Below, one piece after another: positions 1 to 64,000 of a stretch of DNA of 64,000 bases. The notes under the pieces were generated by a model. That model was given only the letters and a program-made list of their open reading frames with translations. It was not told the origin of the DNA and searched no databases. This stretch comes from Branchiostoma lanceolatum (Eukaryota > Chordata > Leptocardii > Amphioxiformes > Branchiostomatidae), in NCBI RefSeq assembly GCF_035083965.1, contig NC_089739.1, positions 7,428,001 through 7,492,000 of the forward strand. The letters run 5' to 3'. Made by a program: the position numbers and the translations under genes. Within the stretch, counting starts at the first letter, position 1. Each line of letters begins with the position of its first letter.

Positions 1-67
1 CATGTTTGACTAACCTTCCTGTTCCCTCTCTCCCTGTGCCTTTCATCCCATGTTCATCAACTGTCAG

Positions 68-3000
68 GAGCTGGAGGTAAATAATAAGATCTACACATGT
101 CATGCAAATGGCAGGCATAGGACTCTTAGATCGTTAATGCTTTAGGAGAGCTGTACAGCATGGGCCATACTTGTACATATAGATTATACAGTGCATTTGT
201 GGCCCCTACTGTACATCTCTGAAGAGGCCTAGGTTTGGATGTGAGTTTGATTTACACCTAGCGTCATACTGGCTTCTTAGAGTACATACATGTAATGGTT
301 CTTAACACTTGAGATTGATGGCCAAACAAAAACCTTTCATCCAATGCAGCACTTGCAAATTCTTTGCTAACATTACTTTTGATTATTTAAATTTAGAACA
401 GAATACAGTACATATTATCGTAAAACACTGAAAAAAAACAGTATTGGGCTTTATTTTATTACAAATAAAGTTTGTGTGAGATTATGTGAATGTTGGAATG
501 TTCACCACGGATGACAATCATTGTTTAAAGTGATTCAAGTCAAAAGTGATGGCTGCTGTGTATGATGTTTACAATGCACACAGTTCTTTCTTACTCATTG
601 GAATTGAAACTGGTGCTCATAAATTCATTATTATAACAAAACAATCACAATTCGATCACTGACGAAAGACAACAGGTACTGTCTGAAACGTCTGATCCTT
701 TCCAAATTTTATCCAGTTGCTGGAGTAACTGTTACCTTGTGTATAATCAAAACAACTGTTGATGAAAAAGAGAGTGTACGTTTTGTAGATAAACCAAAAT
801 CATTTGCAAATCAAAATCCCTTGCAAACAAATAATTTAAGACGAGCAAAGCAACAAATGAAGAAAAAGAAGTCAAGTTTAGAATTAACGCATACTTTTCT
901 ATCCCAGGTGTGTGCAGTTGCATCTTGGGATAGCTCCATCCATGACTCCATCAACCTGAACCGCATCACGCCGTCGAACGAGCGTGTTTACCTCATCACC
1001 AAGGTAACGGTGCGTCTGAGCCACCCTGCCTCCATGGAGCTGGTCCTTAGGAAAAGGGTCTGCGTCAACATCTACAAGAAGCAAGGCTTCATGGCCTCCC
1101 TCAAGAAAAACCTGGACATTGGACAGAAGGTGACGAAATATGGGCTTTTTTTAAGTTTCAAGGATTCCATTAAAAGCTTAAGCAAAGGTTAAACTTCTGT
1201 ACAAAAATCCTACATGTACTTGAACTTGTCTGCAGAAGTACCTACAAATGGACATGTACTAGTTAAATGTGCATGATTAAATAGACATCTACAAGAAGCA
1301 GGGGTTCATTGCTTCTCTCAAGAAAAACTTGGACATTGGGTAGAAGATGAGGAAATATGTGGTTTTTCTTCAGACACAGTATTCTTCATTACAGTTCCTC
1401 GTACTGAGTCAGGAGCAGGGTTTTGTGCTTTTTGTGAAGAAGAAAAAATTACATCTTTGATCGAAGTTACTGTTACTATGCCTTGTTGAACCTCTTTTGA
1501 TTATGTCATGCACATGTATAGATTTGGTGTGTTCGTAACAATGTTATAAGACAGACATTGTACATGTAATTGAGGAGTTACAGGAAATGTAATCTTTACA
1601 TTTTATCACACAGGACATGGTGACGGCTTGTGGCATCACGTATGAAGTTGTGTCCAATATACCAAAGGTATGTTTGAAAAAAACATTTAGAAAAATTGTT
1701 ATCCATATTCCCATAACCGTCAACATCCTACTGGTTGATAAATACTTTGATCACAACCAAATGTTTCCAATGTTTCAATTGTCCTTCAATCTGCTACCTT
1801 CGTCAGTCACAGGAGCTCACTTCTTCTTGCCACGTGAAACTACTCACAGACTTGAAGAAATGGTTCTAATCTACATGCACATGATGTATTCACAGGCATC
1901 AGAAGAAATTGAGGACCGAGAGACTCTAGCCATGATGGCAGTGTCAGGCGTGGACAATGAGACAACCGAGGGAGAATCCTACATCGAGAAGTACACCAAG
2001 GGGGTGTCAGCTGTGGAGAGCATCTTAGCACTGGACAGGCTTCGTCAGGTAGAACATCGTTCTTGTTTTAGTCTTCTTCGTGTTGTAAATCCTACTGTGT
2101 TTGATGAAATTTTCGCACTGATTTACTGTTCGGGGTTTTCGCAGACCTCTTCTCCGCAAACTATAAACCACAGCGAATACTCAATTTCTCCCGACCACAA
2201 AAGTAAATCATGATGGCAATCTTATCGACATGTACAGTTTTTACTTGACCTGTGCAAAGTTTAAGCTCTAGAAACTAGAGGAGTTGGAAAATGAAGGATG
2301 TTTTTATTATTATAATTTGTATGGATTTATATTTTTTAATTGTTATATCTACTCAGGTTGCAAAATGATAATTGAATCTGATTGCTGTACATGTAGAGAT
2401 ATATAAATCTGTGTCTATTTATATTTATTATATCCAGTGAAAACAATTATTGAAATCCTGGCTAGGACAGTCGCTCTTTCCATGGTGCTGGCGAGGACAG
2501 TTGCTCTTTCCATGGTGCTGGCGAGACAGTTGCTCTTTCCATGGTGCTGAATTGAAAGATGTTCTTAGCTTATCCTTCCCTCTCAGTTCCTCTGTCTAAC
2601 AATCTACCATATGTTATCTCATGGAATTGATCAACCATGTTATCACACATTAACTGATGTTTCGTAATTTATCATCATTATATTTGTCCCTGTTTAGGAA
2701 GTGGCAGTGAAGGAGACCCTGGCTGCCATTGGCCGTCCTCTGAGGAAGGTGGCCAGCGTCCCCAACATACAGCAGGTCTGTTAAACTTTATACAAATGCT
2801 ATGTACTCTTTTTTCTGCCATGAAACTCTAGATTTTATCACTATTTCAAGAATTTGAGAGATCAGTTTTATTCTAGACTTCTGACTCCTTGTCATACTTT
2901 CTGGCATATTTGACCCATCTTTAAAATGTGATTTTAAAAATGTAAGTGCCTCAATGTATGAGTTACCCTCACAAAGAGAACTGAAATGGAATTGTGTACA

Positions 3001-6000
3001 ATGTTTTTTGTGTTGGATCCAAACTGTACCCCAAAAAAAGAATTCTTTGCATATTTGACCAATCTTTAAGATTTGATTTAAAAAAACCAAGTGCCTTGGT
3101 TTATGAGTTACCCTCAGAAGGAAAACTGAAGTGTAAATGTGTACAATATTTTCTTGTGTTGGAGCAAACTCTATCCTAAAAACGAATATACATGTAGATA
3201 TATCATATCACAATTACCGTATTGCAAGAAAACGTTATCTTATTACCCATTTGTACTAGAACTTGTTTTTGCAGCAGTTTCACCAAATTAGAAAAAACAC
3301 AAGAAACCAATAACTGTTCTATTTCCAGGTCAGCCCACAAGGGAGTCGAAAAAAACCACGTCCACGCTCAGAAGTCTTTTCCCTCAACATGTCTTACCCA
3401 AATCCTGACGTGTTTAGACTTCAGATGGAACAATCTTTTCACCTTTTATAAACAGTGATTCCAGGGGCTAACTCTGGTCAATATGTATTGTCACCATATA
3501 AACACACTCTTTTCTGGATACATTCAAATCTTATGTAAAAGTATATTCAAAATCTTTCAATCCTTCATCAAATGCTGCATTTGTAAGATTTATTTATTTA
3601 TTTGTCTGGCTGTGAAAGAGAAAGACTGCCCAATAGCCTGTGGTTATTACAAATGGCTAGCCCTGCTGACAGTATAATGCTTGATGTGGAACTGAGGTTT
3701 GAACATAAAACAATAAATGAATATGAATATAGCATCATAATGCTGCTCACTTTGACTAGAGTTAGCCCAAAATAAACATATCATTCTTTAATTCTTAATA
3801 TGATGTATTTAAAGCTTATCATAGAATACAATTCCTGAAATATCAGTATATTATTTTATACGTTTTATTTACCACTGACAAACAACAATACCAACAAAAC
3901 AATTCCAATATAATGCAAATAATACTACTTGGCAAGAAATGAAAACACAAAGGACATAATGATTAGTGTCCATAAATTCTAAATTAAAACCTGATTACTA
4001 ATTAACAAATGAGAGAAAGAAGAAACACGCCACTCGCAAGTTCAACAGTAGCAGTGAATAAGATCTCTAAGGTACAATGGACTTAAATACTGCCAGGCAG
4101 GCTATTGGCACGGTGCTTAAGCTGTTTCAGTCTTGCTGGTGTGTGTGCAGCTCCCTTCATAATCATACATGTAGCTGCTTTTGTCTTTGCTTAAAACAGG
4201 CTGCTTTGCTCTTGCAAGCAGACATGTTTTTTTACAGCTTGAACAATTTGTATGAAAAGGCAATCTATACTGCCTGACGCAGGATTCAAAAATTATTTCA
4301 AACTCAAGAAAAAGTTTGGCTCATCCAAATTTTTGACTGTCAAGCACCAATCTTTGTCAAGGAATGAGCAATCCACCACCTCTATAACATCTCCCATTCC
4401 TTGACAAAGACAGGCACTGTACAGTCATGTTTTTGAAATGAGTGAAATCCTACGCAAGAAAAGAAGTTACTCAAGCAACTTGGTAGATTTTGTATACAGT
4501 CAGACATTTCAGGTAGCATCCACCTTTGGACAGTGACTAACATGATGTGTGATTCGACAGGTTTTCATCCAAAAACTATGAATTGATATGCAAGTGAGGT
4601 AAAGACAAATTTCAGACTGTAAATTTACTACTATTCTTAATAACGGCTCAACGACAGATTTTAGACCACCGACGAAAGATAGCAGATGCTACCTGAAACG
4701 TCTGACTGTTTCCAAAATCTACCCAGTTGCTTGAGTAACTGTTACCTTGCATATCTTTTTACCTAGATGTCTAACCTTTATCAACAAATCAAATCCAACT
4801 TCAAAATGAATTCTACTGTGCATTGCCTGTTTAGGGACAGGAGGGCTCTGCTGAAGCGTCTGCCGGCTCTTCTGTGAGGAGGCACAGCGTGCCCTCTTCA
4901 CCCAACCCTGCTACTGCCACTGATAGTCCTAAATTTGCTTTCACCAAACATGTTTGTATAGTTGGCTTTTAGTGCTACATGTATAAATGACTCAAGCTGA
5001 TTGTGATCTACAACAATTCTGAACAATGGCTTATCAACAAAATCATTTTAAAACTACATCTATTAGACTCTTTGGTTAATATAATTTTTTTTTCAAATCA
5101 AAAGTGTGAATTCTTAAATGTGTATGTTGTAATTTCTCCTTACAACAAAATGAATGTATAATCATGCAAGAACAAAATCCTTTAAGTCATCTTTGCTCAG
5201 GCATTGCAAAATGTGTGTGTAGCTGGCTTTTGCTTGCACTAGTTATCAGTGATTCACCACAACCATTTAAACTGAAAACTTGGTTAAATTGGTCTTGAAA
5301 TATGTACACCATACAAACTACTATCTTCTAAAAAATCAGCTGTATTAAAACCCATACGGAAAGTACTGAATGAAAAATCCCCATCATTCCTTCAAATTAT
5401 GTTTGCCTCAAAATTAAATCGAATTTGAAATCAGAAAATGAAAAGTTCCAGGACTGAATAATGTTACTTTGTACATCAGTTATTCTTCAACTACCTAATT
5501 CAAAATCTGACAAACATATGTGTGACATTATGAAAACTAATTTGTAGTATTTGATTAAAAGACAAACTGTTAATAATGCAGATGATAAAAGTCACAAGCA
5601 TCAAACTGAAGAGAGATACAATGTTTAATGTTTTTTTTTAGAAAATCTTAAAACTCTTCTAATTAATCCAATCAGCAAAATCCTGTAATTCTAGTTCTTC
5701 AGATTGGTATGCAATATACATGTATGATGCCCAGTGTAATATCTTGTTGAAGTGTATCACTGTGTCTTTAACGTGACTGAAGTTTTGATCTATTTTTTTA
5801 GGCCATGTCTCGCCTAGAGTCCCCGGGGAGCAGGGATGAGGAATATGGATCGGTAAGCTCTTAAACCTGTTCTCTACATCATGTGTATGGATACTGTCTT
5901 CAGCAACTTCTTATCACATAATGTTTTATAGCTCTTTTTGTGTACTTGTTCTTGTCAAATGTAGAATCAACGTATTTGAACTGTAAACTACATTTACTTG

Positions 6001-9000
6001 ATTTCAGTCCTGTGCAACATGTCCTCTTCTAAAAGTGATGATGGGGAAATTTTCTAGATTGATAATTCAGAGTTCACTGTACAGTTGCCAGAATGCACTC
6101 TCTGCTTCTAAAAGTGTTGTTGAGGGAAAAGTATTTTTTTAGACAGATGACTATAGGGTCAGAGTCCAATGTTACAAAAAGTACAATGCACTGTCTGCCA
6201 TGCCTCTTATTTTTTGCTTCTCTCTCGTTGCTCCTCTCTAGGCATGTGCCTCAGGCCCCTACCCCATCCCTATCCTCCCATCTTGCTATTATATTGTCTG
6301 CTATTGACATTCCCCTGCGCCTATGCTCTGTGCTATCACAGGCATTCACAGCCCCTCCCTCAAGTTCTTTTGCCAGTTAATTGTGCATGTATCTCTTGCT
6401 ATTTTATTTGAGGCAACTTTTGTTTTTAAGACACTGTAATGTTTTTTGGTACATTTTGCCGCTTCTTTCTTTGCTGCAATCCCGCACATATGAAACAAAT
6501 ATTACCTACCTTGATGAAACATACATTGTACATGTACGTACATGTCATGTTCCTCATATACTGATGGTCATTTAGGAAAAGGATTTTATACCAACTTACA
6601 TGTATTATAACTCCAAATTTTCTAAAGAGCTGACAGTTGACTTAACTGAAAACTGTATTTTTTTACATGTGATTTTTTTTTGGTCTAGTAAATGAACAAA
6701 TTATTCATTCACAAGAAAACTAGGGGAAAGTTTTCTGTTAAGTTGCCACATATTTTGCACTTTGCCTTTTTTCCTTTCTTTTTTGTTTTGTGGTACAGGT
6801 ACAAAAATGTATGATGTGCAAATAAATGATAAGAAGTGTATAAAGTGGGGAACAAAAGCAGCATGTTGTTCAACCATATAGTTGAGTGTTCTTCTTGTTG
6901 AAACTCTTATCTACTAGTTAGCACTTATTTGCTTTCTTTCCTTTGTCTTTCAGCATCTGAGATTGGTATGAAGATGTTTTAAGTTTGTTCATGTACCCCT
7001 TCTCACTGGTCTAAGTATTTCTTTAGTTTTATCTATGCCTTTTTGTAGAAAATCCCCACCCCTCCAAAACACCCATCTTCTAACCCCATCAAATCCCCCC
7101 TCTTCTAACAACTTTTCTGGGTGGTAAGTGCACCAAAGGTTTTTTGCATGGTCTTATAAGGTACAATACCACTGTGGTCAATCACACTTGCAGGTTAATG
7201 CATGTCTTTCACAATTCTATTGCACAATGTATTGGCCTTGGTTGCTGGTGTATCAATTGTTATCAATTGAATTTTTAGCAAAACATCAGACATAAAGCTT
7301 CTCATTGTTGTGACATAAACTTATGAACTCACATTTACACTTTGGTCTTTTTTTGGTTTCTTGATAATCATTTCAAATCTTACATTCAGATTTGATTTAG
7401 ATGTAAAAAAAAGCAAATCAAACATTTTGTTTCGTTCAAGATCACACCAGATCACAATTTATCACATTAATTATCACACCAGTTCTAAGGCCTTATTCAT
7501 TCATACCTGTCCAGCATAACTACTTATGATATTGTACACCTGGGAGGAGTCTTTCCACATTTTGGGAGATCATTTCCAGAGTTGTTCAGTGCATAACATC
7601 TGCATGAAATACATTGTAATACTGCTAGATAATGCATGACAAGTCAACCCTACTTTAAAATGTTGCAGCTCATTTTGTTGAGATCTCTACTTTGAAAGAT
7701 TTTGACCATCATTTGTGGATGATTTTGAGTAATGCTCTTAAAGCCCCAAAAGCAAATTTGAATTATTAAAAAAATTATTATGTACAAATTATTATCATTC
7801 AGAATATATTCCTTACAAAAAGCATATACAAAGAATTAGAACAAAACTATAAGGAGAAAAAAATACTGAACAGTTTCAAAGCTATTTCTAAAAGTGATTG
7901 ACTTCGATGTTTGCCACATGACATATCAGTATCAAGACAAAAACTGAATGCTTTGCTCCAGAACATACAACTTTCATCCACAAGTGCATTGTAACCTCAC
8001 ACAGTTGTGATATCTCTCTATATCTGTACGTCTCTTTTCCTACATTGTAGCCCCGGTCAGAGAGCCATGGGGACATCAGCTCCTCCCTCCCCCTGCAGCT
8101 GACAGAGAACCACTCCCTCCCCAACCAGCACTACCTGCACAAGGACATGTTCAGGCCAAGAGTTAAGGTTAGGCTTCAGTTCATATTCAGTTCAGTTCAG
8201 TACAGTTCACTACATTCAACAAGCTTGTTTCACACATACTGTGACATAGATAGCAGATTTGTACTTTCTTGTTGTACATTTACGAATATCTTGCCAAAAA
8301 TATAACCAGATCCAATTTTCAGCATTTTTCACCAGAGTTAAGGTTCAGGTTGAGTTCTTTCACATTCAACAAACTTGTGTCACACACTGGTATCAAATGT
8401 GTACACTTTTGCACATTTACTTTTAGTGATATCTCACAGAAAATAAATATACAACACAAAGACATGTTAAGGCCCAGAGTTAAGGTTAGGGTTCAGTACA
8501 TTCTACATTCACCAAACTTGTGTCACACATTGATATCAGATTTGTACTTTCTTGTACAGTTACGAATATCTTGCAGAAAATATAACCAGGTCCAATTTTC
8601 TGCATTTCTTACCAGAGAAAGGTTTGAGTTGAATACATTCTACATTCAACAAACTTGTGTCACACATTGGTATCAAACTTGTACACTTTTGCACATTTAC
8701 TTTTAGTGATATCTTTCCTTGTTTTATACATAAAATGTACATGTATGTCTCCACTAACTGCCTTTATCATTATGTTATAATATTGTACAGGAGGGTAGCC
8801 GTGAGAGCCTGGGATCTCCTGACTACCCACTTGGCAGTCCTGTCGGGGTGTTCCCCTTCGGGAGTCCGAAGGCAGCTAGTCCAATGGGCTCAAAGTTCAG
8901 CAAGCCGCTCAGGCCAGTTCTGGAGGAGTTAAACAAGGAACTCACTCCACTGCTGGATCAAGAAAAGGTAATCAAAATCTGCAGTTAGAATCTGCTAGCT

Positions 9001-12000
9001 GGTATGTGTCAAATGTATAACTTACTAATCCTTATACGAGTTGTAGATTTGATGACAGAATTAAGAAGGAATGGGGAAAGATTGGTGTATCAATCCAAAT
9101 CTATCTAGTACTTGAACTAGATTACATTTTGGATGTTTATTAACACACACAATCTCTGTTTTATCTATCTCTAGATGTGTTAACAGTTGAAGTTATGTTT
9201 CTTGGTATCAAACCTAGTATGACTTGAAATCATTAAGTAGCTTACATTGTTGTACATTACATTTACACATCTTCTTCACTTATAGGGAAAACTGTGCACA
9301 TGTATTTCTTTGTCTACTGTCTACAAACTGATCTTCAAGAAAGTGTATACAGTCCTATCCTTGTACACCACCACTCCTATGAATAAGGCAAGACTAGATA
9401 TTGTGACACAAACTCATTTACACAACGTTAACAGGGAGATTCACCACAGGAAGAGGAGAAAACGCCTCTAGCGACTGAGGACGGGGCATTTCGCTTCACC
9501 ACGTCTGCTCCCGTCCAAATCCCAACCCCAAAGGACGGCTCGCTTGATGTCCTTCGAAGTGGCCGTTTCGTTGACGAGGATATCTCTGTGTCTCCCATCT
9601 TCATCCGTGTGCCGTTCCAAGAACCAAGTCCACAGGACAAGGCTGCTGACCGCGAGAAGAGAATCTCGCTCCTGCTCGACGAACCGATCGCAAACTCACC
9701 CATCAGGATTCAGGGAGAGATGGCCCCACGGGTGTCGGCTCCTGCAGCTGGGTTGCCACGGCAACCAGCTCCACAGGGCAGCTCCTCTTCATCAAGCAGC
9801 TCCGATTCGTCGTCGTCTAACTCGGTACAGGCAGCTTGAACATTTTGGTGTTTTTGGGTTAAGGACAGAAATCTTCCAACTCTTGGTTTCTCTTGCACGG
9901 CTGTGGTTTTCTCTCATGGACCAGACCTCTTCACACATTTGGCTTTTCTTGTATGGCTGTTTTCATCTACCCCATGGACCAGAGTGGCTTATTTTCACCT
10001 CCAAGCTTCTAACTCTTTGGCTTTGGGTGGATTCCTGAGTGTGTGGTTTAAGCTTTTGATATAAAGCTTATATTTTTCTTTCCCAGGTTTTCTCAAAATA
10101 GTTGTCTTCACCTTACTTACCTCCAAGCTTGGATGCCTTGATCTTTGAGTAACTCTTTTATGGTTCAGGTTTCATTTTCACACTGAGGTTGTCTCAAAAG
10201 AATGGTCTTTTTCTTGTGAGTCTTCTGTAATCTTTGTTCTTACAGCTCAAATGTATGATGTGCATCTAATCATATTGTGTAGTTTGATGCTGAACTTACT
10301 GTCACAAAAATTACGTAATCCTTTGCTCTCTACAATGTGTGTCTTTTTACAACCAAACTTGGCCATGACTTAAATCCTGTTGTGTCCAATTTACAATAAG
10401 GGGTAAGGTTTGTACTATAAATTATGTTTTACTAAGTATTATATTAATATTGTGTGGCAATGACATAAGAACCAAGAACCATCATACTCCCACTAGTACC
10501 TTATCACATGCTAATTTATTTTTATGTTATATCCAATCACTTATTTATAACATCTGTTTTCACAAACAGTGGGGAGAACTTGTAAAGATTATCTCCACCT
10601 GAGTGATTCATACCTTCCATTGTAACTGTATCAATGGTGAATGCTAATGAACAAATTAACTTGTCACAGTTGTTAGTTGCTAGCCATCAAATCAGTATTT
10701 CTACATTGTAACTAACCAATCAGTCTCTGCACAACTTCATCTTACTCACAAGTAACACATTGCCAGCACAACATCATCTAACCAATAAGAAACAGATATT
10801 TTAACAAAGATGACTAAGATTAGATTCTTGTTCCACCCTTACTAACAGACGGAGGAGGGCAGCTTAAGTGACCCCACCTCTCCCACCATGTTTCTGAACT
10901 TGCATGCAGATGTACATTCTCCGCCCACGAGTACGCAAGGCCAAAGGCACATGGTACAAAGGCTTGATACTACATTTTCTTAGTTTAGGTCTTCATGCAC
11001 CAAATTTATTGGGAAATGTATAATACAATCTATCATAAGAGAATCATATCGGTGGTATAATTCATTTTGAGGAGGGTGTGAAGAAATAATGTTTGGAGTT
11101 GCTGTACCTTCACCATTGTACAAAAGGGTTGGCTACCCTCTTGTAGAAAAGTATTAGTTGATCCACATCTTTGAAGAAACTTGATCAGCAGAGTCGTAGC
11201 ATTTCTAAAAATGCCAATGGCTTGCTAGGAAAAAGACAACATACACTTGGAAAACTATACTTTGAAAATTTTTTACTAGAACACCTTTACTTAATAGCAA
11301 TGCACTGATTGTTTCTAAATGGGCATAGCTTTTTTGCTTTTTTTTTCCTGTAAAGTGAAAATAAAAGTAATTTGGTTACCTACAGGATGAGAAAGATAAG
11401 TCTGCAGTAGGGGAGGAAGTACAGTTTGACGGAGAAGTCGATGTTTGGCAAACCTCTGATCTTGATGATGTCCATGGTGATGAGGACACAGACAGCTCAG
11501 ACACTTCTGACTCCAGCAACTCAACTGATTCATTAGATATGGTACTGACAAAATCACATCTGCCTGGTGGTGCTTGGGGTGGCAGTTTTCCCTGGAACTT
11601 TAAACTTAAGCACTACCCTACATTAAACTTTCCAGTTATAGTGTGTTTGTCTGTTTGTTCTGAAGTGTGTTGGATTGATTTTTGCATGTGCTGACCTAAA
11701 GGTATCTTACTAACTGACCCTTTGCCTGTGTTTTGTGACATGTTAGTTCTCTTAGCTTGGATCTTCTAACTGTTTTACAGTTGTACATTCATGTTAACAG
11801 TTCATTTACATATATTACTTGACTTGACAGCCAATGTATTACTGTTTCTCTTCCTCTGCTTGGGTGATGCATACAGTAAGTGCAAAATGAATACAAACTA
11901 CAGGATCGTTATTGATTCTACTCGCAATGTTACATCTAATACTGTTTGTTCCATCTGCAGTCGGATGATGAAAATGAAAGTGAAACCATGGCAACTCACT

Positions 12001-14769
12001 CCATCAGCATCCCTGCCTCCTCCTCCCATCACAACCAGCGGCAATGCGAAGAGAACCACGCAAGGGAAGAAGATTTTGCCGAGTTCGAGGCGTACAACCC
12101 GACCAAAGACCTGGACATGTCCTTTGAGGGTCCAGAACAAGAGGAAAATGCAGCCAGCCCTCCTCCTGAGCAGGTAGCAAAGACAGACTTGGTTACGCCA
12201 GTGAGCGACGCATCTGACGATCTTCAGCGAGGTTCCACCAGAAGTGTGACATCGAGCGGATATGGTTCACAAGCAGCCTCCAATTTAACTCTGGCAGATG
12301 AGACGATACTGAACGACGGTGTTAACGGACAGAAAGGAAAAGATGTGGCCACAGATCTGGAAGATGCTGCTGCAAAGATTTCCCACGACAAAAGAGATAC
12401 TTCTGACAGTGACTTTGAAGAGGATTCACCAATCCAGGATGGTGCATCACAGAGTGAAGTCAGTCCCAGATTGCAGAGACCAAATACCCTTCCCTTGGAT
12501 TCCTCTTGTAAACCTAGTGAGCCAGAAAGAACTGATCACGAATCGAGTCCCACTGTGGCTGACAATGTTGAAGAGAAAGAGAGAACATTAGGTGATGACA
12601 TGAATGTTGTCATACAGTCTGAAAATGATGATATCAAAGAGCAGAAAAGAACTGACCAAAATGAAACCGAACCCGATGAATCAGAATGTCAAGGATTACC
12701 GACACTGGCTGCCTCAGATACTCAGGCTATTGAAAGTGACACACAAGAAGCTGAAAGAGTTGACTCCTTGGAAGACAGCAAAACAGAAGATAATGAAATC
12801 AAAGAACCATCTGAAGCATCGCTCATCACAGAGGAAAGTGTGGAAACTTCAGAACCTCTGACTCCTTACCAAGCAGAACCTACAGTTGTGGAGGAACAGT
12901 TAGTGGAATTCCAGGAACTGGTTTCCGAAACGAAAATCCAGGAAGGACCAAGTAAAGTCCAGGAAGAGCAGACAGAACTTCCAGAGGCAGATTCCGAAGG
13001 ACCAAGTGGGACGGTTCCGAAGGACCAAGACCAAGAACTAGAAGAACAACTACTCCCTGAACACCAAGCAGAGTTTGACAGGGCCCCAGAAGAAGAGAGA
13101 ATAGATGAAGATGTGCCTGATGAATCAGAGCCCACAGAAAAGCCTAATGATTACCAACATGACCAAGAAATCAATACACAGGAAACATCAAACATTGTAC
13201 TCAATGATGCTCATCCTACAATTTGTTTGGAAGGTCCAGAAAGCACTGAAAAATCCGAAGAGCCAACTGAATCCAGTAATGATACATCAAACATCGCTGA
13301 AACTGCAGGTCGATCTGCAAAAGATGAACTTGCTGAGCAGACCCTGTGTAAGGTAGACAGCGGCTACTACTCCCCTACAAACACTCTCACCAGGGGTAAG
13401 AATAAAGAAGAGGATGATGTCACACCAACAGGAGAACAGTCTTTTTTTAAGGAGGAGATAGACTCAAGCATATCAAACCAAGAGGTGCCTTCGTCTGAAA
13501 CAGAGGATGGGGAGAAGACTCCAACGTTAGAGTCTGTTTCACCACATATCGAAAACTCCGGTCCAAGTACAGCTAGTGCAATGGCTAGCCATGAATCTGC
13601 AGATGAGGATGAAGAAATACCTCCTTCTGCTGATGCTTCATGTGAAGAACAAAGGATAGAAGACATTCCAAAGGCTTTAGAACCTCCTCAGCTAGTCCTA
13701 CCAGAAACAGAAAACAGTCAAGAGCTCACAGATAGGACTGAGAATCCTGAGGTTGAATCCAACTTGGCCCTACTAAACGCAGCTGGGACAAGCACGCCAG
13801 ACAACATGTCGGACGCAGACGACAATTTGAGTGTTTGTTCGATTGACAGCAGACCTGACAGCAGGAGAGGGTCTGTGATAGAGGTGCCGCCGTGGTTGGG
13901 TGTCGGCGAATACGTGTCTGTCGGGAGGGACAAACATGGTGTGGTGAAGTTTGTGGGCGAGACGGAGTTCGCGTCTGGGATGTGGGTTGGTGTTGAGCTG
14001 GATATCGATACTGGTAAGTATGTCGTTTGCCTTATTTTCATGGAATCTTACAACATGTTTGATAAAGATACATCTTGAACATGTTGTCAGATTCCATATT
14101 CTTGAAGAAGAAAAAATTAGGTCTTTAGAAAACAACAAGAAAACTCTGAGAGCTTAAGTAAACAAGCTTATAACTTTCAGTGGAACAGACCGAAAAACGA
14201 CATATTTCAACTGCAGGACGTTTCCACAGCTGTAGATGCTGAATCAATTGATGATGATGATTAAAGAAACGAGTTAATGATAGACAAACTAATGAACATA
14301 TTACTTATACTGCATTTTGGCCAGCATAGCAATTCATTGTGACATACATTGTAGGAGTAAATTATTATAAAGATTTTACACACTGTTTCCATTCACAAAG
14401 TAAAGCTCTTACCAATAAGCTTTTGGTCAGTCTTCTGCCGATTTCAATCATGGTCAAGTTGATAATAGGGATAAAATTGTTCAATGTTTTTAATTGCTTT
14501 CCACAGGTAAGAACGATGGTGAGGTGAAGGGTGTGCGTTACTTCAAGTGCCGTCCAAATTACGGCATCTTCGTACGACCAGACAAAGTCACCCAGGCCTC
14601 CAGAAGACGGTCCACAAGAAGTCGACCAAGTCCTGGCTCCACCAAGCCCTTACCTAAGGGCATGTCATCTTCACAAGGGGGAACAAGTCCTGGGCAAAAG
14701 TCTTCACAGAGACCCTCCGGTAGTAACACACTGCCCAGGACAAAACGGAAAGAGAAGACAAACTCTTAG
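68..14769 (+). CDS. KIF13B-like: KIF13-type kinesin-3 tail with C-terminal CAP-Gly (5' end outside window)
   Basis: Plus-end-directed microtubule motor of the kinesin-3 family; only the tail is here. Exons read from splice sites: 68-76 (possible 9-nt microexon), 908-1129, 1614-1667, 1896-2048, 2698-2775, 4835-4951, 5802-5852, 6954-6965 (12-nt microexon), 8051-8167, 8791-8967, 9435-9824, 10849-10911, 11386-11541, 11961-14013, 14507-14769. All but the last pair join in phase 0, giving about 1304 residues in frame. Exon 908-1129 carries the conserved kinesin-3 stretch [17 protein letters not shown]. The 2-kb exon is acidic and low in complexity, then starts a CAP-Gly domain whose GKNDG signature spans the last intron. 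CAP-Gly at the C terminus is the hallmark of KIF13B and of the fly homologue Kin73 rather than vertebrate KIF13A. The tail of this family binds cargo and scaffold proteins. Small, weak-donor exons (4835-4951, 10849-10911) may be optional. No AATAAA seen soon after the stop. Confidence 0.88.
661..738 (+). mobile_element. Partial copy of the 4465-4740 MITE-like element
   Basis: Sequence beginning gacgaaagacaacaggtact and ending ggagtaactgttacctt matches the right terminal repeat at 4671-4745. Only one arm is present. Confidence 0.65.
1283..1343 (+). pseudogene. Decayed duplicate of the end of kinesin exon 908-1129
   Basis: The last ~60 bases of exon 908-1129 (encoding [21 protein letters not shown]) and the first bases of its intron recur here about 220 bp downstream. 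The copy has an in-frame TAG where the original has CAG, and the GT donor has become AT, so it cannot serve as an exon end. Confidence 0.75.
2460..2552 (+). repeat. Intronic minisatellite, ~31-33 bp unit, 3 copies
   Basis: Three nearly identical copies of a unit containing gacagttgctctttccatgg lie in tandem inside a kinesin intron. No coding sense. Confidence 0.85.
2899..3180 (+). repeat. Intronic tandem duplication, ~146-bp unit, 2 copies
   Basis: Both copies contain catatttgacc, then a run of A/T and gagttaccctca, spaced about 146 bp. They are diverged by several percent, and lie directly before the candidate alternative terminal exon. Confidence 0.75.
3329..3451 (+). CDS. Candidate alternative terminal exon of the KIF13 gene
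   Basis: After a good acceptor (ctatttccag) a phase-0 frame of 40 codons runs to TAA at 3449-3451. It fits the phase of the preceding exon 2698-2775. The peptide is basic at first ([11 protein letters not shown]) and has no GT donor in a useful place. An AATAAA lies at about 3711. Use of this exon would end the kinesin before the acidic region and CAP-Gly. It could equally be a chance frame or an internal exon with an unusual donor. Confidence 0.35.
   Translation, partial: VSPQGSRKKPRPRSEVFSLNMSYPNPDVFRLQMEQSFHLL
4465..4740. mobile_element. MITE-like element with ~55-bp terminal inverted repeats
   Basis: The left end agttactcaagcaacttgg is the reverse complement of the right end, and the match runs on for about 55 bp with few differences. 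There is no coding capacity. A related half-copy without the left arm lies at 661-735. Size and structure suit a non-autonomous DNA transposon; I did not find a clear target-site duplication. Confidence 0.7.
8130..8730 (+). repeat. Tandem duplication spanning an exon end and its intron, ~320-bp unit
   Basis: The segment from the end of exon 8051-8167 into the intron is present twice, and each unit contains two diverged halves sharing acattcaacaaacttgtgtc. The second unit at 8455-8484 repeats the coding end HKDM(L)RPRVK with its donor gttagg. The last changes are silent or conservative. Confidence 0.7.
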
Positions 14770-15995
14770 GCAGAGTTTTTCATTAATGATAGTTAGGTTT
14801 GATGCACTGTACATACCAGTAGCCCCTGCTATTCGTACATGTTCAGGAATATCATACTTTCCTACTTCAAGGTGCTCAACCCCCTCCCCCTCTTAATGCT
14901 GCATAAATGCTCCTGTAAATGCTATGCATCGAAAAGCGCCATTAATACCATAGAAGGTGGTATTGATACATTTGTACCCTAAATGATAGAAAGTGGTATT
15001 AATACATTTGTACCCTAAATGAATTTGGATACGTTTTCAAAAGCATCGGACAATTTGCTCAAAACATGTAACCTATAAAGAAGGATTATATCATCAAATT
15101 TTTTCATTGAATTAGATTTGCTCCAAATAGATTTTCTTCTGAAATTGTTAGGATTGAAGGTTTCCTTTTATAAAACATTATAGAAACTGATCTTAAGTTT
15201 CGTTTATATGAAAAGAAACATCAATATCTTTAGATAATCATCCCATTGAATGTTACTCTATCAAACGTTCAGAACTAATTGTGAAAATATTACAATTACT
15301 TAACCCATTTTGGCATTGTTGTGTATGATAAGAAATGAGGATGATTTTTAGAATGCGTTGGACTTGCAAATGTTTGTGGTGTTGGGCTGTATATAGTACA
15401 AGACATCGCTTGGTAGAGGTTTTGAACGTGTTTGCATGAAGTTGTTAAAGGGTGTGTCACGGTGTTTCCGACGGCCTATGTACTGTACAAAAATGTATGT
15501 TTGATAATTTTGCCAATTTGTAAATAATGGCTGGACATAGAAGATATGCTGTAAAAAGCACTATTTAACCCAGATGCTATACAGTATGTACTAGGTTCAT
15601 TTGTTTATGTAGTATTACGTTTGTCAGAATATCTTCCCATGCTTTTATAGACCATTTAGTATGTTTTACAATACTTAGCAGGCAATCTAGACATGTCATT
15701 TTAGTCACATCCTACGCAGGACAACATTTTATTTGATGTTTTACCATAGATGTGGTGTAGAGATTTTGACCAATAGAATGTTTGAATCATTGAACGCGTT
15801 ATGCTTTGTTGCGTATTTTGAATTGGCATCGATGACACTAGTTACGTTATCTGAAGAACTAGGTATTTAGTAACCTCCTCGTCATTACGCTATACGGTCA
15901 TCCATACCAACATCTCCTTGGAGATTACAAACGTCACACTACAGACAGGTTTGGGCACTTTCTTAGAATATCTAGACGTACGTGACGGCCTGTGT
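14770..15995 (+). other. Presumed 3' UTR and downstream flank of the kinesin gene
   Basis: No open frame of note. Contains a short direct repeat of about 55 bp (around 14950-15020, sharing tggtattgatacatttgtac or close variant). No confident polyadenylation signal found. Confidence 0.5.
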
Positions 15996-16000
15996 GCGAG

Positions 16001-16305
16001 GGATGTCTCTGTAGCTCAACTGGTGGCAACCACGCACTTGAGCTCCTTTTTCAAATTACTTGGTAACTGGGAGACCCCGGTTCAAGACCAGGGGTCATGG
16101 CATCTCGGTTGGGACTGCACCTGTCTTTTGGAAGGGACGTAAAATTCTTTAGATTGGGGGTTTCGTGTTCAAGAGGTGCCCGGACCACGTTAAGGTGGAA
16201 AGGCTAGCAACACATCCCTGTAAAAATGTACCCTGCTACTGAAACAGTAAAGAAACTTGCTGCCCTATGTACCACTAGGCACTACAAGAGTCCGAACGAA
16301 CGAAT
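16001..16305 (+). mobile_element. tRNA-derived SINE, family A
   Basis: The head has a pol III A-box-like tagctcaactgg and a B-box-like ggttcaagacc spaced as in a tRNA. The body has ggcatctcggttgggactgc and the tail ccctgctactgaaacag. Copies with the same order occur at 33861, 48050, 50642 and 52150 (plus) and 53206 (minus). The cloverleaf is not intact, so this is not a tRNA gene. Confidence 0.75.
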
Positions 16306-17263
16306 GCACTAGCTATCTTTTATTCTGGAAAACATCAAATGATATACATATAAATGGACAAAGACAAAATGACGGCGGGCTCAAAGGTACACAACTTATC
16401 TTCCCGCCTTTTCCTTTAAGAACTTTGCAAAGTTTTACACTTGGTCCATGCAGACGTACACGTGCGTTCCTCCGATCTAGGCTTAGATTGGTCTCTCTCC
16501 CACGCAGTTGACACTTGAAACATGTGCCAATAAACTCGGTTTTTACAAAATAATGAAGTCTGCAAGACGGTCTGGCAGATGAAACTTCTGCCACACAAAT
16601 AGTTATCGTGACGTAATACACTAGACAAATTAGTTTCTTTTCTTCTCACTTCGGCGTCGACAGCTGTTGCAAGAGGCGGCGTCTTCAGTTTGTCCAGATT
16701 TTCCAAGGCTAAGTAAGGTAAGACCATATTTGACGAACTGTTTATAACAATTGGCGACGTAAAGAGGAAGGGTCATAGTTAACGGGAGGTTTGCTTATCT
16801 CCAAGTAGATGTAAGGCTCATTCTCTCTGTCCTACGCCTGTTTCTGCAACATGCAGTACTCTTTTCTTGTATTTTGTTAACGGTTAGTCTCCTGGAAATA
16901 ATGTGGGAAAAGAGTGCTAATGTTGAAAAACAGGCATAAAACACAAAAAATGATCCGGAACCTTACATCTGCTTAGAGATAAGAGGTTTGCTGCAGATTA
17001 TAGTCTTTCAGCACCAAGGACAGGGGTGGAAAAACTTGACTGAGGGTTGCATTATGTAGCATAACACGGCGCTATCAGCATTTCGCACGCTAGCAGCTAA
17101 CCGCAGACGTCAAAGTTTGCAAGATAGACTTTGTGATCATGACAGCAAATGTGTTCCAAAAGTTCGAGCAAAGTTTCCGGTATAGGGGAATCATTTTGTT
17201 GAGCATCTTTCGTATCTGTGATAACTTATGAATGCAATTTGATAAGACCCTACTACCTTCTAG

Positions 17264-17281
17264 CCAATCATAGTATAAAAG
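17264..17281 (+). promoter_or_regulatory. CCAAT box and TATAAAAG, possible promoter
   Basis: CCAAT at 17264-17268 and TATAAAAG at 17274-17281 are unusually close together. They lie 1.7 kb before the leucine-rich-repeat gene, so a spliced 5' UTR would be needed to link them. Could be chance. Confidence 0.2.
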
Positions 17282-17358
17282 AGAATGCGCTTTACATGAA
17301 CTTTGTATTTTTAGATTTATGAATGTGTACACAAGTAACACTAAGATAAGACCCTACT

Positions 17359-17436
17359 AATATATGTTTTTAGAAATCTTTCTGTAGAGAACTCGAATCA
17401 CCACCCTTTGTTTTGTAATGTTATGATGTTGTTTTG
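17359..17436 (+). repeat. Direct repeat copy 1 (78 bp), partner at 17921-17998
   Basis: Starts atatatgtttttagaaatct and matches 17921-17998 with about one difference, 562 bp apart in the same orientation. No element boundaries are obvious; the high identity suggests a recent local duplication. Confidence 0.8.
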
Positions 17437-17920
17437 TTAAGACTGGCGTTTACTAGCGACGCGTTTATTTGAAGAGACAAGTTCTAGTGGTCTCGAATGT
17501 TAAGGAGTTGTCAACGGCAGCTTGAGATTGATGTGATACGGTTGTATCTCCAGTACGACAAAAGTAATTTATATTGCATAAGATGAAATATTAGTTATTC
17601 ATATCTGACAGTAGACAACACTAGTACTACTGCAGGGCACTGTGTACATATGATTGCTTAACAGTGATGAAATACGTGATCGTCCATCCCGAAGCGCTCG
17701 ACAGAGCCACAGATAGACAATTAAGTCTTCTTTTTCGATTGCGTCATTCCAGCAGGTGTTCCAGCACAGCGGTCTCTGACAGACCTGGGTGCATGTCATG
17801 ATTTTCTCAACATAGGTAAGTGTTTGAAACTTTCTCCCCTTTCTCTGTTTTTCTTTCTAGCCATTCAAAGGAATTGTCATGATTTATCTGACGTATTCAC
17901 ATTCATTTTAGCACTAAATA

Positions 17921-17998
17921 TATGTTTTTAGACATCTTTCTGTAGAGAACTCGAATCACCACCCTTTGTTTTGTAATGTTATGATGTTGTTTTGATAT
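17921..17998 (+). repeat. Direct repeat copy 2 (78 bp), partner at 17359-17436
   Basis: Same sequence as 17359-17436 apart from an A-to-C change in ttagacatc. Lies in otherwise featureless DNA upstream of the leucine-rich-repeat gene. Confidence 0.8.
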
Positions 17999-18767
17999 CG
18001 CTATTTTAAGATACATGTGTTGAATTAGAATTGAAGATAATTGTTTGATGGTTGGTTCACGTTTCAAGTCGGACAGTACATTTGGCGATAACAGTTATTC
18101 TCTTTCAAAGACTATTCAAGACGCGTTTTACAAGCGTTATGCAGGAATTTGATATCAAGAAGCACATATATTACTAGTCTTTGATACTAACAAAGCGTTC
18201 CCTCTCAACATTATTCACACTTTAGCAATGACTGGGGCGGAAAAAATGAAAACTGGAGACATCCCTGGTCTATAGAAAAACTAACGACTACTTTTCTCCT
18301 CTCAATTTCTAGGAGACTACAGAGAGGGTTTTGTTGAAGAAAACCCGAGACGTCCTGTCCAAGGAGCCAGGGTGTTGTGGTGACACTTTAAGAACACAGG
18401 CGTCAAGATCGCCCTCTAAGCAAGAACAGCAACAACGGCATAGCCAACAAGAACTGTCGCTGTACTGTAACAGACCATACGTAACTAGGATCTGAATACA
18501 TGATATCTAGTTCTTTTTGTTAGTTTGTTTGTTTGTTTGTTCATAGTGTAGAAAGAAGGGAATTCGAACTTTGTCATTTGTCAGACATTTTGAATTTGAT
18601 TCTCTAGGAGATCCAGCACTGACATATTTTATATCAATACTTTATATCAATACATAGTCACCAAACAATAGTCTAAACTCAGTCAGCTGGCACATTATCA
18701 TAGAATTATATTTCTTGTGCATAGTCTGCATTGTTCTATATATCTTCTGTGTCTATATAGTCTGTAC

Positions 18768-18965
18768 AACCGCTCTTCGGCGTAACACACCAGCTTCGCA
18801 GGCACGCGGCGCGGTGACAGCTGGTTATGTTACAGTGAACGATCTGTCACACCCAACCTTGGCACCGAGCTGCAAGTGTTGTTTAAAGCTATCTAGTGAG
18901 GGTGCTCCTACAATACTTGGTGGCAACGAGTTTCACTCTTTGATAGTTGTAGGAAAAACGAGAAT
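18768..18965 (+). repeat. Interspersed repeat family B, copy 1
   Basis: About 200 bp marked by ttcggcgtaacacaccagct near the start and ggcaacgagtt(t/c)cactct near the end. Two other copies are at 28265-28465 and 52683-52885, all on the plus strand. This copy ends about 40 bp before the start codon of the leucine-rich-repeat gene. Element class unknown. Confidence 0.8.
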
Positions 18966-19005
18966 TTTTTAACACATCAATTCTGGGTTTATCTTTCTGC
19001 TGAAC

Positions 19006-20253
19006 ATGCGCCCCCAACGCTTATTGACACCGCCCAGTATGTTAGTCGTGTTGGTCCTGACCCTTGCCCCACTGTGTGTAGCACAGAACAGCGAAGCCGC
19101 ATCATTTCTCACATTCCTTCTTAAAGGATGTCGCATGGAGAATTTCTTTCGTATCGCTGGGATACCTTGTGTATATTGTGACAACATAGGCTTGACAAAC
19201 GTTCCTGAACCACTGCCCACCAAAGCGTTCCAGCTGCACTTCCCCAACAATGCCCTAACCACCTTCCCATGTACACCCACCATGCCCTATCTGACCACGC
19301 TCAACCTAAAGAATAATAACATCACCACCTTTCCTTGGGAATGTCTGAAGAAAATGCCAAAGCTAGCTGATCTAGATTTAGCGCATAATCAGCTTGCCTG
19401 TGTCACCCTCTTCCCGGCTATGTCTTTCCTCCCTTCTCTTGGGAAGGTCAACATTTCCTACAACCGGTTGTTTTCCTTGACTTTGTGTAATCTAGGTTTT
19501 GACCAGACAACTGCAAATGAGTCTATCGTACCCCATGATGTTATAATGGAGGGTAACCCCTTTCATTGCGGTTGTAACATCGCTTGGGCCGTTAAGTTGG
19601 CACACGTAATAGACCAATGCCGACGTGCCAACTTCACCATTGGGTGCATAAACTTGATAACAAGAAATTTAGTCGCTCACAAGATGTACATGCAACCGTC
19701 TCTGTTCCGCTGTGAAACCCCATCGTTTCTTAAGGGTCTGGAATTTCACAAGTTGAGTTTCTCCAGGTGCTTGCGTTGGAACCAAACACAAGAGCCCTGT
19801 ACTCTAAACGCTACCTGCCCCACACTTTCTCTCTCAAATCACACTACTCCGACATTGTTGCCAACAACATCAGAAAGCAGTACGGAAATATCTATGACAA
19901 CTGTAGAGTCCGAACCGCAACAGGCCGAAATTCTTCACGAGAAAGCTACCCTAAAAGCAATGAGCACCTTCAGTGCGGTGAGAGCTATGTCCACAGCAAC
20001 AATGTTTTCACGTGCTTCAGACAGCGCACCTGATACACACTGTACAACAGGTGAACCGCAAAGCCAGGTTATCAAGTCACCCCTACAGCCCCCTGTCATG
20101 TCATCCGCTCGGCTGCTGACCGCCATAGTTTTCGGGGTGACGACTCTGGTCTGCTGTCTGATGTTAGTGGTGTACTCGGCTATGGTTAGGGGACAGCATG
20201 ACGATCATGCCCAACTTGATCACGTTTATGACTTGGCTACTTACCAATCGTAA
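19006..20253 (+). CDS. Single-exon leucine-rich-repeat type I membrane protein
   Basis: Encodes 415 residues. The start was chosen because a signal peptide follows (core MLVVLVLTLAPLCVA, cleavage near residue 27); Met12 is a possible alternative. Residues ~43-60 form a cysteine-bearing N-terminal cap. About four leucine-rich repeats follow (e.g. LTTLNLKNNNITTFPW), then a C-terminal cap with NPFHCGC at ~185. A Ser/Thr-rich stalk covers ~260-350, a transmembrane helix (LLTAIVFGVTTLVCCLMLVV) ~368-390, and a 20-residue tail ends YDLATYQS. No TIR or kinase domain is present, so any signalling would need partners; YDLATY could be a phosphotyrosine or sorting motif (inference). Such proteins bind extracellular ligands in adhesion or immunity; the ligand cannot be told. 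Intronless, unlike most neighbours, which hints at retroposition or a tandemly expanded family. Confidence 0.85.
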   Translation: MRPQRLLTPPSMLVVLVLTLAPLCVAQNSEAASFLTFLLKGCRMENFFRIAGIPCVYCDNIGLTNVPEPLPTKAFQLHFPNNALTTFPCTPTMPYLTTLNLKNNNITTFPWECLKKMPKLADLDLAHNQLACVTLFPAMSFLPSLGKVNISYNRLFSLTLCNLGFDQTTANESIVPHDVIMEGNPFHCGCNIAWAVKLAHVIDQCRRANFTIGCINLITRNLVAHKMYMQPSLFRCETPSFLKGLEFHKLSFSRCLRWNQTQEPCTLNATCPTLSLSNHTTPTLLPTTSESSTEISMTTVESEPQQAEILHEKATLKAMSTFSAVRAMSTATMFSRASDSAPDTHCTTGEPQSQVIKSPLQPPVMSSARLLTAIVFGVTTLVCCLMLVVYSAMVRGQHDDHAQLDHVYDLATYQS

Positions 20254-20274
20254 GCACAGTTATCAACTTTAAAC

Positions 20275-20510
20275 GGGGGTCCCGTATTTGAGGGAAGCCA
20301 CACTTCGAGCACATTAAAGAACCCACCACACTTATCGATAAGAGTAGGGGTCCGGTCCAGTTTTAGCGGATCAAACGTATACATGTGTAGCCCTAGCCTT
20401 TAGAGCAGGTCCCGTGTTTGAGGAGAGCTACATGTACATCTCAAGCACGTTAAAGAGCCCACCACACTTATCGAAAAGAGAAGAGGTTCATCCCGGCGTG
20501 AGTGGATCAA
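20275..20510 (+). repeat. Tandem pair of ~120-bp repeat units
   Basis: Two units, each running from ggtcccgt(a/g)tttgagg to ccaccacacttatcgaaaag (or one base different), lie in tandem just after the leucine-rich-repeat stop codon. They resemble the 3' body of the family A SINEs (gtgtttgaggag, gagcac(g/a)ttaaag) and may be decayed copies. Confidence 0.65.
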
Positions 20511-21874
20511 AATAATCAGCATGGTCTTGCATATACATAGCTTGTACTTGACGTAGAAAACTCGTGTGTTACACATTAAGGTGGTTTAGTGGTTATGTGA
20601 ACAATCAACATCAACCAAAAAAGCTCTGATTAGTGATGAGAAAAGCTGTTGAAATTGTCTCAATTGACCATGATTAAATTCATCCATGTATGAAATTGTT
20701 ATACATGACAGAGTTGAACGTCAGGCAAAATTACTGCATGTTTCGGTTTATCTTAAAAACAGTAGACTGAACTATAAGATATGATTATTAGAATGTTAGA
20801 CACTAGGACGATGAACTTTGCTGTGGGTCTTTCGTGCCATAATGATATTAGTCGTGATGTCTTTTATTGCTGTAATATGAACACTGTAAAATACTCTTGT
20901 ATATGAAAAAATTAATTGATCAGCAACACTCATTATCAAAGTAACTTACTCACTACAACAACTAAAACAATAGTGAAGTTCTTGCAAATGTTCTGGTAAC
21001 AGACACATGAAAAAAGTAGTTGTAGGGGATACTTGAAAAACACAATTGTCACGCATAATGAGTACGCACCAAAAAGACGTGCCCACATTGTGTCATGACA
21101 GTAGTTTCAAACGGTCACCTCTGACCTGAATGATTATGAGCCATAGTCGTAATGTTATATACATGATAAAGTTGAGGAGGGTTGTATTGTAGATGATTTC
21201 ATGGGTGTGATATGGTGTGATGTGATATGGTTAATATTCATATCAAACTTGGCCCTGGACAGAGATATAGATGTTGTGATGGCAAATGCTGGCTACTATT
21301 TGAGACAAGATAATTGACTCCTACTGACACGGATGTTTTCAAACATCCTTAAGCTTTTTATTGTAAAAAAAAATAACACAATTAAAAACGATTCATCTTT
21401 CCAGCAGAAAATGAGGCTGTTCATTATCAAGCCTGGTACTATATCATGTGTATGTATCAACGGATCCATCCAATACACGAGAAAAGGATAGTCCTATGCC
21501 TAGCAGCTGGGTCGCCATGGCAACAGGGGTCAGACACACATGGCGATGGGTTTGACAACGCCCTGCAATTTATTCTGCACGAGCGCGTACGTAGCGCAGA
21601 GATTCTGGTTGAACGGGCTACCGACAAGCGTGCCTGCAGGTATACATGGCTTGTGTGGCAAAAAAGAAACCCTCAACCTTGGTTCTAGAACAATCCTGAG
21701 CGCTTGTTTCCAGTCGGTAGCCATTTGCAGGGCAGTTGAACATTTGTCTGGGTTGAAGTACTGTACCTAGGAGTTGCGAGGCGCAGATTTTGTGAGTAAG
21801 TTTTCAACTAACAGTGACGCTACTCTACCTTGTACATAGCCAAACTACATTAGTGACGTCACAACAACTGTAAA
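20511..21874. other. Intergenic stretch; upstream region of the TRIM-NHL gene
   Basis: No gene-like frame. The only marked element is an RFX-type X-box at 21511-21524. The region 21570-21720 can be read in several frames but shows no recognisable protein. Confidence 0.5.
21511..21524. promoter_or_regulatory. Palindromic X-box (RFX-type site)
   Basis: gtcgccatggcaac matches the X-box consensus GTNRCC(N0-3)RGYAAC bound by RFX factors. It lies about 350 bp before the TRIM-NHL start codon. RFX sites near promoters typically mark ciliary or some neural and immune genes. Function here is inference. Confidence 0.45.
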
Positions 21875-24010
21875 ATGGCTACAGGTACTTTTCGCGACAT
21901 CCATGAGGAGTTTCTTGTCTGTAAAGTTTGTCTTGGCGACTTCCAGCAGCCGAAGATGCTGCCGTGTCTCCACACGTTCTGCCAGCCGTGTCTGGAGAGA
22001 ATCCTGGAACAGAGACCCGCCTTAAGGTTGTCTTGTCCGATCTGTCGGCAGTCGGTGCCCCTCCCACAAAATGGCGTCCGTGGCCTCAAGAACAACTTCG
22101 TCGTCGTTAAGCTGCGTGACCTTGTCCATAGCCCGTCGAAAGGTAAGACTGAGTACACCGAAAAGAGAGATGATTCCATCCCTTGCACCGCTTGTGATTC
22201 GCGGCTTCTTGCTCAGTGTTACTGCGTGCATTGTAAAGACTACCTGTGTCACGTGTGCACAGACGCCCACCGACGTGTAAAGACAGCTCGCTCACACAAG
22301 GTAGTACCCATCCAGGAGCTCAGATCGGCCGCAATAGCCACAGAACTCCGAGCAATCGAGACTTCAAAGTGTGAGGATCACAACGAAGTCAACAAGTTCT
22401 ACTGCGACACCTGCCGTCTTGTCATATGTCTGCACTGCATCGTCACCCAACACAAAGACCACAGGTACGTAGAGATACAGAAAGCGGCGGAAAGAGAGCG
22501 AGTACACATCGAGAAAAAGCTGTCACAAGTCGTAAAAACTGTCGACCGCCACGAAAAGAAGTTGGAAGAGTTGATGTCAGTGAAGGACACTTTATCCACA
22601 CAGCTTCAGGAGACGTTAGAAGAGATAGATACACGAACACGAATCATCGTGCAAGCGGCCATGAAAGTTAAAGACGCTCAAATCTCCCAGCTTCTTGCTG
22701 TACAATCTAGCAGAGAAGATTATGTAGAAGCTCTTACAGAAGCAACAGAGATGGATCTGGCTTTAGCTAAGAGTTACACACAGTTTACAACCAATGTCCT
22801 AGGTTACGGCAGCCCAGCGGAGGTCTGTTCGGTAGCGGGAGACCTGAAGGGGTGGTTGGTTCAGAGTGCGGACCAACAGGTTCCCTCGGTTAACGAACTG
22901 ACCAATCACTTCGCGAAGTTCCGCTACGAATTACCAATAGACATTGAGCAGGAAGTGACGAAGCTTGTGGACGGAAGTAGACAGTGGCCTGTCATCTCGT
23001 CACAACCAAAGGTTCGATTCAAACAATCAACTAGTGACCAGAAAGGCGCGCAAATCGCAAAAGGTAAAGGAATGAAAGGACAAAGTTTAGATATTGGTGA
23101 TGTACCACAGAAAGGTAGCAAAGTTGGACGCAGAACGCAGCAAAGGAATGTACATGTCTCGTTGCTATCACAAGTTCGCCCGAGCCAGTCTCTTAAAGGA
23201 CCACATCTTCTGAAAGCAGTAGGAAAGAATGGACACAGAGACGGAGAGTTTGACTTCCCCACGTCACTCACCGCCACCATAGACAGAGACATCGTTGTGT
23301 CAGATCACGACAACAACCGTCTGCAAGTCCTGGACAAAGATGGCGCCTTTAGGAAGAAGATAGACCTGAGGTTTCCCCCTTGGTGCGTTGTGGCCTTGAC
23401 CAACGGTGACATGTTGGTGACTGGTGACGGACACAGGGTGCACGTACTGGACAGACAGGGGAGGGAGGCACGTATCATCCAGGTTGAAGGGGCAATGGAA
23501 GCCGATGAGAACACGCTAGGCGTCGCTGTGGACGGCTTGGGACGAATCATCGTCACCGTGGGGTACCAAGTGTTCGCGCTTCGTTCAAGCGGAGAAGCTC
23601 TTTCACACTTCGGAGAAAAAGGTGGAGGGCGTCATCAGTTGCAGTCAGAGCTTAGAGTTGCCACAAACAGCCTGAACCACATCGTCGTCAGTGATTTCAT
23701 CAACCACAACGTGAAGATCTTCGACCCGGCGGGCCGACATCTCCGCACCTGCGGGTCGTTTGGGTCCGCGGACGGCCAGCTCAACCGCCCCCAGTGCGTC
23801 ATCACTGACGTCAACGATGACGTCATCGTGGCGGACTGTCACAACAACGGGGTTTCACAGTTTAGGCAGGACGGGGCCTTCGTTAGGCATATCGTGACGA
23901 GGGGAACTTTGCTTCGACCAATGGGACTGACCATAACACAGGACGGGCGGGTTGTAGTTTGTGATAGACAGTATGACAGAGGGTGTATCAAAATCTTCTC
24001 TCTTCACTGA
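21875..24010 (+). CDS. TRIM-NHL protein (RING, two B-boxes, coiled coil, NHL repeats)
   Basis: Encodes 711 residues in one exon. A C3HC4 RING finger uses Cys16, Cys19, Cys31, His33, Cys36, Cys39, Cys54 and Cys57, so it is expected to act as an E3 ubiquitin ligase. B-box 1 starts near CTACDSRLLAQC (~107-145) and B-box 2 at KCEDHNEVNKFYC (~165-205). A coiled coil follows (~205-300). Residues ~420-711 hold about six NHL-type blades (e.g. IVVSDHDNNRLQVLDKDGAF), expected to form a beta-propeller that binds RNA or protein. A filamin domain between coiled coil and NHL, as in TRIM2/TRIM3/TRIM71, is not visible; a basic linker occupies that place. The order is closest to invertebrate TRIM2/3/56-like genes, which are greatly expanded in amphioxus. 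The final blade's coding sequence is duplicated beyond the stop (see 23951-24152). Confidence 0.92.
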   Translation: MATGTFRDIHEEFLVCKVCLGDFQQPKMLPCLHTFCQPCLERILEQRPALRLSCPICRQSVPLPQNGVRGLKNNFVVVKLRDLVHSPSKGKTEYTEKRDDSIPCTACDSRLLAQCYCVHCKDYLCHVCTDAHRRVKTARSHKVVPIQELRSAAIATELRAIETSKCEDHNEVNKFYCDTCRLVICLHCIVTQHKDHRYVEIQKAAERERVHIEKKLSQVVKTVDRHEKKLEELMSVKDTLSTQLQETLEEIDTRTRIIVQAAMKVKDAQISQLLAVQSSREDYVEALTEATEMDLALAKSYTQFTTNVLGYGSPAEVCSVAGDLKGWLVQSADQQVPSVNELTNHFAKFRYELPIDIEQEVTKLVDGSRQWPVISSQPKVRFKQSTSDQKGAQIAKGKGMKGQSLDIGDVPQKGSKVGRRTQQRNVHVSLLSQVRPSQSLKGPHLLKAVGKNGHRDGEFDFPTSLTATIDRDIVVSDHDNNRLQVLDKDGAFRKKIDLRFPPWCVVALTNGDMLVTGDGHRVHVLDRQGREARIIQVEGAMEADENTLGVAVDGLGRIIVTVGYQVFALRSSGEALSHFGEKGGGRHQLQSELRVATNSLNHIVVSDFINHNVKIFDPAGRHLRTCGSFGSADGQLNRPQCVITDVNDDVIVADCHNNGVSQFRQDGAFVRHIVTRGTLLRPMGLTITQDGRVVVCDRQYDRGCIKIFSLH

Positions 24011-24152
24011 TGCATCATTAAAGTATGACAGATAGTTGTCAATTCAACTCAGTTGTAGTTTGTGATCGACAGTATGACAGAGGATGTATCAAAATCTTCT
24101 CTCTTCACTGATGCATCATTAAAGTATGACAGATAGTTGTCAATTCAACTCA
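23951..24152 (+). repeat. Tandem duplication (101 bp x 2) over the TRIM-NHL stop codon
   Basis: Copy 1 is 23951-24051 and holds the last 19 codons, the TGA and 41 bp of 3' UTR. Copy 2, 24052-24152, has two base changes (gatcgac for gatagac; ggatg for gggtg). The gene's own stop comes first, so the protein is not extended. Confidence 0.95.
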
Positions 24153-24807
24153 GTTCAAGGAAACAGCCGTACATAGTATGTTGATGTACGTGTATTAAAT
24201 GCAGAAAATGTGATACTTTGCGTCGAAGATTACAATGACATGTAGCAAATGGGTAATGGAATTAAAGCAACCTCATCTACACAGTCCTTAGTGTCTAAAT
24301 TCAGCTAAAATAGACCACAATGTTGTGGTGTGAGTGAGTGAGTTAACGAGTGAGTGGGTGGGTGAATGGGTGAGCGAGTGAGTGAGTGAGTGAGTGAGTG
24401 AGTGAGTTAATGAGTGCCTGAGTGAGTGGAAAGAAATGGAGGTACAAAAACGTTATCTTGTGATGATGTCTGTTGATAACATAGCAACAACACAAGTTTG
24501 TGTGCGACAATATTGGTACCAACTTGCACACAATAACTTCCAGATGCGCAATTGGATGAATGCATAATTGACGAGGTTAGAAAATATTTGGCAAAAGAAA
24601 CGGAATATTTCAGGGCGTCTACACGCAGGTTATTGCCATATTTGGTAGCGGCTTTCGTGGTATGCTAATCATCAGTCAGACTAGTTAGTGTTACACTCAG
24701 GGTGTATACGACAGTGCGCTGTGCACCGGTACTGGTCAAAAATAGTTTGCGCGATCTGCAGTGAAGTTGTAGAAAAGATACATTACAACTGGTAACCCTG
24801 TGGCAGA
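24153..24807. other. Intergenic: 3' UTR of TRIM-NHL, GAGT microsatellite, upstream of mosaic receptor
   Basis: A run of (gagt)n with variants lies at 24329-24428. The remainder shows no gene. The segment 24560-24800 presumably carries the receptor's promoter and 5' UTR; no TATA box is clear. Confidence 0.5.
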
Positions 24808-24935
24808 ATGGGAAACCTGTTGCTCATCAGAACGACGCTGCTGCTGTGCGGCCTGTGCCACTGTCTGTCGGGTGCGTTTCCGGTAACAGGTGAGTAAATG
24901 TCGATGCATACCCGTCTGTAGGTTATACCTTTGTG

Positions 24936-25000
<65 letters not shown>

Positions 25001-28000
25001 CTCGCTCTCGCTCTCGCTCTCTCTCGTTCTATCAGTCTCCCGCTCTCTCTCTCAATCTCTCGATCTCTCTCACGCACACATAACTCACATCTGTAAGCTG
25101 ACTTAGTTCTGTTGCAAAGTTCTTTGCTGTAGCTACAATATAGATGGATGTCAGGATAGGTGTCGTGGTTGTACTTGTTTTGCTGTGTTGAAATGGTGGT
25201 TAATTTTAATACATTTCGGAAACACCTACGGTAGATGTTTTCGACATGCATAATTGAACTGTCGAGCTAATGAAAGAAATAACGAGTCTAGTCATACACG
25301 CCATGAAGCCAGCTCGGAAGGGGTGTACCTGATACAGTGGACTGAGTTAGAGTTATGATAAGAATGTACAAATTAAACTTTGTTCACGCCACGAATGCAT
25401 CTCCAACATCCTTCTCAATACAGTAGTCTAATTTTGTTTTGGTCACATAAATGAAGTGGTGGCGTGAACTTACTTTTGTCATTTTTTATTCGCAACAAGT
25501 TTTCTTTCAGGGAAAAAACACAGTAAATTTTACTTCTAAAGAAAGGAGAGAGGCGGGACAAGCCTAAAAGTTTAGAAAGCACCTTAGACATCTAATAGGT
25601 CTAAAGAATTCCACACTGATACCTAATTAAACGATATGGATGACCCTACTGTCCCACCGTACTGATCTTTCTTATCACACTACTGTTCTTTTTTTGCCCC
25701 AAGGAAAATTTAGCATTTGCCAAAATGTGTCTTTCTTTAGTTTTGATCGCGTTTATGTTTGTTGACCGTCAACATTGCTTTCTTACCAAGAAATAACGGA
25801 TTTCCTTCGTGGCTATCCTTTCGTTTTGTTTTGATCTTAAATATTTACCACCACAAAAACATTCATGGCTGTCTGTCCCCCTCTAGGTGGATGGCTTGAG
25901 ACGGACCCTACGTGGGTGACGTCAGAGGACGAGGACAGTGATGGGTCTGTTCCCGGGTACGTCCTTGACGCCAATCTGTGGTCCGGCTGGAAAGGTTCTC
26001 CCAGAAGCGCCTCCTGGCGACTCACCTTCGATCTGCAGACCTCCGTGACGTTATCCCGCATCCGTATTTGGAAGTACGGCGGTGCGCTTGACGTCACGGT
26101 CTCACGATTCGTGTCGTCAAGGCGACAGTGGAACGTGGTGACGCAACAGACCGGCGTCGAGCTGAGCCATTCCCACGCCACCGAGCTGCGCGGGTTCCGC
26201 CACGCCACCGCGCAGGACTGGCGACTGCAGTTCGCAGACTGGTCGCTGTCCACACAGATCACCGAGGTCGAGTTTTTCCAGGGTAAGCCGATTTTGATTA
26301 TGATGTGTTGTTGTTGTTGTCGATAAAGATGAAGATAGTGCTGTTGGTGTTAATGTTGTTGATGATCATATTGATGATAGTATTGGTGATTATGATGTTG
26401 ATGATGATGATGACATAATAATCATGAAGGTGATAATGACAATGACGTTGTTGATGGTGCTGTTATTGTTGTCTTAAGATGTCGATGATGTTGATGATGA
26501 TAATGATGATTGTGTTGATGTTGATGATCATATTGATGATGGTGGGGATGAGTTTTATTAAATATGGTGATGACGTTGTTGATGCTGGAGCTTTTTTGTT
26601 GAAGTTGACGGTGATGTTGTTTTTGATGAAGATGATGTTGACGATGATGATGATGATGATGTAAATGATGTAAATGATGTTGTTGTTGATAATGATGAAG
26701 ATGATGTTGACGATGATGTTGATGATGTTAATGATGATGTTGATAATGATGAAGATGATGATGATGATGATGTTTATGCTGATACTGTGGTTAATGATGA
26801 TGTTGCTTGATATCGATGCTGATGCTAATAGTATCACGGTACCCTCAAGATGAACGTAGCTGATACCACCATCCTCTGTCCATCCAGCTTGCTCCGGGTT
26901 TGACATGCAGGTCTGTACAGACGGGAACTGTGACGTGTACGAGGTACTGTGTGACGAGATAGTGGACTGTGATGACTTCAGTGACGAAAGCAATTGTACT
27001 AGTAAGTAGTAGACAAACATCTAAACACATGCCTTTTTGCCACATGCATCATTCAACTGCCATGCTAATGAAAATGTAGGCTGGTCTCCATCCAGGGCTA
27101 CAGGCTGCGTTTCCTCGGCACTACACGCTTCTATCCCCGCCTGACAAACAAATCTCACCCCGGTGACATCCTTCTAATACCATGCTCTAGACACAGTAGA
27201 TAACAACCTACTGCCCCTAAGGCCTCGAAAAGGCTATAATACCTCTGACTTTCTTGTACCTAATCTTCATAATGTAGAACAAAACACCAAACAAGTGCCA
27301 TACGTTTACTGATGTATCCTTATTAACATAGAATCCGCCACGCGAGAAGTTGGCAGCTTTGGTAAAGTAGATGCAGAATATCAACCCCACCACTACCCAC
27401 CCGATCTTACAATCATTCATCGTTAGCTGTTCTACACCTTTCATAGATCCAACGTCTGTGAGCGTCCCTGACGACCGATGTACTACAGGTGAGAAAACCT
27501 GCTCCAATGGAAACTGCGTGGGCCTCTCAGAGGTGTGTGATGGAACAGACCACTGTGGGGATGGCAGTGACGAACTGGCTTGTCGTGAGTACACCGTCTG
27601 TCTTCCAGTCCTGTGCTTTAGGGGCCCAGGATAGGGGTGTTTTACCAGTCCAGTCCCTAGCTACATTTTTTCACTGCCAATCTTCATGATTACGAGCTAG
27701 GTAACTGAATCCCACCCCGTAAAAATTCCACGGAGTGTGCTAATTGAGCTAGGCGGGCGGGCAACTCTCCCAGTACCGAAGAGCTCCCATTGAGCTCCCG
27801 ATGGGATGGTACCGGGCTTTGTCTGAAGATTCTCACGTCCTCAACCTGGCATATTAGGCCGACGGCCTGTAAGCTGTCCTCCTCCATGCGCCATGCATGC
27901 TGTTCTGTTTCACTACCGTCTGACTGTTATCCCTTGCAAGCACGAATAAACATGTTATTTTTTTACTCTCTGGGTGCAAATATGTCAAATTACTAACATA

Positions 28001-31000
28001 AACGCAGGGACTGACAAAAGTTAAATAGGCATTTTGTTAAAATGTAGTTAAGGGCACCACAAAAGATGGTTGCAAGACTCGCACGGGACGGGAGAGAAAG
28101 TCCTGTCCTTGAATACTTACTAATCGCAGATAGAATACATTTTTGAAGGTACATAAAACTGAACGCATATCGAATATCAAATAGTGGGCGATGGAATCAG
28201 ACCAGTGGTGCTGGCTTTTAGTAGATCCAAGCAGATGTTGGGTTGTTGTATCTGTATCAATATAGCCGGTATAACCGCCGTTCGGCGTAACACACCAGCT
28301 TCGCAGGCACGCGGCGGAGCAGCAGCTCTTTATATTACGCTGAACGACCTGTCACGTCTAACCTTCGAATATCCAACTGCATACATTGTTTAAAACTGTC
28401 TAATGAGGATGCTTCCACGGTACTTGGTTGCAACGAGTTCCACTCTACGATCGTGGAACTCGTTGTTTTTCTTTTAGTTTCCTTTGCCGTTTTCTATAGG
28501 ATACATTTTTACAGGGAGGGGGTTCTAGATCTCCCCCTTTAATGTGCTCGAGGCGCACCTCCTCGGCCTCGGGTCCCGCATTTTACGTCCCTTCCGAAAG
28601 ACAGGTGCAGCCCCAACCGAGTTTTTTCTGTCCCAGAGGTCTCCAACCAAGTTGATTTTGTCACTTTTCTGCAATTTTCAGCTGTTGGTGCCTGTAGAAA
28701 CGGTGGTGTGTTCCACCTGAGCACCAGATGTGACGGTTTGGATGACTGTGGAGACAACAGTGATGAACAGAACTGTAGTGAGTTTTCTCACGAACATCTA
28801 ACTAAATTATCTGTGCTGGCACGCTAAATACCTGTATAGCCCAGCCTTGTCAAAACAAACACTGTGCATTAAAAGACGACATTATCTATAAAATGTGAAA
28901 GTGTTATAAGCAGTATAAGATACTTTCGAAAACATTCGTGGGTTCCTGTCCAAGGTTCTCAATGTATTGGCGTTACGGAATACTCGTCTTTGAAATGTTT
29001 TCCAATATCCGTGGTACTAAAAATATCACAGGTTTAACAACTATCTGTCCCTCTCCGTAGTACTGAAACTGTAAATGCTATAGAATACAGTGTACTATTA
29101 GATATCTTACATTTCTCTGTCCATGATTCTGCACATGTTAGCAAGACTAAAGTGGGTGTATTGTATCACATGTGCATAGTTCTAACAGTGCTAATATCTC
29201 CAATGTATGTCCACAGACTGTTACTACCTACAGGACAAAGGAACAAGTTACAGGGGCCGTTCAAACCGGGACGGATCCTGTCAGTTCTGGACATCTCAGT
29301 ACCCCCACTCCCATAACCACACTCCCGAGGCCTACCCATCGGCAGGGCTTGAGCAGAACTACTGTCGGAACCCGGACGGGAAGGACAGGCCGTGGTGCTA
29401 CACAAACAACCCCTTCGTCAGGTGGATGTACTGTGCTGACGTCTTCGCCTGTGACGGTAAGATCTGCTCTATGTATATGCCTTAAGTTTTATACTCTCCA
29501 AATGTCAAAATTAAAAGCTTACGGTTCCAGTAGACAAACCTATTCTATTTTTGCATAGGCAAAATTCTGCTATACACTCCAATACCAAAACTATTGTCAT
29601 TTTATACTCTTTTCTACAGTCTTTCAGCAAACTTGCTAAATGTATCAATCCACTTACTTGTTCCATTTTTTCTACATTTTCAGCCAAACCGACTCGTTGC
29701 TTCTATGCAAGTGACAATGGCAAAAGCTACGCAGGGCACATAAACAGGTAAGGAAAGCAGCTTTGCCGTTTTACTTGTAGTATCATTAAATGATGCGTAC
29801 TACTGCGATGCTTTTCCTTTGTGAACCTTATATATCTCGTTGACAGCAGGGTTCACCCTCTAAGAAATATCTTAACCAAGCTGTGTTCTACTCTACAGGG
29901 CAGGAGGCCGGGTGTGTCAGAGATGGGACTCCCAGTCCCCACACAGCCATCCCCACACACCACAGGCTCATCCTGATGCAGGCCTGGAGGAGAACTTCTG
30001 CCGTAACCCTGACAACAAGGAGCGGCCCTGGTGCTACACCACGGACGTGGTATGGAGGTGGAGCTACTGCGATGTCATGGAATGTCAAGGTGATCAAGCT
30101 TGAATAGGGAAAAAGTTTTCTCTTTTATCATCATCTTGTTTCCCCAAAATTGGTATCAAGTTTCGACAACTTTCATTGTGTATTCGATAGCGGAATGGTT
30201 AGACTAGCAGGTACGGGATCGAGAGTTCTTAGGTTTGATTCCTGGCTAGATGTTGTGCCATTGGAAAGCTAGAAAACCTTGAAACTTCATTGATAAACCG
30301 AAAATGAGTGAATTTTGTAAAGTATGCCTAGCTATAGGAAACCCGGTGCCATGGCAACACAAGAAAAATAAACTCATACTATTATTATCAAATTGTTGCC
30401 AATTAAATTTTAGGAAAAGTCACCAAGTTTGGTGGTCCTAGCCCACGCCGTTCAGCAGTTATACGTCATCAAAGTTGGCGCGGGCACTTTTAGCCCCCCC
30501 CCCCCCCGTCTAGATAGGGTTAAGGCCTTTAAAGGGCTATAGGACTTATACCTTATCGGAATTCATAATGTTAAGCAAAAGACCATACAGGTGCCTCATA
30601 GAATAGAATCATCCACACGAGAAGTTGACATCTTTGACACACACACCCCATCAACAGTTATTCACCCTTAGCTGTTCTACCTATTTCACAGATCCAACGT
30701 CTGTGAGCGTCCCTGACGGCCGATGTCGCCTCCCAATTCATATTTCCTGTAAGGAACGATGTGGCATTCATTATGTAGATGCTGAAAGGTGCAACTGTGA
30801 CAAGGACTGTCGCGTTTTCGGCGACTGTTGCAAAGACTTTGAGTGAGTATATCTTAGAGACATTAACCTTTAAAACACTGCAGAAGCCGTTTGGCTGCCA
30901 ATTCTCTATTGTTTAAGCGGTCAGGCATCAGAGAGAGGGTTAAACAGCAGGTTTCATTCTTTGACTTTGTGTAGGATTCTCAAAAGAGGCCTTCTAATGT

Positions 31001-33808
31001 TTCAGTCCCTTATGAGAAAAGGGGCCCCGCCGGGTTCACGGGTTGTTTCTTTTTGCCCATCGGACACCCTGCGGTTGCCGGGATATTTTTGGGCCCATAT
31101 AGTCACCTGTTGTGTCAATCCTTCCACAAATTTGGTGAATCTTGATAAATGAATAAATAAACATGTATTTTCTCAACAGGGAAGTGTGCAGCGACATCGC
31201 TGAGATGACACCCGATCATCGCGACAAAAAGTGGAGGTGTGTGCCTGGCTTTTTCAAAGGGACATCCTCTTGGTTGGTTGGTGACTGCCCAGACGACTGG
31301 GCAGATGACGTCACACGACAACAATGTATAAAGGATGTGGATTCTTTCAACCCTAGCGATCTGACTTACCGGATGCCCGTTCAGGAGGTATCAACAAGTG
31401 TCCCCTATAAAAACATATTCTGTGCTTTCTGTAACAATATATCTTTGGCAGACGTAGTAGCTTGGGATTCCACAGTTGAGTGTACTGGCCTGATAACATC
31501 GTCTACACACACCGCCCCAAATACACAAGTGTACCACACCATCATTGGGAATGACACGGAGTGTCTTGGGATCAACAGATTAGCCTTCGTAAACCCGTAT
31601 AGCAGAAAGTGTTTTTACCATGAGGTTGATTCGTCCAGTATCAACTGCAATGAGTCTGCCTGCATGTCCTATAGGCTCTATATGAAGAGTGGGTATGGAT
31701 CTTATCATCATTTTAAACCTTACAATAACATACACTGTGCGCTTTGCGAAGGTATGTCTCCTGCTGCAGTTACAGAGTTGACACCGTGTACGTTTTATGG
31801 TGGTTCAGTGCACAACTGTTTTCCAAACTGTATTTCACTGACACACCTTTTCAATTTCGATGATGATGATGACAAAAGCAGCTCCTCCACTCATTGCCCC
31901 CTGGGCAGTGTATACGATCCATTTGTAGACACGTGCAGGCTTCTGAAGGATGACCAAACGACCGATGGCCCAGCAAACAAAAGTGTGTCATTACAAAACT
32001 GCAGCGAACCCGCTTTGTCGTTCACAGCGGAAGAGTTCCATGTCCTTCCCAATGGTAGTGTCCATCTCCTGAGTTCGAACGTGACATGCCCAGCTGAGCA
32101 GGTGGCCATTCAGAACACATCAGCCTTGGTCTGCGGAGAGTGCATACTGCAGTACTTCTCCAACCACACACGTGGAGGTGAAACGACTAACCCTTGGGAG
32201 GCCGATCAAGGTTACTTGACGCTAGGCCTCGTGGTAGTGTCTGCCGTAGCGGTGGTTGCTTTCGTCGTCTACTCAGCTCGGCCCGAGCAGTGGAAAAAGA
32301 TGTCGGGGAAGCTGAAGGTCCAGATGATCTTATGTATGACGATTGCTGAATCCCTGTTCGTGGGGAGAGTCCTTGTGGACCCAGGGCCTGCCTGTATCGG
32401 CCTTGCGATACTGCTCCACTACCTTCTGCTGGCCTCTTTCTCCTCCATGAACGCGCTGGCTTTGGACCTCTTCCTGACGTTTCGTCAGCATGCCGAACGA
32501 GCTTCGCTGCGGAAGTACATGCTGTACACGTGGTTGATGCCGGTACTTTTCGTCGGTCTGACGGCGTTTGTGGACTTCTGCCCCTGCAGTAGTATCCGTG
32601 TGGGGTACGGGCAGAATGCCTGCTGGATCGGTAACCCCATCGGTAGCTTGGTCGTTTTCGGAGCTCCTGTGCTCTGTGCTCTTCTGGTCAACTTGGTCCT
32701 AATCATCCACACTTTGTTGGCCATACGCAAGTCGTTCAAGATAGCAGACGCTGCTTTGGTCCGCTCGGACAGCAGCAAGGCATGGGTGTACCTGCGTATC
32801 TCCTTTCTGACGGGGTTCACCTGGATAATCGGCTTCGTTCTGCCGTATGCCCACAGCAGGGCCCTTGAGTACATCTTCATCGTGCTGAATGCTTCTCAGG
32901 GCCTTCTGCTGACGCTTCTGCTGACCCTGACATCCGATGTGATGCTGACTTGGATGACTAAGATCAGAGAGCGCTTCCGTCCGAGTAAACCTCGCCAGGG
33001 CGCCGGACGACGCACCACCGCCACCGCTAGTAATCAGAAAAGCTCCGCCCGGGCTACTAAGGCGACTGTAGCCGGAACCAACACTACAGACATAGAAATG
33101 GCAACTCGGGGCCGCAACACTAAAGCGAAGGCAGCAGCTGGGCCTAAACCTGCTACAGACATGCCAGTGACAGCTCGGGTCCGTAACACTAAAGTGAAGG
33201 CGGCTGGGACTGACCCTGCTACAGACATACCCATGAAGGCTTTGGTCCGTAACACTGAAGCGAAGGTAGCTGGGGCTGACCCTGCTACAGACATACCCAT
33301 GAAGGCTTTGGTCCGTAACACTGAAGCGAAGGTAGCTGGGGCTGACCCTGCTACAGACATACCCATGAAGGCTTTGGTCCGTAACACTGAAGCGAAGGTA
33401 GCTGGGGCTGACCCTGCTACAGACATAGCCATGAAGGCTTTGGTCCGTAACACTGAAGCGAAGGTAGCTGGGGCTGACCCTGCTACAGACATACCCATGA
33501 AGGCTTTGGTCCGTAACACTGGGGCGAAGGTAGCTGGGGCTGACCCTGCTACAGACATACCCATGAAGGCTTTGGTCCGTAACACTGAAGCGAAGGTAGC
33601 TGGGGCTGACCCTGCTACAGACATAGCCATGAAGGCTTTGGTCCGTAACACTGAAGCGAAGGTAGCTGGGGCTGACCCTGCTACAGACATACCCATGAAG
33701 GCTTTGGTCCGTAACACTGAAGCGAAGGTAGCTGGGGCTGACCCTGCTACAGACATACCCATGAAGGCTTTGGCCCATATGCATGTTGAAGAGATCGAAG
33801 AACACTAA
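24808..33808 (+). CDS. Mosaic 7TM receptor: discoidin-like, LDLa x3, kringle x2, SMB, secretin/Methuselah-like GPCR
   Basis: Ten exons: 24808-24889, 25887-26282, 26888-27001, 27447-27584, 28682-28777, 29217-29456, 29684-29747, 29899-30089, 30692-30842, 31180-33808. They join in frame to 1366 residues. Order: signal peptide (1-24); F5/8C-like domain (~28-159); LDLa 1 (160-197), LDLa 2 (~205-243), short LDLa 3 lacking two cysteines (~244-275); kringle 1 (276-355); kringle 2 (356-440, split by an intron); somatomedin B (~449-492, CNCDKDC...GDCC); cysteine modules with YKNIFCAFCNN and YNNIHCALCEG (~570, ~685); seven helices from ~836 to ~1080; cytoplasmic tail with eight 22-residue repeats (33239-33766). 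The helices resemble family B/Methuselah-like receptors (CWIGNP before TM5, FTWIIGF in TM6). No GAIN/GPS cleavage motif precedes TM1, which separates it from typical adhesion GPCRs. Ligand unknown. The 30090 donor (gtgatc) is weak but phase-consistent. Confidence 0.88.
24937..25066 (+). repeat. CT-rich microsatellite in intron 1 of the mosaic receptor
   Basis: A pure (ct) run of about 60 bp is followed by (ctctcg) variants. It makes open frames on both strands that are only low-complexity. Confidence 0.95.
26330..26830 (+). repeat. Imperfect GATGATGTT/GAT microsatellite, ~500 bp, intron 2
   Basis: Long run of gatgatgttgatgatgat variants with interruptions between exons 25887-26282 and 26888-27001. 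The opposite-strand Ile/Asn-rich open frame is an artefact of the triplet repeat. Confidence 0.9.
27210..27478 (+). repeat. Intron-to-exon duplication, copy 1 (LDLa 2 acceptor)
   Basis: Intron end and first ~32 coding bases (PTSVSVPD-RC) before LDLa 2. The coding part and the 3' intron match 30520-30723 before the somatomedin-B exon: shared marks are the aaggc..ggctat segment, gagaagttg, ttagctgttctac and the identical coding run gatccaacgtctgtgagcgt. Confidence 0.85.
28265..28465 (+). repeat. Interspersed repeat family B, copy 2
   Basis: Same family as 18768-18965, in intron 4 of the mosaic receptor. Begins ccggtataaccgccgttcgg and ends around ggcaacgagttccactcta-like sequence. Confidence 0.8.
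28512..28665 (-). mobile_element. SINE family A, 5'-truncated fragment on minus strand
   Basis: Contains the reverse complement of the family A body: gtgctcgaggcgcacctcct, cgtcccttccgaaagac, gcagccccaaccgag. Ends about 16 bp before the LDLa 3 exon and so lies against its acceptor region. Confidence 0.7.
30520..30723 (+). repeat. Intron-to-exon duplication, copy 2 (somatomedin-B acceptor)
   Basis: Partner of 27210-27478. After the shared linker the coding sequences diverge completely: LDLa in copy 1 and somatomedin B in copy 2, so acceptor and linker were reused for unrelated modules. Confidence 0.85.
33239..33766 (+). repeat. 66-bp coding repeat x 8 (22-residue repeats in receptor tail)
   Basis: Unit translates as ALVRNTEAKVAGADPATDIP plus MK. 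Eight near-identical copies (IAMK in two, GAK in one) follow two or three older, diverged units from ~33060. The unit length is divisible by three and stop-free in all relevant frames, so long opposite-strand frames here are artefacts. Copy number is likely polymorphic. Confidence 0.97.
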
Positions 33809-33860
33809 AGACAATAGCTTGGCTAACATTCCAGAATGTGACTAATTAGTGCCGCATAAG

Positions 33861-34092
33861 GGATGTCCCTGTAGCTCAACGGGTAGCAGCCTCACAGTTG
33901 AGCTTCTGGTTCAAACCTGGGTAGGACATCTCGGTTGGGGCTGCTCCCGTCTTTTGGAGGGGGGGGGCGTGTTCGAGCATATTAAGGGGGGAAGGACAGG
34001 CAATCCCTCCCTGTAAAAATATACCCTGCTACTGAAACAGCAACGAAACTTGCAGACCTATGTACGTGCCACAAGGTGAACAACAAGAACAA
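33861..34092 (+). mobile_element. tRNA-derived SINE, family A, directly after the receptor gene
   Basis: A-box-like tagctcaacgggtagcagcc and B-box-like ggttcaaacctgg, then gacatctcggttggggctgc and accctgctactgaaacagca. Starts 52 bp after the receptor stop codon, so it probably lies in its 3' UTR. Confidence 0.8.
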
Positions 34093-37000
34093 TTACCACA
34101 CAGAATGTTGAAGAGCAAATCTCATTAAGGTACAAGAAGAAAAACCGGATAGCCTTAGTATCCAAATTGCTACATAGAATTTTTTTAAAGAAACTACATG
34201 GTAGCCACATTATGCAAAACACATTATCGTAACCAATTTGTCAGATGAAGAAAAAGAGCTATCCACAGGTAAACTCTACGGCGACCAGATGCCATGATAA
34301 TCTACCCGAAATTTGTTGAATGATTTTATTCCGTACCAAATTACAGACGACCCTCCCCAAGACTCACACACAGACACGCGCACACACACATACTCACTCA
34401 CACGCAAACATACAGAGAGAGAGAGAGAGTTGATCATTTAGAAATTTAGGGAACAATGAATGTGGTAATTGCGAAGCCACATCGTAAAGGTGAATACCCA
34501 CAACATTACCTTAGAAACAAGTTGATTCTTTTCAAACGACTTTTTTCATTGACTGTGATACACTTCTAAAATCACTGTAATCTAGCGCTATATGGTCCGT
34601 TATATCAACATGATCCAATTGTAGTATTAATGATTTATTGTGAAAACAGGAGAGAAGTTTAATAAAACAAGATTCTTTTGATGACAAGAAGCCTTATTTA
34701 TCTATTCATTAATGGATCTTCAGGGTAGTCCCTTAAAATTTAATGTGTAACCATATAATCTTAGAGTAAGACACGCCTGATGTAGTGTAGGTCTCTTTAC
34801 GTGTGTGAGTGACAAGGCAAGCAGGCAGAAGCGCCTATCATGTTACAATGAGTATGACAGTCGACACTATAAATCCAGAATGCCACTCTAAATCCGGAGT
34901 TCATGTTGGAAAACAATAACATCATCTGATACTGATGATGTTATATCATGATGCAGAATACAAATAAATAGAGGGAAACAAATTTTGTTCTATATGATAC
35001 ACAGTTTGCCCAAATTCTGTCCGAGATTTCTAGAATTCTGAAAAATTCCGCAGAATCCTGAAAAGTCCTCAGAATTCTGAAAAGTCCGCAGAATTCTGCC
35101 AGATTACGCAGAATTCTGAAAGATTACGCAAAAATCTACAGACAGAATTTTGCAGAATTTCTTATGTCTCTGGATACGTCTAATTGTTACCTAGATATAC
35201 AGTATTGATAACTTTTGTTTCATCATACTTGTAGACAGTCATTCGTTTGAACAATTTACTTATTAGAAAAAATTAAAGCTTTCCGGATAAACTCGTAGAG
35301 TGTCTTTCTGCATTATGAGTGTCGCCTGTTGTATCTGAAACTATAACTAAAGGACAATATCTAGCCAAGATATATTTTGAGAATTCTGTAATGATAATGA
35401 TAATTTTTTGTTTAAAATACATGCCCGAGGCTAATTGCAAGTGGATTAAAACAAGCGTGTGATATCAAATAAAATAGCTAAACAAGATATGAAAAAAAAA
35501 GAGACCAACGTTGACATCTTATAAAGCTAGATTATAACCTAAATTACAACGTTCTTCTTCTACTATCATAACATGGGGCTTCTCTGAAAGGAGTGGAGAA
35601 TGACGCAACTCACGTTTTAGTAATAAGTGTGTATGATATTACATACTTCGAAATGAGTAGACTGCAGTAAAAGGTTTCGATCTTTTAACCGTTGTGAATT
35701 AGGGAATGCACGCGCACCATAAACAGCACAAACTCAAACTTTGCACGCATTCTCTTAACAGGCAACTCTTCTCTATTTCGACATTGAAGGAAATATCTTT
35801 AGTTTTCTATTGTTATCGTTTCAAAAAAAGCTTATTCTCAACACTTTATAGCTGTGAGTTGGTACTATTTTTCATTGATTGTAACTAACAATAAACTTAT
35901 ATCCGGTTTTCGGTTGTCCGATCATGTCTTTATTATCATTATTATTATCATTATTATTATTATCTATTAATACAATTAATACAATAGGGGGTGTTTAGAA
36001 AAATGTATACCGGTAACTATAATTCTGTTGTATTATCAGATCAGTAATATAGCCAGGGCAGCACGCATCTAAATCTTTGTATTAGGTTAGGCCTTTTGGG
36101 CATTAAGCAGCTCAGACTCAAGAGTAACCTCTGTAGCAAATCCCATCTCTTTAGACTCAAGGCTAAGCACTGAGCACCCCGTCATGTCACCCTCCACTAA
36201 CCCTTCTGGATTAAACCTGTACATGTATTAAAGGCACGGTCCAGTCTTGGTCCCAGTCTATCGCCAAGTTGAAGAGCATAACAAATTGGAAATGTCCCCT
36301 GGCCAAGCACCGTGCAGAAATAAGCAAATAAGCAGAAATACAGCACAGTTGCATAGTCACATGCTATTTTATTTGATTCACAGCCATTCCAGACAAAATG
36401 CTGGCATGCATGGTATTCTCTGAACATCTTGAAAAGTATCTGTACGCTATAAATTGATACAGTTTGAAAATTCTTTTATCGACGTAATGTGATACAAGTT
36501 AAAGAAATAGTTATTCTATTTAAGGAGAATGATTTACAAATTCCTCAAGCGTTCCTAAAATTAACCACGAATTATTCCTTCAATAACAAAAAAAACTAAG
36601 ATAAATCAAATTTCAGTGAACCTAAAAAGAAATGAGTGTCCGTACCAATGAACACAATACATTAAAATAGGGTTAAATGTAGCTATTGGACATACACATG
36701 CAGCAAAAAGATATCTCGAAAATCCATCCATAATATCAAACTTGGTGTATTATATGTTTAAATGCTTAGGAATATGACAAGGATTGTCTACTATTTCCAC
36801 ACAAAAAAGTTCATCAAAAACGTTGGCACAGTATAGAAAAATGTGCCAGTATACATGCACCTAATAAAGTGAGGTTCATTAATTAATTAAGTCATGAATA
36901 TCATCTCACGCACAGCCAGCATAGTCAATAGTATGACTTTTTAGGCGTGTAATAGAAGGTGGTGACAGCACTTAATTCTCATTTCTCACGTATTACGCTA

Positions 37001-37150
37001 AATTCAGGATGGAACCAACTATGCTTTATGCAAACTGTGGTAAGCTAGCTCCGATTAACATGAAATCAAGAGGCTATCGCTGAAAATCCTTTGACGAAAA
37101 AGAAATCGAACGTCAAATGCGATGATGACCTCGCTTGATTCAAACGTTAT
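34093..37150. other. Convergent intergenic region with simple repeats only
   Basis: Contains a CA/GA-rich run (34375-34430), a ~20-bp tandem repeat (35030-35165) and ATT runs (35930-35970). AATAAA on the minus strand at ~36368-36373 could end the minus-strand mosaic gene. I see no gene. Confidence 0.55.
35030..35165 (+). repeat. Short tandem repeat with cagaattctga core
   Basis: About six imperfect copies of a ~19-20-bp unit containing gcagaattctgaaaa. AT-rich and non-coding. Confidence 0.85.
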
Positions 37151-40100
37151 CTATCGGTAGAAGATTTGAAGGCCCAGGGCAAGAGCTGTCATCCAAAGCG
37201 AGGCTCGGTCGCGGGCCCCACCGCTCCCTGCATAGAATCCTGTAATTAGAAACAGAACAGTAATGATAATGATAATAATATCATCAATACGCCCTATTGG
37301 GCTGACTACAGGCAAACGTAGTAATAAAGTGATGGTAGTACATGCACGATTGAAAGGAATATTACCTTTATTGCTCAAATGTTGCATGAGATACAACGAA
37401 TGGGAACTTGAACTACTAAACTACAACCCTTGGAAACTAATCTGCTCTACAAAAGACTATTTATGTAGAATGGAAAAATCTCCTTGTTTCAATCTTTGAT
37501 GGAATTTCTAACACTCTGCAGGGGAGAGAGTGAGGGATAGAAAGAAAGAGAGAGAGAGTGTGTGTGTCTATTGTACCTGGCTGTCCTTCGGACGATCCAC
37601 CGCCGCTGGTTGGTTCTGCAGTTGCGTCCTGACCGACGGCCGGTTCTTCATCTGACTCGTCAGCAGCGGGTGGATCTTCGGGTCCTATACGGTCGACAAC
37701 CCGTTCTTCCCCAGCCCCTGTCCGGTTGTCAGCCCGTCCTTCTCCGGTCCATGTCTGGTCAGGAGGCCGGCCTAAAGGATTGTTTGGTATTATTCAACTA
37801 TGAGTAAACAGACACAGACAAGGTGACGACGCACTCAACTTATATTAGTTCCACCATCAATCAAGAAAAAGAATGGAAATAACAAAGATACGTCAAGCCT
37901 TTTTACCGAGTAAAAAAAATACATAGCCAGCATAGAACAGGAGACCATCAAAACTGGAAGTTCTGTTGCAGCCCCAAGGAGAGTCGCTAGGGGCTCTCCA
38001 AATCTATCTTTGATAGGACATGACCTAACCACATTTCATGATACCCCATCCATAGCTTCATGCGTTATGCTGCTAAACCACGCATGCATACATCCAAACG
38101 CTACCGATAACATAACCGTCTTGGCGAAGGTAACAATGTGTAACAAAGAAAATTTTCTGACCGACGCTCTCGCCGGCTATTTCTGCGACGCCGCCACACC
38201 CCTGCTCGTCCTCCTCTGCCAGACAGTCCGGGTGGCCGTCACAGATCATGTGGTCTGGCACGCACACAGGGTCCGGGACGCCGGGGAACCCACAGGAGAA
38301 TGTGGAGCAAGCCTCTTCGGTCTTTTCAAGTTGACCTGCCAAAAGCCGATTAATAAAAAGATCGGTAGTTGAAACAGTGTTGACAGCCACTCCATGGGTA
38401 TGGCGAGTCGATCTACGTGGATTTTTTATCAGTTCTTGAAACAGTAGTCGATACTTAGTTGAAACAGTAAGCTTTAGAGTCAGCATTTAAAAAAAGAAGT
38501 AAAGGTCCCATGATCGTTTGCGAACCGCATGACAATGTAATGCAAGCATGTCCTAGACCTGTCAATAGCCAATTGTCTTGTCACCATTTGTAGGTATTCA
38601 TCACATGGCTTACTCATTCGATAGTAAAAGCCAAGGTGAATCAATGCCTCTAACAATAGAAAAGTTCTTCGTTATGTAAAATGTTTAAAGTGAGCCTTTC
38701 CTGGGTCTTTTAAAAGCTAATTTAATCAAGAACACGTAAATGTCCCGTGGCTTTTATGGGGCCATAGGGGCAGCGAGTTGTTATCGTCTGTGTCCAGGGC
38801 ACGATACTGAAAGGCGGAGCCCAACCCTCTCCTTCCACTGCCTTTTACCTCCTCAACCGAAGTCAGGTGCCCAATTTTACACCTGGGTGGAGTGAGGAAA
38901 GTCTTGTAAAGTGTCTTTCCCAAGGGCACAACATCTGTGGTATGTCAGGGGATTTGAACCCAGGACCTCTGGGTTCTGGGCCAAACACCCTAACCAATAC
39001 GCCAACACGACGCCACCTTTCATCATGTGCATCTTAGTAAAACATCTTTAACATACAACAAAACGTTCTCAGCGTACTCACCACAGCTTTGCTCATCCTC
39101 CTCACCCAGGCAGTCGGCAGCCCCGTCACAGACGAACACGTCCGGGACGCAGGACGCGTTACCGTAGACGGACGGGCAGTTGTAGCTACAGGAACCGAAC
39201 CAGGTTTCCAGAGCCAGTTCAACTGTAATCCAAGAATTCGTACAATCGTCAGCCTGGCCCAGTTTTTAGCAGTTACAGATAGAGTCCAAAAGGTTGGAGT
39301 ATGTATACTAATAGTAGACTTCGTTCGTTCCTTCGTTCATACCCCTGTACTGTCTAGTGGCACATAGGGCAGCATGTTTCCTTGCCGTTTCTGTAGCAGG
39401 TTATATTTTTAGTTATTATTGTGAGTCTGCTACTATGTACCAGTACTGTAGAACTACAGGGATACTCCACTAGTATAACTGCCCTTGGAGTGACTGGTCA
39501 AGTCTCCGATGTTGGCTAAGTTGGACAGGCGGGACAGAAGCTTACAGTGCCGATAAAACCAAGCCTACAGCCTTGGGAGAGACTGGAGACCCAGGTTCAA
39601 ATTTTGGGAGGGGCATCTCGGTTGGGGCTTCACCCGTCTTTCGGAAAGGGGATAAAATGGGGGTCTTGTGTTTGAGGAGTTGCCTCGAGCATGTTAAAGG
39701 GGGGAGGGCTAGCAACCCCTCCCAGTAAAAATATACCCTGCTATAGTAAACCTGCTGACCTATGGGCCGCTAGACACCGAAGACCAGGTTACCACTTACC
39801 CTGTCTTGGATCTTCGTCTTCTCCCTGCCTGCAGTTCTCCTGGCCGTCCGCTAGCTGGTGTGGTGGGACGCAAATCTCCGCCACAAAGGCGGCTGTGTTC
39901 ATACACTTGAAAAAGCAGCCCCTGGATGCTGCAGGAAAAATAAGAAGTCGAAGATTTCATACCTCCGTGCGGTCCATCGAAGCGTCGGCATGTGAAAGAC
40001 ATTGCTTGTGTGTTAATGGTCTCTATAACCAGAGATCATTAACCTGATTAAATATTCACCAATGTAAAGGTAAAGGGAAGATCTGTGGCACCAGAAGCAG

Positions 40101-43100
40101 GGGAGGCCACGCAGGAGATGGGGAGATGGCATCAGGGACTGGACAGGAAGGTCACTGGCAAACTATACACAGAGGACGTAGGACAGGGAAGGATGGAGGA
40201 AGCTTGTGCAGAAGGCGACCATGGTCCCCGACGCTCAAGATGAGGATGGGGCAAGTTGAAGGTGATGGGTTTACATGTAACTATCTTCATTAGTAACCAA
40301 TCTGATATTTACCTTTCTCATTCTTGCACCCCTCTTCATCCTCCCCATGCAGACAGTCCGCGGTGTTGTCACAGATCCATCTCTTGGGAATACACGGGTC
40401 ACCTGACTCCGTCTCACAGCGCAACACGCACTCTGTCAAGGGAACAAGGAATGAATGAGTGGGTGAATGAATAAATGAATGATCTACTTAACTGTATACA
40501 AAAATGGAATACATGTAGATGTTCGTGATAAAATTATCATGAATGCTTCAGTTCTAGTAACAGAAAAGGAAAAGTTGCTCATGATACATTAATAACAAGG
40601 AAGGAGGGAAGAAAGAAAAAGAGCTTTAGATCTAATAACCATAACTAGTAGTCGTACAATAATAAGTTACTGTGTTCGACTTCTTAATTTGTACATGTGA
40701 ATATGTAGACCAGCAAAGTTTTGCTATGTCTCTTTGAGGGCATATAAGGACATTGAACTTGGCCGACTTACCCATTTCTTCACAGTTAGCCTCGTCCTTT
40801 CCCGTCGAGCAGTCATTGATGCCGTCACAAGCCTGCGTGTCGTGGTACCTTTCAGAGGCTCTCTTCAACCTCCTGCTGGCTGGAGCGGGTCCGGAGTGCA
40901 TGTCACCGGATCCGGATTGAGCCTGCGTGCCGTGGTACCTTTCAGAGGCTCTCTTCAACCTCCTGCCGGCTGGAGCGGGTCCAGAGTGCATGTCATCGGA
41001 ACCGGATTGAGCCTGCGTGTCGTGGTACCTTTCAGAGGCTCTCTTCAACCTCCTGCCGGCAAGACCGGATCCGGAATGCATGCCGCCGGCTGAAGGGGAT
41101 CCGGATTGAGCCAGGGTGTTGTGGTACTTTTCAGACACTCTCTTTGACCGAGTATCGAATGGGGTAGATTTACTGGCTGGACCATGAAAGCCTCCGGGTG
41201 TAGCTAATCGGGAGCGAGCACGAAAGCTGCGGGATGAAGAGGCCGAGGATTTTGAACGACGCCATGGAGAGGACGCCACTCTGGATTTACGACGGACGCC
41301 ACTGGTTCTAGCGGGAACGGAACGGATGTCGCGGTGTGGACTGAGTCCGGACTCAAAGCCGTCGTCTGTAACGGGTCCGGATTGCATGACGTCGCCTGGA
41401 GCAGGTAGGGATTCCAAGCCACCGCCGCCCAGATCAGGTAGGGATTCAAAGCCACCGCCTAAATCGGGTAGGGATTCAAAGCCACCACCTAGACCGGGTA
41501 CATATTCAACGTCTCCACCTAGACCGGGTGCTGGTTCAATGCCACCGCCTAGATCGGGTAGGGATTCAAAGCCACCGGCTAAACCTGGTCCGGAATCAAA
41601 ATCACCTCCTAAACCGGGTACGGATTCAAAGTCTCCGCCTAGACCGGGTGCGGGTTTGATGCCGCCGGCTAGACCGGGTAAGGATTCAAAGCCACCGCCA
41701 CCTTGACCGGGTAGGGATTCAAAGCCACCGCCTAGATCGGGTAGGGATTCAAAGCCACCGCCTAGATCGGGTAGGGATTCAAAGCCACCGCCTAGATCGG
41801 GTAGGGATTCAAAGCCACCGGCTAGACCGGGTGCGGGTTCAATGCCACTGGCTAGACCGGGTAAGGATTCAAAGCCACCGCCACCTAGATCGGGTAGGGA
41901 TTCAATGCCACTGGCTAGACCGGGTGCAGGTTCAAAGTCACCGCCTAGACCGGGTGCTGGTTCAATGCCACCGGCTAGACCACCGCCTAGAACTGGTGCG
42001 GGTTCAATGCCACCGGCTAAACCACCGCCTAGAACGGGTGCGGGTTCAATGCCACCGGCTAAACCACCGCCTAGACCGGGTGCGGGTTCAATGCCACCGG
42101 CTAGACCACCGCCTAGAACTGGTGCGGGTTCAATGCCACCGGCTAAACCACCGCCTAGACCGGGTGCGGGTTCAATGCCACCGGCTAAACCACCGCCTAG
42201 AACGGGTGCGGGTTCAATGCCACCGGCTAAACTACCGCCTAGACCGGGTGCGGGTTCAATGCCACCGGCTAGACCACCGCCTAGAACGGGTGCGGGTTCA
42301 ATGCCACCGGCTAAACCACCGCCTAGACCGGGTGCGGGTTCAATGCCACCGGCTAAACCACCGCCTAGAACGGGTGCGGGTTCAATGCCACCGGCTAAAC
42401 CACCGCCTAGAACGGGTGCGGGTTCAATGCCACCGGCTAAACCACCGCCTAGAACGGGTGCGGGTTCAATGCCACCGGCTAAACCACCGCCTAGACCGGG
42501 TGCGGGTTCAATGCCACCGGCTAAACCACCGCCTAGAACGGGTGCGGGTTCAATGCCACCGGCTAAACCACCGCCTAGAACGGGTGCGGGTTCAATGCCA
42601 CCGGCTAGACCACCGCCTATAACTGGTGCGGGTTCAATGCCACCGGCTAGACCACCGCCTAGAGCGGGTCCGGATTGAGAGTCGCCTTGAGCTAGATGGT
42701 CGAAGTCTTCAGGTGTATACCGACATTCGTTGAACTGGCTGTCGATTTCTACAAAAAAAAAGACCGGACAGAAACTTTATGTAATATATAGTTAGACAAA
42801 CGTATAGTCGTATTGCCTTAGGTTTGAAAGTCAATTTTCTCTTTTGATGAGATATTTCGGAGGAGATGTTTTGTTAAACAATATCATGACCCACTGCTAT
42901 CTAGAGTTCCAAATCACCTCTATTTAGAATTAGAGCTCACTTTTATTCAGAATTAGGGCTCATCTCTATCTAGAAATAGAGCTCATCACTATCTAGAATT
43001 AGAACTCACTTCTTTTATCTAGAATTAGAACTTACTTCTATTCAGAATTAGAGCTCACTTCTATTCAAAATTAGGGCTCACTTCTATTTAGAATTGGAAC

Positions 43101-46100
43101 TCACTTCTATTTAGAATCAGAGCTCGCTTCTATTTAGAATTAGAGCTCGCTTCTATTTAGAATTAGAACTCACGTCTGTCTATTTAGAAATCTAATTAGA
43201 GGCGGTGTCATTAATTAGTCATGAAAGATCAATAAACCTACCCCAACATCCGAGCTCATCAAATTTGGCTGTCGAGTCCGCTCCGCATTCTTCTAGTAGT
43301 ATTTCCTCGCAGACAGGACTGAAAGATAGATACATCTGTCACCTTTGAGTTATAGTCTACTAACATAGGTTAAGGTCCCATAGCCTTTTTGAGGCCGATG
43401 GGGAAGTGAGTTGGGTTTTGGGTATGGTATTGGAAGACGGAGCCATCCCTCTTGTTCCAACACGTTAAACTTTTTAACTTCCCAATCAAACTAGGTACCA
43501 ACAACAATACTGTTACCATCACCATTATCATCATCATCATTATCATCACCTTTATCATTACTATAATCATCATTACCATCATATCATTACCATCATCATC
43601 ATCATCATCATCATCATCACTACTATCATTACAACTATCATCATCATCATCATCATCATTATCGTTACTATAATCATCATCATCATCATCATCATCCATC
43701 CTCTTTATAGAGGTGCAGCATTAACAAAGTTCATCCTCCAGTTCAATTTTTCTTGATATCACAACTTTCTAATAATCTATCAAATGATATGAAAAAAAAT
43801 TGATTTACTTGTCGTTGTACTGAAACTTTCGCGGCATACATCTGCCCAGCACCGCACAGAGTCGTCCCTTCGGTTCGCACCTCCCAGCGCAGAGCACCTC
43901 GTGAGCTGCACACCCTAGATGTTGGGGTAAAATACAAAGCGTCATTAGTCTGATATATCTATATTTTACCCATCCAAACACAATTCCAATTGTAAAAAAT
44001 CATTCCCTGATTCTGAACACTATTCACATACAGGTAAAGAAACATGTTCTTGGTGCTGAACACCATCCACACAAGGTAAACACACCTGTCCCTGGTGCTG
44101 AACACCATCCACACACATGTGAACAAACTTGTCCTTTGCTGAATACCATCCACACACATGTGAACAAACCTGTCCCTGGTGCTGAACACCATCCACACAC
44201 ATGTGAACAAACTTGTCCTTTGCTGAATACCATCCACACACAGGTAAACACACCTGTCCCTGGTGCTGAACACCATCTAAACATAGGTAAACACACCTGT
44301 CCTTGGTGCTGAACACCACACTTCATATCTTACCTTGCATGACGAGTACCTCTGCTCGAAGTGCGATCTGGTTGTGGAAGCCAATAGGTTCGATGCGAGT
44401 GTGCAGAGCAAATACTGGGCTGTCCAGCAGGTTACGTACATAGCGATAGCTGTCCGTATTGCCTTCGAACACCTGAAACAGGAAATACGTTTAGGTATTG
44501 TACACAAATATATTTGTACACATGTCCAAAAATAGCTGTGTCTTGTTTTTAAAGGAAACAAACAAACAGAAATTATCAAATACAGACAAGATGGCGACGC
44601 ATCCCAAATCAGCGCCGCCATAAAACAAAAAAAATGATCAAACGGTAAAAGAAATTTTGATACATAAACGAACAAAAATGTATGCAATTAAAAGATCACT
44701 TGAGGGCCATCTTCAGCTTTCTACGAGCGCAAATCCAAACCACCCCGGCCCTCCCCCAGGTATTTCTGCAGTAGGACACGGAATATTTGATGTCCCTTGC
44801 CAACGGTCGACCCCAAGACAAGCTAAAGTCGACATGTTTTTTCTAGGGTCGGCCAGGTATCTGGAAATACACAATTTTCCTATTATGGTCTTACCACTTC
44901 TTCGTCATCACTGTTTGTGTACCCTGTCCATGTTTGGCCGTCAAGACTGAATCCCAGGCTGTATGACGTCACCCAGGCGTCCATGTTGTAAGCCCCCTGG
45001 GTGATGACTCCGGCCACACGGTACAGTACGTCATGGGTGATCTGGAATAGGAAGGAGAAAGCGTACTTAGCTTACTGTAAATTGGTAATTCATACCATGT
45101 GAAGTGTGGGCTTACATACATACAAACACATTCACTGGCAGGCAGAGAGAAACACTCACGCACACACGGACACACACACGCGCGCGCGCGCGCGCACGCA
45201 CACACACACGGGCACGTCGTAAACAACACTTCTGGGCCTAGGATTGAAGGTGGGCTCCACCAGGCCATCTTTCGGGTTATGGATAGTAGAACTCTGCAAA
45301 TGTGACCCTATGATGGCCAGCAAGACAGTGTTGAAGTAACAAGAACAGTACCTGTAGCCAGTTCATTTTGCGCCCTAACGGGTCGGGAGACCAACAGGCT
45401 CCCTGCTGCAGTCCTCTCCCGTTGTTCAGGCGTGCCAGGTACGGGTAGAACGCGTCATGGCGCGACGAGGCGCTCATGTCGTAGTCGGAGACCCGCTTGA
45501 ATACCCGGGGATGTAAGGGGTCAGGGTCGGCCACCAGTGAAGTGTACTCTCCCTGCTCCAACCAAGTGTCTTCGTCTGAAAAACATTACACTTCTGCTGT
45601 TTAGATTTGTCTTAAAGTGCTCTCTGTAAAACCTCTGTAAGACGCTAACGATGTCCAAACTCCTATGGGTAGTAACTGATAACTATAGACAGGTTTGACT
45701 GTCACTGTTTGTCGTCGTTACCCCCAACAGAAGCCATCATGTCTACATTGAATTTCTTATATGGACGTCAGCATTTCTGCTAGACCTGCACCCGTTTAGC
45801 GAAAGAAAGTGAAGAAGTGATCTCGAACCAGTTTAGCTCACTAGAGAGGTGTTCTTCCTCTGGTTGTGACAGTGAAGACTGACGCTTACAGGTTCATTGT
45901 ACAGGGGAAATCCCCCTAGCTCTTTTCGACAAGCACAGTGAACAGTAGCGCGCATGTCGGGTGAGTGACACAGCGGGGATGCGCACTCACAGCTTCTTGG
46001 TCCAGGGGCAGGGGCACTAACCACTGGACCACGCACGCTACTAACCGTTTGTGACGTACACCTCCATTTTCAGGGCGACCCAACCGTGGTAACCGGTCGG

Positions 46101-49100
46101 GTAAAGGCGGAGGTAGCGTGACGTCACAGGGTTGTCCAGAGGGCGACTGACTTTGCTGTGCGGGTCTTTGTTTCCCTGGAACACCTGTGCAAAAGGTAAA
46201 GATACAGGTAAAGAAAGGATTCAGACAGTTAGAAAATTTGGCTCGTCTGTGTGTCCGTTTCAATGTGTGTGTGTGTGTGGGTGTGTTTATGTGTGTGTGT
46301 GAATGTATGTGTGTTTGCATATGTATGTGTTTGGATATATATATGTGTGTGTCTCTCTTTCAGTGTAATGTGTGTGTCTCTGTGTATTTGTATGTGCAAT
46401 GTGTGTGCGCGAGCGTGTCCCAGTCTGCATTTTTCTACACTGCAGGTTCTGTATGTTCCGCCAGAGGGGGTGAAGATCAACCCGCCATACCTGCACGTTC
46501 CCGTCACTGCCCCCGTACGGCGTCCACGAATCACCGTCCATGCTGAAGGTCAGGGTGAATGACGTCACCCAGCTGCCCATGTCCCAGGCATACCCCCCTC
46601 CGCTGATGACCACTCCGGTCACGTTGGTGGTCTTGCCGAGGTAAACCTGCGTCGTAAGGTACATGAATTAAGGCTTCATTTGATAGAGTAGCCTCAAAAC
46701 ACTGCTACAGGGGTGCCTACGTATACATACGAATTTTACGGAATTCATACGAATTTTACGGAATTCATACGATCCACTACTAAGAAACATACGGCTATCA
46801 ATCCCTCCCTGTAAGAAATATACTGAAACCTGGCCTGTGTGTCACTAGGCACTACAAGGGTCTGAACGAACGGTCTAGCCGATAAAAAAGTCGTCATGAA
46901 CCTCAGCAATAAACATGATTTCGTTACGTACCTGGATCCACTGATCCTCCGTCGAACTCGGCGCCCAGCAGGTCTCTACAGTCGGAGGGGAGAGCCGAGC
47001 CTGGAACGGTGCGAACTCCGCCTTCAGCTCGGAAGAGGCGGCGACGTAAACATCGGGGATGTAGCGACTCGCCATTCCGAGCGGGAACCCGGGAGGCGCG
47101 GGGTCTATCAGGAAAAAAAAATGAGTACTGCATGTTACTCAGAATTCAAGCTTCCTCTAGTAACTACGGCAGATTTCACCCCCTTACCCACAATGCCTTG
47201 CGAACCTTCCAGACCCCCCCCCTAGACACACACAGCGACAGAGTCACAAATTTAACCCCCCCCCCCTCACACACATGCGTTCTACTGCAGTGCCATGGAA
47301 AGCCGCTAGGAGGGCCATAATCATTTTTATCTTCCATACACCTGCCCACATACCAAATACCACAACTTATTGAGTTACTCTAGCTGTCCACAAACATACA
47401 AACTCTCACCGGTGGCGATGAAAACTCCCTTTTGCCAGTTGGATACGGTCTTATAGCCACTGATAGATCTGCTTGGAGATTAACAGAAGCCCACAAAACA
47501 TCATAATAATTTAGTTGGCGTAGGTGACATAAATACCTCCACAGTCTATCTCATCCTCCCCGCCGCTGCAATCCTGACGTCTGTTGCAGACCTGGTTCTC
47601 AGGGATGCAGGCACCGTCCTGGCAGGGGAACTGGCGAACGCTGCAACCTGTAGGGACGCAGTATTTCAGTACATCCACTTTGTACATCAAGGGTGTAGTG
47701 GTCTGCGCCTTTGCTACTCTGCCACATCTGGTTCAAATTACTTGGACCAGAAGGACTGGGGTTCTAGTCCCAGGTAGGGCACCTCTGGACAAGAGGCGCA
47801 TTGAGTCATACCAAAGACTTTATAAAAATGGTACATACTTATGAAACAGTATGGAAGTTAAACACACTCCACTGCCAGTGGACTAGCCCCCTGCTGCAGT
47901 GATTGCATCACAGTGTGGCCCCAGGGCTATGAAACGGAGATGGGCACCGCCCTATACATCAATTATGGTGTGGGAGGATTTTAACTACTTTGTACATCAC
48001 ATACTTTGTGTCAAAATATAACCTCTTCACCAACATTAAGACATTGGAATGGCAGCGGCTTCTAGTTCAGTTGAGCTCCTGGTTTCAATTAGTTGATAAC
48101 TGGAAAACCACGTTTCGAATCCGGGGAAGGGTATCCTGGTAGGTGCTGTACCGTATTTTGGAAGAGACGTGAAATGGGGTCCCGTGTTCGAGGAGGTGCC
48201 TCGAGCACACTACAGCAGCCTCATTACTCAGATGGGTACCTATCGGCTGTTATGATACAACAAGGTGAATAGTTATTAAACACTCACCCCCTATGGTACA
48301 GTTTTTCTCGTCTTCTCCGTTCGGACAGTCTTCATGCCCGTCGCAGACAAGGTACAGGGGCAAGCAGGCGCCACCACACTCCAGCTGGAGATCGTTACAG
48401 GGCGCTGCAAGTATAGGAGAGGATAGAGTTAAATATTACACACGATGGATTATATGCTGTCATTTGTATCTCACCATGCTTGACAAAATGGTTTACAGTA
48501 ATGACCGTAACAGACGTTACCATTGTTCGGTGCTTTCTACGTTATTTACTTGACCTGCTGTACAGATTTTAGTCCCAACGTCCGTCCTCTTATACCTAAA
48601 CAATGTAGAGAGCGAGAGAGAAGGCGAGGAGGGGTATAGAGAGGTAGATAGATAGATACTAAGATAGATAAATAGATAGAAATAGGTATATATATATATA
48701 AAGAGGCAGAGAGAGAGAGAGGCAGAGAGAAAGAGGTTTAAATGGGGTAGGGAATTTCCCGAGCAGCCTTCGTAACCCCTGCTTCTCCTAATGGGTCAGT
48801 GAAGTCATGCTTGTCTTGAGCATTGATCATGATGTTTCTGGCCTAGGGTGAAGAGATGCTGCTACAGTAACAACTGAGCCGCCTTTCTTCGTAAATCGAT
48901 GGCAACATCAGGCTCTGATGAATTGATTAGAAAAAAAAGAGACGGAGAGATAGATACTAAGATATAAATATATAGAGAGAGGTAGATATAGATACAGATA
49001 AAGAGAGGCAGTGAGAGAGAGAGAGGGACAGAGAGAGAAACAACACAGTACTTCACTCCCTCAACAATCCGTGACATGATAACTTACGCTGGCAGTTATT

Positions 49101-49269
49101 TTCGTCTTCGAAAGCTTCAGAACAGTCCTTGTCTCCATCACATACCGAACCTGGCTCGATACACTCACCATTGTTGCACTCCCACAGCCCTCTGTCTCTA
49201 CAAGACACTAAACACAAAATGAATCATTGAAAATGCGAGATATCAAAGCCAGTAGTTCCACTGCAGTAC

Positions 49270-49342
<73 letters not shown>

Positions 49343-52300
49343 TCACTCACTCACTCACTCACTCACATGCACACACAAACAACACAAACACACACACAGA
49401 TATAGATTAAGTAGATTTGTTAATTAAAAAGATTTCTCCCATCAGAGTGGATAAGTTTTACAACTTCAAGCCGAGTAAGCCGTATGGTATGTTGTCTACC
49501 TAAGATGTAACTCTATCGTTGAATTATTCTTCTGGCGTATTTTTCTCTCTATTTGACCACTTTTAAGTTGGGCAAGGTATTTTGAAGTAATCAAATGGTT
49601 GTTAAGTATGCATGCGAAGGTCAGCAACATGCCCTGTTTTACGACTAGGAGATTGGTACCCCTATAAAAAGGGAAATGTACCGGTAGTCCCATAAACTTT
49701 GTGAGACCGTAGGGACAGTTGAGGTGAGGTCAAGGGATGGGTGAGGTGAGGGACAGTTGGTTGTTAAAACGCCGTGTATGGGGTATTTTATTGTAAGGCG
49801 GAGCCCATCCCTGTCCTACCATCGCATTTTAACCCCCAGCCGAAATTAGGTACCCATTTGTACACCTCAGGTCCTGGGTGGGGTGAAGAAATCAGTGTTA
49901 TGTAGCATTGTTTCACGCTTCAAGAAATGCAGACAAAACTTACAACACATCAGTTCGTCCGACCCGTCGTCACAGTCGTCAAGGCCGTCGCAAGTCGCGG
50001 CTGGCGGCACGCATCGGAGGCTGTCGTCACATCGGAACTCGGCACTGGTGCACTCTGTTTAGAGATAAATGCACGGGGTAGTCATATCATACGTATATGG
50101 CATACCTCGGTCAACATTAAACATGGTAAAATCTTAATTCACATCAACCATATACAGTATCGGCTATATGGTTAGATTAAACATTCCCATACGAGAATGA
50201 CAGTCTCTGCCACATAGGGCACATCTGTTAGCTGACAGTCTATTGCAGGGTACATCCCGGTACAGGGCAGTCGCCGGTACTGGTGTATGATACAATACAA
50301 GAAGGCTTGTACTACATGTGTTTCTTTTTAAGTGCGTACGTGTGTGTATGTGTGTGTGTGTGTGTGTGTGTGTCTCACCACAGCCCATCTCGTCGGTACC
50401 GTCGCTACAGTCGCGCACTCCGTCGCAGCGGTAGGAGCCCGACACGCACCCCCCGCTGCCGCACGGGAACTGCCCGGGCTCGCACCACTCCTGCTCCGCC
50501 GGGGGAACACCGCAGCTCTCGTCAGAGTTGTCCCCGCAGTCATTCACCCCGTCGCACACCCGTGAGAGGGGCACGCATATCCCCGATACCTAGATGGAAA
50601 TGGAGTGTAATGCGCACATGGTTGCTATCTTTGCTATGTTAGGGATGTCTGTGTGGCTCATTTAGTAGCAGCCTCACAGTTGAGCTCCTGGTATCAATCA
50701 TGGCACAGGGCATCTCGGTTGGGTCTGTATCCGTCTTTCGGAAGGGACGTAAAATAGGGGTCCAGTGTTCGAGGAGGTGCCTCTTACTTCCTGCCCTGGA
50801 ATCCAGAGCACGTGTACCGGCGCGCGCCCCGAGCTTTCCCGGGCCTACCCTCCCGGTGGCCCCGAAGATCTACCCCGCCCGACTCTCCGCTAGCCCCCAA
50901 TCTCCGCGGAGCTACAGAAACCCGAACACATTGAAAGGCGCTACAATAGCCTTATTTTACTAATGGGTACTTCAGATGAATAATAATGATAATATACCTC
51001 GCACTCAAATTCGGAACAAAATGGGCAGGACTTCTCGTCCGATCCCCCCTCACAATCCCGCCTGCCGTCGCACCACTGGTCGGACGGGACGCACTGGTCC
51101 CCGCCCCAGCAGTCCACGCACCCCGCACAGTCCTTCTCATCAGAGCCGTGCACACAGTGTACCACACCTGGGGGAATGGTGAAAATTAGCCTTTTTTTTA
51201 AAGCCGGCGTCACAATTCATGCGAGCGTCGGCCGAATTTGTACATGTAGATCGCCCGAAGCTCGCCGAATTTCAAAATCGTCCGAGCGTCAACCGTATTT
51301 TCCAATGAAAATCTCGGGTGACGTCCGTCAAACACTAATAACTAAAAATCCCCCATGGGATGGTACCATGCCCTCTTGGACATGGACGAAGTCAGAATCG
51401 ACTCCCGTAAAAAGCCAATATTTGGATCAACTTTGATTTCTAAAAATTGCCCGAAGCCTGCGTAATCGACAGGACGTCGGCCTTACTTCGGCCGAAAATG
51501 CCCATTTGAAGCTCGCCAACACGTCGGCCGAGCTGAATTTCTTATTTGTGACGGGAGCTTTAACGATCTCGCTCAATGTATAAAAAGGCCGTAGGGGGCC
51601 AATTCTAAGCATTGAACTAATGTAGCTAAGGTGAGAGATAGCGGTGTATGTTTGTTTTGAAGGTTAGTAGGTTATATTCGGGGGAAAGCAGTGGGCTGGG
51701 AGGGAGTTCCATAGTTTTGCTGTTCGTGGAAAAAAAGCTGTAACTGTAGAATGACTTTGAGGCTGGTAGTTGTACAGTATACTGGTGTGAGTCAGAGGAG
51801 AACCTGGTGGTACGCTGAAAAATTCTCTGTGGTGGGACGAGTAGTGAAAGTTCAACGGAACACTGGAACATGGAAGTAGATGTACTTTATGATCAAGGAC
51901 AAGGGATTGTCTAAAGTCATTAGAAATATGAACTTTTCAGCGTTGCTAATGTGCATGAAATGGAACATATATTGCATTAGTTTATAAAGCTGAGCTCCTT
52001 CCTCGTTGTATAAATTAATTCTACTACAAAGTGTTGCTCATCCTTTATCCTATTAGACCTTAGATCCTCCCGCAACTTTGCAATGTCTAAATATATGTGT
52101 GTTCCCTTACAATCATTAGCAATTGAGTTTGCCAATAAATAAAGCTTATGGGGTGTCCTGTAACTTAACTCCTAGCAGTATCACAGTTGAGCTCCTTGTT
52201 CCAATTAGTTGGTAATTGCAACGACCTGGTTAGATCCTGGGAAAAGCATTTCGGTTGGAGCTGCACTCGTCTTTCGGGTCCAGTGTTCCAGGAGGTACCT

Positions 52301-52649
52301 CGGGCACGTTAAAGGGGAATGGCTAGCAATCCCTCCCAGTAAAAGTTACCTTTTGAAATATACCCTGCTACTGATAGTGAAACAGCAAGGACACTTGGTG
52401 CCCTGTGTGCCGCTAGGGTCTACAAAGTGAACAACAGCAATACATACCGTCACACCACTCCTCCTTATTGATGCACTTGCTGTCTAGTCCTTCGTCGCAA
52501 AATACGGCAAACCAGAAACAGTCATCAGCTTCCGTAACAAACTCACACTCATTATCTCCCGGACTCGCGCCGTCGGGACAGTGCCAATACGACGCGGCAC
52601 ACACGGACAGCAGGCTCAGGCACGCCAACACGGCAAGGCCACGCGGCAT
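37151..52649 (-). CDS. 22-exon mosaic surface protein: LDLa, discoidin x2, giant repeat exon, predicted GPI anchor
   Basis: Exons, 5' to 3' on the minus strand: 52649-52448, 51167-50998, 50589-50379, 50054-49944, 49207-49088, 48404-48288, 47647-47537, 47104-46932, 46646-46491, 46184-46046, 45575-45352, 45041-44895, 44472-44334, 43914-43809, 43318-43242, 42748-40772, 40432-40313, 39928-39800, 39222-39082, 38335-38162, 37771-37577, 37239-37151. Every phase agrees; total 1675 residues. Order: signal peptide (1-19); LDLa 1-8 (~22-347); discoidin 1 (~348-503) and 2 (~504-673), each in three exons; a cysteine-rich module (674-~745); repeat exon (735-1393) ending in the second half of an LDLa; four more LDLa (1394-1581), the second degenerate; acidic Pro/Gly linker (1582-1646); C-terminal GSGG then hydrophobic [14 protein letters not shown], as in GPI signals. 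LDLa modules bind calcium and ligands; discoidin domains bind glycans, lipid or collagen. Function unknown. The 38161 donor (gtcaga) is weakest. Confidence 0.88.
38745..39016 (-). mobile_element. tRNA-derived SINE, family C, minus strand (full length)
   Basis: On the minus strand the head has A-box-like tggcgtattggttagggtg and B-box-like gggttcaaatccc. The body holds gcaccc/ggagcc marks shared with 43375-43500 and 49685-49910, and the end is gccccataaaagcc. It occupies an intron of the mosaic surface gene. Confidence 0.7.
39560..39790 (+). mobile_element. SINE family A copy, diverged head
   Basis: B-box-like cccaggttcaaatt followed by ggcatctcggttggggcttc, cgtctttcggaaagg, ttgcctcgagcatgttaaag and accctgctatag. 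Inserted on the opposite strand to the host gene, ending ~10 bp from the donor of exon 39928-39800. Confidence 0.7.
40073..40258 (+). pseudogene. Fragment of a LINE reverse-transcriptase C terminus
   Basis: The plus-strand frame reads [16 protein letters not shown], then an in-frame TAG, then [20 protein letters not shown]. This is the conserved end of ORF2 in many animal non-LTR retrotransposons (GRPRxRWxDxIxxWTG...DRxxWRxLV). The rest of the element is absent. It sits antisense in an intron of the mosaic surface gene. Confidence 0.75.
40772..42748 (-). CDS. Giant repeat exon inside the mosaic surface protein (exon 16)
   Basis: Exon of 1977 bp, 659 codons, no stop. It lacks ATG, GTG and TTG codons over its 5' two thirds, so start-based ORF finders miss it. 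Encoded order: cysteine-rich end ([12 protein letters not shown]); about sixteen 14-residue units [14 protein letters not shown]; about fourteen 10-11-residue units [10 protein letters not shown]; a basic Ser/Arg segment (~41160-41330); four 30-residue units ASERYHDTQ...[10 protein letters not shown] bounded by RSKR/RLKR; then [16 protein letters not shown], the second half of an LDLa. Each dibasic site fits the furin motif R-X-K-R and three are preceded by Gly or Ser. Long plus-strand Pro-rich frames here are artefacts of stop-free repeats. Confidence 0.85.
42900..43190 (+). repeat. Intronic 23-bp minisatellite, ~12 copies
   Basis: Unit cttctatttagaattagagctca with point changes, directly following the giant repeat exon in its upstream intron. 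Contiguous repeats without spacers rule out a CRISPR array. Confidence 0.9.
43375..43500 (-). mobile_element. SINE family C, 3' fragment
   Basis: Shares the tail order gtcccatagcc...ggggaagtgag...ggcggagcc-like block with 38745-39016 and 49685-49910. The tRNA-like head is missing, replaced by a TCA microsatellite. Confidence 0.55.
43510..43700 (+). repeat. TCA/ATC trinucleotide microsatellite
   Basis: Imperfect (atc)n run of ~190 bp in the intron between exons 43914-43809 and 43318-43242. It gives an Asp-rich frame on the other strand that is not a gene. Confidence 0.95.
44030..44330 (+). repeat. Intronic minisatellite, ~41-43-bp unit, ~7 copies
   Basis: Unit contains ctggtgctgaacaccatcca and cacatgtgaacaaac or caggtaaacacac. 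Two unit types alternate (43 and 41 bp), indicating higher-order duplication. Ends next to the donor of exon 44472-44334. Confidence 0.9.
45125..45215 (+). repeat. CA/CG dinucleotide microsatellite
   Basis: cacacacgcgcgcgcgcgcgc run in the intron between exons 45575-45352 and 45041-44895. A (cg) run can adopt Z-DNA. Confidence 0.9.
45780..46043 (-). mobile_element. tRNA-derived SINE abutting the end of exon 46184-46046
   Basis: On the minus strand it begins gtagcgtgcgtggtccagtg, an A-box-like tRNA head, followed by gttagtgcccctg and a Gly/Ala-neutral body. It begins within the donor of the discoidin-1 last exon (gttagtagcgtg), so the functional splice donor overlaps the insertion boundary. 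Confidence 0.6.
46255..46420 (+). repeat. GT-rich microsatellite
   Basis: Imperfect (gt)n with ta interruptions in the intron between exons 46646-46491 and 46184-46046. Confidence 0.9.
46796..46878 (+). mobile_element. SINE family A, 3' tail fragment
   Basis: tcaatccctccctgtaagaaatatactgaaac... then cactaggcactacaagggtctgaacgaac matches the 3' end of the copy at 16001-16305. Confidence 0.6.
47695..47975 (+). mobile_element. tRNA-derived SINE, family D
   Basis: B-box-like ggggttctagtcccagg and a distinct body (cactgccagtggactagccc, gtgattgcatcacagtg, gagatgggcaccgcc). Different from family A. In an intron, opposite in strand to the host gene. Confidence limited by having one copy in the window. 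Confidence 0.5.
48050..48275 (+). mobile_element. SINE family A copy
   Basis: gttgagctcctggtttcaat, cgtttcgaatccgg (B-box-like), then ttttggaagagacgtgaaat, gtcccgtgttcgaggaggtg and cctcgagcac. Ends just before the donor of exon 48404-48288. Confidence 0.7.
48615..49045 (+). repeat. GA/GATA-rich simple sequence
   Basis: Two blocks (48610-48740 and 48935-49040) of gagaga, gatagata and tatata units in one intron. The order aggcagagagagag is repeated in both, suggesting a ~315-bp duplication. Confidence 0.8.
49273..49400 (+). repeat. CA then TCAC microsatellite
   Basis: (ac) run of ~65 bp, then (tcac) x ~8, then acaaacac. Intronic. Confidence 0.95.
49450..49680. mobile_element. Partial copy of the MITE-like element seen at 53048-53525
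   Basis: Shares tctatttg(a/g)ccacttttaa, then aagtaatcaaa...gttgt and catgcc(c/t)tgttttacg with 53450-53625. The terminal repeats are incomplete. Confidence 0.55.
49685..49910 (-). mobile_element. SINE family C, 5'-truncated copy
   Basis: gtcccataaactttgtgagac at one end and the ggcggagcccatcc, aattaggtacccatttgtac and cctgggtggggtgaag blocks shared with 38745-39016 in the same orientation. Confidence 0.65.
50642..50960 (+). mobile_element. SINE family A copy with internal insertion
   Basis: Head gggatgtctgtgtggctcat and body ggcatctcggttgggtctgt, cgtctttcggaagggacgta, gtgttcgaggaggtgcctc. A GC-rich block of ~130 bp (50800-50920) then separates it from acattgaaaggcgctacaat. Confidence 0.65.
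52150..52445 (+). mobile_element. SINE family A copy next to exon 1 of the mosaic surface gene
   Basis: tgtcctgtaacttaactcct head, then cctggttagatcctgg, cggttggagctgcactcgtc, taccctgctactgatag and ccgctagggtctacaaagtg. Its end meets the donor region of exon 52649-52448. Confidence 0.75.
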
Positions 52650-52682
52650 GATCGGGGGATATGGGGAACGTATCTAGTATAT

Positions 52683-52885
52683 AGCCGGTATAACCGTCCT
52701 TCGGCGTAGCACACCAGCTTTGCAGGCACGCAGCGCGACAGGAGCTAGTTATATTACACTCCGAACGACCTGTCGCACCTAACCTTTGCACATCTAGCTG
52801 CAAGCGTTGTTTAAAGCTATCTAATGAGGATGCCACTACAGTACTCTTGGCGGCAACGAGTTCCACTCTACGACAGTGGATTTAT
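52683..52885 (+). repeat. Interspersed repeat family B, copy 3
   Basis: Begins gccggtataaccgtccttcg and ends ggcaacgagttccactctac. It lies ~35 bp upstream of the mosaic surface gene's start codon (opposite strand), as copy 1 lies ~40 bp before the leucine-rich-repeat start. Confidence 0.8.
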
Positions 52886-53047
52886 GGAAAGTGTTGCGTG
52901 TCGCGGTACTGGATCTATGTCATCATTAAGCGCTTGTGAAGCGTTAAAAAATGTCGTAAAGGAGGTACATGCACGCCAACACAGTCAGACGACGCATCGT
53001 AGGTGGAAAAATGTTGGTGTCACAGTAATGGGCATACCTTAGGCTTA

Positions 53048-53525
53048 GTCTCTACCAGACTTCTTGGGTTGCTGAAAAATAATTATAAAGATTGTAACAA
53101 TACCCAATATGCCAGAGGAATAAGCCGTGTGTTGGTAACCTAACATGTAACTCTTCCCTCCTTCAGAATTCCTTCAGACCCTTGCAGTGCCTGGTGTTAC
53201 ATAGGAGAGCAAGTTCCTTGTTTCAGTAGCAGGGTATATTTTTTAAAGGGAGAGGTTGCTAGCCCTTCATCTTTAACGTGATCGAGGCACCTTCTCAAAA
53301 ACGGGACCCCCATTCTATGTCCCTTCTGAAAGATGGGTGCAGCCCCAACCGAGATATCTTGACCAGGATGGAACCGGGGGTTCCCAGTTAGCAACTAATT
53401 GGAACCAGGAGTTCAACTGTTTGGCTGCTACCAATCTAACTCCATGGCCAGCTTATTCCTCATTATCTCTATTTGGCCACTTTTGACTTTTTCTAGCAGC
53501 CCAAAGAGTCTGGTAGAGACTAGAT
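53048..53525. mobile_element. MITE-like element with ~40-bp terminal inverted repeats, interrupted by a SINE
   Basis: Left end tagtctctaccagacttctt and right end (reverse complement) tagtctctaccagactcttt; the match continues through gggctgctagaaaaa. Removing the nested SINE leaves a ~240-bp element. No coding capacity. Confidence 0.75.
53206..53447 (-). mobile_element. SINE family A, minus strand, nested in a MITE-like element
   Basis: Reverse-complement order of the family A marks: gtttcagtagcagggtatat, gcaccttctcaaaaacggga, cccttctgaaagatgggtgc, agccccaaccgagatatctt, aaccaggagttcaac. Flanked on both sides by halves of the 53048-53525 element, so it inserted later. Confidence 0.8.
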
Positions 53526-54207
53526 TAACGTCAGCAAAGTGGGTTTAGAAAGTAATCAAAAAGTTGTAGAGATGCGTGCGTGCGCCTGAAACATGCCTTG
53601 TTTTACGGCTAGGACAGCCTGGTACCGACTTAATTTATCTCCAAGCAGATGCAGTGTGTGTGTATGTGGGGGATCTGCATGTGTATGTGTATGTGTATAT
53701 GTTTATGTATATGTGTATGTGTATGTCAAAGTGTGCGTGCGTGTGCGTGCCATTCCCCGGTCTGCGATTCCCCGAATATCCACAATGAAGCATCGCCATA
53801 CTCCCTCAGTCATACAACTAGAGGGGCCGCGAATGCAGTATGGGTAAGGGGGTTAAGTTTGCCATCTCTGATTGTCTTGTATTCGCGTGTACGTGTGAGC
53901 CGTGCCCAAAGAGCCACAGAAATTAAACGTTGAATAATTGAAAAATACTAGCCAGAAAAATTTTGGCGGAATCCAAATATTTCATTACTCAGGACCTCTA
54001 TTTTGGTCGAATGGAATTAGCAAGGATAAAACCACGGAAAATGTTGCTCATCTTGAAAAGTCAGCCCATCAAGCAGCCCCCCCCCCCCCTGGCGCCCAAT
54101 GTTATATTGCCCCGTTAGATATTCCTCACACATCGATTTGTTCACTTGAAACAACAACCTCCTTGCTTGAAAGTTCATCTGTGTTGGTAGAAGTCATTAT
54201 GTATCAA

Positions 54208-54343
54208 AGTTAAGCTGCAATTTCCAACACAAGAAATTGGACTTTTTGACTGATAAACGCCAGTCTTTATCAAGGAATGAGCAATCCAGCGTCTCTGTGA
54301 CGTCACGTTAGTCGACATTTCTTGTGTTGAAAATTGCAGTTTA
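54208..54343. mobile_element. Small MITE-like element, 136 bp, ~30-bp inverted ends
   Basis: gttaagctgcaatttccaac at the left is the reverse complement (two differences) of the right end gttgaaaattgcagtttaac; cacaagaaat / atttcttgtg extends the match. Shares ctttatcaaggaatgagcaa with intron DNA near 4350. Confidence 0.75.
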
Positions 54344-54823
54344 ACGTACATCGAAGTGTTGTCCAGTGGCCGGATGTTTATCAGCGGATGAAGAGTTGAG
54401 CAAAACGCAAATGTAGTCAAGGGAAAGCGAATGTCCTTTATAAACAACTCATTTCGTACAAGATATGTACTCATCTAATAAATCCCGACAAGTGTTGAAT
54501 AACCAGGAGATGATGTTTGACCCAGGGCCCTAGAATACTTCTGGGTCATCTGGTCGTGACTTCCTGTTTGCTGGAGTGGTGAACGGCGTGGTAGCAGAGT
54601 TGTCCGCCCTTTCGAAAATCACCGTTACAGGGTCTTACAGGCGTCACATTAGCGTTTTTGTGCGAGGCTGGGGTTCAAGTTTGCTTAGGTAAGACGGTCT
54701 GCTGTATTTTTGGTACAAAAATCTGTCTGGATTTCAGATAAAAGAGCAGCATTTCGTGATTTGATGCTGCAGCTGCGTAGCCTGGTCACCAGTCTCTACG
54801 GGTCGGCTTTATATGTGTGTTTT

Positions 54824-54848
54824 ACCAAGGAGGTTTAACCTCCTTGGT
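54824..54848. repeat. Perfect short hairpin (12-nt arms)
   Basis: accaaggaggtt and aacctccttggt with a one-base centre. The same caaggaggtt motif forms the second hairpin at 55335-55367. Confidence 0.9.
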
Positions 54849-55334
54849 TTTACCGGGCCCAGTCTGCTATATTGACCCGCTTCTGTCAGATTATCTTCTT
54901 AGCCGTCATATAGAGTCGCAGCCACCGTAGTTTCCCCGCCACCGTAGATGGCGACGTAATTTCATCCAAGGCCGTAAACCAACACCCCGAGCGGGCTAAT
55001 CTGTCTCGGCGGGCGGGGTCACTCCCAGCGCCGTAGAGATATCGGGGAGCCGCCGATGGTATGGTTTCCAGGCTAGCAGCTGCGTGGCTTGTACTTGCAG
55101 CATCGGCTTGTGTCTGTAGCCTGAATATTAGTAATAATATAATAGTGGGTTTTAGAAGAACACAAGCCAACTCATTTTCACATATAGTCTTTGTAGATTG
55201 TACCATATTGTACCATGTTGTACCATTGTGCCTCCCAGTGTGCACCCTACTAAGACTTTTGGATAGTCGAAGGTTGCCACTTTAAGGTTCATACCGGTAA
55301 CCATGTAAAAAATCTGTGTTCTGCTACCTTCAAC

Positions 55335-55367
55335 CAAGGAGGTTAAATACTGTATTTAACCTCCTTG
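55335..55367. repeat. Perfect short hairpin (16-nt arms)
   Basis: caaggaggttaaatac and gtatttaacctccttg around a single base. Lies 260 bp before the zinc-finger start codon. Confidence 0.9.
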
Positions 55368-55619
55368 CTTCAACCAAGGACCTATATAAGACGTATAATG
55401 TCCTTGCTTCAACAAGCCTCTGTTGGAACTGCAGACCGACAGAAACAAATTTTTTATTTGTCCTAGGAGTAGGGTTAAGAAAATTGCCATCAAGTAAGGT
55501 GCACCAATATACAAGTACATGTACATGTACTAGTACAGTATAACTACAAATCTACTGCCTCTTGTTTTAATCATCGTTAATCTTGTCGCTGCAGAAGAAC
55601 AGGAGGAGGATATAGGAGG

Positions 55620-56549
55620 ATGGCATCAACCAGCAATGCGCGGAGTTTGGATGACGTCGGGAGCAAGGCAAAAAAGGGTTCTCACGTGCGCTCTAACAGA
55701 GGAGAGAAACACTTCAGGTGTGAAGAGTGCAGGGGGCAGTTCTGTCAGCTGGGTCATCTAAAGAGACACATGCAGACTCACACAGGTGAGAAACCCTACA
55801 GATGCGAGGAGTGCAGCAGACAGTTTAGTCAGCTGGGTAATCTGAAGACCCACATGCGGACTCACACGGGTGAGAAACCCTACAGGTGCGAGGAGTGCAG
55901 CAGGCGTTTCAGTGGGCAAAGTGCTTTGAAGAAGCACAAGCGGACTCACACGGGTGAGAAACCCTACAAGTGTGAGGAGTGTAGCAGACAGTACAGTCAG
56001 CTTGGTGCTCTGAAGACCCACATGCGGACTCACACGGGTGAGAAATCCTACGGGTGTGAGGAGTGCAGCAGGCAGTTCAGTAGGCTGGGTGATCTGAAGA
56101 AACACATGCGGACCCACACAGGTGAGAAACCCTACATGTGTGAGGAGTGCAGCAGACAGTTCAGTAGGCTGGGTGATCTGAAGAAACACATGCGGACCCA
56201 CACAGGTGAGAAACCCTACAGGTGTGAGGAGTGCAGCAGACAGTTCAGTCAGCTTGGTGCTCTGAAGACCCACATGCGGACTCACACGGGTGAGAAAGCC
56301 TACAGGTGTGAGGAGTGCAGAAAGCAGTTCAGTGAACTGGGTCATTTGAAGATACACATGCGGACTCACACAGGGGAGAAACCCTACAAGTGTGAGGAGT
56401 GCAGCAGGCATTTCAGTGAACTGGGTCATCTAAAGAGACACATGCAGACTCACACAGGAGAGAGACCCTACAAGTGTGAGGAGTGCCGCAGGCAGTTCAG
56501 TCAGCTGGGTAATTTGAAGACCCATATGCGGACTCACATGGGTCAGTAG
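55620..56549 (+). CDS. C2H2 zinc-finger protein with ten tandem fingers
   Basis: Encodes 309 residues: a 35-residue basic/Ser-rich head without a recognisable KRAB, SCAN or BTB domain, then ten fingers joined by TGEKP linkers (variants TGEKS, TGEKA, TGERP) and a stop three residues after the last. Predicted nuclear DNA-binding protein. Reading contact positions -1, 2, 3 and 6 gives QGHR, QGNT, GSAK, QGAT, RGDK, RGDK, QGAT, EGHI, EGHR, QGNT. Position 2 is Gly in nine of ten fingers, so arrays arose by recent duplication; fingers 4/7 and 5/6 pair exactly. An acceptor (gctgcag) at 55594 suggests a non-coding 5' exon upstream. AATAAA at 58003-58008 is a possible poly(A) signal. The long antisense frame is an artefact. 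Confidence 0.93.
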
Positions 56550-56959
56550 CGGGTTTGAATTCGAAGGATTGCAAATACCCCTTTTTTTTTAATGTAAGGG
56601 TTTTTGAGAAAAGTGTTTAGTTTAGACATTGTATACTCAGATTATTGATAATCTCCATATGTATAATCTTACATCACTTAAGTATTTAATTGGTGCTGAT
56701 AATCTTGCTGATAGTGGTACCTTAGTTCCCAGGTTGTGAGGTTGCCACGAATGACGAAACGTATTATTATCAATAATAGTATTATTTTTCTTTGTTGATT
56801 TCCTAGATCCTACCTTCCAATTAAGTTTCCAGGTTCCCACTTATTATAACCACCATGTTAAGTTGTTTTTTTATCGAGTGGGTTTGTTTCATGTTAAAGT
56901 CAAACATTATGTTAACATGCTTGTTATTTTGTAACTTCAACTTATGTATTTGGTTTGAA

Positions 56960-57477
56960 AACCTTTCAAATCTTAGGGATCTTGTTATAATATGTTTTAA
57001 AGGAAAGCTACACAAAAAATTGAAAATCCTTCTATGCTATGCTTAATATATTCCAAAGTCAAATTCTTACTTGAAGTTGTTTCACATAAGTCTGTTATAG
57101 TTCTGGGATTTTCCACAGTTTGCAACTTATGCCGTGCTGACGCCTTCTCATCTGATGATTGAATTAAATGATGTCAGTGTTTCAAATTTTTCGCCTGATG
57201 ATTGAATTTTAGAACACTGACGTCATATAATACAATGATCAGGTGAAAAATTTGAAACACTGACGTCATGTAATTCAACTATCAGGTGAGAAGGCGTCAG
57301 CACGGCATAAGTTGCAAACTGTGGAAAATCCCAGAACTACGACGGACTTATGTGAAACAACTTCAAGTAAGAATTTGACTTTGGAATATATTAAGCATAG
57401 CATAGAAGGATTTTCAATTTTTTGTGTAGCTTTCCTTTAAAACATATTATAACAAGATCCCTAAGATTTGAAAGGTT
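56960..57477. mobile_element. 518-bp near-perfect palindrome (fold-back element)
   Basis: The left arm from aacctttcaaatcttaggga and the right arm ending tccctaagatttgaaaggtt are reverse complements over the whole 259-bp half, with only a handful of mismatches near the centre (57218/57219). No spacer and no coding frame. Size and structure suit a fold-back/MITE insertion or an inverted duplication. It lies between the zinc-finger stop and a possible poly(A) signal. Confidence 0.9.
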
Positions 57478-58095
57478 AGCTGTGATAGCAATAGAACTGT
57501 AGGAGACAAATGTACAGATGCTTGTTGAAAGACTGGTTTTGTTACTATCTACCCATGGCCGTGTGATATTAATGGATGGTACCTATTTACATTTACTGTA
57601 GTGTTAGTGCCATCAGTTATGCCTGTTATACTTGCGGCAAGTTGCCTAGTTCATGTAGGTACAGGCTTCTTTTCCTTTCTTTGTTGCATTGGTTTGTTGA
57701 GTATTTTGTATACGTGTAGCGAAGTAAGTTGTTCGATTCGAATGAGTCTGTTATTAACTAGAAGATCACTTTCAAACTGATGTAACTGCCAAGGATTGAT
57801 AGATGTGAAACATGAGGATAACCTTTCTTATCAAAGTAGCCATCAGAACTAAATTCAATTTGTCATCTTTTGGAGTGATATTTGAACATACAGGCTCTTT
57901 TTGTTTTGAGTCTGAATTTGAGTTATTTCACATAGGCAGTGGTGCTATATTGTTGGTCTAGCAATTCTGTTACATAATCTGTTCAAGTCATTTGTTTCTT
58001 TCAATAAAGTTGTTTCATGTACACTTGTTACCTTTGCCGAGAAGGTTATATTATAGGTTGCACCAGCTGTGGAGTGGGTCTACATGTATGTCAAG

Positions 58096-58525
58096 AGCAT
58101 AACTCTAGAAACTTTTGATGGATCTTCGTGATATTTGGTAGGTTAGTAGCCATTGTAAGAACAAAGCTCAAGTTCGAAAATAGTTCACCTGGCGTTTTCC
58201 TACAGTACTGCAGTGGACTTTGTATGTTTATGTGTTTGTATGTAGACAATATAACTCAAGGAACTGTTGATGGATCTGCATGATTTTTGGTGGGTGCATA
58301 GTAATTGTGGAAATGGAGGCCAAGTTCAAAATTGGGTCACCTGGCATTTTCCTACGGTACTGCAGCGGGCTGTGTATGTATGCGTAATTGTAGACAGTAT
58401 ACCTCGAGGAGCTGTTGATGGTTGTGCATGATATTTAGTAGATGGGTAGGTTTCTTGAAGGGAAAGGTCAAGTTCAATGATGGGCGTCCTAGCAGGTACC
58501 TTAGATACTGCAGCGTAGCTTCAAA
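58096..58525 (+). repeat. 149-bp tandem repeat, three diverged copies
   Basis: Copies begin near 58096, 58245 and 58394. Each has (t)ataactc..gga(a)ctgttgatgg near the start and tactgcag(t/c)g near the end. Divergence is ~20-25%, so the array is old. Non-coding. Confidence 0.85.
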
Positions 58526-58735
58526 GTTTGAGGTCAAATTTTCTGCAAGTGCTACAGTCAAGTAGACATTATCAGACATAAAACATGCAAATGAGGGCCT
58601 CATTTATATAGTTTATGAGAGAATGCTACAATAGCCTGCTTTGCTAAGATAAGACTTTCATACTTTGTTATTCATAGTGTTGAGTTGTTACGCTGTCATG
58701 ATCATCCTCAGTCACTCACTCAGTGGTCTATTCGG

Positions 58736-58880
58736 TGTGTGTGTGTGTGTGCGTGTTTGTGCATGTGTGAGTGTGCATGCATGCGTGCGTCTGTGAGCAT
58801 GTGTGTGTCTGTGTGTGTGCATGTGTGTGTGTGTGCATGCAAGTGTGTGTACGTGTGTGTGTTTGTGAGAATATGTATGT
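58736..58880 (+). repeat. GT-rich microsatellite
   Basis: Imperfect (gt)n with gcat and gagt interruptions. Both Cys/Val-rich open frames across it are low-complexity artefacts. Confidence 0.95.
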
Positions 58881-59403
58881 GTTTTCGAGATCGGATGAAA
58901 GCTTGCAGTTCGTGGCTAGAACTTTATTTGCAGTAGTGGACTTTTCATCTTCTTTCTTCTTCTTTGGCAGTCCAGTCTCGGAAGACTATCTGTGCGCCTC
59001 TGGAGTTCTCTTGTGACTTCTGATGTGGCTTTTCATGGTCAGGTATATTACCATATGAATAAAAACTAAGCACACGGGTAGAAAAAAGTCAGCATTGCTA
59101 TTGATGAAGGGAAGATTCATGCCTACAGGATAAGGAAATACAGTTTGAAATTTTATTCTAGATGCTACCTAAAAAGATAGATTTCTTTTGCGTTATGTAT
59201 GGAAGACTGGGCCGTGATTTAAAAGCTTGAAGTATGGCCCTGTGTAACCCGCCAGAACCAACTCAAATTGTGGTGAGTTCACCCAAAACCAACATGCCAT
59301 TAAGGTATATTATCATAATTTACCCAAATGGCTATGTCTGCTCTAAATTAACCCGTATATCGGGGAGGAATCAAACGTACCTTTTCAAACGTTTCAGTTG
59401 TTG

Positions 59404-59766
59404 GACCACAAATGAAAATTCTACAGAGCTACTCTGGGCTTCAGGGAAGATAATTTCGAGTTATGCCGTTCCTTGGAACGACAGCCTCCCAGTTTTGGGA
59501 GAAGATGCCATCCCAACTGGGTTGGTATGTGCGAGCCTTGGACGGCTGAGCTGAGCTGTCCTATGGCTTAGGAGATCACTAGTTCTCTGTCTGGGAACTT
59601 AGTGTCTCAAAAAACAAGGACCCTCCGTGTTGCCCTCAAGGCCAGTCTGGCCACGCCAGGCTGTGTCGCAAGACGTTACGTAACACGATGTCGCATTAGG
59701 TCAGGATTATGTGAAATAAAGCCAAAATATAACAAAATGTAATCATTATAAGTTCATTTTCCCACA
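59404..59766 (+). repeat. Direct repeat copy 1 of the 59.3-60.8 kb element
   Basis: Runs from gaccacaaatgaaaat to cattttcccaca. Includes gtgaaataaagccaaaatat near the end, which may act as a poly(A) signal, and the near-palindrome ctggccacgccagg. Confidence 0.85.
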
Positions 59767-60232
59767 AATGAAGACTTGATTTGAAAGATTGATGAGAAAA
59801 TGCTGTATAATGCCATATTGGTATAACGTTACGTAAGGGCGGGAATTTGGTACTTACATCAGTCGGTAAGTTTGATATCATACGGCGAAGATATGAGGTC
59901 ACATTTATTCCACTTTCGCCTACGATGTACCGCGGTCGAAACTGTTGTACAATGAAACGTTACGATAATTCTAACTGCCTGTGTTGATTCCAATGAAACA
60001 GACTGGTTATCTAATTAATCACACCTGAGTCTAATGAACGGTGGATGCACTGCTACTGTCGTAATTTGTTAATATAGGTATGTTCTATCGGAAAATACAT
60101 CTTATAAGTGTTATGTTTAACATTGTAAGTTACTGCTATAATAAAACATATTTGATAGAGTTGTTAAGAGATTCTTGGCGTCGGATTGCTGATGTTGGAT
60201 ACTGTAATTTATCAAAACTATCTTCACGATCA

Positions 60233-60590
60233 GACCACAAACGAAAGTGACAGAGAGCTAGTCCGGGCCCTTGCCGTAACAACTTCTGGTTATGTCGTTC
60301 CTTGGAATGACAGCCTCCTTTTGGGAGAAGTGTTAGCCCTTCGGGTTGACAAGTGCGAGCCTTGGACGGCTGAGCTGAGCTGTCCTATGGCTTAGGAGAT
60401 CACTAGTTCTCTGTCTGAGAGCTTAGTGTCTCAAAAAACTAGGGCTCTTTGCGGTGCCCTCAAGGCCGGTCTGGCCACGCCAGGCTGCGTCGCAAGACGT
60501 CACGTAACACGATATCGCATTAGGTCAGAATTATGTGAAATAAAGTCAAAATATAACAAAATTTAATCATTATAAGTTCATTTTCCCACA
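60233..60590 (+). repeat. Direct repeat copy 2 of the 59.3-60.8 kb element
   Basis: Partner of 59404-59766, same orientation, 829 bp away. The last ~250 bp are the best conserved part. Confidence 0.85.
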
Positions 60591-60975
60591 ATTTCCCTGA
60601 CTCTTCTTCCCCTACCCTCAATACAAGGTTTAATATTGAATGCAAATTCTATCGGCGCTATTGACAACCTTTTATAACCCCAGCCCCACCTACACCCCCG
60701 GAATTCCTTACACTACCTTAAGGGCAGGCATCTTTCGTTCGTGGTCTGGACATTAAAAAGACCATTTGGGTAAATTATGTTGATATACACCTGTAACACA
60801 GGTGAGTGTAATTAATCTGAATGTAATAATTGACTTATTGAGAAACTATGAAGACTGGTCAGGACATCTATCAATCAATTTGATCGTAGGCAAACTCCGG
60901 AGGCCCAGTAGCTGACGTGAGGATACAAAAAGACCTTTAAGCAGAAGCAAAGAAACAGTTCAAAGAAAAGTATTC

Positions 60976-60981
60976 TTTATT
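60976..60981 (-). terminator. Candidate poly(A) signal AATAAA for the minus-strand zinc-knuckle gene
   Basis: tttatt on the plus strand is AATAAA on the minus strand, followed by an A/T-rich then GT-bearing stretch. It lies 1.77 kb after the zinc-knuckle stop codon, with no better candidate closely linked to a gene. Confidence 0.35.
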
Positions 60982-62753
60982 CAATACTTTAGACATAAAC
61001 AAGAAAAGAAGGTAATAAAAACACATCTACTGAATCTAATTCTGTCATAAATGCTACTGCCAGAAATCTAACAAAGGAACAACGTCCAAAGTGTACATTG
61101 AAACGAACTCTCTCGTGCTTATATGCATTCACACTATCACTTAAGATATAAAAACAAACCTTATTTCAGTTAACATTAAATATTTTGTTATTTGTAACGC
61201 TTCTAAACCTCAACATCCAAAACTTGACTAAATACACACAAGTTGATTACAGATGCATGCAAAGCATGGCCACCTTGTGAGGTTTCTAACAATAACAGCA
61301 GAACGGATAACTCTACTTACAATAAGATAGAAAATATATCTATTTATTCATTTATCTATTTGTTTATTTAACACATCATCCTCTCACTGACTTATTGTAA
61401 GCCTTTAGATATGCACATGATTTACTTATGAACGTTTTCCGTTATGACCCTTTTTGTGCAAAGGCGGTACAAATAAACGTAACAAGAAAGTAAACAAGAA
61501 GCGCAAGACAGAGAAATTAACAAACTTTTACTTTTCACTATCAGAGAAGTAACAAATCATATTCACAGAACAGAAAAAGGACAGAACTGGCCACCTAAGG
61601 GCGATCTCATCGCGACGGGCATCAGGAGTACGACCCCTCCTTACCAGAACTGTCAACATAAAAGGCAAATCAAAACTTTTCGGAGGATAGATACAATACC
61701 TGTTAAAGACTTCTCACTTTCGTTGTCCATATCCGGTCCAGGCCAAAACACTTTTTCCACCTAATCGTCAAATCCAAATCATATCCAAATTCAATGTCCA
61801 TTTCAATGCATTTGTCAAGTCAAGTTAAAGTGAAGTATACAGATATCATGTAAAGGACTGATATTAGTTCATTTGAAATTGTGACCACAAAAGGCCTTCC
61901 GCCGCAAACAAAAACACAAGTAATTGACTGAATCCACAGGACTAGGTTTCGGAGGAAGCTTTCAGTTCTTATCATCGGTCGGGTAAGACTAAACATGGGA
62001 AAACATGACAAACAATACCTTGCTTTGTTCACAATTTTGATTCTTACTTAGGACGTGTTCATTAAAGTAATGTTTGGTCGAAAACTACTATGTCTTAGAC
62101 TCTTATTTTCAGTGCATAGTCTTGGGCAGAGGCCCCCCAGGCGTCAACATGGTTAGCGGAAAACTACCCGCGCCGACCCATGAAAATACACCCAGGCATT
62201 GGAAGAGATAGCCGGAGACTACCTCGACCCATCCCCGGTTTGTGCAATAGCCTGCCCAGATACGCCCCAATACTAATGTGAGCATTTTCATAAATAAGCC
62301 CAGTAAGCCAAAGGTTCAAAAGGAGAGACACGGCCTCTCTCTAGTCAACATAGCGGTACGAGGACGGTACATAACTTTACCGTTAAATCTAGGGTTATAT
62401 GCACGATCATTCACAGCGGCCGCCCAGACATCGTAGGAGATAGAGGAGATCTACCTCTGCCGACCGGTCAGGCACAGACCCGATTATGATCAAACACCAT
62501 ATTTTTCTTGATTATTCAGAATCAATACTCTGTGGAAAAAGACAAGGCTGAACGTACATGTAAACACAACATGGGAAAACCGTCAAGAAGAGAAGGGCAT
62601 CATGAAACATCTCAGCGGGACTCAAATACAATGCTTGCGAAAGTCAGCGGCGTCAAACCATGATCTGATCAAAAACAATCATAAATGATGTATCAAATAT
62701 ACAATCAATTTGGATATGATTTTGTCCAATAACCCCATTTAGAAGGAGAGAGA
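60982..62753 (-). other. Probable 3' UTR of the zinc-knuckle gene
   Basis: No gene-like frame. Two diverged segments around 62190-62240 and 62425-62475 share ccag(g/a)cat..ggagatag...ctacctc, a small internal duplication. Otherwise AT-rich. Confidence 0.4.
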
Positions 62754-63998
62754 TTAGCGTACGAACCATGATTCCAGCGCTCTGCGTCTTGTCTGCAGGA
62801 CTTCCAACGGGTGTTGTAAACATATGTGTGAAGCCCACTCGGAGGGGGACTTACTTAGATGTTCACAAGACGGGCACAAACACTTCAGGGCAATTAGTTT
62901 ATTTTCATGGTGGACTTTGTTATGATTTGAGAACTTTTTGTAGGGACAGTGGAAATCTCTGCCACTACACGGCTTTTCGTTACACTTAATTTCCACGTCG
63001 TTATTGACGAGCTTGCTCCTTGCGAGTTTTTCTTTTGCTTTATCGATCAAAGCTGTATCATCTACCGATGTTTTCTTTTTTGGAGCATGAGAAACTGATT
63101 CCTCGCTAGAGTCAGTGACGGGACGAGATCTTTTATTGGAGTGTATCTTCCATGGGGCTTCCATGTCAACATCATTTTCGGCATTAGGAGTCTGTTCTTG
63201 GCTGCCTGTACCTACGTTTGGAGAATATGAGGGCGAATTGTCGTCCTTTCTCTCAGAAGTACTAGCCCTTTTTTTAGCCTGAACTGGCTTCCCACTTTCT
63301 CCTTGTTCACATTTTTCTTTCTTTTTGTCCTCTTGGCTTTCACTTGTTGACGTGAAAGATTCAATATGGTCCGAGGACTTCTGGTCTTCTACACTTTCTG
63401 GATCATTTATATTCTCACTTTCCTCGTCATCTTGTATTTCTCCATCCTCGATATCTTCACTATTCTTTCTTGCTTTCTCAAAACATGACATACATACAAT
63501 TTTCTCGTCAGTAGCACAACCATCACAACTCTCCATTCTACCATCACCTATCTTTATCTCTTTTTTACAATCACCACACTCCGCCTTTTCGTTGACACTG
63601 ACAGCATATACGCAATTGCAAGTCAAACATTCGATGGTTATTTCATCTACTCCTAGATCTTTTGCATTGGAGCTTTTTTCCTCTGAGTGTACAACTATCT
63701 TTTCAGAAGTACTAGCATTTACATCTACATGTTCATCTGAAGATTTGTCATTTTTCTTTTCGCTGTCATTCTTCACCTGTTCTGTAGCATTACTCGGACT
63801 TGTCCAGTTATTGCCCGGTGAAATTACTCTGGCATAGGACTTTGGACAGTTTTTGAAGGTGTGACCCTCATCGTTACATACTGTACATTTAATCTCTTTA
63901 TCGCATTCAGAAGCTACATGACCAAAGTCAAGGCATTTGTTGCACTTCTTGTACGGACATTGAGCGAAGAAATGATCATTTTCGCCACATTTATTGCA
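62754..63998 (-). CDS. CCHC zinc-knuckle protein, C-terminal part (runs off the right edge)
   Basis: Open frame of 414 codons, no intron, continuing beyond the window; the ATG-less start inside the window is not the true one. Three CCHC knuckles (CX2CX4HX4C) begin at the edge: CNKCGENDHFFAQC, CNKCLDFGHVASEC and CTVCNDEGHTFKNC. Then YARVISPGNNW, a module of four CXXC pairs (CLTCNCV, CGDCKKE, CDGCATD, CMSC), a long acidic Ser-rich region, the phrase APWKIHSNKRSRP with basic clusters, and a C-terminal CPSC...H...C/H zinc-finger-like end. Knuckles of this type bind single-stranded nucleic acid in cellular ZCCHC/CNBP proteins and in retrotransposon Gag/ORF1 proteins. No reverse transcriptase follows in the 1.8 kb downstream. 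It may be a Gag-like ORF1 or a captured host gene; I cannot tell which. Confidence 0.75.
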   Translation of the reverse strand, partial: CNKCGENDHFFAQCPYKKCNKCLDFGHVASECDKEIKCTVCNDEGHTFKNCPKSYARVISPGNNWTSPSNATEQVKNDSEKKNDKSSDEHVDVNASTSEKIVVHSEEKSSNAKDLGVDEITIECLTCNCVYAVSVNEKAECGDCKKEIKIGDGRMESCDGCATDEKIVCMSCFEKARKNSEDIEDGEIQDDEESENINDPESVEDQKSSDHIESFTSTSESQEDKKKEKCEQGESGKPVQAKKRASTSERKDDNSPSYSPNVGTGSQEQTPNAENDVDMEAPWKIHSNKRSRPVTDSSEESVSHAPKKKTSVDDTALIDKAKEKLARSKLVNNDVEIKCNEKPCSGRDFHCPYKKFSNHNKVHHENKLIALKCLCPSCEHLSKSPSEWASHICLQHPLEVLQTRRRALESWFVR

Positions 63999-64000
63999 TA

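Follow-up and report, generated by a model that had tools for sequence, protein, structure and literature searches.

The locus raises the question of how a 40-residue LDLa module could come to hold a tandem-repeat loop of 619 residues. To our knowledge, large inserts are usually thought not to be tolerated by small disulfide modules. The stretch of amphioxus DNA analysed here (64,000 nucleotides, referred to as the window) nevertheless carries, within a gene built of LDLa modules, a giant exon whose tandem repeats lie ahead of the C-terminal half of an LDLa. The question has three parts: (i) whether the giant exon is read as part of the gene, (ii) whether its insert lies inside a single module, (iii) what the insert grew from. 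The best explanation, and one that we hold to be rather probable, is that an LDLa exon of phase 1-1 grew to 1977 bp by in-frame minisatellite expansion and gave rise to a disordered, possibly cleavable loop. The mechanism is a known one; its place is unusual.

On the minus strand, the window contains from ∼52.6 to 38.1 kb the pieces of one modular gene, arranged as a signal-peptide-like start, an array of LDLa modules, a pair of F5/8 type C domains (F5/8C) and then more LDLa-like modules. The gene product appears to be a secreted or cell-surface LDLa and F5/8C protein. A Pfam scan of 18 window ORFs of this gene placed PF00057 above its cut-off of 24.1 bits in seven of them and below it in three others, the giant exon being counted apart, and gave two F5_F8 matches (35.0 and 33.4 bits). 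When joined from its three exons, an F5/8C domain matches chains of factor V/VIII, lactadherin and neuropilin in a search of the PDB. A transmembrane scan marked three hydrophobic stretches downstream, none of them tied to the gene. The part of the gene around the giant exon is composed as follows:

44334..44472, minus strand: exon that closes the second F5/8C domain; 14.5 bits alone, below the cut-off; once joined, the domain matches C domains of factor V/VIII in the PDB at E down to 1e-26
43809..43914, minus strand: exon A, a degenerate LDLa with no Pfam match; cysteine spacing 6, 3, 6, 5, 12 together with exon B
43242..43318, minus strand: exon B, upstream of the giant exon; three cysteines, ending in phase 1
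42914..43177, minus strand: intronic 23-bp minisatellite directly upstream of the giant exon, which served as a frame control
40772..42748, minus strand: giant exon, 1977 bp, 658 complete codons, phase 1-1, one frame open throughout
40313..40432, minus strand: exon C, downstream, a complete LDLa; PF00057 at 29.8 bits, phase 1
39800..39928, minus strand: exon D, an LDLa without C4 and C6; 17.5 bits

The two cysteines lost together from exon D (39928-39800, minus strand) are both partners of one canonical disulfide. A second intronic minisatellite near the giant exon, with units of 43/41 bp, is found at 44013-44318 on the minus strand, and neither intronic unit length is a multiple of 3.

The initial annotation had described a minus-strand exon of 1977 bp at 40772..42748 with an open frame and matching phases at its ends. 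These borders are exact, and the exon is in frame with its neighbours: the last F5/8C exon, exons A and B, the giant exon and exon C join into 806 codons without a stop, while the other two frames contain 56 and 60 stops. With a slash marking the splice border, the acceptor gtctttttttttgtag/AA has a score of 9.8, the top of the acceptors scored (the runner-up has 7.5), and the donor AAATGG/gtaagt has a score of 4.6. An open frame across the arrays is weak evidence alone: opposite the repeats (41660-42678, plus strand), two frames of 320 and 323 aa are open as well, an effect of stop-free units. The 246-nt stretch that separates the 10-aa array from the 30-aa array is free of stops in the coding frame, and each of the other five frames contains 1 to 6. 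Repeat anchors within the giant exon are spaced by a multiple of 3 in all 32 cases (29 + 3), compared with 1 of 16 in the intronic arrays of the same gene (0 of 10 for the 23-bp array, 1 of 6 for the 43-bp array). Spacings inside one array are not independent, and the independent length changes observed are few: 42 to 30, 30 to 33 twice, and 99 to 90. A second, less strict set of anchors for the 23-bp array, which hit each unit several times (3 of 13 spacings), was set aside. In a test of codon-level selection, pN/pS is 0.74, 0.44 and 0.42 in three sets of units, with similar values in the wrong frames (0.61/0.96; 0.54/0.65; 1.76/0.24).

These data bear on two other explanations of the giant exon. 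It could be absent from most mRNAs, wholly as a skipped symmetric cassette or in its repeat part through trimming at internal sites, and the array would then be effectively non-coding. One open frame does survive if the exon is skipped, if exons A and B are skipped together, or if splicing goes to a phase-1 acceptor within the exon, at 41395 (score 4.3). The normal acceptor is, however, far stronger (9.8 vs 4.3), although consensus scores are not use, and a non-coding array would sit poorly with repeat spacings that keep frame here and do not in the intronic arrays. We regard this explanation as unlikely. Very unlikely is a mis-assembled region or a decaying gene, in which the long array would not reflect a working allele: the near-identical 42-bp units (95% matches) are a known assembly hazard and the gene has a number of degenerate LDLa modules, but the five joined exons have neither a stop nor a frameshift.

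The insert itself spans residues 21-639 of the exon (window 42686-40830), and its 619 residues agree with the ∼620 residues of Gly/Pro-rich and Ser/Arg-rich repeats originally noted ahead of the LDLa half. From its 5' end, the giant exon is built of the following parts:

42687..42746, minus strand: exon head of 20 residues, a candidate remnant of the LDLa N-terminal half; not repeat-like, with a cysteine at exon residue 8
41946..42686, minus strand: 14-aa (42-bp) units GGIEPAP(V/G)LGGGLA, 16 full copies; acidic, G 37%, P 14%
41346..41945, minus strand: 10-aa (30-bp) units and variants, 17 units parsed; acidic
41151..41345, minus strand: Arg/Ser-rich stretch of 65 residues, non-repeat; 15 K+R, 2 D+E
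40830..41150, minus strand: 30-aa (90-bp) basic units, with RSKR once and RLKR three times
40773..40829, minus strand: C-terminal half of an LDLa, followed by EEM; PF00057 profile positions 19-37 at 15.7 bits, C4-C5-C6 spacing 5, 8

Charge is split along the insert: the first 447 residues have 50 acidic and 1 basic, and the last 172 have 34 basic and 11 acidic. The 42-bp units follow one another in the order abbcbbbcdebcfcbf, and the repeated order of such near-identical units suggests recent block exchange; alleles should therefore differ in length. Likeness to the repeats, expressed as shuffles as good out of 500, is 315 for the head, 277 for the tail, and 131 and 270 for the intron borders, compared with 0 for a repeat control. 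Neither the head (20 residues) nor the tail (19) nor either intron border is thus like the repeats, which places the expansion wholly inside the exon, crossing no splice border.

A single-sequence AlphaFold model of the exon has a mean pLDDT of 36.5, with 604 of 658 residues below 50 and no confident structure; low confidence of this kind, in a model built on one sequence, is a poor indicator of disorder. The best PDB match of the exon was to a nuclear pore protein (E 1.8e-14); it covers the Gly-rich units and was judged compositional. Below it came bacterial E3 ligases of two kinds, which aligned with the 10-aa units at E 0.014 or weaker, and the tail gave weak LDLa matches to VLDL receptor (E 0.33 to 0.6). 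A search of NCBIfam with the exon gave no families.

The second part of the question is whether the insert lies inside one LDLa. That the exon ends in the second half of such a module, as had been proposed, is borne out by cysteine spacing and by the profile match. The C4-C5-C6 spacing of the tail, 5 and 8, is that of seven of the eight modules compared, a set that omits three of the eleven modules of the gene from which our own profile was built (one without C4 and C6, two with five or differently placed cysteines). PF00057 scores 15.7 bits on the giant exon and 22.6 bits with the insert left out, both below the cut-off. The tail also carries the acidic residues D, D, D, E, which we take to be the four acidic calcium ligand positions of LDLa, a putative binding site. 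Compared with an ordinary LDLa (PF00057), the C-terminal half, its C4-C5-C6 spacing and its acidic residues are alike, whereas the module of the giant exon is broken by 619 residues.

The first half of the module had been called missing. This holds in so far as no profile recognises it, only the C-terminal half being aligned in every construct by Pfam and by our own 11-module profile, but it is too strong: the head begins IDSQFNEC, and its cysteine at exon residue 8 stands at the place of C2, which in four other phase-1 LDLa exons is residue 8, 9, 5 and 8. It is plausible that the N-terminal half is retained in the exon head. The giant exon has four cysteines rather than six, a single one in the head and the other three in the tail, and exon B has three more; in an alternative parse, C1 and C2 are cysteines of exon B, and no profile supports either parse. 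The disulfides of LDLa are C1-C3, C2-C5 and C4-C6. If the cysteine of NEC is C2, the module has lost both C1 and C3, a paired loss like that of C4 and C6 in exon D, and the four cysteines left make two canonical pairs.

As for what the insert grew from, the annotation had named the HDTQ-A segment of the LDLa, a proposal that was not upheld and that we consider improbable. It draws on the 30-aa units: their array runs right up to C4, and the final 45 nt ahead of that cysteine repeat an earlier copy exactly; the two observations together place HDTQA beside C4 before the latest duplications. Adding the TQA-containing segment to the LDLa tail raises the score against our own-module profile by 2.8 bits, from 19.8 to 22.6. 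YHDTQA, on the other hand, lacks the P two after C3 that is present in seven of eight modules and the aliphatic or aromatic residue that usually precedes C4, and HDTQA is absent from the 447 residues of the 14-aa and 10-aa units. The likeness between the exon head and the 30-aa units that a duplicated loop would be expected to leave was not found at the level of DNA (P 0.41) or protein (P 0.78 and 0.89), whereas a GD..(Q/H)SGP core is common to both ends and unites the arrays, occurring in the first 5' unit, the 10-aa region and the 30-aa units (1-2 of 1000 shuffles as good). On its distribution among the units, the Ser-Gly-Pro segment is the likelier seed than HDTQA. All four R-X-K-R sites lie in the 30-aa units, at 41150-41139, 41051-41040, 40961-40950 and 40871-40860 on the minus strand. 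Over all copies, 4 furin-type sites (R-X-K/R-R) exceed chance (P 0.004); with copies counted once, 2 sites against 0.54 are within chance (P 0.097), and for this reason convertase cleavage of the basic end is a guess. That convertases cut R-X-K-R between the LDLa halves while the C2-C5 bridge holds the chains, giving a two-chain ectodomain whose spacer length varies between alleles, is a conjecture that we think improbable. The 30-aa block could also be read as a multi-copy peptide precursor, cut after RLKR by convertases to release similar peptides, two of which would have a Gly ahead of the basic residues as amidation signal. R-X-K-R is present in four of four copies and two of the three RLKR sites show GRR, but the motif is within chance on the stricter count, Ser replaces Gly in one copy, and the block lies mid-way in an adhesion-type protein; such a precursor is highly improbable.

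The favoured explanation, in-frame expansion within an LDLa exon, can be set out as a series of steps. A short Gly-Asp...Ser-Gly-Pro segment would have been the start, and arrays would have grown from it by unequal exchange or slippage, with only those length changes persisting that were divisible by three. With its symmetric phase, the exon could be either included in the mRNA or left out of it with no shift of frame. The predicted product is a loop of 619 residues between the N-terminal remnant of the module and the intact C4-C6 half, with ∼447 acidic Gly/Pro-rich residues followed by ∼172 basic ones. The loop may act as an extended spacer from the F5/8C part to the following LDLa modules, and its exposed basic end might be open to cutting by proprotein convertases. 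If the exon is translated, a 40-residue module can hold a tandem-repeat loop of 619 residues, and the alleles would form a natural length series for testing the effects of loop length and proteolysis on the module.

Length-unstable minisatellites in and beside exons have a precedent in amphioxus. The Adh3 and globin genes are reported to contain 'mirage' minisatellites that duplicate exon-intron borders, and two haplotypes of BflGb6 to have 6 vs 3 units, with unequal crossing-over as a possible cause (PMC3087553). In contrast with mirages as described there, neither border of the giant exon is like its repeats, and its array is open in one frame. Boundary duplication of the mirage type was rejected for the giant exon on the shuffle counts given above. 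If translated, the exon would add a frame-keeping, exon-internal case to the boundary-duplicating minisatellites of amphioxus genes.

Coagulation factors V and VIII contain tandem repeats in their B domains. The insert of the giant exon resembles these domains in its length, in its poor conservation and in belonging to a protein whose F5/8C domains are paired. In factor V, basic and acidic regions are reported in a proteolytically removed segment, with exon 13 coding B-domain sequence (PMC8465496, PMC7948760). The insert of factors V and VIII precedes the C domains, whereas that of the giant exon follows them and lies in an LDLa exon; factor V/VIII A domains had no match among the 18 window ORFs scanned. 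The B domain is a functional comparison only. SCO-spondin likewise combines LDLa modules with F5/8C, and in chick it is described as having 13 LDLa modules and 1 F5/8C domain (PMC8487547), vs two F5/8C domains here; TSR, VWD and CTCK are absent from the Pfam hits of the 18 window ORFs. At the level of titles and abstracts, no repeat-interrupted LDLa was recognised in the literature searched.

Elsewhere in the window, the plus strand has three further reading frames of modular or repetitive make-up. A 717-aa ORF at 21857-24010 shows, by eye, RING/B-box and NHL-like repeats and is TRIM-like. A 322-aa C2H2 zinc-finger ORF at 55581-56549 consists of 84-bp units in ∼10 copies. An 883-aa ORF at 31157-33808 has, by eye, the look of a seven-helix receptor, and its C-terminal part contains ten copies of a 66-bp unit (22 aa, ALVRNTEAKVAGADPATDIPMK) at 33112-33773, a second frame-keeping coding minisatellite in the window.
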